A stretch of 54,773 nucleotides of DNA from positions 1 through 54,773 of the forward strand of contig CALHLC010000038.1 in the NCBI GenBank assembly GCA_938034385.1, in the 5' to 3' direction. The translations under genes were made by a program, and so were the position numbers. Of the stretch, positions 1-54,773 are shown piece after piece (position 1 is the stretch's first letter; each line of letters starts with the position of its first letter). This DNA is from an uncultured Bacteriovoracaceae bacterium (lineage in GTDB: Bacteria > Bdellovibrionota > Bacteriovoracia > Bacteriovoracales > Bacteriovoracaceae). Under the pieces are notes generated by a model. It was not told the origin of the DNA. It did not search any database and saw only the letters and a program-made list of their open reading frames with translations.

Positions 1-118
1 TTTTAACTAGCAAGGCTAGCCAAACCAATACGCCAAATCTTTGAAATTTCCATTAACGGAGTTCTTCTCATCTTCATTATATTAAACAGCAAGCCAAAGC
101 CTGCGTTTAAATTTCTTA

Positions 119-137
119 TATTCAATTGTCAAAGAGC
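119..137 (-). other. rRNA-spacer-like element downstream of tRNA-Ala
   Basis: On the minus strand, 19 bases after the tRNA-Ala CCA end, reads GCTCTTTGACAATTGAATA. This resembles the antitermination/processing element found in many rRNA leaders and in 16S-23S spacers. It suggests that an rRNA gene (most likely 23S) lies beyond position 1 in the same transcription unit. No conserved rRNA sequence is visible inside the window, so this is inference. Positions 1-118 otherwise hold no gene I can support. Confidence 0.35.
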
Positions 138-155
138 TAGTTGTTTAAGATTTTT

Positions 156-231
156 TGGTGGAGATGACAGGAGTTGAACCTGCGACCCTCTGAATGCAAA
201 TCAGATGCTCTCCCAACTGAGCTACACCCCC
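156..231 (-). tRNA. tRNA-Ala(TGC)
   Basis: A full cloverleaf can be folded on the minus strand: acceptor GGGGGTG with CATCTCC (two G-U pairs), D arm with GCTCAGTTGGGAGAGC, anticodon stem TCTGA/TCAGA around loop TTTGCAT (anticodon TGC), and T arm with GTTCAAC. The 3' ACCA is encoded. It is not preceded by a tRNA-Ile or 16S gene; a metallopeptidase remnant lies upstream. Confidence 0.97.
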
Positions 232-256
232 GAAATTAAACCTAAAACAGTAGTTG

Positions 257-286
257 AATGTAGTCGAAAATGAAAAAATCTGTCAA
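257..286 (-). promoter_or_regulatory. sigma70-type promoter of tRNA-Ala
   Basis: On the minus strand a consensus -35 TTGACA (281-286) is followed after 18 bases by TACATT (257-262), about 25 bases before the tRNA 5' end. This is one of the best -35 boxes in the window, which suits a stable RNA gene. Confidence 0.65.
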
Positions 287-356
287 CAAAAAGATAAGAA
301 GATTGAAAGATATCTCTAATTATAAAGATACCTTCCAATATATTAGCTAAAAAGGC

Positions 357-1313
357 TTAGTTTAATTCTGAAGGCTTATACCAGCATCTTGCTCTAGTTC
401 CAGCCTGGTTACCATTATTAGTTTTATAACGATTACACACGTTTACGTTCGGATCACGCTTACTTACTAGATCATCCATAGAGATATTACACAAAGCTCC
501 CCTAAGATAAGTATCTAATCGACACTGAGGCTTAGGATGTCTATCGTATGTTCTAGAAACTTCTTCTTTTGAAGGTGTTTCAAACTTAGGAAATTCTGCT
601 CGTCCAGCGTCTGCCAAAAGTCTAGCAGTTGCAAAACCACCCATAGCACTTCTTAAGCATAATGCTCGATCATCCATATTATCATAAACACGATTACAAG
701 CTTCAGCTGCTGTAGGATTTAAGTAATTTTTTATTCTTCTTCTTTTAGATAAACTTTTATTTTTGAACTTGGCATATCTCTTCTTTAAAATTTCTACATT
801 ATCAAATTCAGAAAAAATTCTTTTTGCACACTTTGTAGTTCCCCAATAATCAGATTGACCTTCATTACTTGCCCACATCCCAGGGTAAGAAGGAGCTCCA
901 CCTATATGGTGACCTATTTCATGACATAAAACTGTTACTAGTCCATCTACAGTCATTTCCTTATGTCTTGCCAAACCACCCTAAATTTCAACTTGATAAG
1001 TATTAGATCCTACTCTTGAAGCAAAAGCATTAACGCCATTATTGGTCCAATTATTTATAATATTTAATTTACTATCATGCCTTTCTTGAATAATAGGAGC
1101 ATAAATTTTTGCAACAACATCTATTACTTTCTGAGTCGTTTCTTGAGATAAACCACCTACAATACTTAATGATTTATTTTTATGAATAGGTACTTTTAAA
1201 TTATTTTTTGGTAAGAAACCTTTACACAAATGCTTTTCATGACTTTTATACTCAGATGCTACTGCACTAGTAACTAAAGCGAACACTAAAAATATTTTCC
1301 TTAACTTTTTCAT
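357..1313 (-). pseudogene. secreted zinc metallopeptidase-like gene broken by an in-frame amber codon
   Basis: A reading frame of 319 codons is intact except for a TAG at codon 111 (981-983). The paralog at 2881-3912 has Trp at the same place (HVEVWGG against QVEI*GG), so one TGG-to-TAG change explains it. The N-terminal part has a signal peptide and GGAGGG seven bases before the ATG at 1313. The part after the stop retains the zinc site HEIGHH, the EGQSDYW motif, HPKPQCRLDTY and the C-terminal RCWYKP. Nothing else is damaged, which suggests a recent loss, a sequencing error or a case of readthrough. A stop-truncated product would be 110 residues without an active site. Confidence 0.85.
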
Positions 1314-1412
1314 ATTAACACCCTCCAATGGTATCTATGCTGTTTAATGTGAATAAATCTTAAGTAAAGTGCTCAGTTTTGACGATAAAAGAAAACTATT
1401 ATGCTCTTACAG
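1314..1412 (-). repeat. upstream region shared with the paralog at 3912 (copy 1)
   Basis: On the minus strand this stretch has the landmarks GTAAGAGCATAA, ATCG.C, ACTTTACTTAAGATTT, CACATTAA, ATACCATT and GGAGGG in the same order and nearly the same spacing as 3913-4015. The duplication therefore included about 100 bases of upstream control DNA and the ribosome binding site. Confidence 0.7.
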
Positions 1413-1446
1413 GTCTTTAAATTTTAATTATTTAAGAGAGTAGAAA

Positions 1447-1478
1447 TATAGAGCAGCCAAATAAATCGCTGCTCTATA
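1447..1478 (-). terminator. intrinsic terminator after the 329-aa metallopeptidase-like gene
   Basis: A perfect 11-bp stem (TATAGAGCAGC with GCTGCTCTATA) and a 10-base loop begin 11 bases after the stop codon. On the minus strand it is followed by TTTCT, a short U tract. It separates this gene from the amber-interrupted copy. Confidence 0.7.
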
Positions 1479-1489
1479 ATAAAAAAACT

Positions 1490-2479
1490 TTATGCTTTAA
1501 ACCAACAAGCAGGTCTATTTCCTACTTTATCACCATTACTAATAGAACAAGATCCAATATTAGGATCTTCAGCATCGACATCCTCATCAATTGGTTTGTC
1601 ACACAATGCTCCTGCCAAATAAGTATCTAACCTGCACTGAGCAGCAGGATGTTTATTATTGGTTTTAGATACTTTGGAATTATCTTTCTTATTAAACTTA
1701 GGCATCCCTCGCTCTACACGACTTGGAAACCACCTTCTGGCAATTGCTCCAAAACCAAACTTAAGAGATTGCAAAATTCTAGCAGTCTGCATTCCTGCAA
1801 TTGCGATTCTATAACAAAGATAAGCTTCTGATTCAGACTTATAAACACTTTCACATTGTTCAAGAGCATAAGGAGCAACTTGATTTGCTTTTTTCCTAAC
1901 TTTATTTTTTGTAGAGCTAAAGATCTTTGCTCTCTCTTGCATAATAGTTACATTGTCATCATCTCCAAACATCTTTCTAAGACATTTCAATGATGCCCAA
2001 TAATCAGACTGTCCTTCATTACTTGCCCATTTATTAGCACTACTCATTCCACCACTATACTTAGGAGCTCCTCCCATATGATGACCAATCTCATGACATA
2101 AAATAGCAGTTGTTGAATCTAGAGTTGCCTCAAAATGCTTTGAGATTCCTCCAAACATTTCTACTTTTAAAACTTGTTTCCCATCAACTGAAGCTCTCAT
2201 TACTCTAGCGTTAACCGTACTATTGCTCCATAAGTTTTTTATATATAAGCTTCTTTTATATTTCTCTTCAGCAATTGGTCCATAGATCTCCATGGCTTTT
2301 GCTATTCTTTTATCTACCAATTCTTTAGTAACTTCATTTACATCGCCATCATCTAATACATAATCGTTCTGAGGAGCGAATATATGCCCGTGACTACCGT
2401 GATGATCATCATGATCTTGAGCAATGCTTAGATTTCCAATAAAGAAAAATGTCAGCAGTACCAACTTTAAAAAATTCAT
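1490..2479 (-). CDS. secreted zinc metallopeptidase-like protein (HExxHH family), paralog 2
   Basis: 329 residues with an N-terminal signal peptide (cleavage near residue 20) and a His/Asp-rich stretch just after it (residues 22-32), perhaps metal-binding. The zinc site is H129-E130-x2-H133-H134; E155 in NEGQSDYW is a candidate third ligand, similar to the NExxSD motif of thermolysin-type gluzincins. Several conserved Cys residues (for example CRLDTYLAGALC and the C-terminal CWFKA) suggest disulfides. It is the most divergent of the three copies. Exported peptidase activity is inferred from the motif; the substrate is unknown. It is last of a three-gene unit ended by a terminator. Confidence 0.75.
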   Translation of the reverse strand: MNFLKLVLLTFFFIGNLSIAQDHDDHHGSHGHIFAPQNDYVLDDGDVNEVTKELVDKRIAKAMEIYGPIAEEKYKRSLYIKNLWSNSTVNARVMRASVDGKQVLKVEMFGGISKHFEATLDSTTAILCHEIGHHMGGAPKYSGGMSSANKWASNEGQSDYWASLKCLRKMFGDDDNVTIMQERAKIFSSTKNKVRKKANQVAPYALEQCESVYKSESEAYLCYRIAIAGMQTARILQSLKFGFGAIARRWFPSRVERGMPKFNKKDNSKVSKTNNKHPAAQCRLDTYLAGALCDKPIDEDVDAEDPNIGSCSISNGDKVGNRPACWFKA

Positions 2480-2487
2480 TTTTTCTC

Positions 2488-2880
2488 CTAATTAAAATAT
2501 TTCGCGACCGAATCATTACATCTTAAGTTTGCGAAACTATCTGTTATATTTTGATTATTAATTTTCATAACCACAGCACTAGATGATTTTGATTCTATCA
2601 ATAGAGATCTATCTTTAGACTCAACTAACGCAGCGTTAGAATTATTATTTGTAAGCAAAACATTCACATTGCCATGAAATACGTCACTCTCTCCAGCAAA
2701 TGTAGTAGTCGTTAATTTTGCTTTTATATTGCCTGAGCCACTTCTAGATAAATTCAAAGTATATCCAGCGTCAGCGTACTCTCCGCTTGACTGGCATTGA
2801 ATATTAAAAGACCTAGAAGAAAGAGAGCTGCTCTCGCAGCTCATTAAAATTAATATAAACGTGATAAGTAAGTTCTTCAA
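2488..2880 (-). CDS. small putative lipoprotein between metallopeptidase-like genes
   Basis: 130 residues starting at a TTG directly after the stop of the upstream gene; a purine-rich GAGAGCGAG lies about 10 bases before it. The N-terminus is hydrophobic and ends in LILMSC, a plausible lipobox with Cys15. The rest is Ser/Asn-rich with alternating hydrophobic residues, as in a beta-rich domain, and has two further Cys. I do not recognise the family. Its position between two peptidase-like genes makes a partner or inhibitor role conceivable, but nothing in the sequence proves it. Confidence 0.6.
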   Translation of the reverse strand: MKNLLITFILILMSCESSSLSSRSFNIQCQSSGEYADAGYTLNLSRSGSGNIKAKLTTTTFAGESDVFHGNVNVLLTNNNSNAALVESKDRSLLIESKSSSAVVMKINNQNITDSFANLRCNDSVAKYFN

Positions 2881-3912
2881 TTAATGAACAACTCGCTCTC
2901 TACCTTGAGCTTTTTGAAACAATACTTCTTCACTAACATTTGAAATTTTTTGAATAGATTCAGAAGGCTTATACCAACATCTACTTCTAACACCAGCTTG
3001 GCTGCCATTATTTGTTTTAAATCTATTACAAAGATTTTTATTAGGGTTACTTTGGCTAACAACGTCATCCATTGATAAGTCACAAAGAGCACCTCTTAAG
3101 TAAGTATCAAGTCTACATTGTGGCTCAGGGTGAGTTGCAACTGTAGCATCAACTTTTTTCTTAGACGGAGTTTCAAATTCAGGCAGATCTTTTTTGCTAA
3201 TAGAAGCTAAAAGTCTAGCAGTAGAATATCCACCCATAGCACTTCTTAGGCATATTGCTCTATCGTCCATACTTGTATAAACACTATTACAAGCCTCAGC
3301 TGCGGAAGAGCTCAAGTAATTCTTAATTCTTTTTCTTTTAGATAAGCTTTTATTTTTAAATTTTGAAAATCTCTTCTTTAAAATCTTTACGTTATCAAAT
3401 TCAGAATAAATTCTTCTTGTACACTTTGCATTTGCCCAATAATCAGATTGACCTTCCACAGAAGCCCACCTGTTTAAAAAGAATGTGTTCTTTGGTGATC
3501 CACCAATATGATGTCCTAGCTCATGACATAAAACAGTTATTAAACCATCAACAGTTGTTTCTTTATGCCTAGCAAGTCCACCCCAGACTTCAACATGATA
3601 AGTTCTAGTAAAAAACGGTCTTTTAGCAAAAGCATTAACTCTATCGTCTTTCCAATTATTAACAATTTTTAAATTGCCTTCGTATCGTTTTTTTACGATA
3701 GGCTTATAAATATCTTCAACGATTTGAATGACTTTATCTGTAACTTCTTTAGATAAACCGCCTTCATTCTTTAATGACTTGTTTTTGTTTACAGGTACTC
3801 TTGCACTATTTTCAGGTAAGAATCCTTCGCAAAGAGTGTGATCATGACTTACATAAACCATAGTAAATACAGTCAAACTCAGTCCCATTAATATTTTCCC
3901 TAATCTTTTCAT
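2881..3912 (-). CDS. secreted zinc metallopeptidase-like protein, paralog 3
   Basis: 343 residues from the ATG at 3912, chosen because GGAGGG lies just before it and a signal peptide follows; an in-frame upstream start at 3975 has no such support. The zinc motif is H130-E131-x2-H134-H135, with E153 in EGQSDYW as likely third ligand. The C-terminal half carries the family's Cys-containing blocks (CRLDTYLRGALC, RCWYKP) and a 25-residue extension missing from the other copies. It is the intact sister of the amber-interrupted gene at 357-1313. Likely an exported protease; the target is unknown. Confidence 0.8.
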   Translation of the reverse strand: MKRLGKILMGLSLTVFTMVYVSHDHTLCEGFLPENSARVPVNKNKSLKNEGGLSKEVTDKVIQIVEDIYKPIVKKRYEGNLKIVNNWKDDRVNAFAKRPFFTRTYHVEVWGGLARHKETTVDGLITVLCHELGHHIGGSPKNTFFLNRWASVEGQSDYWANAKCTRRIYSEFDNVKILKKRFSKFKNKSLSKRKRIKNYLSSSAAEACNSVYTSMDDRAICLRSAMGGYSTARLLASISKKDLPEFETPSKKKVDATVATHPEPQCRLDTYLRGALCDLSMDDVVSQSNPNKNLCNRFKTNNGSQAGVRSRCWYKPSESIQKISNVSEEVLFQKAQGRERVVH

Positions 3913-4015
3913 ATACCCTCCAAATGGTATTTTTTGCCCCTTAATGTGTAATGAAATCTTAAGTAAAGGACTCAAGCTTGGCGATCAAAGAATACTTTTA
4001 TGCTCTTACAAGATG
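3913..4015 (-). repeat. upstream region shared with the amber-interrupted paralog (copy 2)
   Basis: This is the counterpart of 1314-1412: the same order of landmarks on the minus strand, ending in the GGAGGG ribosome binding site. The block TTTACTTAAGATTT is the best conserved part and probably contains promoter or operator elements, although no clean -35/-10 pair stands out. Confidence 0.6.
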
Positions 4016-4070
4016 TTTGTGATTTTATAACTCGAAATATTTGAGTTTAGAGCATGGGGCCCAAAGATAG

Positions 4071-4589
4071 TTATTTAATATTGAGCATGCCTGATCGAAG
4101 TTTTGAGTCAGATTTCGTTCCCACCCATAAAAGGTGGAAAGCCCTTGATAAAGTAGGATTATTTATAATATTTCTTTTTCCTTTTGATTCTAGGATCAAA
4201 GAACTTTTTGTGAAAATAATTTTTAATTTTGTTCCATTGTTTATTTCGGCAATCACTTCTTTCCATTTTTCGATAGCTAAAACATTTTCTTTTGTATAAA
4301 TATCATATCTCTTTAGCCCTTTTTCTAATGTCTTTCGTAAGTCATCAAAAGAAATTTCTCTCAAGAAATTGATGTCTATAACCTTCGGGAAAAGTTTATT
4401 TATTTCATTAAGGTCAGATGTTTTTTTGGGCAAATATAAAGCTGCTTTATACACATCAATATTAAAAAGAGTGACTTCCTTAAGACCTACTCCATTTAAT
4501 AGTAATGTATGATTTTTCATATTTGCCTTCTCTGGGAAAGAGAGCAAACTCAAAGAAAAAAAGAATAATAAATAGAAGCCAGCCTTCAT
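4071..4589 (-). CDS. chalcone isomerase-like (CHI-fold) exported protein
   Basis: 172 residues from the ATG at 4589, which gives a normal signal peptide (MKAGFYLLFFFSLSLLS); the ATG at 4622 would add 11 residues and overlap the gene upstream. The mature part begins with LNGVGLKEVTLFNIDVYKAALYLP, typical of bacterial chalcone-isomerase-like proteins, which are thought to bind lipids or fatty acids rather than to be plant-type isomerases. It is last in the respiratory cluster but also has an extended -10 box directly before the start, so it may be separately transcribed. Confidence 0.75.
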   Translation of the reverse strand: MKAGFYLLFFFSLSLLSFPEKANMKNHTLLLNGVGLKEVTLFNIDVYKAALYLPKKTSDLNEINKLFPKVIDINFLREISFDDLRKTLEKGLKRYDIYTKENVLAIEKWKEVIAEINNGTKLKIIFTKSSLILESKGKRNIINNPTLSRAFHLLWVGTKSDSKLRSGMLNIK

Positions 4590-4596
4590 AGGAACT

Positions 4597-4605
4597 ATTA
4601 TAGCA
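4597..4605 (-). promoter_or_regulatory. extended -10 promoter seven bases before the CHI-like start
   Basis: On the minus strand TGCTATAAT fits an extended -10 element (TGnTATAAT). Only seven bases separate it from the ATG at 4589, so transcription would begin at or within a base or two of the start codon. No Shine-Dalgarno sequence is present and the -35 is poor. Confidence 0.5.
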
Positions 4606-4611
4606 CAGGTC

Positions 4612-4818
4612 TTATTTTCCATGCCTTTTTTTATCTTTGATATAGATAAAAAGCTTTAATACGAAAAAAAAGACTATCAGGAAGCCAATTAGTCCATATG
4701 TAGGCACTATTATTTGATCTTGTTCTACAGTTTCATGCTGCATGCCTGGGAATACAGGATGATAAGGACCGATATCATTTTTGGGCATATTCTCGTGATT
4801 TGAATTTTCAGTACTCAT
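4612..4818 (-). CDS. small single-pass membrane protein of the oxidase operon
   Basis: 68 residues: a hydrophilic N-terminus with several His and Pro, then one membrane helix (about residues 41-60) and a basic cytoplasmic tail (KDKKRHGK). It starts two bases after the COX4 gene, with GAGCGAGG as ribosome binding site. I do not recognise the family. Its size and place suggest an accessory subunit or assembly factor of the oxidase. Confidence 0.65.
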   Translation of the reverse strand: MSTENSNHENMPKNDIGPYHPVFPGMQHETVEQDQIIVPTYGLIGFLIVFFFVLKLFIYIKDKKRHGK

Positions 4819-4820
4819 AA

Positions 4821-5099
4821 TTACCTCGCTCCTGTTTCTAGCATTAAAGCAACTGCGTAAATAAATGCTGAGATCGGAATAAGTGCAATAAATTTAAGCC
4901 ATCTAGACTCAAACTCTAAGTGCATATAATACCAACCAACTAATCCTGCCTTTATTACTGCTAATAAAGAAAGAGAGCCAGCGTGAAGAGAATATTGTAA
5001 TTTCATTTCTGGAATTGCAATCTCAACTGCAGTAAGAACTGCTAAAACAACAAATATAATTAAATATTTTTTTGTATGAGAGTGAGCACCTTCAGCCAT
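4821..5099 (-). CDS. cytochrome c oxidase subunit IV (bacterial COX4 type)
   Basis: 92 residues with a His-containing N-terminus and three membrane helices. The motif VIKAGLVGWYYMHLEFESRWLK is characteristic of the small subunit IV of bacterial caa3/aa3 oxidases. AAGGAG precedes the start. It directly follows SCO and sits in the same operon as subunits I, II and III. The subunit is thought to stabilise the oxidase and is not catalytic. Confidence 0.88.
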   Translation of the reverse strand: MAEGAHSHTKKYLIIFVVLAVLTAVEIAIPEMKLQYSLHAGSLSLLAVIKAGLVGWYYMHLEFESRWLKFIALIPISAFIYAVALMLETGAR

Positions 5100-5101
5100 G
5101 A

Positions 5102-5773
5102 TTACTCCTTTGTCCTTGGACTATGAATTAACTTGTTTACCACTAATCCTAAGTCAATCATCATTTTATTTATATCATCTTTAGTATTTGAATACATTGA
5201 TCGGATTCTACCCTGTTCATCTACTAGAAAATATTTTTGAGTATGAGCAATGTCATAAAGATCATTGCTTAATTCTTTATCACCCATCGCTACTTTAAAC
5301 CCATCTACAATAACAGATCTTAAATCAGATTCCGACCCAGTTAAAAATTTCCAAACATAAGGGTTTGCACCTAATTCTCTGGCATGAGAAAAAAGTTTTT
5401 CAGGTTTATCAGTCGTTGGATCTACAGTAAAAGATACGATGCCAACTTTCGTTCCAAGTCCTTTCACTCTCTTTTGAATCACTTGAGTTTCTTTCATAAT
5501 CTTAGGGCATACTGTTGGACAACTTGTGAAATGAAAGTTTGCAATATACGGACGACCTAATAAATCTTTAGATCCAAAGTTTTTTCCGTTCTCGTCTAGG
5601 AGTTCATATTCTGGAAGTGTATATAAAACGGGCAAATCTGGCGGAAGCTCTCTATTTACTGATCGATAAATAGGAATTGCAAATAAAATTATACTTGTTA
5701 GAAACCAAAACCAAGGCTTGATTAGTAATCTTTCGATAAAATTATTTTGTCTTAATATTCCAGCTCGTTCCAT
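5102..5773 (-). CDS. sco: SCO1/SenC copper chaperone for cytochrome oxidase
   Basis: 223 residues: one N-terminal membrane anchor (about 17-37) and a periplasmic thioredoxin-like domain. The copper motif is SCPTVCPK (about residues 90-97), and the distal His is in DIAHTQKYFLVD. Family members deliver copper to the CuA centre of subunit II. The start overlaps the stop of the diheme cytochrome gene by one base (TAATG), so translation is coupled. Confidence 0.93.
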   Translation of the reverse strand: MERAGILRQNNFIERLLIKPWFWFLTSIILFAIPIYRSVNRELPPDLPVLYTLPEYELLDENGKNFGSKDLLGRPYIANFHFTSCPTVCPKIMKETQVIQKRVKGLGTKVGIVSFTVDPTTDKPEKLFSHARELGANPYVWKFLTGSESDLRSVIVDGFKVAMGDKELSNDLYDIAHTQKYFLVDEQGRIRSMYSNTKDDINKMMIDLGLVVNKLIHSPRTKE

Positions 5774-6672
5774 TATTTCCCAATTTCTTGTAAAAACTTC
5801 TTACGCTCAGGTGTTTTCTTTAAATTCATTAAAGATTTTACATAATAAGCAACTGCCCAAATTTCATGATCTGCAATAGTTTCTTTCCAAGCTGGCATCC
5901 CCGTTCCGGTAACTCCTGCTGCAAGTCTCATTGCAATTTCATCAACACTATTAGCTGATCTAATTTCATGCCAAGTAAAATCTGGTGGTAAAAATTTAGC
6001 AAATCTTTCTTTAGAATCATAAAAATAATACTCAGAATCCTGAGGTTTTAATTCATAGAAATCATCATCAAACTCAGTAAGAGCTTCACCATTATATTTT
6101 TCATTCAACATAGAAAGCTCTGATTTTGGTATATACCCTTGATGGCAAGTCTGGCAGTTAGCAACCATATGATAAACTTCTCTACCTTTAGCAATAGCTG
6201 ATTGTTCTCTCGCCATCGTGTATGGGTCAGCTTCCAAAGTAATAGGAGTTCCAACTTGACCCTCTTGTTCCCAAACTTGTGGAGCAAAGGTTTTAATATA
6301 TTGTGTAACAGCGTATGCTTGTTGTTTTGAAACGTCCCATGGCAACATGGCCGTTCCTTTTAATCCTTTTTGAATAATTCTTATGAAATCTTCATCCGTT
6401 GGTAATTCTCCATCAGCAACTAATCCAAACTTATAAAGACCTTGTTTGAAATTTCTTGGAGGTGGAATAGAGCCTTTAGCTGCTGGTCCATTCCCGTCAC
6501 CTTCCATTCCATGACAGGCCATGCAGTACTCTAAATAAACTTGTCTACCAAGATTTAGCGTATCAGCACTTACCTTTTTATTTCCAAGAAAAATCTTGTC
6601 TTCTTTAAAGCTATTACCTCCTGAACATGAAGTAATCAAAACACTTAAAAGAAAAATAATTAAAGTTTTCAT
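5773..6672 (-). CDS. diheme cytochrome c lipoprotein
   Basis: 299 residues. The N-terminus ends in VLITSC, a lipobox with Cys16. Two class-I cytochrome c domains follow: CMACHGMEGDG near residue 51 with a Met in TAMLPW, and CQTCH near residue 174 with a Met in GTGMPAW. Between oxidase subunit III and SCO genes, it is probably the membrane-tethered electron donor to the oxidase, whose subunit II lacks a heme c of its own. AAGGTT is the ribosome binding site. Confidence 0.9.
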   Translation of the reverse strand: MKTLIIFLLSVLITSCSGGNSFKEDKIFLGNKKVSADTLNLGRQVYLEYCMACHGMEGDGNGPAAKGSIPPPRNFKQGLYKFGLVADGELPTDEDFIRIIQKGLKGTAMLPWDVSKQQAYAVTQYIKTFAPQVWEQEGQVGTPITLEADPYTMAREQSAIAKGREVYHMVANCQTCHQGYIPKSELSMLNEKYNGEALTEFDDDFYELKPQDSEYYFYDSKERFAKFLPPDFTWHEIRSANSVDEIAMRLAAGVTGTGMPAWKETIADHEIWAVAYYVKSLMNLKKTPERKKFLQEIGK

Positions 6673-6681
6673 ATATAACCT

Positions 6682-7257
6682 TTAAATTAAAAACATCGTT
6701 ACAAACATTAAGATCCATACAATATCTAAGAAATGCCAAAACTTAGAAACATGCTTTACTCTAAAATTAAAATCTAAATCATCAGATTTAGTAGCAAATG
6801 ATAAAAGCCATGTAAGTCCAATAATTCCCATTACTATGTGAGCGGCGTGAACCCAGCTAAAAGCTTGTATTATAGAAGCAAAAGTTCCTGAGCCAACATC
6901 TAAACCTGTTGCATTCATCTCATTCCATAATAATTTTTGTGAAACTAAGAATCCTATTCCTAAGAAAATCGTTGAGTACAAATATTTTTTTGCCTTTTTC
7001 ACATTCGACTTAAAGTTTTTCGAAAATAAAAATAAAGTATAACTACTTAGGCCAACAAAGATCGTACTCACTATAGGCCACTTTAAAGAGACTACTTCAA
7101 ACCCCATTGGAGGCCATTGAGCTTCTTTAAATCTAAGCAGTGCGTAAGCTAAAAAGAGTGCAGCAAATAACATTACCCATGACACCATCAAGATAGTAAA
7201 AGCAATCTCTTTAGGATGCTTCATTGTTTGATTAATGTTCATAGACTTTATTGCCAT
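6682..7257 (-). CDS. ctaE: heme-copper oxidase subunit III (second COX3 gene)
   Basis: 191 residues with five membrane helices of the COX3 fold, including AFSWVHAAHIVMGIIGLTW and the C-terminal FWHFLDIVWILMFVTMFL, the hallmark end of subunit III. It directly follows subunit I (TAATG overlap). It differs from the other subunit III at 11772-12383, so the operon encodes two COX3-type proteins; the pair may correspond to a split or duplicated subunit. Confidence 0.88.
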   Translation of the reverse strand: MAIKSMNINQTMKHPKEIAFTILMVSWVMLFAALFLAYALLRFKEAQWPPMGFEVVSLKWPIVSTIFVGLSSYTLFLFSKNFKSNVKKAKKYLYSTIFLGIGFLVSQKLLWNEMNATGLDVGSGTFASIIQAFSWVHAAHIVMGIIGLTWLLSFATKSDDLDFNFRVKHVSKFWHFLDIVWILMFVTMFLI

Positions 7258-8981
7258 TACTCAACTAGCTCCTCAGTTTGGTATTGAAAATCTCTTCCGT
7301 TAGTTAACTTTGGATTTCCAAATTCATGAGGACCACATCTTACAGTTGGGATTTCTTCAAAATTATAATGAATTGGAGGAGATGGAATAGTCCACTCTAG
7401 AGTTCCAACTTCCCAAGGGTTTGCTGGAGCTTTTTTACCTTTATAAAGTGAATAAACAAAGTTCCAAACGAAAGGTAATTGTCCTACTCCCATTAAAAGA
7501 GCTGAGTAAGTAATAAATTTATTAATAGGAATTAGCTTTTCTAAAAACTCATAAACAAATGGGTTATAAAGTCTTCTGTGCATTCCTGCAAAACCAACAA
7601 CCATCATTCCCATAAAGACACCATTTAGACCAATCATAGTGATCCAAAAGTGAATTTTTGCAAGAGTTTCATCCATCATTCGTCCAAACATTTTTGGAAA
7701 CCAAAAATAAGTACCGGCGTAACCACCAAGTAAAACTGAAGCTGCCATAGTGTAATGGAAATGTCCTACAACAAAGTAAGTATCATGAAGATATAAATCG
7801 GTTGAAACAGTTCCCAGGTATAATCCTGTTAAACCACCAAGACCGAAAACAAAAACTACTCCCATAGAAAATAACATTGGAGAATCGAATCTAATCGATC
7901 CTTTATAAAGAGTTCCTAACCAATTTGCGAATAAAATCGCTGATGGAATAGAGATAGTCATGGTTAAAGTCATAAATGTTTGAGTTAATAGCGGACTCAT
8001 TTGAGTCGTAAACATATGGTGACCATAAACTAGAGTTGATAAAATCGTAATAGTTGTCATGGAAAGCGCTGTAGCTTTTGCTCCAAAAGCAGGCTTTCTT
8101 GCAAAAAATGAAAGAAAGTCAGATACCATCCCCCAAGCTGGAAGGATAAGAATATAAACTTCCGGGTGACCAAAGATCCAAAATACGTGTTGGAATAAAA
8201 TTGGATCACCTGAACCACTAGTTGCAGCTGCTCCTGCTAAGAAAAATGTCGTTCCAAAAACTCTATCAAAAGTTAAAAGAATAACTCCAGCACCAAGAAC
8301 TGGAAGAAAGATCGCATTTAAAATTGCTGTTAACCATAAACCCCAAATAGTTAGGGGCATATCAAAATAGCCCATACCTGGAGCTCTAAAACAAATAACT
8401 GTAGTAATATAATTTACTGCACCCATCGTTGAGCTAACACCAAGAACAAATATTGATAAACACCAAAGAGTTTGTCCGGCTCCTGGACTACCAACTAGCG
8501 TTGATAAGGTTGGATAAGATGTCCAACCACCAGCGGCTCCCCCCATAGGGGTAAAGAGCGAACCTAAAAGTAATGCTCCTGAGATAACTGCAATATGAAA
8601 AGAGAGCATATTAAAGAGTGGAAAGGCCATATCTCTAGCACCAATCATTAATGGAATACAATAATTACCAAATGCTCCAATTAAAATAGGAGTAATAGCA
8701 AAGAAGATCATAATCGTTCCATGCAAAGTAAAAAGCATAGAATATGTATCCGGAGGAACTATCCCATTAGTATGAGGAAATAATAAATTTCCTAGAACTG
8801 GAAATGCTTCTCCTGGAAAAGCAAGAGTCCATCTAATTAGTAGGGCCATCATTCCACCCACACCTAAAAAGAAAATTCCATACCAAAGAAATTGTTTTCC
8901 AATTACTTTATGATCATATGAAAAAACATACTTACTTAAAAAAGTAGTAGGTGCAGCATGTTTGCCGTGTGCATAAGTCAT
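7257..8981 (-). CDS. ctaD: cytochrome c oxidase subunit I
   Basis: 574 residues and about 12 helices. Heme a and CuB ligands are visible: WIFGHPEVYILILP (CuB His with the cross-linked Tyr), GHHMFTT (two CuB His) and VGHFHYTM (heme a3 and heme a His). The D-channel region GNYCIPLMIGARDMAFP is present, so this is an A-type proton-pumping aa3 oxidase. A GGGGAGATAAGTA leader gives a good ribosome binding site, and the start overlaps the subunit II stop. Confidence 0.97.
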   Translation of the reverse strand: MTYAHGKHAAPTTFLSKYVFSYDHKVIGKQFLWYGIFFLGVGGMMALLIRWTLAFPGEAFPVLGNLLFPHTNGIVPPDTYSMLFTLHGTIMIFFAITPILIGAFGNYCIPLMIGARDMAFPLFNMLSFHIAVISGALLLGSLFTPMGGAAGGWTSYPTLSTLVGSPGAGQTLWCLSIFVLGVSSTMGAVNYITTVICFRAPGMGYFDMPLTIWGLWLTAILNAIFLPVLGAGVILLTFDRVFGTTFFLAGAAATSGSGDPILFQHVFWIFGHPEVYILILPAWGMVSDFLSFFARKPAFGAKATALSMTTITILSTLVYGHHMFTTQMSPLLTQTFMTLTMTISIPSAILFANWLGTLYKGSIRFDSPMLFSMGVVFVFGLGGLTGLYLGTVSTDLYLHDTYFVVGHFHYTMAASVLLGGYAGTYFWFPKMFGRMMDETLAKIHFWITMIGLNGVFMGMMVVGFAGMHRRLYNPFVYEFLEKLIPINKFITYSALLMGVGQLPFVWNFVYSLYKGKKAPANPWEVGTLEWTIPSPPIHYNFEEIPTVRCGPHEFGNPKLTNGRDFQYQTEELVE

Positions 8982-9736
8982 TACTTATCTCCCCACTTCC
9001 AACCCCAAAAATTATCGAGATTATCAGTATCATTACCTATAGTTGCAAGATGTTGGGCTTCGCTAAGCCATTCATCAAATTCTTCTTGAGTATGAACATA
9101 TAATTTAGCTTGCATTTTATAATGGTTGGTTCCACACATCTCAGCACAAGCTATGTCATAAATTCCAGTCTTAGTTGGTTGAAACCACATTCTAGAAATT
9201 CTTCCAGGCATAGCATCAACTTTAATCCTAGCATTTGGAAAAAATAAAGAGTGAATAACATCTTTAGAAGTAATTCTAAATTCTACTTTTTTTCCAACAG
9301 GGATATGAAGATCATGGTTTGTTAATACATCATCACCAGTATTAAATTCTCCATCAGCACCAGCATATCTAAAGTTCCACATCCATTGCTGAGCAAGAAC
9401 TTCAACTTTTGTTATATCTTCATCTTGTTTAGGAAAATTCCAAAACTCATTAATCATGTCATTATTTGATCGCCAAGTAATCGTTAAGTCGATTAAAACA
9501 AAAACTAATAACCCAATTACAAGAGTCATCTTTAATTGCTTCTTTCTATTTCCATATGTGTAATCTACAACCTTGTTTTTCTTTGCTGAGTATTTCCAAG
9601 AAAATCCAAATAATCCAAGACATACGAAGAAAAAGAAAATACAAGCCATTATCGTTGTATAAGTAAAAAGAGAATCAATTAGATGCCCATTGGTTGATAT
9701 AATGTCAGGTGGTGAAATTCTTTCTAACCAACTCAT
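8981..9736 (-). CDS. ctaC: cytochrome c oxidase subunit II
   Basis: 251 residues: two N-terminal membrane helices (about 26-46 and 73-92), then a periplasmic cupredoxin domain. The CuA site is read as VIHSLFFPNARIKVDAMPG followed by CAEMCGTNHYKM. There is no CxxCH motif, so it is aa3-type and not caa3-type. The signal peptide is unusually short or absent. AAAGGA precedes the ATG. Confidence 0.96.
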   Translation of the reverse strand: MSWLERISPPDIISTNGHLIDSLFTYTTIMACIFFFFVCLGLFGFSWKYSAKKNKVVDYTYGNRKKQLKMTLVIGLLVFVLIDLTITWRSNNDMINEFWNFPKQDEDITKVEVLAQQWMWNFRYAGADGEFNTGDDVLTNHDLHIPVGKKVEFRITSKDVIHSLFFPNARIKVDAMPGRISRMWFQPTKTGIYDIACAEMCGTNHYKMQAKLYVHTQEEFDEWLSEAQHLATIGNDTDNLDNFWGWKWGDK

Positions 9737-9745
9737 ATAAATCCT

Positions 9746-11572
9746 TTAATTAAGTATTCCTATCATTAGTCCAAGTTGAACTGGTAAATATATTAATGTG
9801 CTCAAGAAAAATTTTCTCGCCCACGTTTTATAAACTGGTTTATCAAAGCCTTTTAAAGCTAGATAAAGTGAAAACCCACCAACAAGTAAAGTTCCAACCA
9901 GATAGATAGGACTTCTTGTTAAATGTAACAGGTATGGAAGAAGAGCAATCGTTAAAAGAGCAAGACTATAAGTCACTATTCTTACAACTGTGTTTTTATT
10001 TCCGACAGTATTTGGAAAAACTTGGAAACCGGCTTCTTTATAATCATTTTTATACATCATAGATATGGCTAAAAAGTGTGGTACCTGCCAAAAAAATAGG
10101 ACACAAAAAAGAATGATACCAAGAACATCTAAACTATTTGTTACACTCGTATAACCCATCAGTGGAGGCATTGCTCCAGGTACAGCTCCTAAAAAAACTG
10201 CATTAGGACTAATTTTTTTAAATGGTGTATAGAATGCAATATAAAAAGCAGTTGCGACTAAACCTAGTATCACTGTAATGGTGTTAGTCCAGAAATATAA
10301 TCCAATTACAGCTATTACACATAGAAGCATTCCAAAACTAAAAGCAACATTTGGATTAAATCTATTAGCTGCCAGAGGCCTATCAGCTGTTCTTTTCATT
10401 TTCTTATCTATATCTCTTTCCATGTAGCAATTTAAAGTACATGCTCCTGCAACTAATAAAGTTGTAAAAGTTAATGACCAAAAACCACTCATCATACTAA
10501 TAGTTGAAGTTGTCGTTTTCGTTGCCAAGAACATTCCTATACCAGCAGTAAAGATAACTAGACCAGATAATCTTGGTTTAGACATTGAGAAAAGATCGAA
10601 TAAAAAATCATGTTTTTTTTCTTTGAAATCTACTCTTTTATTTAAGAAATTAATTTCTAAGCATATTTTCCAAATAGTTATAAATAGTAATGCAGCTCCA
10701 CCCAAGTGAAGAGTTGTAGGTTCTATTCCTAAATTTGTAGCAACAGAGAACATACCTAAACCTATTTGGACTGTTACTAAAATTGGTAGAAGTAAAACTT
10801 TTAATTTTAAGCTATTCCAAAATGGAACATCTGAGCTTTTCTTAAAAGAATTTAAATAATTAAAGGTATTATAAAAAACTAGAGCTGCCACGATATAAGC
10901 AAAATATCTATGGCCCATATGAAACATGCCATCAAATGTATTTGGAAGAAACGAAGATTTAAAAGTCGTTAAATCAAAACACTTAAATACGTTAGACCAC
11001 CCTGTTCCACATACACTCCCAAGACCCAAGTGGCGCATTGAAGCTCCCCAAATCATTTGAGCATAAACTACAAATAAAAGAATCCATGAATGTTTTACAA
11101 AACTCTTATTCCAAGTATTAGGACTTTTATATTTTTCTTCTTTGAAAGTACTAACTTGAATAAGGTGTAGAATATAAATAATCGATGCAAAATAAATCAT
11201 TGAGAGCCCAAGATGAGCTGTAGAAATCTCTGGTGGTAATTTATAGATAACTGTTAATCCACCTAAAATACCTTGAACAATAACCATTGCTAGCGATAGA
11301 AGAGAAAATTTAAATATTCTTGAACTTTTGCCAAAGTTTCTAAAAGTTAAGATACAAATACAAATGGTTAAAAAGCCTACTAATGATCCTAGTAATCTGT
11401 GAGAATGTTCTATTAATACTCCACCAACCATTTCTGGCATAATTTGACCGTAACAAAGTGGCCAATCCGGGCATGCTAGAGATGATCCTGTATTATGTAC
11501 AAATCCACCAAGATTAATAAGGGCGAAAATACAGGCCATAGTAAAATAGATGATAAACTTTAATAATTTCAC
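9746..11572 (-). CDS. ctaA-ctaB: fused heme A synthase and heme O synthase (CtaA-CtaB)
   Basis: 608 residues with a GTG start overlapping the upstream stop (GTGA). Residues 1-about 310 are CtaA/COX15: CPDWPLCYGQ, IEHSHRLLGS, a second half with GMFHMGHRYFAY, and Cys pairs. Residues about 325-608 are a UbiA-type heme O synthase: SMSKPRLSGL, NCYMERDIDKKMKRTADRPL (prenyl diphosphate/Mg site) and WQVPHFLAISMMYKNDY. The fusion makes heme O from protoheme and then oxidises it to heme A for the adjacent oxidase. A similar fusion is known in Thermus-type organisms. Confidence 0.93.
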   Translation of the reverse strand: MKLLKFIIYFTMACIFALINLGGFVHNTGSSLACPDWPLCYGQIMPEMVGGVLIEHSHRLLGSLVGFLTICICILTFRNFGKSSRIFKFSLLSLAMVIVQGILGGLTVIYKLPPEISTAHLGLSMIYFASIIYILHLIQVSTFKEEKYKSPNTWNKSFVKHSWILLFVVYAQMIWGASMRHLGLGSVCGTGWSNVFKCFDLTTFKSSFLPNTFDGMFHMGHRYFAYIVAALVFYNTFNYLNSFKKSSDVPFWNSLKLKVLLLPILVTVQIGLGMFSVATNLGIEPTTLHLGGAALLFITIWKICLEINFLNKRVDFKEKKHDFLFDLFSMSKPRLSGLVIFTAGIGMFLATKTTTSTISMMSGFWSLTFTTLLVAGACTLNCYMERDIDKKMKRTADRPLAANRFNPNVAFSFGMLLCVIAVIGLYFWTNTITVILGLVATAFYIAFYTPFKKISPNAVFLGAVPGAMPPLMGYTSVTNSLDVLGIILFCVLFFWQVPHFLAISMMYKNDYKEAGFQVFPNTVGNKNTVVRIVTYSLALLTIALLPYLLHLTRSPIYLVGTLLVGGFSLYLALKGFDKPVYKTWARKFFLSTLIYLPVQLGLMIGILN

Positions 11573-11772
11573 TTTTGATCGATATCCTTTGCTTTTGCAC
11601 CTTCTTTAAAAACCATTCTAAATAACACATAAAATGGAATATAAACAAGTGCTATAAACACAGATAAAATCACGACTGTATACTTTCCACCACCCTCAGT
11701 TGAGCCAGCACAATAGGGACATGCCATTAAAAGGCCTGAGCAAAATAGTAAAAATGTATATATGTAATTCAT
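11569..11772 (-). CDS. small membrane protein of the oxidase operon with CxxC
   Basis: 67 residues. The start at 11772 overlaps the COX3 stop as TAATG, which fits the coupling seen through the operon; the longer frame from 11829 lies inside COX3 and is unlikely. The protein has a signal-like hydrophobic start, MACPYCAGS (a CxxC pair) and a second membrane helix with a basic tail. A role in oxidase assembly or thiol/copper handling is possible but unproven. Family not recognised. Confidence 0.65.
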   Translation of the reverse strand: MNYIYTFLLFCSGLLMACPYCAGSTEGGGKYTVVILSVFIALVYIPFYVLFRMVFKEGAKAKDIDQK

Positions 11773-12383
11773 TATAATAAATATATAAACGTAAAAACTA
11801 AAATCCAGACTAAATCGACAAAGTGCCAAAACAATCCAAGAACTTCTAAGTTTCTATAATCACCGTTATCATACTTACCTTCAAAGGCATTTTTGTATTC
11901 ACAAATAAGATAAATCACACCTGTTAAAACGTGCAATCCATGAAAACCAGTTACCATAAAAAAGGTTGAAGCAAATAAGTTATTACCTTGCGCAAACTCT
12001 GATAAAGAGATTCCAATATGAACTAAGTGTTGATATTCATAAACTTGAATCCCAAGAAATATGACTCCACCAATAATCGTTACTAAAAGCCAATTTAGCA
12101 TTGATTGTCTCTTTTTTAATCGACAAGCATCAATTGATAAAACCATAGAAACAGAACTACAAACTAATAAGAATGTTGCAAAACCAGATAGAGCAATCCC
12201 AAGATGTTCCGCTGGTACTGGCCACTGCTTAGATGATCTTAAAATAGCGTAAGCAATTAAAAAACCAGAAAAGCTCATCGCATCAGTTACAAGAAAAATC
12301 CACATTGCAATTTTTCCAGGCGAAGCTTTACCAAATTGTGGATCAATATGATTCGGATCTAATAATTTATAACCTGAAGCCAT
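11772..12383 (-). CDS. ctaE: heme-copper oxidase subunit III (first COX3 gene)
   Basis: 203 residues with five predicted helices. It contains GKIAMWIFLVTDAMSFSGFLIAY (start of the COX3 domain), MVTGFHGLHVLTGVIYL with conserved His, and FWHFVDLVWILVFTFIYL at the end. It lies between the octaheme cytochrome and CtaA-CtaB genes, overlapping the former by one base (TAATG). Confidence 0.9.
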   Translation of the reverse strand: MASGYKLLDPNHIDPQFGKASPGKIAMWIFLVTDAMSFSGFLIAYAILRSSKQWPVPAEHLGIALSGFATFLLVCSSVSMVLSIDACRLKKRQSMLNWLLVTIIGGVIFLGIQVYEYQHLVHIGISLSEFAQGNNLFASTFFMVTGFHGLHVLTGVIYLICEYKNAFEGKYDNGDYRNLEVLGLFWHFVDLVWILVFTFIYLL

Positions 12384-15325
12384 TATTTCTCACCCTCTTC
12401 GTTTGTTTCTTCTTTCGGCAAATTCTCTTCAACTTTCACTTCTTCAGTATTATTAGTTTCTTTGACTTCAATAGAGCTTGCTTCAATATTTTTAATACTC
12501 TCTTTTACTTTTCCAAGAGAGAGTACATATTTAACCATTGCATTGATTTGTCTTTGTGGATCATCACCAAGAAGACCTTTTAGTGATTCATCATATTCAC
12601 CAGCTGGATTTTTTCCACCTTCCCAAAAGTCTGGCATAGGAGAATATGGTTGAATTGCAATAGGACTTGTTAACCATTTTTTAATCCAAGACTTTCTTAA
12701 TCTCTTAGATGCAAGGTGAAGGTTTGGAGCTTGAGCTTCTTCATTATTAAATCCAGTTGTATGGCAACTTGTACAAGCAAATGCATTCCACATTTTTTGA
12801 GCAGCTTCCTTCTCTCCAGATTCCCAAACAATACTAGGACTATTCACGAAGTTACTCTTATGAGCACTAGCATTAAAATATGTTACTAACTTATCAACCT
12901 CACCTTCTTGAAAATTAAAACTTGGCATTCTAACTTCCATATAAGGTCTAATAGGTGAAACATTCTTTAAAAAGTTCTGGAACCATAAAGGATTTACTCT
13001 ATGCCCTTGATCTACCAGCCACGGTGGTCCTGCATTTAAATCATCTTCATAGGCTTTTAAGATATCACCACCAAGACCATCAATCTTATGACAACCATAG
13101 CAGTTATATTTATTAGCAACTTTCATTCCTTCAAGAGCAAAGCCCTCGTTAGCTGTAGGATTTTTCTTACCTGCCATAGGAATATATTGTTTTACAAATC
13201 CAAGCATCGTTGTAGTCATTGCTTCTATCTCTTCATTATTAAGATAGAAATTAGGCATTCTATTTAAATCCTTAAATGGCTTAGGAACTCCAATATCCCA
13301 CATTCTTGGATTTTTTAAATGTGCCGAAATCCAAGCATCTCTTCTATGTGGAATTTGATGTTGTTGACCAAATCCAAATTGGTGAACAAACTTCGTTCCA
13401 ATACCATTCCACTCTGGACCAATTGGTGGTCTATCAGCTGAAAAACCTTCTATATCATGACATGAGTAACAACCATACTTACCGATACTTAATCGACCAA
13501 GCTCCATTGTTCTTTCAAGATCACTTAGTTTATCCAATTTCTTCGTTGCTGTAGCAATAGGAACAAATTGAGAAAAGTAATCACCAATAAGAATATCATC
13601 TCTAATTTTCTTATTAATACTTTCAAACTTCATTGTTTCAAATTTCTTATTTTTTAAGCCTAATAGATAAGTAGCAATATCATTTGCTTCTTGAGTACTT
13701 AATCTAAAAGAAGGCATGATCGTATCTTCTTGGTAATGAGACGGCTTAATTAACCAAGAGACTAACCAGTTTGGATCTACTTTTGACCCAGTTCCTGTTA
13801 AGTACGGACCTTTAAGTGAGTTAACTTTATTATACGGTTCATCTATTCCTTCAACACCGTGACAAGAAATACAACCAACTGTTTGAATGAGATTTTTCCC
13901 ATTTTCAGCATTACCTGGTTGATAAGTAGCAAAGGCTTTAGAGGTTTTTGATTTGGCATGAATATATTCAGCCATTGCATTTACTTCAGTTATATTTTTC
14001 ACCATATGTTTTGGATCTTTATTATTAGATTGACCAAAAAATGCTGGCATTCTTGAATTTGGATTAAACGTATGAGGTGACCAAATCCAGTTCTTCATAA
14101 ATTCTAAAGAAGTCTTGGAGTTAATTTTTGTTAGACTTGGTCCTGGTTTTTTAAGGTGCTCCCAACCATCGGCTTTATGACATCCATAACAACCATAGTT
14201 TTCTAAAAGTTTTCTACCTTTATTTAACTTCTCTGCCATATGAATACGTTCGCTTCCAGTGTGGCATTTCACACAACTAGCTTCTGTATAATTTAAAGGT
14301 AGCATTGGCTCGGCAATTTTATGTGGTTCATGCCAATTATACTTTTCTTTCCATTCTTTTTCTTGCTTCGCATTTTGAGGCATATGTGCTGGTGCACTAA
14401 AATCAAAAACTCGATGACCTTCACCACCATGACAAGTTGTACAACCAAATTTCTTCATTGGGTGAGCTGAGTTTCTACCAACTGCTAGTTCATCTAACCT
14501 TGGGTGAGTTTTATAAGGATTTTCTTGATTTTCGAACCCTTTCTTATCAATAAAAGTGTGACAAGTGATACATCTATCAACTTTAGGTGTTTGAACAAAG
14601 TATCTATCTTCTGTTAAATGCTCAGGAACAATTTGGTGAATCTTAACTGTCGGATCTAAATAATCTATAAATGGCGAATTTCTAAGAAACCAAATCGGAC
14701 TCATTTTAGTTTTATCAGCCGCAACTAATAGTCTCTCTTTTTTTCCTATCAATTCGTTTAATTCTTTTTCTGTTTTGCTTTTTGTTTCTGTAATAACTTT
14801 TAATCTAGCGTTTATTTCGTTTTGTTGTTCTTGAAGAGTTTTTAGAAGATCTTTTCCATCAGCAAATTTTTGCTTAGCATCTTCCATTTTAACTTTATAT
14901 TCTTTAGCTTTATTAGCTTCACCATGCATATGGTAATGCTCGTATTGGAACTGATATTCACCAGACTTTGATCCATGGATACCATTAGTCATATTTTGAG
15001 CATAAATATTTTTATCTACTAAATTTAATTCTTTTTCTATAGAAGCAACTTCTGTCGATCTGTTTTCAATTAATTCTTGAGCTGCATCTATTTTTTGCTT
15101 TAATAATTCTAATTGTTCTTGATCAATTCCTTCGTTTTCTTTTGCAATTGATTCATTCAGAGCTTGTCGCTCTATCTCTAGAGACTTTATTTGGATCGCT
15201 TTCCATGGTCTTATATAATCATCAAGAAACATCCAAAGAACGCCTATAAAAAAGATAATACTAATGAACGCAAAAACTTTATTTAAAGTCTTTGTGTTGT
15301 AATGCATTCCTGGTTCACGTTTCAT
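12383..15325 (-). CDS. membrane-anchored octaheme cytochrome c of the bc complex
   Basis: 980 residues: a membrane helix (about 16-34), a long coiled coil (about 45-200), eight CxxCH motifs (near residues 252, 295, 351, 379, 485, 619, 742 and 851) and a Glu/Lys-rich C-terminal tail. The last five hemes each start a class-I-like module with a later Met in an MPxF or MPxFW motif. The first three lie closer together among many His, so they may be bis-His. It follows the cytochrome b subunits and no cytochrome c1 gene is present, so it probably replaces c1 and wires complex III to the oxidase. Confidence 0.9.
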   Translation of the reverse strand: MKREPGMHYNTKTLNKVFAFISIIFFIGVLWMFLDDYIRPWKAIQIKSLEIERQALNESIAKENEGIDQEQLELLKQKIDAAQELIENRSTEVASIEKELNLVDKNIYAQNMTNGIHGSKSGEYQFQYEHYHMHGEANKAKEYKVKMEDAKQKFADGKDLLKTLQEQQNEINARLKVITETKSKTEKELNELIGKKERLLVAADKTKMSPIWFLRNSPFIDYLDPTVKIHQIVPEHLTEDRYFVQTPKVDRCITCHTFIDKKGFENQENPYKTHPRLDELAVGRNSAHPMKKFGCTTCHGGEGHRVFDFSAPAHMPQNAKQEKEWKEKYNWHEPHKIAEPMLPLNYTEASCVKCHTGSERIHMAEKLNKGRKLLENYGCYGCHKADGWEHLKKPGPSLTKINSKTSLEFMKNWIWSPHTFNPNSRMPAFFGQSNNKDPKHMVKNITEVNAMAEYIHAKSKTSKAFATYQPGNAENGKNLIQTVGCISCHGVEGIDEPYNKVNSLKGPYLTGTGSKVDPNWLVSWLIKPSHYQEDTIMPSFRLSTQEANDIATYLLGLKNKKFETMKFESINKKIRDDILIGDYFSQFVPIATATKKLDKLSDLERTMELGRLSIGKYGCYSCHDIEGFSADRPPIGPEWNGIGTKFVHQFGFGQQHQIPHRRDAWISAHLKNPRMWDIGVPKPFKDLNRMPNFYLNNEEIEAMTTTMLGFVKQYIPMAGKKNPTANEGFALEGMKVANKYNCYGCHKIDGLGGDILKAYEDDLNAGPPWLVDQGHRVNPLWFQNFLKNVSPIRPYMEVRMPSFNFQEGEVDKLVTYFNASAHKSNFVNSPSIVWESGEKEAAQKMWNAFACTSCHTTGFNNEEAQAPNLHLASKRLRKSWIKKWLTSPIAIQPYSPMPDFWEGGKNPAGEYDESLKGLLGDDPQRQINAMVKYVLSLGKVKESIKNIEASSIEVKETNNTEEVKVEENLPKEETNEEGEK

Positions 15326-15339
15326 TTATATAATAACCT

Positions 15340-16464
15340 CTAAATATTAAACTCAAATTCTGGCATAAAGACGATATATTTTAAATTAATTAACCATCTC
15401 ATATACATTTTTATTGGTAGTGTTAACATCATTAAAACTAAAAAAATTAACAAGGCATATCGAGCCCAGCCTAAACTTTTTAAATATCTCTGACCAAGAA
15501 AACCACCATTGCAAATCTTCCCTAGTAAGCCATTAAAATTAAAAATCTTTTTTGTTAGAAAGATTGGAAATAAAACTAAATACGCTAGAGTCATTAAAAT
15601 TCCAGCTATTTCTCTCACAAAGATATTACTTGGAAGCTTTACTCCTAAAGTATTAATCCAAAGCATTTCTGAAATATTTACGTTATTTGCAGCAACTACT
15701 TTGTGTGTATCCCAAACTTCAAATGGACCATAAAATGACCAGTTAGGTCCTCTAAAAACCGTTCCGATAATGATAAGAAAGTTCCATAGTACTAACCATG
15801 AAAATAAATATGTAATGATAGCGAATTTTCTTTCCGCAAAAGTATAATAACCATTTCCTTTTGGATTCATATCTATATAAGGAATCGCAATAAGCCCTAC
15901 AATAATCAAACCTGGCAATAAAACCCCAGCTAGCCATGGATCAAAATAAACAAGCATTTCTTGTAGGCCTAAAAAATACCAAGGAGCTTTAGCTGGATTT
16001 GGTGCCCATGTTGGATTGGCAGGCTCCTCAAGTGGAGCTTTAAAAAAGACTGACCAAGCAATTAAAAAAACTGTTCCAAGAATGATTGCAAATAATTCAG
16101 TATAAACAAGGTTAGGCCAAGCCCAAACCTTTTCTCTATTTTCAGGAGTTCCTTCTAGAGGAGGAAGTCCATTTGCAATTCTATTATCATTTCTAACGCC
16201 TTGGTATAATGCAAACCAAGTAGTCCAAGCCAAAAGAAAAACTAGGAAAATAATAGGAACGTTGTCATTCGTAATATAAAAATTCTTGGTAAATGTTGGA
16301 TCCATGAAACATAGAATGAACATTATAAGAGTAGACAACATTAATCCTATCCCGAATTTTTTCGTTGCTACAATATGAACGTACTTAATCATGAAAAAAA
16401 ATGCGATACACACAAAAGTGAAAGAATAAACTGGGTCTGTATAAACATTTAAAAAGTTTTTCAT
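15340..16464 (-). CDS. cytochrome b C-terminal (subunit IV-like) protein of the bc complex
   Basis: 374 residues with about eight helices. It has the quinol-site region as PNPAKAPWYFLGLQEML, a variant of the PEWY motif, and the following LLPGLIIVGLIAIPYID helix. It is the second half of a split cytochrome b and is larger than PetD because it has extra N- and C-terminal helices. No clear Shine-Dalgarno precedes it; the start lies five bases after the stop of the N-terminal half, so reinitiation is likely. Confidence 0.88.
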   Translation of the reverse strand: MKNFLNVYTDPVYSFTFVCIAFFFMIKYVHIVATKKFGIGLMLSTLIMFILCFMDPTFTKNFYITNDNVPIIFLVFLLAWTTWFALYQGVRNDNRIANGLPPLEGTPENREKVWAWPNLVYTELFAIILGTVFLIAWSVFFKAPLEEPANPTWAPNPAKAPWYFLGLQEMLVYFDPWLAGVLLPGLIIVGLIAIPYIDMNPKGNGYYTFAERKFAIITYLFSWLVLWNFLIIIGTVFRGPNWSFYGPFEVWDTHKVVAANNVNISEMLWINTLGVKLPSNIFVREIAGILMTLAYLVLFPIFLTKKIFNFNGLLGKICNGGFLGQRYLKSLGWARYALLIFLVLMMLTLPIKMYMRWLINLKYIVFMPEFEFNI

Positions 16465-16469
16465 AATTT

Positions 16470-17252
16470 TTACAGCGGAGCTGAGATTCCTCCATCTTTT
16501 CTAACTCTCCAAAAGTGGATCGCAATTAATACCGATACAACTACTGGAATAAAAACGCAGTGAAGAATATAAAATCTAAGCAGTGCCGCTTCTCCAACAA
16601 ATCGACCACCTAATAATTGGAAACGGACATCGTTTTTATCACTAACCATGATAAAGTCACCGATCTGAGCAAGATTTGCCCCCGGACCACCATGACCTAA
16701 AAATGGAGTTGCTTTTGCCATGTTCGATCCAACCGTAATTGCCCAAATAGCAAGTTGATCCCATGGAAGTAAATACCCAGTAAATGATAAGAGTAATGTT
16801 AAAACTAGAAGAATAACACCAACGCCCCAGTTAAATTCTCTAGGTGGTTTATAAGAACCAGTCATAAAAACTCTAAACATATGAAGCCAAACGGTAATAA
16901 CCATGGCGTGAGCACCCCATCGATGAAGTTCTCTCATTATCCCAAGAGGAACGTGTTCCCTTAAAGCAATAACATCGTTATATGCATACTCAGCTGTTGG
17001 TCTATAATAAAACATTAAAAGAATTCCAGTTACTGCAAGAGCAAGAAAAACAAAAAATGTTAATCCACCCATACACCACGTATAACCTAATTGAACTCCG
17101 GACTTTTTTAATTTAATTGGATGTAAATGAAGAAATACGTTACCAGCTATTACTGCTGCTCTATTTCTGGCGTTATCTGGAGGTCCATGTCTAAAAATGG
17201 ATTTCCAAACTTGAGTCTTTGCAACCTTTTGAGCAAAACTATCTTTTGACAT
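16470..17252 (-). CDS. cytochrome b N-terminal (b6-like) subunit
   Basis: 260 residues and four membrane helices carrying both hemes b. The ligands are [18 protein letters not shown] (His pair 14 apart) and [19 protein letters not shown] (His pair 15 apart). The 15-residue spacing in the fourth helix is that of cytochrome b6, not mitochondrial b. The C-terminus stops after the fourth helix, so the protein pairs with the subunit at 15340-16464. TAGGAGA lies 10 bases before the ATG. Confidence 0.94.
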
Positions 17253-17266
17253 AACCGTGCTATCTC

Positions 17267-17761
17267 CTAAGCTGTAACAAACGAATCAGGATGAGTCCAT
17301 TCGCCTTTTTCATATCTAAAAACTTTTGTTTTATCTACTATGATCTGCCCTGCAGCATCTAGACTTACCTTATATCTCTCTAAGGGTCTAGGTGCTGGTC
17401 CTTCAAAGTTAATACCATTTGGATAATAACCAGAACCATGACACGGACATTTAAATTTTCTCTCAGCCGGTAACCAAGTTGGAACACAACCAAGGTGAGT
17501 ACAAATATTTGAAAGAGCTACTACACGTCCTTCATTTTTATACATCCAAACACCGAAAACATTTTTCCATCTCTCATCAACACCATCATCAAAATCAGCA
17601 GGTGCTCCAGCAACAAAATCCATCGCTGGTTCAAAGACAACATTAGGATATAAGAATCTAAAAACTAAACTTAACATTCCACCAGTTGCGGCAGCAAAAG
17701 TTATCCAACCAACAGATAAAAAACTAAAAAATTCTCTTCGATTTATTGTTTTATTACTCAT
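17267..17761 (-). CDS. Rieske iron-sulfur protein
   Basis: 164 residues. An N-terminal NRREFF followed by a membrane helix (about 14-38) looks like a Tat/membrane anchor. The 2Fe-2S site is CTHLGC (C87, H89, disulfide C92) and CPCHG (C105, disulfide C107, H108). It is the first gene of the respiratory operon and passes electrons from quinol to the octaheme cytochrome. Confidence 0.96.
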
Positions 17762-17816
17762 TTCTTGATGTACCTCGGTACCCCTAATTTCTTCACAACT
17801 TTCTTTGCAGTAAGCT

Positions 17817-17822
17817 ATTATA
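17817..17822 (-). promoter_or_regulatory. -10 element of the bc-aa3 operon
   Basis: A perfect TATAAT on the minus strand lies in the 118-base gap between the HEAT-repeat gene and the Rieske gene. The -35 position has no good match, which may mean activator-dependent expression. This is the only clear start point seen for the 13-kb operon. Confidence 0.45.
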
Positions 17823-17879
17823 AGTAAAATCCTATAACACCTTGTTATTACTTGTATTGTATTAGAAAAGTTAACATAC

Positions 17880-18725
17880 TTAGTTCAAACTTAGTAGGGC
17901 TTGTTTGGCCTTTGTTTTAAGTTCTCCATTAGTTGTTTTTTTGATCAGGTTTTGCAGAAATTCAACGATATTTATTTTTGGATTTTCAGTACTCATTGCT
18001 TTCAAAACATTTAACTGCAAAGACCTTTGTTGAACTTCGTCAAGGCCTAAAACCTCAGTATTAAAAAGAGTATTTAAATTATTTAAATTACTAAGTTTTC
18101 CTATGCTTAAAAGTGCAGTCGTTGCATTATATTTAGTAATTGCGTTTGCAGAATTGGACAGTTCCCGAAACTTATTTTCAAGATCAACTGTTTTATGTTT
18201 AGAAAGCATCAATAAAGTTGCTTGTTTTAAAGGCTCATCTTTAGAATCTAAATAATTTTCAAGATACTTATAATTTATTTGATCGTTAGATTTTAAATTA
18301 GATAACCCGACAATCGTACTATATTTCACATTCTCATCAGTTGATTCTAAATACTTATTTAAAAAATTTATCGACCTATCATCTTTCAAAGCTCCCATAG
18401 CAAGAACCACAAAGTTTCTTGTTCTTTCATCATTAGTAGATTGGTATACATCATCTAGTTCTTGAATTAACCATTGTACATCTTCCTTAGGAACTTGATT
18501 GCCTGCAATATATTTTGAAAGGTCATATGCTGCAACCCACCTATTTCCAAAAGTCTTTGACTGTAAATCTTGAACTAATCTTTTATATCCACTTGTTCCA
18601 CCATCTAGCATTTTTGTAATTCCCCAAATAATAAGGAATCCTCCTAATAAAATTGCAATAGGAACTATGAATCCAGAACTTGGATTTGAAATTTCATCTT
18701 TGAGTTTTGTTTTCTTTTTAGCCAT
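17880..18725 (-). CDS. membrane-anchored HEAT-repeat protein
   Basis: 281 residues from the ATG at 18725. The earlier in-frame ATG at 18749 overlaps the likely -10 box and is rejected. A Lys-rich N-terminus is followed by one membrane helix (about residues 20-40), then a soluble alpha-helical domain of HEAT-like units of about 30 residues (for example DDRSINFLNKYLES, ENVKYSTIVGLSNL). HEAT repeats form protein-binding scaffolds. Just upstream of the bc-aa3 operon in the same direction, it might help assemble the respiratory complexes; that is inference. Confidence 0.7.
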   Translation of the reverse strand: MAKKKTKLKDEISNPSSGFIVPIAILLGGFLIIWGITKMLDGGTSGYKRLVQDLQSKTFGNRWVAAYDLSKYIAGNQVPKEDVQWLIQELDDVYQSTNDERTRNFVVLAMGALKDDRSINFLNKYLESTDENVKYSTIVGLSNLKSNDQINYKYLENYLDSKDEPLKQATLLMLSKHKTVDLENKFRELSNSANAITKYNATTALLSIGKLSNLNNLNTLFNTEVLGLDEVQQRSLQLNVLKAMSTENPKINIVEFLQNLIKKTTNGELKTKAKQALLSLN

Positions 18726-18747
18726 GGTGTTTTTCTTAATTGAATGC

Positions 18748-18776
18748 ATTATGGTAGATTCGGGTAACTCTGTCTA
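18748..18776 (-). promoter_or_regulatory. promoter of the HEAT-repeat gene
   Basis: On the minus strand TAGACA (18771-18776), a 17-base spacer and CATAAT (18748-18753) give a good sigma70-type promoter. The transcript would begin about 15 bases before the ATG at 18725. Confidence 0.5.
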
Positions 18777-18786
18777 GAAACATATT

Positions 18787-19338
18787 ATGGCGTATTTGTT
18801 ACGATTTTTACTTTTTATTTCCTTTGCAAGTTTTGCTCTTGTTGCTCTTAACGCACATGGATTTATTGACTTACCCTACTCTCATATTGAAATTGCAATT
18901 CCTGCAATTATGTTTTTAATTTTTTCGCAGGCCTTCATTATGTTTTACTTTATTGGAGTAGCTAGAATGGTGGAAAACATTCATGGTGTTCTAAATTCGC
19001 AAAGTCGAGATAAATTAACAGAGCTTTTTGATAATCCTCCAGAAAACTTAGATCCCTATTTAAAAAAGGTGAATAGATATATTTACCAAAGTAAATTATC
19101 CAAGAGACAAACTATCCCTTGGACAGCTTTGATTTTATTATTAGGAATTATTGGGTTCTTATTAGGTGGAGCTCATCATACCGGTGTGGCAAATAAAACA
19201 ACTCACTCTGGAGTGGTGTATGGCTTTTTAGTTGCTTATATAATTGGGTTTGTTCGTCAGTGGTACTATCTTGGAAAGACTCATCAATTATTACGAGAAA
19301 TTAAAGCACTCTTTATGATTCCAGATAATACAATGTAA
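18787..19338 (+). CDS. four-helix integral membrane protein of unknown function
   Basis: 183 residues with four predicted helices (about 5-25, 35-58, 113-133 and 140-160), arranged as two hairpins around a soluble loop containing LTELFDNPPENLDPYLKKVNRYIYQ. HHTG and several conserved-looking Trp/Tyr occur at the membrane face of the second hairpin. It is divergent from the HEAT-repeat gene, the two starts being 61 bases apart. No Shine-Dalgarno sequence is apparent. Family not recognised. Confidence 0.65.
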   Translation: MAYLLRFLLFISFASFALVALNAHGFIDLPYSHIEIAIPAIMFLIFSQAFIMFYFIGVARMVENIHGVLNSQSRDKLTELFDNPPENLDPYLKKVNRYIYQSKLSKRQTIPWTALILLLGIIGFLLGGAHHTGVANKTTHSGVVYGFLVAYIIGFVRQWYYLGKTHQLLREIKALFMIPDNTM

Positions 19339-19366
19339 AAAAAGAGAGCTAATTTCTTAGCTCCCT
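19337..19366 (-). terminator. bidirectional hairpin between convergent genes
   Basis: GAGCTAA/TTAGCTC form a 7-bp stem with a four-base loop (19346-19363). On the minus strand it is followed by seven T, so it terminates the 135-aa gene; it also lies just beyond the stop of the plus-strand membrane protein gene. Confidence 0.7.
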
Positions 19367-19375
19367 AAATTGTCT

Positions 19376-19783
19376 TTATAAATTTTCACCGGTGCAATTT
19401 CTATCTTTTACTTTTATTCTTAATGCTTCAGACATTAATTGAGAATATCTAACGGCAGTTATATATGACCTTATTTCACTTGATGATAGATTTGTGTGAT
19501 ATCTAAGGTCTCTTTCAAAATCTTCTATATCTTCTATTGCATAAATTCCTCCTTCTGGAGCAACTCGTGCTTTAAGCATTTCTCTTACATGTAAATCAAA
19601 ATGCTTAACTAAAAGATCGGCATCTATATCTTTTATCCTATGATCATAAACTAGTTCATGCCTTAGACTTCTAAGGTCACAAGTTCCTAGAAGAGAAGAT
19701 TTTTTAAGAGTAGATTTTTGAATTTTTTTAATTCCTGAGAATGCAGAGGATGAGATCATAAGGGCAAGTAGTAATAGTTTCAT
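19376..19783 (-). CDS. small exported protein of unknown function
   Basis: 135 residues with a signal peptide (MKLLLLALMISSSAFSG). The mature part is mostly helical and charged, with two Cys (GTCDLRSLRHE and DRNCTGENL), probably a disulfide. AGGAGA seven bases before the ATG supports the start. A single-gene unit with its own terminator. Family not recognised. Confidence 0.65.
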   Translation of the reverse strand: MKLLLLALMISSSAFSGIKKIQKSTLKKSSLLGTCDLRSLRHELVYDHRIKDIDADLLVKHFDLHVREMLKARVAPEGGIYAIEDIEDFERDLRYHTNLSSSEIRSYITAVRYSQLMSEALRIKVKDRNCTGENL

Positions 19784-19891
19784 ATTTTTCTCCTATTTGA
19801 TTGACTAAAATACAATGTCTTTCATGTGAAAACTTAATATTAGTTACGCAAGAGAACGCAAAAAGTTTTTAAATCTTTAATTTTTCTTTGA

Positions 19892-19900
19892 TGGTATAAT
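19892..19900 (+). promoter_or_regulatory. extended -10 promoter seven bases before the 490-aa gene
   Basis: TGGTATAAT fits an extended -10 consensus. Only seven bases (TTTTGGG) separate it from the ATG at 19908, so the mRNA probably starts at the initiator codon itself. Confidence 0.55.
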
Positions 19901-19907
19901 TTTTGGG

Positions 19908-21380
19908 ATGAGATACTTTAGTTTATTACTATTTCCGATATTACTCGCTGCACAAGGGTTTGAGTTTAATGCTTATACAACTATTAAGGAGCTTCGATTC
20001 TTTAAAGACTTGAAGGAGTTCGGTAATGGAAAACCTTATGAGGAGTGCATAAAGAATAAAGGATTGGAAGATACCCTTAAAACAAAACAAACCATAAATT
20101 ATGATGAGATCTCAGAGTGTATTACAAGTAAATTCGCTGGCAAATCAAAAGGTGAAGGCCAATACGCAGAAAAGGATTTAATTGATCTTTTCAAAAACCA
20201 ATATCAAATTGATTACTATGTCGGACAAAATAAGCTTGATGGAAATAAAGAATATCTCTTAAGAGAAAATATTAAAAATATGATTACTAGGAATCTACAA
20301 ACTCAAAACAAAGAGTTTTCTGATCTCTCTTCTGTCTCCAGGGTCGATCAGTTAAAGATTTTTAAAGAGTTAGCCAAGAAAAATAGAGATTTATATTTTT
20401 CTGAATTTTGTCTCTTGAATAAAAAAGCTTCAGGAGCAAAAACGCATGAAGATAAGATTGTTGAAGCATTACAAGGATTAACTCCTAAGGAGCAAGAAGC
20501 TTCACTAGGAAAATGCAGGGAAATCTTAAAAAAAGATGTATGTAATAAAAAAACTGTTTCTACAAAATCACAGGAAGGCTTAGATAAAGATTTGTTAAGG
20601 GCTTGCAAGTATAAAGAAGTTATCAATAAGTATTCTTCGGCAATTCTTAAAGTGCAAGACTCTATTGATAAGCTCTCTGCTGGAGAAGATGACCCTAAAA
20701 TGGTTTTAAATAGTCTAAAAAGTGAAATCAAAATAGATCATTCTAAAATTACTGATATAGATGGTAGTAAAAGTGATCAAATAGAGAAGCTTTTAGAAGG
20801 AAATAATAAGGATCACTTTGAAAAGCTCGCTTCTGAGCTTGATAAAAGTTGCGTAAATATTAAATCTAAAGAATGTAAGAAAATTCTTAATACTGGGGAT
20901 GTCGAACAATATAACCAATTACAACTTAAAATAAGTCTAGAAGCAGCAAAAAACAGAGCTCTTATTCAAAATGAGGAAGATGATAAAAAGTTAAAAGATT
21001 TTGTTGTAGGCAATAATTATTATACTGAAGAAGAATTTGAAAAGTTAAAAAAAGATAATCCTAACAAATTCAAAAACATTCTAATAAATTACTTTGAAAA
21101 CAGAAAAAACAGTCTCATTAATGATTTAAACGAAAAGTTCGGCAACAGAGTAACTACAGAAAATGATACTAATATCGACAATATAAAGAAATTCATTCGA
21201 GACAAAAAAGTAACAATGCAAAGTATTTTCAAATATAACGAGGCAACTAAAACTTTAGTGAAAAATTATAAAAAGAGTGATCAAAAAACTATCAACAGAG
21301 ATAAAAAAGCAAGAGATATTGGCAGTAGTGCACCACAAGTGGATCTAGATGATTTCTATATAGATATTTTCAGTAATTAA
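19908..21380 (+). CDS. large exported Lys-rich helical protein of unknown function
   Basis: 490 residues: a signal peptide (cleaved near residue 16) and then a very charged (Lys/Glu/Asp/Asn) and largely helical protein with coiled-coil-like stretches. Cys pairs in the first 330 residues (for example EECIKNK, ISECITSK, EFCLLNK, CREILKKDVC, SCVNIKSKECK) suggest several disulfides. No known domain is seen. The signal peptide directly after the ATG fixes the start. The last 11 bases overlap the convergent ppx gene. Probably periplasmic or secreted. Confidence 0.7.
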   Translation: MRYFSLLLFPILLAAQGFEFNAYTTIKELRFFKDLKEFGNGKPYEECIKNKGLEDTLKTKQTINYDEISECITSKFAGKSKGEGQYAEKDLIDLFKNQYQIDYYVGQNKLDGNKEYLLRENIKNMITRNLQTQNKEFSDLSSVSRVDQLKIFKELAKKNRDLYFSEFCLLNKKASGAKTHEDKIVEALQGLTPKEQEASLGKCREILKKDVCNKKTVSTKSQEGLDKDLLRACKYKEVINKYSSAILKVQDSIDKLSAGEDDPKMVLNSLKSEIKIDHSKITDIDGSKSDQIEKLLEGNNKDHFEKLASELDKSCVNIKSKECKKILNTGDVEQYNQLQLKISLEAAKNRALIQNEEDDKKLKDFVVGNNYYTEEEFEKLKKDNPNKFKNILINYFENRKNSLINDLNEKFGNRVTTENDTNIDNIKKFIRDKKVTMQSIFKYNEATKTLVKNYKKSDQKTINRDKKARDIGSSAPQVDLDDFYIDIFSN

Positions 21381-22245
21381 GTCCATTTATAGTCCCGAAA
21401 CAAACACCACGAGTAGAAATTTCGATCGTTTTTGCATTTAATTTATCCATTGCTAACATTCCTATCTCTATTCCCTCTTTTATCACTTTGCTTCTTTTTC
21501 CTAAGTGAGGATATTTTAGCAAAAGCTCACTTGGACTATCATTTACTATTTCGTGATAGAGTTTTAGAAGCTCTGACTTTGTAACTTTTTGATCATTTAT
21601 CTCATTTTCATCAAAAACATCTAAATTCCTAATCATCATGCAGATAGCAGTCATTGTTCCTGCAACCCCAATAACTTCCTGAGTCTTGAAAACATTAAAA
21701 TCAAACTGATTAAAAGTGTTAACCAATTTTTCTTCTTCATTCAATTTTTTCCAACTCATAAGCCTAACTGAACCAACCGGGAGACTGATACTAGTAACAG
21801 TACTTTCATTACTTGTTTTTTTTATGAATTCGGTAGAAGCTCCTCCTATGTCTAAACAAACAAAATCATCTCGTTCTTTATCAAAACATAGTCCTTGTGC
21901 AGAATAATAAGCTTCTTGGTCTGAGTTAATGATCTTAACATTTAAACTTAACTCATTTAAAACTTTATCATAAAATTCTCTACCATTAGTTGCAACTCTA
22001 GAAGCTTCTGTTGCAGTTGCAATAATCTCACTTTCATTAATATTAAATTTTTTGGCAATCTTGCAAATTTCAGTTAATGCTTTCAGAGTATCTTTCATTG
22101 GAGCAAGAGAAAAACTTTTATTTTTGTCTAAATCTAATCCTAGAGACGTTACAAATTGTCCTCGTTTAATGATCTCTCGATTTTTTGCAATTAAATATAC
22201 AACTGTATTTGAACCTATATCGATAGATGCTCTAAATTCTTTCAA
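21370..22245 (-). CDS. ppx: Ppx/GppA-family polyphosphatase or (p)ppGpp phosphatase
   Basis: 291 residues from the TTG at 22245, supported by AAGGAG eight bases upstream; a TTG at 22269 in the same frame has no such site. The ASKHA-fold phosphate-1 loop is ASIDIGSNTVVYLI, the catalytic region reads TATEASR, the phosphate-2 loop is CLDIGGASTEFI, and GVAGTM follows. It consists of the catalytic domain only, as in short Ppx/GppA homologs. Whether it prefers polyphosphate or pppGpp cannot be told. It is last in the uvrD-gatCAB operon. Confidence 0.88.
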   Translation of the reverse strand: MKEFRASIDIGSNTVVYLIAKNREIIKRGQFVTSLGLDLDKNKSFSLAPMKDTLKALTEICKIAKKFNINESEIIATATEASRVATNGREFYDKVLNELSLNVKIINSDQEAYYSAQGLCFDKERDDFVCLDIGGASTEFIKKTSNESTVTSISLPVGSVRLMSWKKLNEEEKLVNTFNQFDFNVFKTQEVIGVAGTMTAICMMIRNLDVFDENEINDQKVTKSELLKLYHEIVNDSPSELLLKYPHLGKRSKVIKEGIEIGMLAMDKLNAKTIEISTRGVCFGTINGLNY

Positions 22246-23614
22246 ATCCTTTAACTCCTTCGAATTCAACTAACTTATATTTTTCGGAGTCATCCCCATT
22301 TTTCAATTCAAGGTTTATATTCTCGTCGGTGTGAGTGATTTTTAACTCTTCAAATGTAACTAGTTCTTTGTTAATTCTTATTTCACCTTCTTGAATATAT
22401 AGCTCTTCACTTTCAGTTAAGCTTATTTTGTGCAACATCCCTTTTGTTAAATGATTTTTGAGAAAATTGTTCAGAGAGGTTGAAAACTTTCTATTTATCT
22501 CTTTAATATTTTCTCTTGTTTTATAAAAAACTTCTTTTCTTATAAACTTTTCATCATTGAAATTATTTTTATAAAACTTGATAGATTTGGTCTCCGATGA
22601 CAGGTTCCACCTAACAAGCTCTCCAAAGCTATTCACCTTCGCTTTGAAACAATTATTTTCAAAATCAACTTTCGGCATCGCTCTTTTTTCAGTCAAGTAA
22701 TATGTTGTTTCACCAGTTAAGGTGATTTTTTTATCTTTGCAGTTTGAAAATTCTTGCAAAATCTCTTCTTCTATAAAGATTTCTTTATTTAAATTCATTT
22801 TGAAATCAAACAAGCTTAATTCATAATCCCTGAGATCAAACTTTAATTCTCCACTCAACACATTTGATTTCCCCTGGGCCTTAAACAAGCTTTTTCCATC
22901 TACATTTGAAGGGTCTATTTTTAATTTCAGATTATTTAAAAAATTGTATTTATTTTTAAAACCTATAAAACTCAGTGTTCCATCTACAGCCGGTTGATTT
23001 CTAAAGAAATTCAAAAGATTAATTTCTCCATTAAGTCTTATATATGATTCATTTTTAAGCTTAAAGACTATCTCTCCTGCAGTATAATTTTTTTGATTGA
23101 TGTTCCTAAGATAAATATTTTTAAAAAAATATGAATTATTCGTATCTTCAAAGTTTAGAGTAATGTTTTCCGCTTTCAAACCTACTTCATTGTTTTTTAA
23201 TATCTTATGAACTTTTAATTCAGAGAATGCCTTTCTCTTTTCAAAAATCTGATAAAAATCTCTTGCTGATCTAAAACGTAGGGTAACATCCTTTGCTAAT
23301 ATCTTAGCTCGCCTACCTCCAAGCACAGCAGAAATAGCGATACTTGTTCTTAGACTTTTCACTTCAATATCATAATTTTGAAGTGTTTTAATTTTCAAAT
23401 TATTTATCTGATAATTTATTCTATTTGATAAAAAGTAATTCGAGCTTTCAAAACTCAAAGTAGATCCTGGATAGTTTTGTAAAACATAATGCCTTATTCG
23501 TTTTTCTATACTTTCTTTATCAATATTTATAAATATTGAAGTGTATAAGCCAGCTATTAAAAAAATCACTGTTAATGCTATGGGGATAGGCTTTAGAGTA
23601 AATCGAGGCTTCAT
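22232..23614 (-). CDS. membrane-anchored periplasmic protein, AsmA/TamB-like in layout
   Basis: 460 residues: a short basic N-terminus, one membrane helix (about 11-30), then a long beta-rich periplasmic part. The segment after the helix (KRIRHYVLQNYPGSTLSFES, then a basic-hydrophobic alternation) resembles AsmA-type proteins, which carry lipids toward the outer membrane. I see no decisive motif, so the assignment is tentative. The start overlaps gatB by four bases and the end overlaps ppx. Confidence 0.5.
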   Translation of the reverse strand: MKPRFTLKPIPIALTVIFLIAGLYTSIFINIDKESIEKRIRHYVLQNYPGSTLSFESSNYFLSNRINYQINNLKIKTLQNYDIEVKSLRTSIAISAVLGGRRAKILAKDVTLRFRSARDFYQIFEKRKAFSELKVHKILKNNEVGLKAENITLNFEDTNNSYFFKNIYLRNINQKNYTAGEIVFKLKNESYIRLNGEINLLNFFRNQPAVDGTLSFIGFKNKYNFLNNLKLKIDPSNVDGKSLFKAQGKSNVLSGELKFDLRDYELSLFDFKMNLNKEIFIEEEILQEFSNCKDKKITLTGETTYYLTEKRAMPKVDFENNCFKAKVNSFGELVRWNLSSETKSIKFYKNNFNDEKFIRKEVFYKTRENIKEINRKFSTSLNNFLKNHLTKGMLHKISLTESEELYIQEGEIRINKELVTFEELKITHTDENINLELKNGDDSEKYKLVEFEGVKGFERI

Positions 23615-25047
23615 AGACCAAGAAGTTTTTTAACTAGATCAGAAGTAATTTTTGGGTTAGCTTTCCCTTGTGTTTTTTTCATCACTTGTCCCACAAAAAA
23701 ACCCATCACTCTATCTCGGCCAGACTTAAGTTCTTCAACTTCTTTAGGATGAGCTCCAATAATCTCTTTGACTATTTCTTCGATCTCAGAAGAGTCACTA
23801 TTTTGTTCAAGACCTTTTTCTTTTACTATTTCTCCAGGAAGTTTTCCGGTATCATAAACTTCTACAAAAATATCTTTTGCTATTTTACCTGATATTTTCC
23901 CTGATTCTATAAGTTCAACTAGTTCTACTAAGTGTTTAGGAGTAAGCTTAATCTTCTCGACATCTGCCTTAGCTTCATTTACTAACTTTAATAGCTCTAC
24001 CATTACCCAATTGGAAATTTTCTTATAGGCATTCCCATTATGGAGAGAGCATGCTTTTTCAAAGTATTTAGCCAGTTTCTTTTCAGAACAAATAACTTCA
24101 GCATCATACTTTGGAATTTTAAATTCTTTAATAAATCTATTCACCTTGTCAGTTGGTAATTCAGGGAGCTCATTTTTTAACTTTTCAATATTTTCTTCAC
24201 TGACACTAATTGCTAATAGGTCTGGCTCTGGAATATATCTATAATCATCAGCATCTGACTTTGTCCGAAGGACTCTAGTCGCTCCAGTATCAACGTCAAA
24301 TAAAAGAGTTTGTTGTAAAACTTCTTCACCTTTATCTAAAATGTCTGCTTGACGTAATTTTTCATGCTCTATGGCACGCTCTACGCTTCTGAAGCTATTT
24401 AAATTTTTTACTTCAGTCCTTGTTCCAAAAGTATCCGATCCCTTTGGCATCAAAGAGAGGTTTACATCACATCTCATATTCCCATCTTGAAGATTGCCTT
24501 TTGAGACATCTAGATAAACGAGAATGGATTGAATTTTCTTTAAAAAATTCGTCACTTCTTTTGCAGTTTTAAAATCTGGCTTAGTGACTATCTCCACTAA
24601 TGGAGTTCCAGCTCTATTTAAATTAATTAAAGAATAATCATTATAATGAGTTGATTTTCCAGTATCTTCTTCTAACTGAATTCTCTCAATTCGGATTTTT
24701 TTCTTCTCTCCACTTTCTCCTACTAGCTCAATTGCTCCATCTTCACATATTGGAGTATGGAATTGAGTTATTTGATAACCTTTTGGAAGGTCTGGATAAA
24801 AGTAATTTTTTCTATCATAAAATGATGTTTTATTTATATTGCAATCTGTAGCAATTCCAAGCATCAATGCATAGTTAATCGCTTGTTTATTAACTACCGG
24901 TAATGTTCCTGGCTGTGCAGAACAAACTTCACAAACATAATGGTTTTCAAATCCATTGATCTTCAACTCACAATTACACCATGCTTTAGTATTGGTATTA
25001 AGTTGAGCATGAATTTCTATTCCTATAACTGTCTCGTACTTACTCAT
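23611..25047 (-). CDS. gatB: aspartyl/glutamyl-tRNA amidotransferase subunit B
   Basis: 478 residues. The cradle domain is recognisable from ETVIGIEIHAQLNT, the zinc Cys pairs CNC and CEVC, FYPDLPKGYQITQ, LINLNRAGTPLVEIVT, and the tRNA-binding YqeY-like tail ending in GFFVGQVMKKTQGKANP. It binds mischarged Glu-tRNA(Gln) or Asp-tRNA(Asn) and transfers ammonia received from GatA. The start overlaps gatA by four bases. Confidence 0.97.
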   Translation of the reverse strand: MSKYETVIGIEIHAQLNTNTKAWCNCELKINGFENHYVCEVCSAQPGTLPVVNKQAINYALMLGIATDCNINKTSFYDRKNYFYPDLPKGYQITQFHTPICEDGAIELVGESGEKKKIRIERIQLEEDTGKSTHYNDYSLINLNRAGTPLVEIVTKPDFKTAKEVTNFLKKIQSILVYLDVSKGNLQDGNMRCDVNLSLMPKGSDTFGTRTEVKNLNSFRSVERAIEHEKLRQADILDKGEEVLQQTLLFDVDTGATRVLRTKSDADDYRYIPEPDLLAISVSEENIEKLKNELPELPTDKVNRFIKEFKIPKYDAEVICSEKKLAKYFEKACSLHNGNAYKKISNWVMVELLKLVNEAKADVEKIKLTPKHLVELVELIESGKISGKIAKDIFVEVYDTGKLPGEIVKEKGLEQNSDSSEIEEIVKEIIGAHPKEVEELKSGRDRVMGFFVGQVMKKTQGKANPKITSDLVKKLLGL

Positions 25048-26465
25048 TTTAAAACCTCAAAGATCTTGTGAGAATCTAAAATAAGTTCTTCATCTTTAAA
25101 AGAATTTCCTATTAATTGAAAACCTGTAGGTAGCGAATTAAGTGAAGACGACCCATAAGGAAGGGCCATTGATGGTAGTCCTGCTAAGTTTACAGGGATA
25201 GTATATAAGTCGTTCATATACATCTGCAGTGGCGTCATCAATTCATCTTTTTTAAATGAAGTCGTCGCACATACTGGTGAGTAAACATAATCACATTCAT
25301 TGAATGCTTTTTGAAAATCATCATAGATTAATCTTCTTACCTTGCAGGCGTGTGAATAATATTCATCACTATATCCAGACGATAAGCAAAATGTTCCAAG
25401 TAATACTCTTCTCTTTACTTCCTCATGAAAGCCAAGAGACCTTGAAAGAGCATAACTGTTTTCTAAATCATGACCTTCAGTAGAAGAAAAACCAAAATGT
25501 ACTCCATCAAAGCGAGCAAGATTAGATGAGGCTTCACTAGTTGCAATGACATAATAAACTGCCACTGAATACTTTAAATGAGGCAATGTTATATCTTTAA
25601 ACTTAACACCATTTTTTTCTAATTCTTTTATCGATTGATTTAAGTTTTCTCTCACATCTTCACGACAATTCTCTATCATAGATCGGTCTATCCCAATAAC
25701 AAGTGAGAGTGATTTATCTTTGTTGTTTAAGATTTTTGAAGTGGAACTCATTGCACCTATTGGAGCTTGAGTAGAGTCCTTTTCATCATTTTTGGTCATT
25801 GCATCCATAATGATTGCAATATCTAAAGGAGTTCTAGCAAACGGAGAAGCTTGATCCAAGCTAGAAGCGTAAGCAATTTGACCATATCGAGAAACTCGAC
25901 CATATGTTGGTTTATATCCAAAAAGTCCACAAAAATTTGCTGGCAGTCTAACTGATCCACCAGTATCGGTTCCTATACTAAAAAGACTTGATTTTTCTAA
26001 AACAGAAACAGCAGATGCCCCTGAAGAACCACCAGGTAAGTAATCTTTGTTAAGTGGTAAGTTTACCGGACCAAAGGGAGTATTTTCATTACTTGATCCC
26101 ATTCCAAATTCATCACAACCAACTTTTCCAACAAGTACAGCCCCAGCATTTTGAAGATTCGAAGAAGTAGTCCCTTCATATGGCGGAATATAATTATAAA
26201 GCATCTTAGAACCGGCAGTTGTTCTTATATTTTTTGTAATAAATAAATCTTTTAAACTAAAAGGAATTCCATCAAGATGGTTCTTTATTCCACTTTTATC
26301 AATTTCTTGAGCTTTATTTAAAGCATAATCTTCAGTCAAAGTGATAAAAGTATTATTTGGATTTTCTTTTGCAACTTTTAAATACTCATTACATAATTCA
26401 GTTGCAGATATTTTTTTATCTTTTAGGGCCAAGTGAGAATCATAAATAGTATTAAAGTCACTCAT
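25044..26465 (-). CDS. gatA: aspartyl/glutamyl-tRNA amidotransferase subunit A
   Basis: 473 residues of the amidase signature family. The catalytic triad is visible: Lys in FSLKDLF, cis-Ser in LPGGSSGASA and nucleophile Ser in GTDTGGSVRLPA. It releases ammonia from glutamine for use by GatB. The start shares one base with the gatC stop. Together with gatB and gatC it implies that this organism makes Gln-tRNA and/or Asn-tRNA by the indirect route. Confidence 0.97.
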   Translation of the reverse strand: MSDFNTIYDSHLALKDKKISATELCNEYLKVAKENPNNTFITLTEDYALNKAQEIDKSGIKNHLDGIPFSLKDLFITKNIRTTAGSKMLYNYIPPYEGTTSSNLQNAGAVLVGKVGCDEFGMGSSNENTPFGPVNLPLNKDYLPGGSSGASAVSVLEKSSLFSIGTDTGGSVRLPANFCGLFGYKPTYGRVSRYGQIAYASSLDQASPFARTPLDIAIIMDAMTKNDEKDSTQAPIGAMSSTSKILNNKDKSLSLVIGIDRSMIENCREDVRENLNQSIKELEKNGVKFKDITLPHLKYSVAVYYVIATSEASSNLARFDGVHFGFSSTEGHDLENSYALSRSLGFHEEVKRRVLLGTFCLSSGYSDEYYSHACKVRRLIYDDFQKAFNECDYVYSPVCATTSFKKDELMTPLQMYMNDLYTIPVNLAGLPSMALPYGSSSLNSLPTGFQLIGNSFKDEELILDSHKIFEVLK

Positions 26466-26797
26466 TATGAATTCTCTATTACTGACTGGATTCTAAATTC
26501 ATTGTTTTTAGAATCAGGTGCGTTTTTGACAACTTCTTTTACATTTAACGAAGTTTCAATTTTGTCTTCCCTTTGCTTTCTAGAAACTCCTAGTGCATTT
26601 TCATAGTACCCAAGATTGAGTGTCATCGGATTTGATAACATTTCAGTCTTGCTTGTATCAACTTCTTTTAATTGCTCTATATATTCAACAATAGATTTGA
26701 AGTTTTTCTCATACTCTGAAACTTCTTCATCAGAAATTTTAATCCTAGCTAGTTTGCTAATGTGTAGAACTAGATCTTTATTAATATTTAGACTCAT
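26465..26797 (-). CDS. gatC: aspartyl/glutamyl-tRNA amidotransferase subunit C
   Basis: 110 residues with the GatC pattern: HISKLARIKISDEEVSEYEKNF, the Asp/Glu linker around EQLKEVDTSKTE, and an R-x-D-like segment (KQREDKIE) near residue 78. It wraps around GatA and GatB and stabilises them. The start overlaps the helicase stop (ATGA). Confidence 0.9.
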   Translation of the reverse strand: MSLNINKDLVLHISKLARIKISDEEVSEYEKNFKSIVEYIEQLKEVDTSKTEMLSNPMTLNLGYYENALGVSRKQREDKIETSLNVKEVVKNAPDSKNNEFRIQSVIENS

Positions 26798-29061
26798 AAT
26801 AGTATTTCGATGGGAGCATATTTAGTTAAAAACTTTTTTGTTGCTCCTTGTTTGAACTTAATGGTTACCTTTTCATCAAGGCCTGCCCCTTCAGTTCTAA
26901 CAATGACTCCTTCTCCGTATAATCCATGATTTACTGCTTGTCCTTCACTAAAAGTACTCACAGCTTCCTCGTCTGAGGCAGCATTGTAATATGTCTTCTC
27001 ATCTGCGTCAAAATCACCAAAATCTTGAGAAAACTCATCACTATAATCAATATATGAACCTGTTCTGCTTTTTTGAGTATTACGTCGACCTTTTTTTAAT
27101 TGATGCCATAGTAAGTAATCCTCGGGTATTTCATAGATAAATCTACTTGGTTCTTGAAATTGTACCTTGCCCCATAACATTCGGCCTTTAGCACAAGTTA
27201 TATAAAGTTTTTTCATGGCCCTAGTCATAGCGACATAAAAGAGTCTTCTTTCTTCTTCCAGCTTATGCTCACCTTCATCTAAGCTCATGATAGATGGAAA
27301 TATATTCTCTTCTACTCCTACAATGAAAACATATTCAAACTCTAAGCCTTTTGAACTATGAATCGTCATCAATGAAACCATCTCAGTATTCATTTCTTCT
27401 TCTATATTTTGATTAAGAGTAATTGATTCTAAGAAGTTCTCAACACTTGCTTGAGCTTTCAAACTTTTATTTACAGCTTCATACTGACTAATTGCACTAA
27501 TAAGTTCTTTTAAATTATCGATTCTTGCTTGATTCTCATAGCTCTTAGTACCCTTTAAATTTGCGAGGTAACCAGACTCTTCAATAATTTTTTGGCAAAT
27601 CAAACTTGGCTTTTCTCTTTTATTTTCTAAAATTTTTGATTCTTCCATTAAATTCACAAATTCAGAAATCCCATTTTTTACTTTTTGAGAAAGCTTTAAA
27701 TGAGAGTATTGTTCTTGATTGTCATTAATTTTAAATACTAATTCATATAAAGAGAGTTGTTCTTTAATTGCTTCATTTTCTAATTTTCTTAACGTTACAG
27801 CTCCAAAACCTCTAGCTGGTGAATTAATTACTCTTGAAAAAGAAAGCGAGTCTTTATTATTACAAAGAAGTTTTAAATAACTAAGAATATCTTTAATCTC
27901 TTTCCTGTCATAGAATTTGATCCCTCCAACAATTTTATATGGAATTTTTCTTTTTCTTAATGAATCCTCAAGCATACGTGATTGAGAATTTGTACGGTAG
28001 AAAATGCTAATATCATTTAAACTTGCAATCTCTTCTATTTCTTGGATTTTCCCTGCTACAAAGTCAGCTTCTGTTCTATCATCTAAACACTCTATAACTT
28101 CAATCTCATCACCAGTTGTATTGTCCGTCCAAAGCTTTTTGCCTTTTCTCTCAGTATTATTATTAATAACGTGAGAAGCAGCTTCGATAATATTTTTTGA
28201 AGATCTATAATTTTGTTCTAATTTTACTAGTTTAAAGTCTGGATAAAATTTTTCAAAGTCTAAAATATTGTGAATATCAGCTCCACGCCATGAATAAATA
28301 GATTGATCTTCATCTCCAACGACACAAATATTTTTCGTTAAATCTGATAACATTCTAACAAGATAAAATTGTGCTCTATTTGTATCTTGGTACTCATCTA
28401 CCAAAAGATATTTGTACCTTTTTTGATATCTTTCTAAAATCTTTGGATGTTTTGAAAAAAGCTCAATAACTCCAACTATCATCCCTCCAAAGTCTACAGC
28501 ATTAGAAACGTGCAGCTCTCTTTCGTATTCTTCATAAATATCAAAGAAGAGATCAGTCTTATCGATATCATACTCATCTTCAAAGTATTTTGATTCTTCA
28601 CAACCTCTAAAGTAACCAATGTTTTTTAAATCATTAATAAAGTATTTAATTTCAGCTGGGTTTGTTTCCTTTAAAGAAATTCCTCTACGTCCTAGAATTG
28701 CTTTAATAACAGACTTTGATTCTGAGTCATCATAAATACTAAAGTTTCTACTAAGTCCTATATAACTAGCTTCTTGTCTTAAAACTCTGGCACAAAAAGA
28801 ATGAAAAGTTGTTATGAAGTTTAGCCCTACAGGATAACCTGCTTCTCTTTCCACCCTTTCACGCATCTCTTTTGCAGCTTTATTGGAAAAAGTCATTGCC
28901 AATATGTTAGATGATGGAACTTTTTGTTCATGGATTAAGTACTGAATTCTATTAACGATAGTTCTGGTTTTTCCAGATCCTGCACCGGCCAGAATCATCA
29001 TAGGACCTGATGTATCCAGGACTGCTTCTTTCTGAGCTGGGTTTAAATTTGATAAATCCAT
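26794..29061 (-). CDS. uvrD: UvrD/PcrA-family 3'-5' DNA helicase
   Basis: 755 residues from the ATG at 29061, whose first residues MDLSNLNPAQKEAVL are standard for the family; the TTG six codons earlier overlaps the -10 box. Superfamily 1A motifs are present: Ia/Walker A GAGSGKTRTIVNRI, motif II VDEYQDTN, motif III GDEDQSIYSWRGAD, motif V MTIHSSKGLEFEYVF and motif VI RRLFYVAMTRA. The C-terminus has the Tudor-like segment (VNHGLYGEGVIVR) that binds RNA polymerase in PcrA/UvrD. It acts in nucleotide excision and mismatch repair and in removing RecA filaments. Confidence 0.95.
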   Translation of the reverse strand: MDLSNLNPAQKEAVLDTSGPMMILAGAGSGKTRTIVNRIQYLIHEQKVPSSNILAMTFSNKAAKEMRERVEREAGYPVGLNFITTFHSFCARVLRQEASYIGLSRNFSIYDDSESKSVIKAILGRRGISLKETNPAEIKYFINDLKNIGYFRGCEESKYFEDEYDIDKTDLFFDIYEEYERELHVSNAVDFGGMIVGVIELFSKHPKILERYQKRYKYLLVDEYQDTNRAQFYLVRMLSDLTKNICVVGDEDQSIYSWRGADIHNILDFEKFYPDFKLVKLEQNYRSSKNIIEAASHVINNNTERKGKKLWTDNTTGDEIEVIECLDDRTEADFVAGKIQEIEEIASLNDISIFYRTNSQSRMLEDSLRKRKIPYKIVGGIKFYDRKEIKDILSYLKLLCNNKDSLSFSRVINSPARGFGAVTLRKLENEAIKEQLSLYELVFKINDNQEQYSHLKLSQKVKNGISEFVNLMEESKILENKREKPSLICQKIIEESGYLANLKGTKSYENQARIDNLKELISAISQYEAVNKSLKAQASVENFLESITLNQNIEEEMNTEMVSLMTIHSSKGLEFEYVFIVGVEENIFPSIMSLDEGEHKLEEERRLFYVAMTRAMKKLYITCAKGRMLWGKVQFQEPSRFIYEIPEDYLLWHQLKKGRRNTQKSRTGSYIDYSDEFSQDFGDFDADEKTYYNAASDEEAVSTFSEGQAVNHGLYGEGVIVRTEGAGLDEKVTIKFKQGATKKFLTKYAPIEILL

Positions 29062-29067
29062 TTTTGG

Positions 29068-29096
29068 ATTATATTCCAATTATTAGAGTGGTCCAA
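29068..29096 (-). promoter_or_regulatory. promoter of the uvrD-gatCAB-ppx operon, adjacent to the start codon
   Basis: On the minus strand TTGGAC (29091-29096), a 17-base spacer and TATAAT (29068-29073) form a near-consensus promoter. Only six bases lie between the -10 and the ATG at 29061, so the mRNA is expected to be leaderless. Confidence 0.65.
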
Positions 29097-29127
29097 CTCA
29101 TTTAACCTGTATTTATTACACGTCGCG

Positions 29128-29156
29128 TTGATCCCAACTTGGACCAATGCTATAAG
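29128..29156 (+). promoter_or_regulatory. promoter of the small exported protein at 29182
   Basis: TTGATC (29128-29133), a 17-base spacer and TATAAG (29151-29156) lie ahead of an AAAGGAG ribosome binding site. The predicted start point leaves a leader of about 18 bases. This unit is divergent from uvrD. Confidence 0.6.
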
Positions 29157-29181
29157 CTTAAAAAATACAAAGGAGATTCCC

Positions 29182-29583
29182 ATGAAAAAATTTTTAATAC
29201 TACTAACTATCTTATCTGCCTCTGCTTTTTCTCAGCGTGAAGGTTTTGATGTTCAATTTCCAGCCTATGAATGTAATTCACCAAATGCTCCATATGAGCA
29301 CACGATAACTCTTTATCGCCACTTTCAGAGTAATCAATATACTTCTGCAACTTATTTTGACAACACTGATTTAATTACTCTTAATTGTGATAGAGCAAAT
29401 GCAAATAATACTCGTAATAATTCATTGGTAGATTGTTATGGGAAAGAAGGTAGAAGAGAAGTTCTCGTGAGTTTTTCTTTTTCAGGAAGATCAACAAGCT
29501 TACAAGCTAACCTTGTTGATAGTCATTATAGATCTGATGAAGATCCAATCTTTTATAGATGTAAAAGAGTTAGAACTGAATAA
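29182..29583 (+). CDS. small exported protein of unknown function
   Basis: 133 residues from the ATG at 29182, preceded by AAAGGAG. An upstream in-frame ATG at 29128 overlaps the promoter. The signal peptide MKKFLILLTILSASAFSQ is followed by a domain with four Cys (YECNSP, LNCDRAN, VDCYGKEG, YRCKRV), likely two disulfides, and beta-strand-like segments. Family not recognised. It is a single-gene unit between uvrD and glmS. Confidence 0.7.
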   Translation: MKKFLILLTILSASAFSQREGFDVQFPAYECNSPNAPYEHTITLYRHFQSNQYTSATYFDNTDLITLNCDRANANNTRNNSLVDCYGKEGRREVLVSFSFSGRSTSLQANLVDSHYRSDEDPIFYRCKRVRTE

Positions 29584-29595
29584 TTTTTTATAATT

Positions 29596-29628
29596 GTTGT
29601 ACATATACACTCAGAGTATATGTACAAC
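29596..29628. terminator. 13-bp perfect hairpin between convergent genes
   Basis: GTTGTACATATAC and its exact complement flank a seven-base loop. The hairpin begins directly after the glmS stop codon on the minus strand and 12 bases after the stop of the small exported protein on the plus strand. Neither side has a long U tract, so it may stop transcription weakly or protect mRNA ends in both directions. Confidence 0.55.
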
Positions 29629-31419
29629 TTATTCCACAGTTACTGACTTAGCCAAATTCCTCGGTTTATCAATGTCAGTCCCTTTTTCCTTCGCAATAAA
29701 ATAAGAAAGTAATTGCATCACCACATTCATATAAACAGGCGTAAAGTAATTGAATCCTTCCAATTCAAGAGGGATATACCAATCTGCAAGAGATTTGCTT
29801 TTGGTATCTTGATGATCTCCAACAACTAATATTTTCCCTTTTCTAGCTTTTATTTCTTCTATATTTGATAGAGTTTTTTCGTATAACTCAGGACCTACAA
29901 GACAGATGCTTACCATTTCCTCATCTATCAAGGCTATTGGACCGTGCTTGAGTTCTCCTGCAGCGTATCCTTCTGCGTGCACATAAGCGATTTCTTTTAA
30001 CTTTAAAGCTCCTTCAAGAGCAATAGGAAAATATTTATTCCTTCCTGTAAAAATGTAACCTTTATAATTACAAATTTCATGAGCTATATTTTTAATAATT
30101 TTATGGTTTTCTAATAACCTTTGAATTTTGTTTTTTAATAACTCTAATTCTTGTTCATAAGATTTAATTGGATGTTTACCTTGGAGGAGATTTAGTACAA
30201 AGTGACCGGTAAGTACTTGCATAGTAAAGGCTTTGGTACTCGCAACACCTATTTCTTGCCCCGCGTGAATAAGGAAATTATGATCACAAAGTCTATTTAA
30301 GGTTGAGCCTTCTACATTAAGAATGGAAAATAAATTCAATCCCTTCTCTTTACATAATTCGGTACAAGCAATGGTGTCAGCTGTTTCACCTGACTGACTA
30401 ATAAAGAGAGCAACATCTTTAGAGTTAAGGTAAGGATTTCTATAACGAAACTCACTTGCAAGTTCCACATTTACTTTAATTTTTAATTGCTCTTCATATA
30501 GGTTTCTTAAGCAAAGACCTGCATGCCAGGCAGTACCACATGCAATAATATTTAATGTCTCGAATTTAATTTCCGAGACATCAGTTTCCTCAACATTTAA
30601 ATACTTTTTAGAGATTTGATCAATAAGCTTAGGCTGTTCGAATATTTCTTTTAACATGAAGTGATCAAACCCTTCTTTTGTCTCAACTTTGAAATTTTCT
30701 TGACTCTTGTTAACTTTAAAATTATCACTCTCCAAACCATCAAGGGAATAAAATTTCAATGAATTTTCCTCTAAGTCTAATATTCCTAAGGTTTCCTCCC
30801 CTGGGAAATAAACTTCTTCGGCAAAGCCAATAAGAGCGTAAGGATCAGAAGAAACAAATAGCTTACTCTCTCCTTTACGGTGGCCACAAACTAAAGGAGC
30901 TGACTTTTTAATACAATAAATTCGATCTTCATTTTCAGGTAGAATAACAAAAGCAGAGTTTCCTCTAATCTCTTTAAACGTTGCAAGAATTGCATCTTTA
31001 ACGTTTTTTAATTCTTTGAATTTTTTTGTAAGTAGTACTAAAAATACTTCAGAGTCAGTAGCTGATTGAAAGTGTTCTCCTTGTGCTTGAAGTCTTTCTT
31101 TTATTTCATATGCATTTTCAATAATTCCATTATGTACAACAGAGAAAAACTGATTTCCATGTGGATGTGCATTAATATCATTTACTTCACCATGTGTGGC
31201 CCATCTTGTGTGCCCAATAACTGAATTAGACTGAATCTTCTTTTCAGAGATAATGTTTTCAAGGTTGGTAAGTTTACCTTCTTTTTTTAATACGTTTAAA
31301 GATCCATCTTTATAAGAAATTCCAGATGAATCGTACCCTCTATATTCTAGACGAGCGAGCCCTTCTAGAACTGTTTCAACTCCATTAGATTTTCCTAAAT
31401 ATCCTACAATTCCACACAT
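29629..31419 (-). CDS. glmS: glutamine--fructose-6-phosphate aminotransferase
   Basis: 596 residues. Cys2 at the N-terminus (MCGIVGYLG) is the glutaminase nucleophile; HTRWATHGEVND, TDSEVFLVL and VHNGIIEN follow. Two SIS sugar-isomerase domains make up the C-terminal half (CGTAWHAG, SQSGETADT, GRNKYFPIALEGALKLKEIAYVHAEGYAAGELKHGPIALID), ending in DKPRNLAKSVTVE, as is normal. It makes glucosamine-6-phosphate for peptidoglycan and LPS. It starts one base after glmU, so the two are co-expressed. Confidence 0.97.
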   Translation of the reverse strand: MCGIVGYLGKSNGVETVLEGLARLEYRGYDSSGISYKDGSLNVLKKEGKLTNLENIISEKKIQSNSVIGHTRWATHGEVNDINAHPHGNQFFSVVHNGIIENAYEIKERLQAQGEHFQSATDSEVFLVLLTKKFKELKNVKDAILATFKEIRGNSAFVILPENEDRIYCIKKSAPLVCGHRKGESKLFVSSDPYALIGFAEEVYFPGEETLGILDLEENSLKFYSLDGLESDNFKVNKSQENFKVETKEGFDHFMLKEIFEQPKLIDQISKKYLNVEETDVSEIKFETLNIIACGTAWHAGLCLRNLYEEQLKIKVNVELASEFRYRNPYLNSKDVALFISQSGETADTIACTELCKEKGLNLFSILNVEGSTLNRLCDHNFLIHAGQEIGVASTKAFTMQVLTGHFVLNLLQGKHPIKSYEQELELLKNKIQRLLENHKIIKNIAHEICNYKGYIFTGRNKYFPIALEGALKLKEIAYVHAEGYAAGELKHGPIALIDEEMVSICLVGPELYEKTLSNIEEIKARKGKILVVGDHQDTKSKSLADWYIPLELEGFNYFTPVYMNVVMQLLSYFIAKEKGTDIDKPRNLAKSVTVE

Positions 31420-31420
31420 A

Positions 31421-32809
31421 TTATTTCTTTTTTAAAAAGCTTTTAGCTCTTCCCTCTTTGGTTACTTGTTTCGACCTTGCAATTGCAAATGATCCTTCCG
31501 GCATGCTTTTTGTAATAGTTGAACCAGCTGCCACAAATGAATCCGCTTCGATTTCAACTGGGGCAATTGTCTGACAATCAGAACCAATAAAGCAATCATC
31601 TCCTATAATTGTTCTATGCTTTTTCACCCCATCATAATTACAGGTAATGAAGCCACATCCAATATTTGCTCTTTCTCCAATTTCAGCATCTCCAACGTAG
31701 CTTAGATGTGAAACCTTCGATCCTTTCTTTAATACTGACTTTTTGATTTCAACAAAATTTCCGACTTTAGTATTCTCACCAAGCTCTGCTTGAGGCCTTA
31801 ATCTAGCAAAAGGTCCGACAAAAGAACCTTCTCCCACTATTGCATTTTCTATATATGAATAGGCCTTAATCAGAGCACCTTTTTCAATTAATGAATTTAG
31901 AATAATAACTCCAGGTTCAACACTCACCTCTTGAGCAATTTTAGTTGTTCCATATAAAAAGACATTAGGATGAATTATTGATCCTTTTTGAATGTCTACA
32001 TCATCTTCAATATAAACACTGTCACTATCTTTAAAGATAACTCCATTACTTCTTAATTCTTTCACCTTAGATTTGTTCAAAATCTTTGAAGCAAGTTCTA
32101 ATTGCTCAAGATCATTGATACCTAGGAAAATCTGTTCATCCTTATAATTTACTGCTTGAATATTTTCTCCCAACTTGAATAAATCAGTAAGGTAAAATTC
32201 TTTTGAATTGTTTTTATTATCTAATGAATTTATAAATTTTTTAAGATAATTAGATTTGAAAATATATAAGCCTGAGTTTACCTCTTTAATTTCTTTTTCT
32301 ATTTCTGAACAATCTTTTTGTTCAATAATTTTAAAACCTTTTTCTCCGACAGAGATTCTCCCATATCCATAAGGGTTCGTAGTCATAAAGCTAATAGCAC
32401 TAGCATCGTAGTCTTTATTAGAGTTGACTAATAAATCATAAATTTCTGTTGTTATTAGAGGTGTATCAACACATGTTACTATTATTTCATCTTCATCTAA
32501 AGTTTCAGGAAATTGATTTAAAAAACATTGTAGTGCGTGCCCAGTTCCGTTTTGTTGTTCTTGGAAAGCGATCTTTATATTCTTTTCTTCATATAATGAA
32601 TCAAAGTGGCTTTGAATTTGTTCTTTTTTATAGCCTAAGACAAAGCCTATTGTTAAATCAAAGTTTTCTTCTAATTTGGTACATGCTTTTAGGGTATAAT
32701 CCACTAACTTTTTCCCATTCAAAGGAGCCAATGCCTTCGGGCAATCAAGGTTTAGGCGGGTTCCTTTACCTGCAGCGAGTACGACTATGGTGCACCTTTT
32801 TTTTGGCAT
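31421..32809 (-). CDS. glmU: bifunctional UDP-GlcNAc pyrophosphorylase / GlcN-1-P acetyltransferase
   Basis: 462 residues. The N-terminal uridyltransferase domain begins VVLAAGKGTRLNLDCPKAL (signature GxGTRxxxxxPK, with the usual MxS/LPK changed). The C-terminal half is a left-handed beta helix with hexapeptide repeats, ending in the acetyltransferase residues YVGDAEIGERANIGCGFITCNYDG and AAGSTITKSMPEGS. It makes UDP-GlcNAc for the wall. GGAGAGAG precedes the ATG. Confidence 0.95.
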   Translation of the reverse strand: MPKKRCTIVVLAAGKGTRLNLDCPKALAPLNGKKLVDYTLKACTKLEENFDLTIGFVLGYKKEQIQSHFDSLYEEKNIKIAFQEQQNGTGHALQCFLNQFPETLDEDEIIVTCVDTPLITTEIYDLLVNSNKDYDASAISFMTTNPYGYGRISVGEKGFKIIEQKDCSEIEKEIKEVNSGLYIFKSNYLKKFINSLDNKNNSKEFYLTDLFKLGENIQAVNYKDEQIFLGINDLEQLELASKILNKSKVKELRSNGVIFKDSDSVYIEDDVDIQKGSIIHPNVFLYGTTKIAQEVSVEPGVIILNSLIEKGALIKAYSYIENAIVGEGSFVGPFARLRPQAELGENTKVGNFVEIKKSVLKKGSKVSHLSYVGDAEIGERANIGCGFITCNYDGVKKHRTIIGDDCFIGSDCQTIAPVEIEADSFVAAGSTITKSMPEGSFAIARSKQVTKEGRAKSFLKKK

Positions 32810-32836
32810 TCTCTCTCCTTCAAGATCTTTTACTAT

Positions 32837-32864
32837 TTAATAATAGAATTACTAGCTCGTGCAA
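32837..32864 (-). promoter_or_regulatory. candidate promoter of glmU-glmS
   Basis: On the minus strand TTGCAC (32859-32864) and TATTAA (32837-32842) are 16 bases apart, about 30 bases before the glmU start. Moderate match only. Confidence 0.35.
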
Positions 32865-32993
32865 TTAACATACTAAATCAATCAAGATTAGTAGAGAGAA
32901 AAAACCCTTTATAAAATCGATTTTCTTCCGATAGGTCATTTAAGCGCATGAGCAAATGATGAATATTTACTCTTAAAGGCATAATTACTTAAT

Positions 32994-35348
32994 ATGACTA
33001 GCAAAAAGAAAATTACCAACGAATTACCACTTCTTCCAGTTAGAGACATTGTTGTTTATCCATTTATGATTTTACCACTTTTTGTTGGTCGAGAGTCATC
33101 AATTAAGGCTGTAGAGGAAGCTCTAAATAATCACGATAGACTAATCTTATTATCTTGCCAGAAAGACCTTCACGCTGAGACACCTGAAGCAAATGATATC
33201 TATGAAACTGGAACGGTTGCTATGATTATGAGAATGAGAAATCTTCCGGATGGAAGAATTAAAATTCTTATTCAAGGTATTAAAAAAGCTAAAATTACAA
33301 ACTTTATGCAAGTTGAACCATTTCATTATGTTGAAGTTCAAGAGATTAAAGACAAAGTTGTTGGTAAAGAAATAGAAAGTGCTAAAGCTAGTATTGTTAA
33401 AATTAAGCAGAAGCTAGAAAAACTTATTCAAAGTTCAAATCAATTAAGTCCTGACATTCTTATGATTCTTGAAGATATAGAAGATCCATCAAGGCTTGGT
33501 GATTTGATTGCTTCAAATTTAAATCTTAATAATAAAGATTCTCAAATTATTTTGGAAACTCATGATCCATTAAAAAGATTAGAGTATATCGATGAAATTC
33601 TAAGACAAGAAGTAGAACTTTTACAAAACATTGATGATTCATTAAGTATAGATTCTCGCTTTAAAGAAAATCCATTTTTCTCAGCAGAGCCTAATGATAA
33701 TAACCATGATGAAGTTGATGAATTTGAAGAGATTAAAAAATCATTAGATGACAAGAACCTTCCTCCACATGTATTAAAAGAAGCAATGAAGAATTTAAAT
33801 CGTCTAAAAAAGATGCATCAAGAATCTTCAGAGTCAAATATTCTCCGATCATATTTAGATTGGATAGTTGAAGTCCCATGGACTGAAACGAGCACGGAAA
33901 ACCTTGATCTCTCTCTAGCAAAACAATCTTTAGATATAGACCATTATCAACTTGAAGATGTTAAAGAAAGAGTTCTAGAACACCTTGCTGTTAAAACTTT
34001 AAAAAATGATCATTCTAAATCCCCTATCATTTGTCTTACCGGTCCTCCTGGAGTTGGTAAAACCTCTCTTGGAAAATCTATAGCAAAAGCTATTGGTAGA
34101 GAGTTTGTACGAATAAGTTTAGGTGGAGTAAAAGATGAATCTGAGATAAGAGGCCATCGAAGAACTTATGTTGGAGCAATGCCTGGTAAGCTTATTCAAG
34201 CGATGAAGCAAGCAGGAACAATTAATCCACTTATTATGTTAGATGAGATTGATAAAATCGGTGCTGACCAAAAAGGTGACCCAGCATCAGCTTTACTGGA
34301 AGTTCTTGATCCAGAACAAAATGATACTTTCAAAGATCACTACTTGAATCTTTCTTATGACTTGTCAAAAGTTATGTTTATTGCAACGTCAAATTATATA
34401 GACAATATTCCAGCTCCATTAAGAGACAGAATGGAAGTTATAAATCTTTCTGGATATTCCCAAGAAGAAAAATTAGAAATTTCAAAAACATATTTAATTC
34501 CAAAACAAGTTGAATTGAATGGATTAACTAATGAAGACATAGAATTTAATGAAAGTTCTGTTTCAAAATTAGTTAAAGGATATACTAGAGAAGCCGGACT
34601 TAGAAATCTAGAACAAAAAATCGGTTCAGTTTGTAGGAAAGTAGCCAAAGTTAAGGCCCTAGGTGAACTAAAAGAAAAAATTGTTCTGACTCCTCAAAAA
34701 ATTGAAAGTTTTTTAGGGGCAGCGAGATTTACTCAAGATGAAATGAAAAAAATAGATGAAGTTGGAATTGCAACCGGTCTTGCATGGACATCTGTTGGTG
34801 GAGAAATCTTAGAAATTGAATCAACTATGATGCCCGGAAGTGGAATCACTCTTACTGGAAAACTTGGTGACGTCATGAAAGAATCAGCACAAACAGCTTT
34901 TGGATTTATTAGAAGCAATGCCAAAAAGTTTGGTATAGATGATTCTGTTTTCAAAAACAATGAGTTTCACATTCATCTCCCCGCTGGTGCCATCCCTAAA
35001 GATGGGCCTAGTGCTGGTATCACCTTAGCGACAGCAATTATTTCCTTATTAACAAATTCTTATGTAAGTAAAGACATCGCGATGACTGGAGAAATCACAT
35101 TAACAGGAAAAGTTCTTCCCGTTGGTGGAATCAAAGAAAAATGTCTTGCAGCAATGAGGCATGGGATTGAAACAATTATCATTCCATGGAAAAACCAAAA
35201 AGACCTGGAAGAAATACCAGAATTATATAGAAGAAAAATCAATTTTGTACCTGTGAAAAACATTCATGAAGTTTTACGAGTAGCTTTAATCGATTGGGAA
35301 ACTGAAGTTAATAAAACCCCACAAAAACCTCTTAGAAAAAGTGCTTAA
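32994..35348 (+). CDS. lon: ATP-dependent protease Lon
   Basis: 784 residues. The N-terminal LON substrate-binding domain begins ELPLLPVRDIVVYPFMILPLFVGRESS. The AAA+ domain has Walker A GPPGVGKTSLGKSIAKA, Walker B MLDEIDKIG, and the HRRTYVGAMPGK block. The C-terminal protease has the Ser-Lys dyad in PKDGPSAGITLATA and TGKVLPVGGIKEKCLAA. It degrades misfolded and short-lived regulatory proteins in the cytoplasm. The start has no Shine-Dalgarno; CATAAT lies eight bases upstream, so a leaderless mRNA is possible. Confidence 0.98.
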   Translation: MTSKKKITNELPLLPVRDIVVYPFMILPLFVGRESSIKAVEEALNNHDRLILLSCQKDLHAETPEANDIYETGTVAMIMRMRNLPDGRIKILIQGIKKAKITNFMQVEPFHYVEVQEIKDKVVGKEIESAKASIVKIKQKLEKLIQSSNQLSPDILMILEDIEDPSRLGDLIASNLNLNNKDSQIILETHDPLKRLEYIDEILRQEVELLQNIDDSLSIDSRFKENPFFSAEPNDNNHDEVDEFEEIKKSLDDKNLPPHVLKEAMKNLNRLKKMHQESSESNILRSYLDWIVEVPWTETSTENLDLSLAKQSLDIDHYQLEDVKERVLEHLAVKTLKNDHSKSPIICLTGPPGVGKTSLGKSIAKAIGREFVRISLGGVKDESEIRGHRRTYVGAMPGKLIQAMKQAGTINPLIMLDEIDKIGADQKGDPASALLEVLDPEQNDTFKDHYLNLSYDLSKVMFIATSNYIDNIPAPLRDRMEVINLSGYSQEEKLEISKTYLIPKQVELNGLTNEDIEFNESSVSKLVKGYTREAGLRNLEQKIGSVCRKVAKVKALGELKEKIVLTPQKIESFLGAARFTQDEMKKIDEVGIATGLAWTSVGGEILEIESTMMPGSGITLTGKLGDVMKESAQTAFGFIRSNAKKFGIDDSVFKNNEFHIHLPAGAIPKDGPSAGITLATAIISLLTNSYVSKDIAMTGEITLTGKVLPVGGIKEKCLAAMRHGIETIIIPWKNQKDLEEIPELYRRKINFVPVKNIHEVLRVALIDWETEVNKTPQKPLRKSA

Positions 35349-35416
35349 ATCCAAGTACCCGACTCAACTTATCAAGCCAACTTTTTAATCATACAAACTT
35401 AGATTAAAATAAATTA

Positions 35417-35809
35417 ATGGAAGAAATGTTAAGTAAATTAAAAGTTCTAGTTGTAGATGATTCAGAGTTCTTTAGAAGCCAAACTCGTGGGCTTCTTCAT
35501 ACTTTAGGTGTTAGGGAGCTAAAAGATTGCGAAGACCCTAAGGATGCTTTAAGTATAATTTCTAGAAATGACTTTGAACTCGCGCTCATTGATCTTGTCA
35601 TGCCAAGAATGAACGGGATAGAACTAGTTAAAGAAATCAGAAAATCAAATTCTTCAATATATATCATAACAATGTCGACCCTTGAAATAGAGAAAATTGA
35701 AGTTGATTCTATTGATGCCGGAGCAAACGATTTTTTAAGAAAACCTATAGATCCAAAAGAGCTTGAAAGTTCTTTACAAGAAATGATGAAAGGAAAAAAC
35801 AATGAATAG
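35417..35809 (+). CDS. single-domain response regulator (CheY-like)
   Basis: 130 residues, just one receiver domain: the acidic pair in VVDDSEFF, the phospho-acceptor Asp in LALIDLVMPRMNG, the Thr/Ser position in ITMST, and the Lys in FLRKPIDP. There is no output domain, so it acts by protein-protein contact, as in chemotaxis or phosphorelay. The ATG three codons later has GGAAG close in front and is an alternative start. It overlaps the next gene by eight bases. Confidence 0.9.
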   Translation: MEEMLSKLKVLVVDDSEFFRSQTRGLLHTLGVRELKDCEDPKDALSIISRNDFELALIDLVMPRMNGIELVKEIRKSNSSIYIITMSTLEIEKIEVDSIDAGANDFLRKPIDPKELESSLQEMMKGKNNE

Positions 35810-36137
35810 AAGATTTAATAGAACAAAATTTCTTTTTACTTTTCTCGTATCATTTGGAATTTTATCTATCCCTTTAAAAGACCAAACACGAATTTTTGAC
35901 AAAATACACTCTTACATCCCATCCATTTTAGAGAGTGCAAAAAAAATAGCAGACACAGCGGTAGATGAATTTGAAACAACTCAAAGTAAGAACCCTAAGT
36001 ACATTGAAATACCCGAAGATGAATATAAGTCCATCAAAGCTCTTAAAGCAAAGTTAGAAAAAGAACGGCCTTTTGCAAAATTGAAAAAATCCGAAAAAGC
36101 GAAAGAAGAATTTGATAATTACGATTACCGAGAATAA
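35802..36137 (+). CDS. small membrane-anchored protein partnered with the response regulator
   Basis: 111 residues: a basic start (MNRRFNRTK), one hydrophobic segment (about 10-26), then a highly charged helical part rich in Lys and Glu, ending in a low-complexity KKSEKAKEEFDNYDYRE. The start overlaps the response regulator gene, which suggests linked expression. Family not recognised; a membrane tether for the regulator is only a guess. Confidence 0.6.
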   Translation: MNRRFNRTKFLFTFLVSFGILSIPLKDQTRIFDKIHSYIPSILESAKKIADTAVDEFETTQSKNPKYIEIPEDEYKSIKALKAKLEKERPFAKLKKSEKAKEEFDNYDYRE

Positions 36138-36139
36138 TT

Positions 36140-36349
36140 CTATTGTTCTCTAGTTCCTCTTTTTTGTCCTTGTCCTGCTGCTTTTAAATACTTGCTTAAA
36201 TTTTCTTGTAAAAGCATCTCATAAGCAGTCTTTCCGATATCTCTTTTACCTGTATTATAAATACAGTCTTCATGGTTTTCTCCCATGCTCGAAGCTGCAC
36301 TTATAGTCATGCTTCCTAAAAGAAATAGCAGTGTTAAAAATCTTTTCAT
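36140..36349 (-). CDS. very small exported protein
   Basis: 69 residues with a signal peptide (MKRFLTLLFLLGSMTISAAS) and a strong ribosome binding site (GGAGGAGA) four bases from the ATG. The mature part is about 50 residues, with one Cys (HEDCIYNTG) and a basic C-terminus. Convergent with the gene ending at 36137, only two bases apart. Family not recognised. Confidence 0.6.
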   Translation of the reverse strand: MKRFLTLLFLLGSMTISAASSMGENHEDCIYNTGKRDIGKTAYEMLLQENLSKYLKAAGQGQKRGTREQ

Positions 36350-36508
36350 ATCTCCTCCTACAGAGAGTTATCTGTAGACTATATAAGCAAGAGAGATGCC
36401 AAGAATTTAGACGTATTTTTAATGTAATTTCAGTGCTTTAGGATAACTATTCATGAGATAAATGATCATTTGATAAGAGAGTGTTTAATTTTTATACATT
36501 TTTTGGCT

Positions 36509-36733
36509 TTACCATTCCCAGACACTTTCACCATCTACTCCAAATTTCTCAGTGATTTCAGGTGCCTTAACATATTCCTCAGCAACAATCATATCTCCAC
36601 TACAAGTACCAGTACCTGTATGTGTTCCTTCTAGTAGACTTTCACCAACTATTGGATCAGTAGGATCTGTTTTGTCACCGACAAAAGAAACTCCGTTCAT
36701 CATACACATGCCTAAAACTAATAAACCTTTCAT
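36509..36733 (-). CDS. very small exported protein
   Basis: 74 residues. MKGLLVLGMCMMNGVSFVG looks like a short signal peptide; the mature part is acidic with a Gly/Thr-rich stretch (EGTHTGTGTCSGD) and a Trp at the C-terminus. AGAGGTAG precedes the ATG. It lies nine bases beyond the RHS-like gene on the same strand and may be its partner. Function unknown. Confidence 0.55.
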   Translation of the reverse strand: MKGLLVLGMCMMNGVSFVGDKTDPTDPIVGESLLEGTHTGTGTCSGDMIVAEEYVKAPEITEKFGVDGESVWEW

Positions 36734-36742
36734 AAACTACCT

Positions 36743-38416
36743 CTATAAATTTAAATTCACCCCAGCAGGCTTCACTATACTAAGCAAGTTCTGAAATGCT
36801 CCTGTTACCTGACTAGCAATCTCTCTTCCTCCGCTGGAATCAACATTCTTCACTTGTCCATAAGCATCATACTGAACTTTAATATTTCCTATCCCATCCA
36901 TTCCTATAACGTTAGGTTTCCCTTGTGAATTATAAGAAAATGAAACGATTTGTTTTTTTGAATTTTTAGCTCTATTCACCATCTTAGAAATTTTGCCTTT
37001 CAAATCATAGATTAAAGCAATTGCGTTTCCTTTTGAATCAATGGCCTTAGAAAGCTCTCCCTTTTTATTGTATTTGTATTGAATCCAGCCTTCATTATTA
37101 GTAATTTTTGAAACTCTCTTTGTTCTTGAGTCATACTCAAGATTTGAAAAAACTCCATCATTAGATTTTTTTGAAATCATTAGACCTTTATTATATTTAA
37201 ACTCAGTAACTCTACTTCCTTGAATAATTTTTTTAGGGAGTTCAACTGCATTATTAAAAGTCTCTCTTGTTATGCCGCCAACAAGTTTACTTCCTTTTCT
37301 ATCAGCACCAGTGATGAACTTTGTTCTATATAACCATTGAGATCCATCCGCTCTTAATTTATGTTCATATTCGTACTTATTAACATAAGGCTGCCCACTT
37401 ATCCCTTTTTTATCTACTTCAGTCCAATAATGAAGGAACTTTTTATCTTTTGAACCATATTTATACTCAACTATATCTCCATTTCTCTTCTCAACTTTTC
37501 TTGTAAAAAAGGTCTTAGGTTCATAAGCGATTTTAATAGTTGATTTATTTTTATCTCTAATCTTTCTATCAGTTATTGCAGTTAAGTTATGAGATCCATC
37601 ATACCCATAAGTAAAAGAACTTCCATTAATATCAGTAGAAGTAATCAAGTTCTTATTAGCATCATATGAATACGTTGCCTTGTTATTCCCTTTAGCTGCC
37701 ACCGAAGAAATAAATCCATTAGAATTCCAAGTGATGACAAAGCTATTTCCTAAATTATCAAAAATCTTCTCAACTTTCTTTGTTACTTTATTCCTACTAA
37801 ACTTTAATGAATAGCCACTTTTATTTTTTGATGCAATCAGATCTCCATCAACATTAAAAAATTGAACTAGACCAGAATCAAATGCTCTTTTATATCCCTT
37901 TGGAACAACTGCTAGTTTTTGATATCCATAATCAAATGATTTTAATATTCTGCCTGCTTTTATTGGAGCTTTAATTCCTAACTTTTGAGCCATCTTATGC
38001 CTAAAAATATCATCATCTGTTAATTTTTTTAACAAACTCTTTTCCGAAATTTGACTAAGCTGTGTTTTCTCTTTTAGTTTCTTTATAATCCCATTTGAAA
38101 TTTTTCTGATATTTGAAGTACTAGATCCAGTTGTTCCATCAGTGAACCTACTTTTTCCTCCAGTACCATTTTCAATAATATAAACAGAGCCATCTAGAGA
38201 AGCCTCTAGCTTTGTTTCAAAAGGTGTTCCCCATCCATAACCAAACCATCCAACAGATGTTGACTTTGAATTATAGGTTCTAGTCATATCAATTGTTTTG
38301 CCTCTACTACTCGTCACAATATCAGTATAAGAAATAAAGTAATTCCCGTTTTTTAAGTTTACTCCACTCATTAAATTGAGTGATAGAAATAAAAGTAAAG
38401 TACTCAGTTTTTTCAT
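36743..38416 (-). CDS. RHS/YD-repeat exported protein
   Basis: 557 residues with a signal peptide (MKKLSTLLLFLSLNLMSG). Residues 20-110 resemble the start of RHS proteins (GNYFISYTDIVTSSRGKTIDMTRTYNS, GYGWGTPFE). YD-type repeats follow from about 220 (TYSYDANKNLITSTD, FTYGYDGSHNLTAITD, IQYKYNKKGELSKAIDSKGN, IQVQYDAYG-like). The protein ends soon after the repeats, with no RHS core signature and no toxin domain. It is much shorter than typical Rhs effectors. It begins 22 bases after the Tad gene at 38439, so it may be carried on that transcript. Confidence 0.75.
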   Translation of the reverse strand: MKKLSTLLLFLSLNLMSGVNLKNGNYFISYTDIVTSSRGKTIDMTRTYNSKSTSVGWFGYGWGTPFETKLEASLDGSVYIIENGTGGKSRFTDGTTGSSTSNIRKISNGIIKKLKEKTQLSQISEKSLLKKLTDDDIFRHKMAQKLGIKAPIKAGRILKSFDYGYQKLAVVPKGYKRAFDSGLVQFFNVDGDLIASKNKSGYSLKFSRNKVTKKVEKIFDNLGNSFVITWNSNGFISSVAAKGNNKATYSYDANKNLITSTDINGSSFTYGYDGSHNLTAITDRKIRDKNKSTIKIAYEPKTFFTRKVEKRNGDIVEYKYGSKDKKFLHYWTEVDKKGISGQPYVNKYEYEHKLRADGSQWLYRTKFITGADRKGSKLVGGITRETFNNAVELPKKIIQGSRVTEFKYNKGLMISKKSNDGVFSNLEYDSRTKRVSKITNNEGWIQYKYNKKGELSKAIDSKGNAIALIYDLKGKISKMVNRAKNSKKQIVSFSYNSQGKPNVIGMDGIGNIKVQYDAYGQVKNVDSSGGREIASQVTGAFQNLLSIVKPAGVNLNL

Positions 38417-38438
38417 TGTTTTTCTCTTTTTTTATTAT

Positions 38439-39332
38439 TCACGCTTTAATTTTAACAATTTTACTCATAAAAAAACCACCCAGAAAAACTAGCCCTATTA
38501 CAAGTGCTAATATTGCTAAACCAAAAGGGTTCGTGAAAAGAAGCTTTACACTTTCAGGGTCAGTAGATCCGTAGGCCAATAACATAAAAAATGGCATCGT
38601 ACATAAAGCTCTACCTTGGAAAAGTGCAGCACTTACATAAGAAGCAATCTTTTGCTCTAATCGAACTCTCTCTCTGATAATATCTGAGATAGTATCAAAT
38701 GTTTCAGTCAGGTTCCCACCTGTCTCTCTTAAGATTCCGATACTTGTAGTGAACATTTCGACATCTATCAATCCCATTCTTTGATTTAAATTTTCTAATG
38801 ATTCATCAAGTGACACACCTAATCGATTTTGTTGCAGAACTAAATTAAATTCTTGAGCAATAGGGTCTGGTAATTCTTCTACCACCATTCCAAAAGCTTG
38901 TGGAAGAGATAGTCCTGCTCTTAATCCTGACGCCATTAAATTTAACCCATCAACCATTTGTGATTGGAACTTTCTTTTTCTTCTATTAACAAAACTATTC
39001 ATTATTGGTTTTGGAATCTGCCATCCAAAAATTAAAAACAAACCTCCAAAGAATAGGCCCATCGTGAAACTTCCAGTTAGAGCAAAAAGTGCAAAAATTA
39101 AAGTTGCACCACCAAAAGTAAGAGCTAATAGAGCATAAGTAACTTTTTCTGGTTCTATCTTATAGAATAAAAACTCACACTTTTCTAAGATGAAATCTCT
39201 CATTCCAAAAGTTTTTTGTTCTATCCATTCAAATAAACGTTCACTATTTCTTGAAGTAAAATAAAAGACAATAATTCCTATTAAGAGAATAACTCCGTTA
39301 CGTCCTAATATTTTAAGAAAAATCACATCCAT
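38439..39332 (-). CDS. Tad pilus assembly inner-membrane protein (TadB/TadC type)
   Basis: 297 residues with a type II secretion F domain: an N-terminal helix, a pair of helices (about 66-105), a cytoplasmic domain GLNLMASGLRAGLSLPQAFGMVVEELPDP and TSIGILRETGGNLTETFDTISDIIRER, and C-terminal helices. In Tad systems two such proteins usually form the platform; only one is present here. It is translated just after the ATPase gene. Confidence 0.85.
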   Translation of the reverse strand: MDVIFLKILGRNGVILLIGIIVFYFTSRNSERLFEWIEQKTFGMRDFILEKCEFLFYKIEPEKVTYALLALTFGGATLIFALFALTGSFTMGLFFGGLFLIFGWQIPKPIMNSFVNRRKRKFQSQMVDGLNLMASGLRAGLSLPQAFGMVVEELPDPIAQEFNLVLQQNRLGVSLDESLENLNQRMGLIDVEMFTTSIGILRETGGNLTETFDTISDIIRERVRLEQKIASYVSAALFQGRALCTMPFFMLLAYGSTDPESVKLLFTNPFGLAILALVIGLVFLGGFFMSKIVKIKA

Positions 39333-39337
39333 GAGAT

Positions 39338-41449
39338 TTATCCTTTGTTTTGAAAAATTCCTCTTGGAATTTTATATCCTTTTCTTTCAAGTTCTTCGAC
39401 AAACTTTGGAATAAATCCTGTCGCCTGAAACTTTCCAGTCACTCGTCCATTTTTATCTATACCTTCCTGGTTAAAAACAAAAATGTCTTGTAATGTTATT
39501 ACATCTCCACCTTGAATTCCTGCAACTTCAGTAATCTTCATTATTTTCCTAGATCCATCTTCAAGTCTTGTTTGCTGAATGACCATATCTACAGCAGAAG
39601 CAATCATCTCTTTAATTGCCTTGGGAGCAAGCCCTGATCCTGCATATTGGATTAAGGTTTCTAATCTTCCCATACAATCTCTTGGAGAATTCGAGTGAAC
39701 ACTCGTCATAGATCCATCATGGCCTGTATTCATGGCCTGAAGCATATCTAATGCTTCTCCACCTCTACACTCTCCAACTATTATTCTATCAGGTTTCATT
39801 CTCAGGGTCTGTTTTACTAATGTCCTGATAGAAATTTCCCCATCTCCTTCAAGGTTTGGAGGCCTTGTTTCTAGTCTCACAACGTGCTCTTGAGGTAAAT
39901 CAAGCTCAGCTGAGTCCTCACATGTAATGATTCTTTCATTAGCTGGAATAAAGCTACACAGAACGTTAATTAAACTTGTTTTACCTGAGCCTGTTCCTCC
40001 ACTAACGACAATATTTTTACCAGACTCAACAGCTACCCTTAAAAAATCTGCCATTTCTTCAGTTAAAGACCCAAACTTAATAAAGTCTTTATACGTTAAT
40101 CTATTCTCTGGAAACTTTCTAATTGTGATAGTGCATCCATCTATTGCACAAGGAGGAATAACAGCATGTACTCTTGAACCGTCTAATAATCTTGCATCAA
40201 CATAAGGAGTCTTTTCATCAATTCTTCTTCCAATTGGATAAACAATTTTCTCAATAACTCTTAAAACTTGTTTATCACTAGTAAAAGTAACATCAGATAA
40301 TTTGTTTTTTCCATTTTGTTCATAATATATTTTCTTTGGACCTACTACCATGATCTCTGAAATTGATGGATCAGATAATAAATCTTCAAGAGGACCCAGC
40401 CCTAGTGCTTCATCAAGAATCTCTTTTACTATTTGATTCATTTGATCTCGACCAGAGACAACTCCTCCAGTCTCTTCTTTTCCTAAAAGTTCCACAATTT
40501 TTTTCTTAGTCTTATCTTTTAAGATCAACAGAGTATTTTCATCTTCATCTAAAGACTTATTTTGAAGATCCATTTCTTCAACTATTCCTCGAAGGATTCT
40601 TTGTTTTAAGAAATTCCATTTATCACTATTACCAGATTTAGACTTCCCTCTTGATTTTGATTTTTTATCAAGACTTATTGTAGGACGATTAAGTTTTTCT
40701 AAAATTTGTAAAATATTTTTAGCTTTAACTTTCTTTACTAAATTTATGACTCCTGATGAATAAGCAGAGCCTTTGCTTAAAATTACTGCAGGTATTTTTC
40801 TCGTCACAGAAGCCGCACAAGTTGCATCATCTTTAGGAACCATAGAGAAAATTGTTTTACCCAATTGCTTTGAAGCTATGTCAGTTGTAACAGGATGACC
40901 TTTTTGAACCTGATTATAGACAACTTGAATAACGTCTTTAGGAATCATCAGTCCCATAAGTTCAACTAATAACTTTCTTGTTTGATTTATTGCTAAAATA
41001 TCAGGAGTGACTACTAATAAAATGAGGGTTGCTTGCTCTAGCGCCTTAACAGATAATTCGGTAAGCTCACTCCCAGCATCAATAACAGTCACAGGAAAAA
41101 TTGATTTCGCCGACTTTAGGACTTTCCCCATTCCTTCTGGGTCAACTGAAGTTGATTGAATAGGATCAGAATCCATAGAGACATGAGAAACACCTGCTTT
41201 ATGTTGCCCAACAAAGCTTCCAAGTATTCTCGAGTCTAAAGTACCATTTATTCTAGATAGTTCTTTTAGAGATTTTTTAGATTTTATTCCTGTAATTATA
41301 GTTTGATCTCCACAAGCACGTTGATCAAAGTCTAATAATAGAACTTTTTGTTTTAATTCGCTGGCATAAGCAAAAGCAATGTTTGCTGCTAAAACAGATT
41401 TACCCAATCCATCTTTTGCTCCAAAAATTGTAATGATATGACCTGACAT
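39338..41449 (-). CDS. fused TadZ/CpaE-type localization ATPase and TadA/CpaF secretion ATPase
   Basis: 703 residues. Residues 1-about 240 are a MinD/ParA-type ATPase (deviant Walker A GAKDGLGKS, LLLDFDQRACGD), as in CpaE/TadZ but without its receiver-like N-terminus. A basic Ser/Lys linker (about 248-280) joins it to a full CpaF/TadA secretion ATPase: Walker A SGGTGSGKTSLINVL (near 480), ASP/Walker B ECRGGEALDMLQAMNTGHDG and the His box SVHSNSPRD. Normally these are two proteins, so pole targeting and pilus motor are joined in one chain here. Confidence 0.9.
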   Translation of the reverse strand: MSGHIITIFGAKDGLGKSVLAANIAFAYASELKQKVLLLDFDQRACGDQTIITGIKSKKSLKELSRINGTLDSRILGSFVGQHKAGVSHVSMDSDPIQSTSVDPEGMGKVLKSAKSIFPVTVIDAGSELTELSVKALEQATLILLVVTPDILAINQTRKLLVELMGLMIPKDVIQVVYNQVQKGHPVTTDIASKQLGKTIFSMVPKDDATCAASVTRKIPAVILSKGSAYSSGVINLVKKVKAKNILQILEKLNRPTISLDKKSKSRGKSKSGNSDKWNFLKQRILRGIVEEMDLQNKSLDEDENTLLILKDKTKKKIVELLGKEETGGVVSGRDQMNQIVKEILDEALGLGPLEDLLSDPSISEIMVVGPKKIYYEQNGKNKLSDVTFTSDKQVLRVIEKIVYPIGRRIDEKTPYVDARLLDGSRVHAVIPPCAIDGCTITIRKFPENRLTYKDFIKFGSLTEEMADFLRVAVESGKNIVVSGGTGSGKTSLINVLCSFIPANERIITCEDSAELDLPQEHVVRLETRPPNLEGDGEISIRTLVKQTLRMKPDRIIVGECRGGEALDMLQAMNTGHDGSMTSVHSNSPRDCMGRLETLIQYAGSGLAPKAIKEMIASAVDMVIQQTRLEDGSRKIMKITEVAGIQGGDVITLQDIFVFNQEGIDKNGRVTGKFQATGFIPKFVEELERKGYKIPRGIFQNKG

Positions 41450-41450
41450 A

Positions 41451-42956
41451 TCACCTTCTTCTTCTTCTGAATTTTTTTCTGATCTGAGCAGTACCTTCTG
41501 ATGCAGACTGTATTAATTCTGGAGTAATAAAAACAACATATTGATTTTTTGATAAAGATCTAGCTTTTGATCTCAACATATTAAAAAAGACACTTCTTTG
41601 AGTTTCTTCATCATAAGGAGCAGGATCGTTTTTATCAAAACCAGTTATATCATTACTCTGAACTATCCCACCTAAAGCTGCAGATTGACCTGACTTCACG
41701 AATAAATCAGTTGCAATGCTATTATTCGTGATAATAGGAGCTCCTTGAGAAGTTGTAGAGCTAGGAGTTCCGACACTCAAGTTCACATTCATCTGAATAT
41801 TTTCTTGTTGCATTACCGAGGGAGTTACCCCTAAATTAAACTTTATAGGAGCTTCTGATCCTCTTGCACTATCTCCACTACCTAATAAGAATGGAATACT
41901 AGTACTTTTGGAAACTGTTCCTGTCTTACCTTCTTGAGTAATCACCATCCCACTTTGAATAATCCTTCCATAACCAGCATTTTTTAAAGACTGAATTTTA
42001 GGAAAAAGATTTGAAATAATAGCACTGAAAGTTCCACTAGATCTAGCTCCAAGATTACCACCATCTGTTTTACCTACATTTATAGTCCCGCCATCACTAT
42101 TTAAAATAGGAGCCCACTTGAAACCAAATACTTTCGAATAATCTTTTGATAGCTCAACGAACTGTGTAGAAATTTTAACTTGCTTAGGAAGTGGTTCTTC
42201 TTTTTTCTTTTTATTTTCATTTACTGAAACATAATAATAAATATCACTTTTAGCACTATTTACTAACAATCTATCTGAGTTAACAGAAAGACTTTCAATT
42301 TTTTCAGGCAATAAAGCTTGTGTAATTCTTTTAACCATCGCTTCTTCACTAGCACTAGCGACAACCCCTTCAACCCAATACGAGTGATTCACTACTCTCA
42401 CCGATACATTCTTTAAATTAAACTTAGCTAGTTCTTCAGTCATTTTCCGAGCAATTATTTGTTGAGTTTGTGGATGAATCTCTATCATTCTTAAAACATC
42501 ATTATAATTTGCTAATACAGTTGAAACTTTTCCTATGTCACTAGGAACAACTATATGTCCGCCGACAACAACCTTCCCTGCTTTTATTGTTATTTCTAAT
42601 CCTTCAATCCCAGCTAATAGTTCATCTAGTTCATCTTTTGTTTTAGTTAAATCATTTTCTGTAATAGAAATCACGTATCTTCTTTTTTCTAAATCATCCA
42701 TTCCTCTTAGAGTTAAAGAAGTCGTTCCTTCTTTTAATCCTATTAATGTTATTCTTTTCGATTGTGGGTCTGCATTTACTTTTAATAACTCATCATCACC
42801 TAGAGTAATATTCCCATTGAATTGAAAATCTATATTTAGAGTTTGGTCTTGCCCTTTAACTAAGGTGACTTCTTTTCTTTCAACTTCCGTTTGAGCAAAG
42901 GCAGGAAGCATAATAATTAAAATTGAAAATAAGATTTTATCGATTAGTTTTTCCAT
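41451..42956 (-). CDS. cpaC: Tad pilus secretin (CpaC/RcpA)
   Basis: 501 residues with a signal peptide. The N-terminal pilus-specific domain (VTLVKGQDQTLNIDF, SLTLRGMDDLEKRRYVISI) is followed by a BON-like repeat and the type II/III secretin domain (VKISTQFVELSKDYSKVFGFKWAP, FLLGSGDSARG, the C-terminal VFITPELIQ). It forms the outer-membrane channel of the pilus. The start overlaps cpaB by 20 bases. Confidence 0.9.
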   Translation of the reverse strand: MEKLIDKILFSILIIMLPAFAQTEVERKEVTLVKGQDQTLNIDFQFNGNITLGDDELLKVNADPQSKRITLIGLKEGTTSLTLRGMDDLEKRRYVISITENDLTKTKDELDELLAGIEGLEITIKAGKVVVGGHIVVPSDIGKVSTVLANYNDVLRMIEIHPQTQQIIARKMTEELAKFNLKNVSVRVVNHSYWVEGVVASASEEAMVKRITQALLPEKIESLSVNSDRLLVNSAKSDIYYYVSVNENKKKKEEPLPKQVKISTQFVELSKDYSKVFGFKWAPILNSDGGTINVGKTDGGNLGARSSGTFSAIISNLFPKIQSLKNAGYGRIIQSGMVITQEGKTGTVSKSTSIPFLLGSGDSARGSEAPIKFNLGVTPSVMQQENIQMNVNLSVGTPSSTTSQGAPIITNNSIATDLFVKSGQSAALGGIVQSNDITGFDKNDPAPYDEETQRSVFFNMLRSKARSLSKNQYVVFITPELIQSASEGTAQIRKKFRRRRR

Positions 42957-43746
42957 TCTTCTTTTGATAATACCTTTTAGCTTCTATTGCGTCTTCTCCT
43001 AGTACATCAAAAAGTTCAGTCGCAGGTATTCTTCCTAAAGAAGTATCATTTGTATTTCTCAAACTAAGGTATAATTTCTGTCCAGAGTTGACTAAAAAGA
43101 TCAACTTTTGAACTTCATCAGGCTCAAGTTCAAGAGTAATCGTATTGTAATCTGTATATTTTGTTAGATTAATTTTTCTTAATTCATTTCCTCTTTCTTG
43201 AATTGCAAGTGGCAATTGATTTGTAACTTTAAGTCCCGTTGATAAAACTCGAACTCCCTGAAGAATGGTTTTCACTTTTTGTTTATCGAGTTGTCCTGGG
43301 ATGTAACTAATCACTGAATGAACATCAATTCTATTTCCAGGTTTGATTAATTTACTTACTGATTGAGATGCGTTCGTTTGAATTGAATATGCTCTCTTCC
43401 CTGGTGCTATCTCTGGAGCAAGTCCAGTTCTCACTCCTGGCTGAGTAATTCTTGGCTTGGTTATTTGCTCACCTTTCAAGATACTAACTGCAGCGATTGT
43501 GTTCACAATCTCTTCAATATTATTAATATGACCACTCATCACAAATTTCTTAGGGACTGTTATAATTTGAAGTTTTGAATCATCAATCACATCTAAAGCT
43601 TTAATATCTTCTTTTGCTATTACAACTGGCTGCATATTCCCATATCTTTTTACGTATTCAGATTCCTTAGCATTAATATAAGACCACGCCATAAACATCG
43701 CAATTCCAGCGATTGCCAAAGACAATGTAAAAGATCGAGAGTTCAT
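42937..43746 (-). CDS. cpaB: Tad pilus assembly protein CpaB/RcpC (SAF domain)
   Basis: 269 residues: an N-terminal membrane helix (about 5-22), then an SAF domain (PVVIAKEDIKALDVIDDSKLQIITVP) and the RcpC-type C-terminal domain (APGKRAYSIQTNASQSVSKLIKPGNRIDVHSVI). Members are periplasmic partners of the secretin. GGAGGAAG precedes the ATG. Confidence 0.9.
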   Translation of the reverse strand: MNSRSFTLSLAIAGIAMFMAWSYINAKESEYVKRYGNMQPVVIAKEDIKALDVIDDSKLQIITVPKKFVMSGHINNIEEIVNTIAAVSILKGEQITKPRITQPGVRTGLAPEIAPGKRAYSIQTNASQSVSKLIKPGNRIDVHSVISYIPGQLDKQKVKTILQGVRVLSTGLKVTNQLPLAIQERGNELRKINLTKYTDYNTITLELEPDEVQKLIFLVNSGQKLYLSLRNTNDTSLGRIPATELFDVLGEDAIEAKRYYQKKNGKTNR

Positions 43747-43826
43747 GAACTTCCTCCAGATTAAAGTTTAACTTATAATTCATCTTTTCTAATTTAGAGG
43801 AAAATTTGTGATAATAGTTGAGTCTA

Positions 43827-44351
43827 TTACCTGATTAAGCAACCATTCATATCTGATACAATATTAATATTCCCGCTAACTGGAGCCCGAAGCATCTCAG
43901 AATCAATATTTACAAATGTTGCTCCACAAGCACCATAAACAGTTCCTACTCTTATATAGTTAATTTCGTCTTGATTATAGTCAGAACACTCTTGTTCAAA
44001 GTTTTTAAGAGGAACATGCATTTTATAACATGGAGCCAAAGGGATTCCATTTTCACTTGATGATGATGAATTAAATCTTTCTTTCCAACCAATATAAAAC
44101 ATACCCATTGAATTAAATTGCAAGTTTGCTCTTTGTTCCTCGATCGACCCAACCAAGGGCATCATTGAATTATTTTTAATACGAGCATAAAAATATGATC
44201 TTGAAATCTTTTGTTGATTAATAGACCCATTAATTGAGTTCCCTACACTAAAGAGTAAAAACAAGAACGCGGACATAATAGGTAAAAAGAAAATAAACTC
44301 GAAAAGAGCTTGTCCATTGTTATTAATGTTCTTTTTATTTTTTCTTTTCAT
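43827..44351 (-). CDS. TadE-like pseudopilin
   Basis: 174 residues from the ATG at 44351, two bases after the preceding stop. A basic N-terminus (KRKNKKNINNN) precedes GQALFEFIFFLPIMSAFLFLLF, the class III/TadE signal in which a prepilin peptidase would cut before the hydrophobic segment. The C-terminal part has several Cys (APCYKMH, FEQECSDY, YGACGA, NGCLIR). It is a minor pilin of the Tad system, probably capping or initiating the fibre. Confidence 0.8.
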   Translation of the reverse strand: MKRKNKKNINNNGQALFEFIFFLPIMSAFLFLLFSVGNSINGSINQQKISRSYFYARIKNNSMMPLVGSIEEQRANLQFNSMGMFYIGWKERFNSSSSSENGIPLAPCYKMHVPLKNFEQECSDYNQDEINYIRVGTVYGACGATFVNIDSEMLRAPVSGNINIVSDMNGCLIR

Positions 44352-44352
44352 A

Positions 44353-44874
44353 CTAACAGCCATTATCAAATAAAGTTGCAGTTTCGTTAGCCGGTATAAC
44401 ATTAGAGCACTGCCCAAAACCCATTGCTTTTTTTATTTGGCATTCACAATCACCTTTACTTGGCTCCTTTCCTAGAAATGATTCTGATAACAAACTATTT
44501 TTAGAATCAGTCGAACTAATTCTAAACGGTGGGGTGAACTTGAAATACGCACCTACGTATTCATAAACTCGCACACTCTGTGGTGAGTTAAACTTTAAAT
44601 CATCAGCACTGAAAGTTAATCCCATTTTTTCAAGTCCTATACTATCAAAAGCTTCTCTTCCTATGCTCTCCCCTGCTCTATAAGGCTGATTTGAATTAAA
44701 TTCAATACCTTCATACTCTCCTGTTAAATACGCTCTTGAAGCTAGATAGGTCGCATAATGGGCCATATAACCAGTTGCAAAGTTTATTGAATAATAAAGA
44801 AACAAAAGAACAAATAAGACTGCAAACATAAATGTCAGAATAAATTCAATAGTAATTTGTCCGGTATTTTTCAT
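44353..44874 (-). CDS. TadE-like pseudopilin
   Basis: 173 residues with the N-terminal motif GQITIEFILTFMFAVLFVLLF. The remainder carries GYMAHYATYLASRAYLTGEYEG, typical of TadE/TadF proteins, and four Cys near the C-terminus (GDCECQIKK, GQCSN, NGC). It begins two bases after the 97-aa pseudopilin. Confidence 0.8.
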   Translation of the reverse strand: MKNTGQITIEFILTFMFAVLFVLLFLYYSINFATGYMAHYATYLASRAYLTGEYEGIEFNSNQPYRAGESIGREAFDSIGLEKMGLTFSADDLKFNSPQSVRVYEYVGAYFKFTPPFRISSTDSKNSLLSESFLGKEPSKGDCECQIKKAMGFGQCSNVIPANETATLFDNGC

Positions 44875-44876
44875 CT

Positions 44877-45170
44877 TTAATTTGTAGGATATGGATTAGC
44901 GGGACCAAAAAACCTTGTGCTTCCTCCTTGTCCTGCATAAGATTTATGTTCTCGACCACTATTATAATTTATATTGTTATAACTCTCATCTTCTTCTCCA
45001 GATATTGCATGCCTATAAGAAAACTTCATCCTCTGATTTATAAAACTAAGAACATCGCCATCTTTTCCAAATTTTTCATTATAGTATCCCGAAAAAGTAC
45101 TAACCAGTAATGTCACTAACAACATCATCATCACAAATTCAATTGCAGCTTGCCCTTTATTTCCTACCAT
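44877..45170 (-). CDS. short TadE-like pseudopilin
   Basis: 97 residues with N-terminal GQAAIEFVMMMLLVTLLVSTF and a polar C-terminus rich in Gly, Ser and Asn, without Cys. It overlaps the Flp-like gene by 14 bases. Function within the fibre is inferred from the motif and position. Confidence 0.7.
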   Translation of the reverse strand: MVGNKGQAAIEFVMMMLLVTLLVSTFSGYYNEKFGKDGDVLSFINQRMKFSYRHAISGEEDESYNNINYNSGREHKSYAGQGGSTRFFGPANPYPTN

Positions 45171-45360
45171 TTTTATATCCTGAAAAAAAACATTCTCTCT
45201 CGCATACCCCGGTAGTTAAGCTCTCTGATAAATAGTGAGTTAAATTTCCTATTTTATTTCCTGTAGACTCAGAAAGAGTCTTGACCAAATTACTGGCCAC
45301 TATCACTCCAAAAACAATAAGAAGCAAATATTCTAAAAGTGCTTGTCCTAAATTACTCAT
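45157..45360 (-). CDS. Flp-like pilin or pseudopilin
   Basis: 67 residues with the motif GQALLEYLLLIVFGVIVASNLV, close to the Flp signature (G/xxxxEY). The short length fits the major Flp pilin. The C-terminus has a Cys pair (GVCEREC). It is the first gene of the cluster, where flp normally lies; a prepilin peptidase gene is not in the window. Confidence 0.75.
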   Translation of the reverse strand: MSNLGQALLEYLLLIVFGVIVASNLVKTLSESTGNKIGNLTHYLSESLTTGVCERECFFSGYKNGRK

Positions 45361-45502
45361 CTATTAGATTTTATTCTAAATCAAGCTTTTAGGTTTAAAT
45401 GGGAGCAAATTTCCCTTGAGATCTTATAGAACTTTAGACAAATTTTGCGCCAAGAATTTTCTTCTCTACTTATTTTTTTCCTTCACAACGCTCAAAATAA
45501 GG

Positions 45503-45508
45503 TATAAT
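45503..45508 (+). promoter_or_regulatory. -10 element of the 6S RNA gene
   Basis: A perfect TATAAT lies 7-8 bases before the predicted 5' end of the RNA (about 45516). The -35 region (TTCACA at 45482-45487, 15-base spacer) is a poor fit. Confidence 0.6.
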
Positions 45509-45513
45509 GAGTC

Positions 45514-45708
45514 ATAGAGCTTGGTGAATAATTAATGTTTCGCCCTACAAAGTATGTTTCGGGAGCAGTCCCTGGCTATGGTGAGCAAGCCCGACTATTA
45601 TGATCTGTTAAGAATTTTAATAGATGATCGGGAAGCCTAAAGTAGCTATTTATCGCGCCCACCTTAATTATTAGGGGCGCGAAACTTAACATTCACCGGG
45701 CCCTTTTT
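45514..45708 (+). ncRNA. ssrS: 6S RNA
   Basis: The region between the Flp-like gene and 45754 (393 bases) has no gene but folds as 6S RNA. An 11-bp closing stem joins 45519-45529 and 45691-45701. The interior has the family's conserved strings: GAGCAGTCCC, GGTGAGCA followed by GCCCGA, and GATCGGGAAGCCTAAA, which match the same places in E. coli 6S RNA (CAGTCCCC, GGTGAGCATG, CCGAGAAGCCTTAAA). A small hairpin (45653-45682) sits on the 3' side, as in E. coli. 6S RNA mimics an open promoter and holds the housekeeping RNA polymerase in stationary phase. CCCTTTTTAT at the end serves as terminator. Confidence 0.92.
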
Positions 45709-45753
45709 ATTAAAATAGTTGCATAAATAGCCTCTATTTAAGATCATATATAC

Positions 45754-46275
45754 ATGAATAATACTGAACTAAACCATCTTTCAACAAAATGGATTGAATC
45801 CCTGGTTATTGATGAAATCAATATGGATGAATCCGGCATCGTAAACTTTAACGATCATATTGATACAGCCTTAAATCTTGAAGATTCATCAATCGAGATG
45901 ATGGATAAGTTACGAGAAAATTTTGAAATATTCGTAACAAAGTTTAATGACCTTAGAAATAATAATGATAAATCAATTAAGCTTTTTAAAATATCAAATA
46001 CTATTAACGATTTTTTATTATTTAGAAATTCTCTAAAACTTGTAATCAGTAGATCATCAAATGAAACTATTACTATTGGATTTATGAATAACTCTGGAAA
46101 CTTCTTTTCTACTAGAAATTCAGATGGTCAATCAGTTCCAGCTGTATATCATGAGCTTAAAGCAATTGTAGGGGCATTTAATAATATAAAGTGGACCTAT
46201 CAAGGTGATCCAGTTGAAATAAATTCTTTAGTAAAATTTTATCTTTCAGAATTTATCAAACAATCTGCAAGTTAA
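45754..46275 (+). CDS. cytoplasmic protein of unknown function downstream of 6S RNA
   Basis: 173 residues, no signal peptide, acidic N-terminal half and a mixed alpha/beta C-terminal half (LKLVISRSSNETITIGFMNNSGNFFSTRN). No Cys. It starts about 45 bases after the 6S RNA end, and no clear Shine-Dalgarno precedes it, so it may be expressed by read-through from the 6S promoter. Family not recognised. Confidence 0.6.
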   Translation: MNNTELNHLSTKWIESLVIDEINMDESGIVNFNDHIDTALNLEDSSIEMMDKLRENFEIFVTKFNDLRNNNDKSIKLFKISNTINDFLLFRNSLKLVISRSSNETITIGFMNNSGNFFSTRNSDGQSVPAVYHELKAIVGAFNNIKWTYQGDPVEINSLVKFYLSEFIKQSAS

Positions 46276-46281
46276 TCTTTA

Positions 46282-47208
46282 CTATTGTTCTGCTCCATCA
46301 TTAAAGTTAAAGTTCAAAGTATTATCAATACCTTCAACTTTAAAATCAAGATTTGTTCTTAAGTGATTACATAATGCATAATCATTTGCCACATCTTTAA
46401 ATGAAGGATCAACATTCACATTATAAGCTGAAGAGTTATATTCTCCTGACTTCGATTTACTTGAACTTTTTCCAATGATTTTTTTAAAAAGGTTTGTTGT
46501 TTTTGCTCCTGCTTGATAAAAAGGTCTGAAATATTTTTTCTTAAGGTTTGGAATTAAATGTTCCTGACCTTTTTTCTGCAAATATTTCATATCTTGAACA
46601 AAATCAGTTTTTGAGTTGTCATAAACTTTTTTCATACTAGTTTGTAAGGTACTACACTGTTTTGCTAAAACAGAGTTCTGGTTAAAGGAAGAAACCAAAC
46701 TCTGACAAAATAAAGGAGTGTAGTGACGACACTTTGATGAATCCACTCTCGATGAATTAAATTTTGCTTTACTATCTACCTTTCCACTTTGATCTTTATG
46801 TAATACACAGTTTAAAACACTTACTAACTTTCCATTATCATACCTTAAAAGGTGTTCTCTCTGTCTGTATTTACCATTAGAGTTTCTTTGCAAGTAAGCT
46901 TGATAAACATTTGCAACATGATTTCCCGCTTTTTCCACTCTCGTAAATTGAGTAGCCTTGTTTTCAACTCCTCCACTTTTTACTTCTCCTGTATACAAGT
47001 ACTCTGAATGCTTCTTTTTATCTTTACTCTTTTTTAAGTCCCAAGAAAGGCCAAGCTTACCAGGGTTAGGCTCGCTTATTTCAATTTCATTTTGATAAGT
47101 AAATCTATTGTCTCCATCAAGATCATTAATCTTCAAGTTTTTTTCGTGTAAATCAAGTTGAGAAAATGCAAGAGCTGAGAAAAACGTGAATAAAAATAAT
47201 AATTTCAT
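46282..47208 (-). CDS. exported protein of unknown function
   Basis: 308 residues with a signal peptide (MKLLFLFTFFSALAFSQ). A short DLDGDNRF motif near residue 32 resembles a single calcium loop but is not a full EF-hand. The middle contains five Cys (for example LNCVLH, SSKCRH, LFCQSL, KQCSTL) and Lys-rich helical stretches. No known domain is seen. It converges on the gene ending at 46275. Confidence 0.6.
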   Translation of the reverse strand: MKLLFLFTFFSALAFSQLDLHEKNLKINDLDGDNRFTYQNEIEISEPNPGKLGLSWDLKKSKDKKKHSEYLYTGEVKSGGVENKATQFTRVEKAGNHVANVYQAYLQRNSNGKYRQREHLLRYDNGKLVSVLNCVLHKDQSGKVDSKAKFNSSRVDSSKCRHYTPLFCQSLVSSFNQNSVLAKQCSTLQTSMKKVYDNSKTDFVQDMKYLQKKGQEHLIPNLKKKYFRPFYQAGAKTTNLFKKIIGKSSSKSKSGEYNSSAYNVNVDPSFKDVANDYALCNHLRTNLDFKVEGIDNTLNFNFNDGAEQ

Positions 47209-47264
47209 TGGTATCCTTTTAAATATTCTTAAATATCTAATCGGAATACTCTTAAAATCATTTA

Positions 47265-47293
47265 GAAAAAAAGGGGATACTAAAAGTATCCCC
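47265..47293 (-). terminator. intrinsic terminator after the 6-repeat PG-binding protein gene
   Basis: GGGGATACT and AGTATCCCC form a perfect 9-bp stem with a three-base loop (47273-47293). On the minus strand seven T follow directly. Confidence 0.85.
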
Positions 47294-47325
47294 TATAATT
47301 TGAACTTAATTGTAAGTTTTTAGAA

Positions 47326-48255
47326 TTATAAATTAATTCCTAAAGCCTTAATTGTATCAAAAGTTAATCCTCCAGTAGGAAGACCGTTTGATCTTTGGAA
47401 TCTCTCAATAGCTGTAGCTGTTGAATTTCCTAATTGACCATCAGTAGCTCCACTGTGAAAGCCAGCTTTTTTAAGAGCAGATTGAACTTTAGAGATAGTT
47501 GAATAATTTGCATTTGTTTTACAAATAATCTGAGCCCACTCAGTTCTTGAGTCAGAAACTTTTACTCTTTTAGTAAGTTTTTGAAATTTAGCAGGAATTC
47601 TATGCTCAACTGTTCTAGGTGGTTCTAACATCCTTTGAACTCTAACAGTTTTATAAACAGCTGGAATTGGCTTAGAAACAGTTCTTGCTGGTTCAACTTC
47701 AACCTTTTCATAAACAGTTTTATAAACAGCTGGTTTTTTAACTAAACATAAAGCTTCGTTTCCTGAAGTTCCATTAGAGACTCTATTTAATGTAGTACTT
47801 CCGTTAGAATAAGCAACACCACTTGTTCCTCTTCCATTATCTCCTCTTTTCCACTCAGTTGTTTCTGGAGAAACTAAAACTTTTTTAGAAACAGTTTTAT
47901 ACTTAGCAGGAATAGTCATTAAAGTTTCAGAAGCTTCTTTAACTAGAACTTTTTTAGTTTCATAACCATACTTAGCAGGAACAGTTGAAAGTCTTGTACT
48001 TTCAGGACTAGCTTGCATAGTTTCAGTTACAGTTTTAAATTTTGCAGGGATAATAACTTTAGCAAAACACTGTCCTGGGATAGCGTTTGATGGCCGATCA
48101 CCAGCTCCGTTAAAGTTTAAATTAGATCCTTCAGTAATCATTGCATTTGCAGTTGCACTCATGTTGAAGTTGTCATCTTTGATAATTCTTTCAGTGATTT
48201 TTGCAAAACCAGTAGAAACAACTAAAGCACACATTAGTAATAGACTTTTTGTCAT
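47326..48255 (-). CDS. exported 23-residue repeat protein with PG-binding domain (6 repeats)
   Basis: 309 residues from the ATG at 48255; the ATG four codons upstream lacks a better site. After the signal peptide come six imperfect units of 23 residues with pattern IPAxYxTVxxKVxVxP. A linker with a Cys (EALCLVKKP) separates units 3 and 4, and a PG_binding_1 domain forms the C-terminus (STISKVQSALKKAGFH, TDGQLGNSTATAIERFQRSNGL). Three conserved Cys lie at GQCFAK, EALC and IICKTN. It probably anchors to the wall via the C-terminus; the repeat function is unknown. Paralog of 49305-50450. Confidence 0.8.
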   Translation of the reverse strand: MTKSLLLMCALVVSTGFAKITERIIKDDNFNMSATANAMITEGSNLNFNGAGDRPSNAIPGQCFAKVIIPAKFKTVTETMQASPESTRLSTVPAKYGYETKKVLVKEASETLMTIPAKYKTVSKKVLVSPETTEWKRGDNGRGTSGVAYSNGSTTLNRVSNGTSGNEALCLVKKPAVYKTVYEKVEVEPARTVSKPIPAVYKTVRVQRMLEPPRTVEHRIPAKFQKLTKRVKVSDSRTEWAQIICKTNANYSTISKVQSALKKAGFHSGATDGQLGNSTATAIERFQRSNGLPTGGLTFDTIKALGINL

Positions 48256-48354
48256 GTTTTCCTCCATAGGGTTAAATTCTTCATCAGAAGATATTGTTTA
48301 ATTTGGATATTTTTAGGATATTAGATCAAGATAATCAAGTTATACGCGTCGCGG

Positions 48355-49167
48355 CTAGAGTAATGACTTTAGTGACAAGTGAATTGTCTCTGGATCAACC
48401 ACAGAAACCATTTCAGGAGTGTCATTCTTCGATAAAATGCAAATTCCTTGATCCTCATCAAAGTATTCCTTTTGGACTGAAGAAGAGACAATTCCTTGTA
48501 TTTCATTGGTTTTCAGGTTTATCAAAGGACCACCAGAGCTACCTCGGAAAACCTTATTATGATACAAACTTTCACCATTATTTAGATTTGAATAAAAGAT
48601 AGCAGTAGTTGAAATCTCTACAGGACCACCTAGAGCACTACCAAAAAACCTGGAATTATTATTACTTAAGTTACGAGACTTTGTAACTTTGAGAAATTTT
48701 CTATTAGAAGTTGCTTTTTTCAGCGTAATAATAGCGATATCCGTACTATCACTTTTATAAGCAACACTTTTACAATTAAAAATATTCTCATTCAATTTAA
48801 AAATTTTCTTACTATAAAATATTTTATTATCTAAGGTACTGATTTCTAAGTCTTGATTAATCTTATTGAAATCAAAAACAACATGATAATTGTCACAAAA
48901 ACTTGGATCTTTTTGCACACAATGTTTTGCAGTTAGTAAGCGATCAGGTGCTATCAAAACTCCGCTACAATCACCAACAGATAATTCATTTGCTTTTTTA
49001 AAACATGAATTAAATCGAGTTTTAGAGTTTTTTCCAAAAAGAATATACTTTTCAAGGTTTTCAATCTGTTTAAAGTTATCTTTTTTTACTAATGTCCCAA
49101 TCGAAGACAATACATCAAAGCCAAAAGTATTCAGTGTTAAAAATATTAAAAGATAAACTTTTCTCAC
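48355..49167 (-). CDS. secreted trypsin-like serine protease
   Basis: 270 residues with a signal peptide (MRKVYLLIFLTLNTFG). The S1 triad is His in VLIAPDRLLTAKHC, Asp in DSTDIAIITL and Ser in FRGSSGGPLI. Paired Cys around the His and further along suggest disulfides. It is a short protease domain with no extra modules. It lies between two paralogous wall-binding repeat proteins, which suggests a shared extracytoplasmic task. Confidence 0.85.
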   Translation of the reverse strand: MRKVYLLIFLTLNTFGFDVLSSIGTLVKKDNFKQIENLEKYILFGKNSKTRFNSCFKKANELSVGDCSGVLIAPDRLLTAKHCVQKDPSFCDNYHVVFDFNKINQDLEISTLDNKIFYSKKIFKLNENIFNCKSVAYKSDSTDIAIITLKKATSNRKFLKVTKSRNLSNNNSRFFGSALGGPVEISTTAIFYSNLNNGESLYHNKVFRGSSGGPLINLKTNEIQGIVSSSVQKEYFDEDQGICILSKNDTPEMVSVVDPETIHLSLKSLL

Positions 49168-49245
49168 AAAGCTCCCCGCAAATGTGTAATCTATATTTTA
49201 AAACTTTTATGAATTTATTAATTGAAAAAGAAATTTTTTCGAAAC

Positions 49246-49272
49246 AAAAAGGGTCCAGTTTAACTGGACCCT
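49246..49272 (-). terminator. intrinsic terminator after the 8-repeat PG-binding protein gene
   Basis: A perfect 10-bp inverted repeat GGGTCCAGTT / AACTGGACCC (49251-49271) is followed on the minus strand by TTTTTG. Confidence 0.85.
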
Positions 49273-49304
49273 CTTTATATATAATTTGAATGTATTTAAA
49301 TTAA

Positions 49305-50450
49305 TTACATTTGAATATTTAAAGCTCTTAAAGTTTCCATAGTAAGTCCGCCACCTACCATTAAACCTTTAGATCTTTGAAAGCTCTCAATTGCTCTATA
49401 AGTACTTGGTCCTAATCTTCCATCAGTTCCACCAGTTCTATAACCTGATCTCGTTAAAGCTTGTTGTACTCTAGCTACAGTTGACTGGTTAGCATTAGTC
49501 TTACAAAGAATTTCAGCCCAAACAGTTTTTGAATCTTGAACCATTACTCTCTTACTTACAAAGTCATATTTTGCAGCAATTGGATTTTCAATAGTTCTAG
49601 GTGGCTCAATCATTTTTCTAACTTTTACAGTTTTATACTGAGCAGGAACTGGAACAGTTTTAACCTGAGCTGGTCTATCGATAATTCTTTTCTTAACTGT
49701 TTGAAATTGAGCAGGAATAACTTTTGATTCCGTTCTAGCTGGACTCACTTCAACTTTTTCGTAAACAGTTTTATATACAGCTGGCTTTTGAACTAAACAA
49801 AGTGCTTCGTTATTAACTCCACCACCTGAATTATCACCTTTTTTCCATTCAGTAGTAGCAGCTGAAACCATTATTTTCTTAGGGACAGTTTTATACTGAG
49901 CAGGAATTTTCATTAGTGATTCACTTTGATCTACAACCTGAACTCTCTCTTGAACCCACTTATAAGTAGCTGGGATAGTAACGTGTCTCTCAGATGCCTC
50001 TTGAACTAAAATTCTTCTTTCTTCATATCCATACTTTGCTGGTATAGTTGATACCCTTGAACTCTCAGGGCTAACAACAATTCTTTCTTTAGTCGTCTGA
50101 TACTTTGCTGGAATAATGATTTTTGTAAAACATTGACCAGGTCTAGCATTAGCTGGAATATCTGCTCCAGTCATAGGAGAAGCAACATTTGCTTGAGCAA
50201 CTTCATAACCAGTACTCGCGATACCTCTGGTACTTGTTCTTGAAACCCCTCTTGTTCCTCTTCTCATTTTTCTTGAAGTTCCCCTTCTTTGATAACGAGT
50301 AGAACTACTTACTTTATTTTTAAGTGATCTTATTTTTGTTGGTACTTCATCATCAAAGTCCGTGCTGTAATTTGCATAAGATGTTGATGTTCCTGAAATT
50401 GCAATAGAACTTAAAATCATACACAAAGAAATTAAAATGTGTTTTGTCAT
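49305..50450 (-). CDS. exported 23-residue repeat protein with PG-binding domain (8 repeats)
   Basis: 381 residues. A signal peptide and a Ser/Thr/Arg-rich region (about 45-85) precede eight units of 23 residues (pattern IPAxYxTVxxxVxVxP) and a C-terminal PG_binding_1 domain (STVARVQQALTRSGYR, TDGRLGPSTYRAIESFQRSKGL). It has the same three Cys sites as its paralog at 47326-48255 but two more repeat units, one in each half. GGGAG precedes the ATG. Probably attached to peptidoglycan; the role of the repeats is unknown. Confidence 0.82.
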   Translation of the reverse strand: MTKHILISLCMILSSIAISGTSTSYANYSTDFDDEVPTKIRSLKNKVSSSTRYQRRGTSRKMRRGTRGVSRTSTRGIASTGYEVAQANVASPMTGADIPANARPGQCFTKIIIPAKYQTTKERIVVSPESSRVSTIPAKYGYEERRILVQEASERHVTIPATYKWVQERVQVVDQSESLMKIPAQYKTVPKKIMVSAATTEWKKGDNSGGGVNNEALCLVQKPAVYKTVYEKVEVSPARTESKVIPAQFQTVKKRIIDRPAQVKTVPVPAQYKTVKVRKMIEPPRTIENPIAAKYDFVSKRVMVQDSKTVWAEILCKTNANQSTVARVQQALTRSGYRTGGTDGRLGPSTYRAIESFQRSKGLMVGGGLTMETLRALNIQM

Positions 50451-50635
50451 AGTTTTTCTCCCTAAACTTATCTAGATTGTTAACTCAGCTAGTATAACCT
50501 AAATATATAAAGAACTCGATTTGATGACAAAAATACTCTGTAAAAGGCTTCATTTTAATGGCCAAAAGTTGGATCAGTTATGTCAGAAATGACCTACATT
50601 GGTCTATAGGTGATATTTTATCTCTGTAGGCCTTA

Positions 50636-51817
50636 TTAAATTTGTAGCTTTGCCCAAATAGCTAAGTGGTCGCTAGCCTTTTTTGCTTTGTAAAAGTCCT
50701 TGCTTACCCATGCTTTGCACGTCATTCCATTGTCTTTGTAGCTTACTAATACCTTATTGGGTCTAAATTGCTTTGTATAAGAACTTCCACAACCAATTTC
50801 CTCTCTTTGAGGATCTGGGTAATGCACCCCTGATTTTAAAACCCTAATTTTATTACTCACTAAAATATAATCTAACTGTGCACTATAGGCACTTTTTCCA
50901 AAACTTTGCCCCACATACGTTTTCTCGTTGTTTCCTGGAGCATACTGAAATAATTTTCCTAATTGTTTAATTATTTTGCCACCTGGGTTTTTTGAACTCG
51001 GATCAACATTCCAGTCTCCCATTGCAATAAATAAAGTATTTTTCCTAAGAGGCTTTACTTTAATATTAAAGCTAAACTTAGACTTTCCTGTTAAATACCA
51101 TTTCAAAAATTCGAGCTGATCATGGTTTCTCTCAAAGTTTGGAGTAAGTTTATTACCAAATCCAAATGCTGGAACTGTATGAAGTAAAATAACATGCAGT
51201 TCTTTACCATTTACATCCAAAGTGATGTCACTGAAATTTTTATCAAAAAGTTCCATGTCTCTTGGTAACTTATTCCCATTAGCATCTCTATATTTTGATA
51301 AATTAATATTTGGATTAAAGTCTCTCCACTTTAAACCTTTAATGATCTTTTCGCTTTTTATTGGATATTTAAAAATCCCACCAGTTGAGTACTGACCAGG
51401 AAACATTCCAAAATTTACTGCATCAGCAAAATTTTTCCTCTCTTCACTAGTTGGCTTTAAAATATAATTCCCATCAAGTCCTGGCTTTGAGTTCATTCCA
51501 GTATTTGCTTCATGAAAAGAGTAATTCATCTTTTTTAGCTTAGAGAGCTTTCCTAAAACCTTTAAGTTTTTCCCTCTAGTTGTAAAATCTGAAGTTGGAA
51601 CTTCTTCTTTATCATACTGAATTTCATTAATTGAGATTATATCTGGGGAATATCTTTCAATGATTTCAGAAGAGTATTTTACTTGTGCAGATTGAAGTTT
51701 TCTGGCTTTTTTGATTTTCGTACTATCTAGTTCTTTTATATTATAGTGAAATACCTTTATCGTTTGAGAATGACCGGCACAACTAAAAAAAGTGACAAGA
51801 AGCATTAGAAATTTCAT
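50636..51817 (-). CDS. secreted endonuclease/exonuclease/phosphatase-fold protein
   Basis: 393 residues with a signal peptide (MKFLMLLVTFFSCAGHSQ). Motifs of the family are in order: FHYNIKEL, ISINEIQYD (metal Glu), GDWNVDP (Asp/Asn pair), AQLDYILVS and the C-terminal SDHLAIWAKL (Asp-His). Fold members cut DNA, phospholipids or inositol phosphates; the substrate here cannot be told. TAGGAGAG supports the start. An exported enzyme of this kind fits prey or environmental DNA digestion, which is inference. Confidence 0.82.
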   Translation of the reverse strand: MKFLMLLVTFFSCAGHSQTIKVFHYNIKELDSTKIKKARKLQSAQVKYSSEIIERYSPDIISINEIQYDKEEVPTSDFTTRGKNLKVLGKLSKLKKMNYSFHEANTGMNSKPGLDGNYILKPTSEERKNFADAVNFGMFPGQYSTGGIFKYPIKSEKIIKGLKWRDFNPNINLSKYRDANGNKLPRDMELFDKNFSDITLDVNGKELHVILLHTVPAFGFGNKLTPNFERNHDQLEFLKWYLTGKSKFSFNIKVKPLRKNTLFIAMGDWNVDPSSKNPGGKIIKQLGKLFQYAPGNNEKTYVGQSFGKSAYSAQLDYILVSNKIRVLKSGVHYPDPQREEIGCGSSYTKQFRPNKVLVSYKDNGMTCKAWVSKDFYKAKKASDHLAIWAKLQI

Positions 51818-51994
51818 TTTACTCTCCTATAGATAAAACTCTTCTACACTATTTGGTCATAATTGGAAAATTGTCTCCGAAGATTACTTAGATACAAGAC
51901 AACCAATTTAGGGACTATAAAAAGTGTTCTTTTTACTCTTTTTCAAGTTGGAGTTATAATTTCCTATATTCTTTTTTACAGATAAGATGTATTC

Positions 51995-52528
51995 ATGACT
52001 TTTTTAAAATTAATGATTTTTCTTTCTATCGCAAGCTATTCTAAGTCAGGTTATGAAGCTTGTTTAAATGAAGGTCATAGCCACCACACTTGTAAAACAG
52101 CTAATAATGGATATGCTGATTGCCGGAAAGATAAGATTAGACACGTTGTGTGTTTAAAGGCTTCAAGTGGATATTCTGATTGTAAAAACTATGGAAAATA
52201 TCCAACAACCTGTTTAAAGGCACAACCTGGCTATAAGCAATGTCGTAAAGCAGGTTATCACCATTCAAGGTGCCTAAAAGCTCAAGGAGGTTATAGTGAT
52301 TGTCGTGCAAATCAGCGACACCATTCGACTTGCCTAAAAGCTGAAGAAGGATACTCTGATTGCTTAAACTCCGGCAGACTCCATTCAAAATGCTTAAAAG
52401 CACGAGCTAATTATTCAACTTGTTTAAAAGATAACCATTATCACTCGAGGTGTTTACAGACTGGCCACGGTTACAAGTATTGTAAAACAGTTCGATCAAA
52501 TAGTAAGGAATGCTTAGGTATTTATTAG
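51995..52528 (+). CDS. exported protein made of eight 20-residue Cys/His repeats
   Basis: 177 residues: a signal peptide of about 18 residues, then eight tandem units of 20 residues covering the whole mature chain. Each unit reads GYxxCxxxxxHxxxCLKAxx with Cys at 5 and 15 (C-x9-C), a Tyr at 2 and, in most, His at 11-12; the last unit is shorter (ends ECLGIY). Sixteen Cys make serial disulfide loops or metal sites equally possible. I recognise no family. The start is set by the signal peptide; no Shine-Dalgarno is seen, and TAAGAT lies six bases before the ATG. The gene ends one base before the convergent lipoprotein gene. Confidence 0.8.
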   Translation: MTFLKLMIFLSIASYSKSGYEACLNEGHSHHTCKTANNGYADCRKDKIRHVVCLKASSGYSDCKNYGKYPTTCLKAQPGYKQCRKAGYHHSRCLKAQGGYSDCRANQRHHSTCLKAEEGYSDCLNSGRLHSKCLKARANYSTCLKDNHYHSRCLQTGHGYKYCKTVRSNSKECLGIY

Positions 52529-53377
52529 TTATCTATTTTCTACTGTAAAAACATTATTCTCAAGCATGCCAGGAATAAGAATAAGGTTCTGAGTAGGAAG
52601 ATAGCCGATATCAGCAAGTCCCTTTTTACCTTCAAATAATATAGAAGATTGACCTTCACGAGAAACTTTAAAAACTTTTCCTGCAACCCAATCAGAGACC
52701 AAGAAGTCTCCATTTTTATCAAGCTCTAGTCCATCTAAATTTCCAAGTGGATTTTTTGTTATGTTTGTAATTGATTTGCTCTCTCTATCTATCCAGTATA
52801 GTTTACCGGGGATTTTTGTAGACCAATCAGTAGTTAACCCCCAAGCTGCAACATAAAGCCTTCCCGATAAATAAAGTAATCCATTTGGAGATTCCAAATG
52901 AGGCCCCTTAACAAAAAGACTACTTTCATAGTTTTTAATTTTATAAATACTACTTCCGATTGTATCGGAAACATACACTACACCTTCTGGCGTAATAGCA
53001 ATGTCATTTAAAAACTTTGCATTAGGGATACTAATTTCTTTAATAATAGTTCCGCTTGAGATCTCTATTACTAGTACTCTATCAATGTCAGAAACATATA
53101 AATTTCCATAATATGCTCCCATTCCTTTAGGAGCATTCAACCCAGACACCCATTTTTTCTTTAAGGTCTTACCATCCATAGGAGAGAGTTTTGAAATATA
53201 CCCTTTACCATCTTTAGCTGCCCCTTCTCCTTCAACGTTGGAAACAAAAACAACATTGCTCTTTTTTTCATAATAAGCAGATTCTGGATTTAAAAAAACT
53301 TCTGTGCTTTTCCAATTGCTTTTTTTCTCTATTGATGATGTACAGGAAATAAATAAGAGAATAACTAACAACTTCAT
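52529..53377 (-). CDS. lipoprotein with SMP-30/gluconolactonase-like beta propeller
   Basis: 282 residues from the ATG at 53377, which has AGGAG in front; the longer frame to 53437 would run into tRNA-Val. The N-terminus ends in LLFISC (Cys12), a lipobox. The rest has repeated propeller strands such as GYISKLSPMDGKT, LNDIAITPEGVVYVSDT, PNGLLYLSGRLYVAAWG and LDGLELDKNGDFLVSDW, close to SMP-30/strictosidine synthase-like proteins. Enzyme activity is not evident. It begins 20 bases after the encoded CCA of tRNA-Val. Confidence 0.75.
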   Translation of the reverse strand: MKLLVILLFISCTSSIEKKSNWKSTEVFLNPESAYYEKKSNVVFVSNVEGEGAAKDGKGYISKLSPMDGKTLKKKWVSGLNAPKGMGAYYGNLYVSDIDRVLVIEISSGTIIKEISIPNAKFLNDIAITPEGVVYVSDTIGSSIYKIKNYESSLFVKGPHLESPNGLLYLSGRLYVAAWGLTTDWSTKIPGKLYWIDRESKSITNITKNPLGNLDGLELDKNGDFLVSDWVAGKVFKVSREGQSSILFEGKKGLADIGYLPTQNLILIPGMLENNVFTVENR

Positions 53378-53397
53378 ATGACTCCTAATTTTTTCAA

Positions 53398-53474
<77 letters not shown>

Positions 53475-53533
53475 TATATATTTATAGTATTGTTTTTATA
53501 TCAAACTATTGTTGAGAAGAAAATAGATCTTTC

Positions 53534-54541
53534 TTAAATATTGCTCTCTAGTAAATGTAATTTAGTAAAAGATGAATTTCCAAATACTACTTGAAAAATA
53601 TAAGGAATCTTTTTGCTATCGTATAAAATGATGACATTGTACTTATTGCTATAGACTACTCCATCATAAGTGAAGTTTACTTTATCTCCAACTTGATCAA
53701 TTCCAATTAAGTACTTGTTCCCTACATTATCAAATAATTCCCAAACATGACCTTCTTTTTCTGTCTTGCTCTCATTGTTGTTTCTTTGGTCTTGATACAT
53801 TACAACAATCACTGCTGTACTTAAAGCAATAGGCCAACTCCCTATTTGTTTTCTAGACCTATCGTATATATAGTTTTTAATATTATTTCTTTTTATTTTT
53901 GAGTTTAGTTTTTTAAATGCTGACATGTCTGAAATTTCAGATAATCTCTCTTGTTCTCTCCCGGCAACAACATTGATATTTCGATTGGGAGAATAAAAGT
54001 AGTTTTCTATAAAGGTATTATATCTTTTTAAAACATCATCATTGATTTCAACTGGATACTGGAATGACTTCTTTTGTGTTTTCGAAACAACTTTTACAAA
54101 CCTTTTATTTGTCTTTATCGTTTTTAGTTTTGAAATGTTTTTTTTCAATTTTTGGAAAAGTGAATTCTTATCTTCTCCATCTAGTTTCCTACCATCTTTA
54201 TAAGTTTCAACTTTTGATAAGAGTGCAACTCTTTTCTTTCCTTCCAATATCTTTGTTGTATATGTTAATTCAAGAATTTCAGAATTTAATTCATCAATCG
54301 GTATCCCGAACTTATAAACTCCTTTTGCTACCATATCTTTTCTAACTACTAAGTTTGGATTAAAACCTGTTGATTTTACCATCCACATTAAAGCCTTGTC
54401 TTGAGTCTGCTGATCACCCATAAAATACGTAAAGTTTTTCGTATCTTTCATATAGAAATATCTATCTCCACAAGTACTCCCAACTAAGAGACTTCCGTGA
54501 ATCGATAAGGCTAAATATATGAAAAGAATAAATTTCTTCAT
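53534..54541 (-). CDS. exported protein of unknown function
   Basis: 335 residues from the ATG at 54541; a TTG one codon earlier is the only alternative. A signal peptide (about 1-18) is followed by a Lys-rich region and a C-terminal part with beta-strand-like alternation (VWELFDNVGNKYLIGIDQVGDKVNFTYDG). One segment, GSWPIALSTAVIVVMYQD, is hydrophobic but short for a membrane helix. TAAAAT lies six bases before the ATG and no Shine-Dalgarno is seen. Family not recognised. Confidence 0.6.
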   Translation of the reverse strand: MKKFILFIYLALSIHGSLLVGSTCGDRYFYMKDTKNFTYFMGDQQTQDKALMWMVKSTGFNPNLVVRKDMVAKGVYKFGIPIDELNSEILELTYTTKILEGKKRVALLSKVETYKDGRKLDGEDKNSLFQKLKKNISKLKTIKTNKRFVKVVSKTQKKSFQYPVEINDDVLKRYNTFIENYFYSPNRNINVVAGREQERLSEISDMSAFKKLNSKIKRNNIKNYIYDRSRKQIGSWPIALSTAVIVVMYQDQRNNNESKTEKEGHVWELFDNVGNKYLIGIDQVGDKVNFTYDGVVYSNKYNVIILYDSKKIPYIFQVVFGNSSFTKLHLLESNI

Positions 54542-54636
54542 CAAGTTATTTTAACCTAAAAAAAGAATTTTTTTTCCACAAAGTGAAAATTGCCTTATTA
54601 AAAAGGTTTGTTATTAATAGAAGAATTTCATGAAAA

Positions 54637-54712
54637 TGGAGCGGGCGAAGAGGTTCGAACTCTCGACCCCCAGCTTGGAAGGCTGGTGCTCTACCAACTG
54701 AGCTACACCCGC
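54637..54712 (-). tRNA. tRNA-Gly(TCC)
   Basis: A 76-base cloverleaf on the minus strand: acceptor GCGGGTG/CGCCCGC with one mismatch tolerated, anticodon stem CCAGC/GCTGG with loop CTTCCAA (anticodon TCC), T loop TTCGAAC, and an encoded CCA. It is 22 bases after a probable tRNA-Tyr, the pairing known from E. coli tyrU-glyT. Confidence 0.96.
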
Positions 54713-54734
54713 TTATTTTATTTGGTATAATGAA

Positions 54735-54773
54735 TGGTGGCGCGAGATGGATTCGAACCATCGAAGGTAGAAC
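54735..54773 (-). tRNA. partial tRNA, probably tRNA-Tyr (3' part)
   Basis: The window ends inside this gene. Visible are encoded CCA, acceptor 3' strand TCGCGCC, a T arm GATGG/CCATC with loop TTCGAAT, and before it GTTCTACCTTC, which fits the long variable arm of a class II tRNA. Position directly upstream of tRNA-Gly(TCC) favours Tyr; the anticodon is outside the window. Confidence 0.7.

Follow-up and report, generated by a model that had tools for sequence, protein, structure and literature searches.

An exported protein of eight 20-residue cysteine units, from a scattered repeat family, as a probable disulfide-stapled helical scaffold

Here, we ask what is encoded by a short gene whose product consists, behind its N-terminus, of eight successive cysteine units, and what such a protein might do for the cell that makes it. 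The gene lies in a contig of an uncultured Bacteriovoracaceae bacterium (CALHLC010000038.1), of which the whole 54,773-nucleotide stretch analysed is called the window below. We propose that the product is probably an exported, oxidised solenoid of eight disulfide-closed hairpins that acts as a passive scaffold at or outside the cell surface.

The open reading frame at 51995-52528 (+) translates without interruption into 177 residues, its coordinates and translation being exact. Its N-terminus, with a short n-region, a hydrophobic core and an SYS-K context, was read by eye as a likely export signal, and the N-termini of its relatives are likewise hydrophobic and signal-like. Behind this hydrophobic stretch (about 16-18 residues), residue 19 opens an array of eight 20-residue units, the eighth having 19 residues. 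Upstream, a consensus scan returned a promoter-like site with 10 of 12 matches, for which support is weak because three such sites were found against 3.0 expected by chance. The features of the gene are the following.

51932..51960, + strand, promoter-like site (TTTACT, 17 nt, TATAAT)
51995..52528, + strand, repeat-protein coding sequence, 177 aa with 16 Cys; pI of the mature chain about 9.3
51995..52048, + strand, putative N-terminal export signal, Sec type, 16-18 residues
52049..52108, + strand, unit 1, GYEACLNEGHSHHTCKTANN
52109..52168, + strand, unit 2, GYADCRKDKIRHVVCLKASS
52169..52228, + strand, unit 3, GYSDCKNYGKYPTTCLKAQP
52229..52288, + strand, unit 4, GYKQCRKAGYHHSRCLKAQG
52289..52348, + strand, unit 5, GYSDCRANQRHHSTCLKAEE
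52349..52408, + strand, unit 6, GYSDCLNSGRLHSKCLKARA
52409..52468, + strand, unit 7, NYSTCLKDNHYHSRCLQTGH
52469..52525, + strand, unit 8 (19 residues), GYKYCKTVRSNSKECLGIY

The 16 cysteines stand at residues 23, 33 and so on to 173, with all intervals exactly 10; this spacing is shown by 15 Cys pairs, whereas 100,000 composition-preserving shuffles average 1.4 such pairs and never exceed 7. Within the window the units follow the pattern [GN]-Y-x-x-C-[RKL]-x-x-G-x-x-H-x-x-C-L-x-A-x-x, Gly9 and His12 being absent from some of them: GY is found in seven of the eight (unit 7 has NY), His at position 12 in six and LKA in five. The eight 20-residue Cys units claimed by a previous, sequence-only reading of this DNA are thus borne out, and the signal peptide that it saw is likely. 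Its strict frame holds for the 16 Cys but is looser than claimed for GY, His and LKA, and its 20-residue frame stands with the addition of a point that it missed, namely that the actual Cys period is 10. Pairwise DNA identity between the units is 21-40 of 60 bases, and codon agreement at the residues common to them (49%) does not exceed the 54% that codon usage alone predicts, which means that they are saturated rather than recently copied. Judged by their codons, the repeat units of the window are old.

Relatives of the protein had to be sought by the repeat itself. Whole-protein similarity searching of 59 relatives gave chance-level matches only, and the family was queried with a profile 40 columns wide that spans two consecutive units (version A1 and later the wider A2). 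Among 369 genomes in the phylum of the window, the A2 profile matched 11 (E <= 0.001), a tally that counts the window's own genome, and a phylum-level search around an Elusimicrobia genome gave 4 of 295 (E <= 1e-4), two of the four being already known; a search centred on a Polyangiaceae genome gave 0 of 284, with no positive control in that group. None of the three sampled congeners yielded the repeat (E <= 0.001), and phages and viral contigs held no relatives of the repeat protein. A DNA pattern of the Cys/Tyr frame, run against genome contigs, produced mostly low-complexity frames among the matches listed, from which L048, L103, L078/L133, L104 and L090 were kept; a Nonomuraea Rhs protein was also among them. 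Matches on Priestia plasmids were rejected, the one checked being antisense to a pentapeptide-repeat gene.

Sixteen proteins combine tandem units, a Tyr or Phe three residues before Cys5, Cys5 and Cys15 ten apart, and Gly9. Family proteins have about 3-9 units each, and most have an export-type N-terminus. The consensus of 80 units is G-[YF]-x-x-C-R-x-x-G-x-x-H-x-x-C-x-x-A-x-x, in which Cys and Tyr/Phe are invariant by construction, since units were selected on Tyr/Phe and Cys spacing, with Gly1 in 71%, Gly9 in 77%, Arg6 in 58%, His12 in 59% and Ala18 in 66%. Units are more alike within than between proteins (L165 is the sole exception), a pattern that lineage-specific amplification would produce. 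In the close pair L162 and L163, the codon differences (18 synonymous, 1 non-synonymous; dN 0.0027, dS 0.243, dN/dS about 0.01) indicate strong purifying selection on the gene where it is retained. Pfam, NCBIfam, PADLOC and PHROGs hold no model for the 20-residue repeat; the Pfam entry Decapeptide (PF25296), at 29.6 against a cut-off of 45, was taken as periodicity. By these searches the repeat family is new to the libraries, undescribed and widely scattered. The sequence-only reading was therefore right in calling the family apparently unclassified, supported in describing a regular, secreted Cys architecture, and right in expecting homologues with a varying number of units and the same Cys spacing, and its view that the units are old and kept by selection agrees with both the codon agreement and the dN/dS ratio. 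Its expectation that homologues would occur mainly in related predators failed, as the repeat is also present in Elusimicrobia and at the tips of actinobacterial Rhs proteins, is rare in its own phylum and escaped detection in the three congeners.

The window gene stands alone between a divergent nuclease-family gene and a convergent NHL/SGL-like gene.

50636..51817, - strand, divergent neighbour, exported endonuclease/exonuclease/phosphatase-family protein (Pfam PF03372)
52529..53437, - strand, convergent neighbour, NHL/SGL-like lipoprotein (weak Pfam SGL/NHL)
53398-53474, same strand as the overlapping ORF 52529-53437, tRNA-Val

Because the longest ORF overlaps tRNA-Val, the lipoprotein probably starts near 53377, at a lipoprotein-like Met. 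Both neighbours are conserved in the congener G003 (78% and 65% amino-acid identity), where the slot equivalent to window 51818-52528 is filled by a GNAT acetyltransferase gene (L226 4660-5178); since the sampled congeners moreover gave no repeat, the repeat gene is accessory. The alternation of GNAT and repeat gene between conserved neighbours, near tRNA-Val, has the form of a gene-swap site. By eye, the gene neighbourhoods of 12 relatives showed no common partner. In L158, an exported Cys-rich repeat protein with ACREAGYTNQSCH-type units, also CX9C and without a Pfam family, is encoded divergently to the family gene (3202-3732, -). Elsewhere in the window, three neighbouring copies of an exported protein (357-974, 1490-2479 and 2881-3975) share the motif HE[IL]GHHxGG, by which they are likely zinc peptidases, the middle copy having no Pfam match; a gene similar to these copies lies near the G139 repeat gene (L161 5157-5903). 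Two paralogous exported proteins (47326-48267 and 49305-50450) carry repeated IPAKY-KTV segments and a C-terminal PG_binding_1 domain, and 45514-45707 is a 6S RNA (Rfam, 62.2 bits).

What fold might the units adopt? For the window protein (16 sequences), AlphaFold2 predicts two short helices per unit, eight times over, the first of about 6 residues near positions 2-7 and the second of about 4 near 12-15, and for the distant relative L158 a nearly identical helix layout. Confidence is good (mean pLDDT 90.1 and pTM 0.81 for the window protein; 85.6 and 0.66 for L158), with over-confidence possible on perfect repeats and alignments of 14-16 sequences. This is the outcome of the structure prediction that the sequence-only reading had proposed. 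Foldseek found no match in the PDB at E <= 1e-3 for either model; the sub-threshold matches of the L158 model were all designed proteins (helical repeats, toroids, assemblies). A VIA second look and the viral library yielded nothing further on structure.

The pairing of the cysteines can be approached through the family. Arrays of 14 of the 16 proteins have an even number of Cys, and 11 of the 16 begin with Cys5 and end with Cys15, that is, they consist of whole units. Residues have been added without loss of Cys, inside the hairpin in L162 and between units in L166 and L220, while His12 is absent from every unit of L157, L217, L166, L220 and L159 and Cys is never absent. Extracytoplasmic oxidative folding is within the organism's means, as its own genome carries genes for a VKOR-DsbA fusion and two DsbA-like lipoproteins. 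Cysteines that are kept and paired in their pattern, insertions that are tolerated and a His that is dispensable together favour self-contained units with a Cys5-Cys15 bond, and favour disulfides over metal binding. Among the three options that had been offered for this protein (a chain of disulfide loops, a metal-binding ladder or a binding scaffold), the best fit is a chain of disulfide loops that serves as a binding scaffold, and the metal ladder loses ground.

We infer that Sec exports the repeat protein and that it is oxidised outside the cytoplasm, where each 20-residue unit would close into a very short helical hairpin (predicted helix 1 at about 2-7, turn at 8-11, predicted helix 2 at about 12-15), one Cys5-Cys15 disulfide per unit joining both helices. 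Stacked head to tail, the eight hairpins would form a solenoid that is stiff and withstands proteases, in which Tyr2, Ala18 and the Gly turns would be the conserved small or aromatic positions and the freely varying positions would form the surface. The most likely role of such a solenoid is that of a passive scaffold that binds its partners on the cell surface or beyond it, perhaps in contact with other cells. Net charge in the family ranges from +16 (window) to -6, and since surface charge is thus not conserved, no common ligand can be read from it; the varied charge, the lack of an evident shared partner and the variable non-Cys surface suit a general scaffold with different ligands.

A pointer to such contacts comes from actinobacteria, unrelated bacteria of the soil, and their Rhs proteins, which are of the polymorphic-toxin type. 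A search of 201 genomes centred on the Nonomuraea Rhs genome gave three matches (E <= 0.001), all of them C-terminal tips of Rhs proteins of 3300-5300 residues, immediately behind the Rhs core.

L223 6147-14000, - strand; also L232, L233 and L234: Rhs/YD-repeat proteins with a Cys/Tyr repeat tip, in Nonomuraea and relatives

Profile search and profile comparison show the tips to be like the window repeat in their YxxC-x9-C-x6-YxxC arrangement; the comparison of the Rhs-tip set with the window-type set gave 96% probability (E 3.8e-9), a score of which Cys and Tyr spacing make up a large share. Unlike the window protein, the tips have a more variable spacing, no conserved His, and a fusion behind the Rhs shell. 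Directly downstream of the Rhs gene, L223 and L232 each encode a further exported protein made of this repeat. The papers searched contain no description of this repeat in Rhs tips. Its position there suggests that the repeat serves contact between bacteria. A bolder and more doubtful idea, which we put forward only tentatively, is that the repeat is an exported recognition module in cell-cell antagonism across several phyla and is among the shortest natural alpha-helical solenoid units (20 residues, one disulfide), standing alone in Bdellovibrionota and Elusimicrobia and occurring in Nonomuraea and relatives as a variable Rhs tip, accompanied by a partner that is exported on its own and built of the repeat too. 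As a separate observation, the window encodes a small exported RHS-repeat protein (36743-38416; PF05593, DUF6531) adjoining tad-type pilus genes.

Could the Cys and His of each unit instead bind Zn, Cu or another soft metal, making the protein a secreted store or scavenger? There are 16 Cys and 12 His in 159 residues, and HxxC occurs in six of the eight window units and frequently in units of about nine family proteins, but in five relatives whose Cys periodicity is perfect no unit has a His at that position, the Cys lie 10 apart rather than in CxxC pairs, no evident metal genes adjoin the repeat gene and the host has periplasmic thiol oxidants, which makes metal binding quite improbable. It is also unlikely that the disulfides run between units, each Cys15 pairing with the Cys5 that follows it, which would make the chain a string of covalently joined beads in place of self-contained hairpins. 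Such bonds would suit L157, whose array starts with Cys15 and ends with Cys5, and L162, in which the Cys15-Cys5' distance is constantly 10 and the in-unit distance variable. Most arrays, however, run from Cys5 to Cys15, so that the first and last cysteine would have no partner, it is the distance between units that varies in L220 and L166, and the hairpin bonds of thionins and of Hcp/Csep1P join the helices of one hairpin (PMC4695807, PMC12904459).

The activity of the protein, rather than its bonding, is at issue if it is seen as a cationic antimicrobial or membrane-active protein, a thionin-like chain of hairpins damaging other cells. The clade of the window organism includes predators, the window protein is strongly basic (+16), it matches the thionin profile and the same repeat is found at Rhs tips; yet one relative is acidic and the majority have a pI close to neutral (6.5-8.3), the match to the thionin profile is confined to the hairpin, and no immunity-like gene is found among the neighbours, so we give this activity little credence. 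Far less probable still is true homology with the mitochondrial twin-CX9C (CHCH) proteins, of which the family would be a bacterial branch. CHCH proteins such as NDUFA8 and Pet191 share the CX9C spacing, with a Cys about every 10 residues through a helix-turn-helix, and their inner disulfide pair closes a helical hairpin of like spacing. Sequence comparison with the PDB gave a few weak matches (best E 0.14), NDUFA8 being one of them, and L158 scores 30.7 bits against Pet191_N (cut-off 24.4), more than every shuffle. Shuffles with Cys and Tyr fixed nevertheless reach 16.8 bits on CHCH-like profiles, for which reason such matches are weaker evidence and the resemblance is owed in part to the spacing of Cys and Tyr by itself; Pet191_N membership of L158 was rejected after shuffle controls and structure prediction. 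CHCH proteins have long helices and two disulfides per domain, whereas helices of about 6 and 4 residues are predicted here and tandem 20-residue arrays are foreign to the CHCH architecture. Neither the pair of CX9C helices with two disulfides nor, by Foldseek, any CHCH structure was found. The CX9C motif of the CHCH proteins is described in PMC5509380.

The disulfide-closed solenoid thus stays our preferred reading. Our analysis defines an undescribed and readily recognised repeat family, which probably represents a minimal helical scaffold stapled by disulfides that would be useful to protein designers, and the repeat in Rhs tips gives a first testable hint of a role in bacterial contact.

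How does the repeat compare with known systems? It is like plant thionins and crambin (PF00321) in sharing a local hairpin motif, which in crambin reads Tyr/Phe-x-x-Cys-Arg-x-x-Gly-x5-Cys. Seven relatives and the window protein match the Pfam Thionin profile, in each case on the hairpin part (about positions 4-33 of 46); the window protein scores 18.6 against a cut-off of 23.6 and four relatives exceed that cut-off (24.0, 27.0, 27.6 and 40.6), scores that are summed over repeats and include no full-domain stretch. None of 10 Cys-fixed shuffles matched the profile. In 8-Cys thionins the CysIV-CysV bond joins alpha1 and alpha2 (PMC4695807). Thionins, however, are single domains of 45-48 residues with beta strands and 3-4 disulfides, whereas the repeat is hairpin only, tandem and bacterial; a full thionin domain (6-8 Cys, beta1-alpha1-alpha2-beta2) was not found, the prediction being all helical, and the resemblance is likely convergence.

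HcpB and HcpC of Helicobacter and Csep1P of Campylobacter are alpha/alpha solenoids stapled by disulfides whose Cys lie about 9-10 residues from each other, and a role as binding scaffolds has been suggested for them (PMC12904459). The window protein would share with them exported bacterial tandem alpha/alpha hairpins with one disulfide per hairpin, here presumed. Hcp repeats are Sel1-like, of about 36 residues with full helices, in contrast to the 20-residue unit and its much shorter predicted helices; neither the window protein nor its relatives matched Pfam Sel1 at E up to 1, and PDB solenoids gave no significant Foldseek match. We conclude that the protein would belong to a kind known from the Hcp proteins, the disulfide-stapled helical repeat scaffold, in which its 20-residue unit and its predicted fold are, within the limits of the searches, new.
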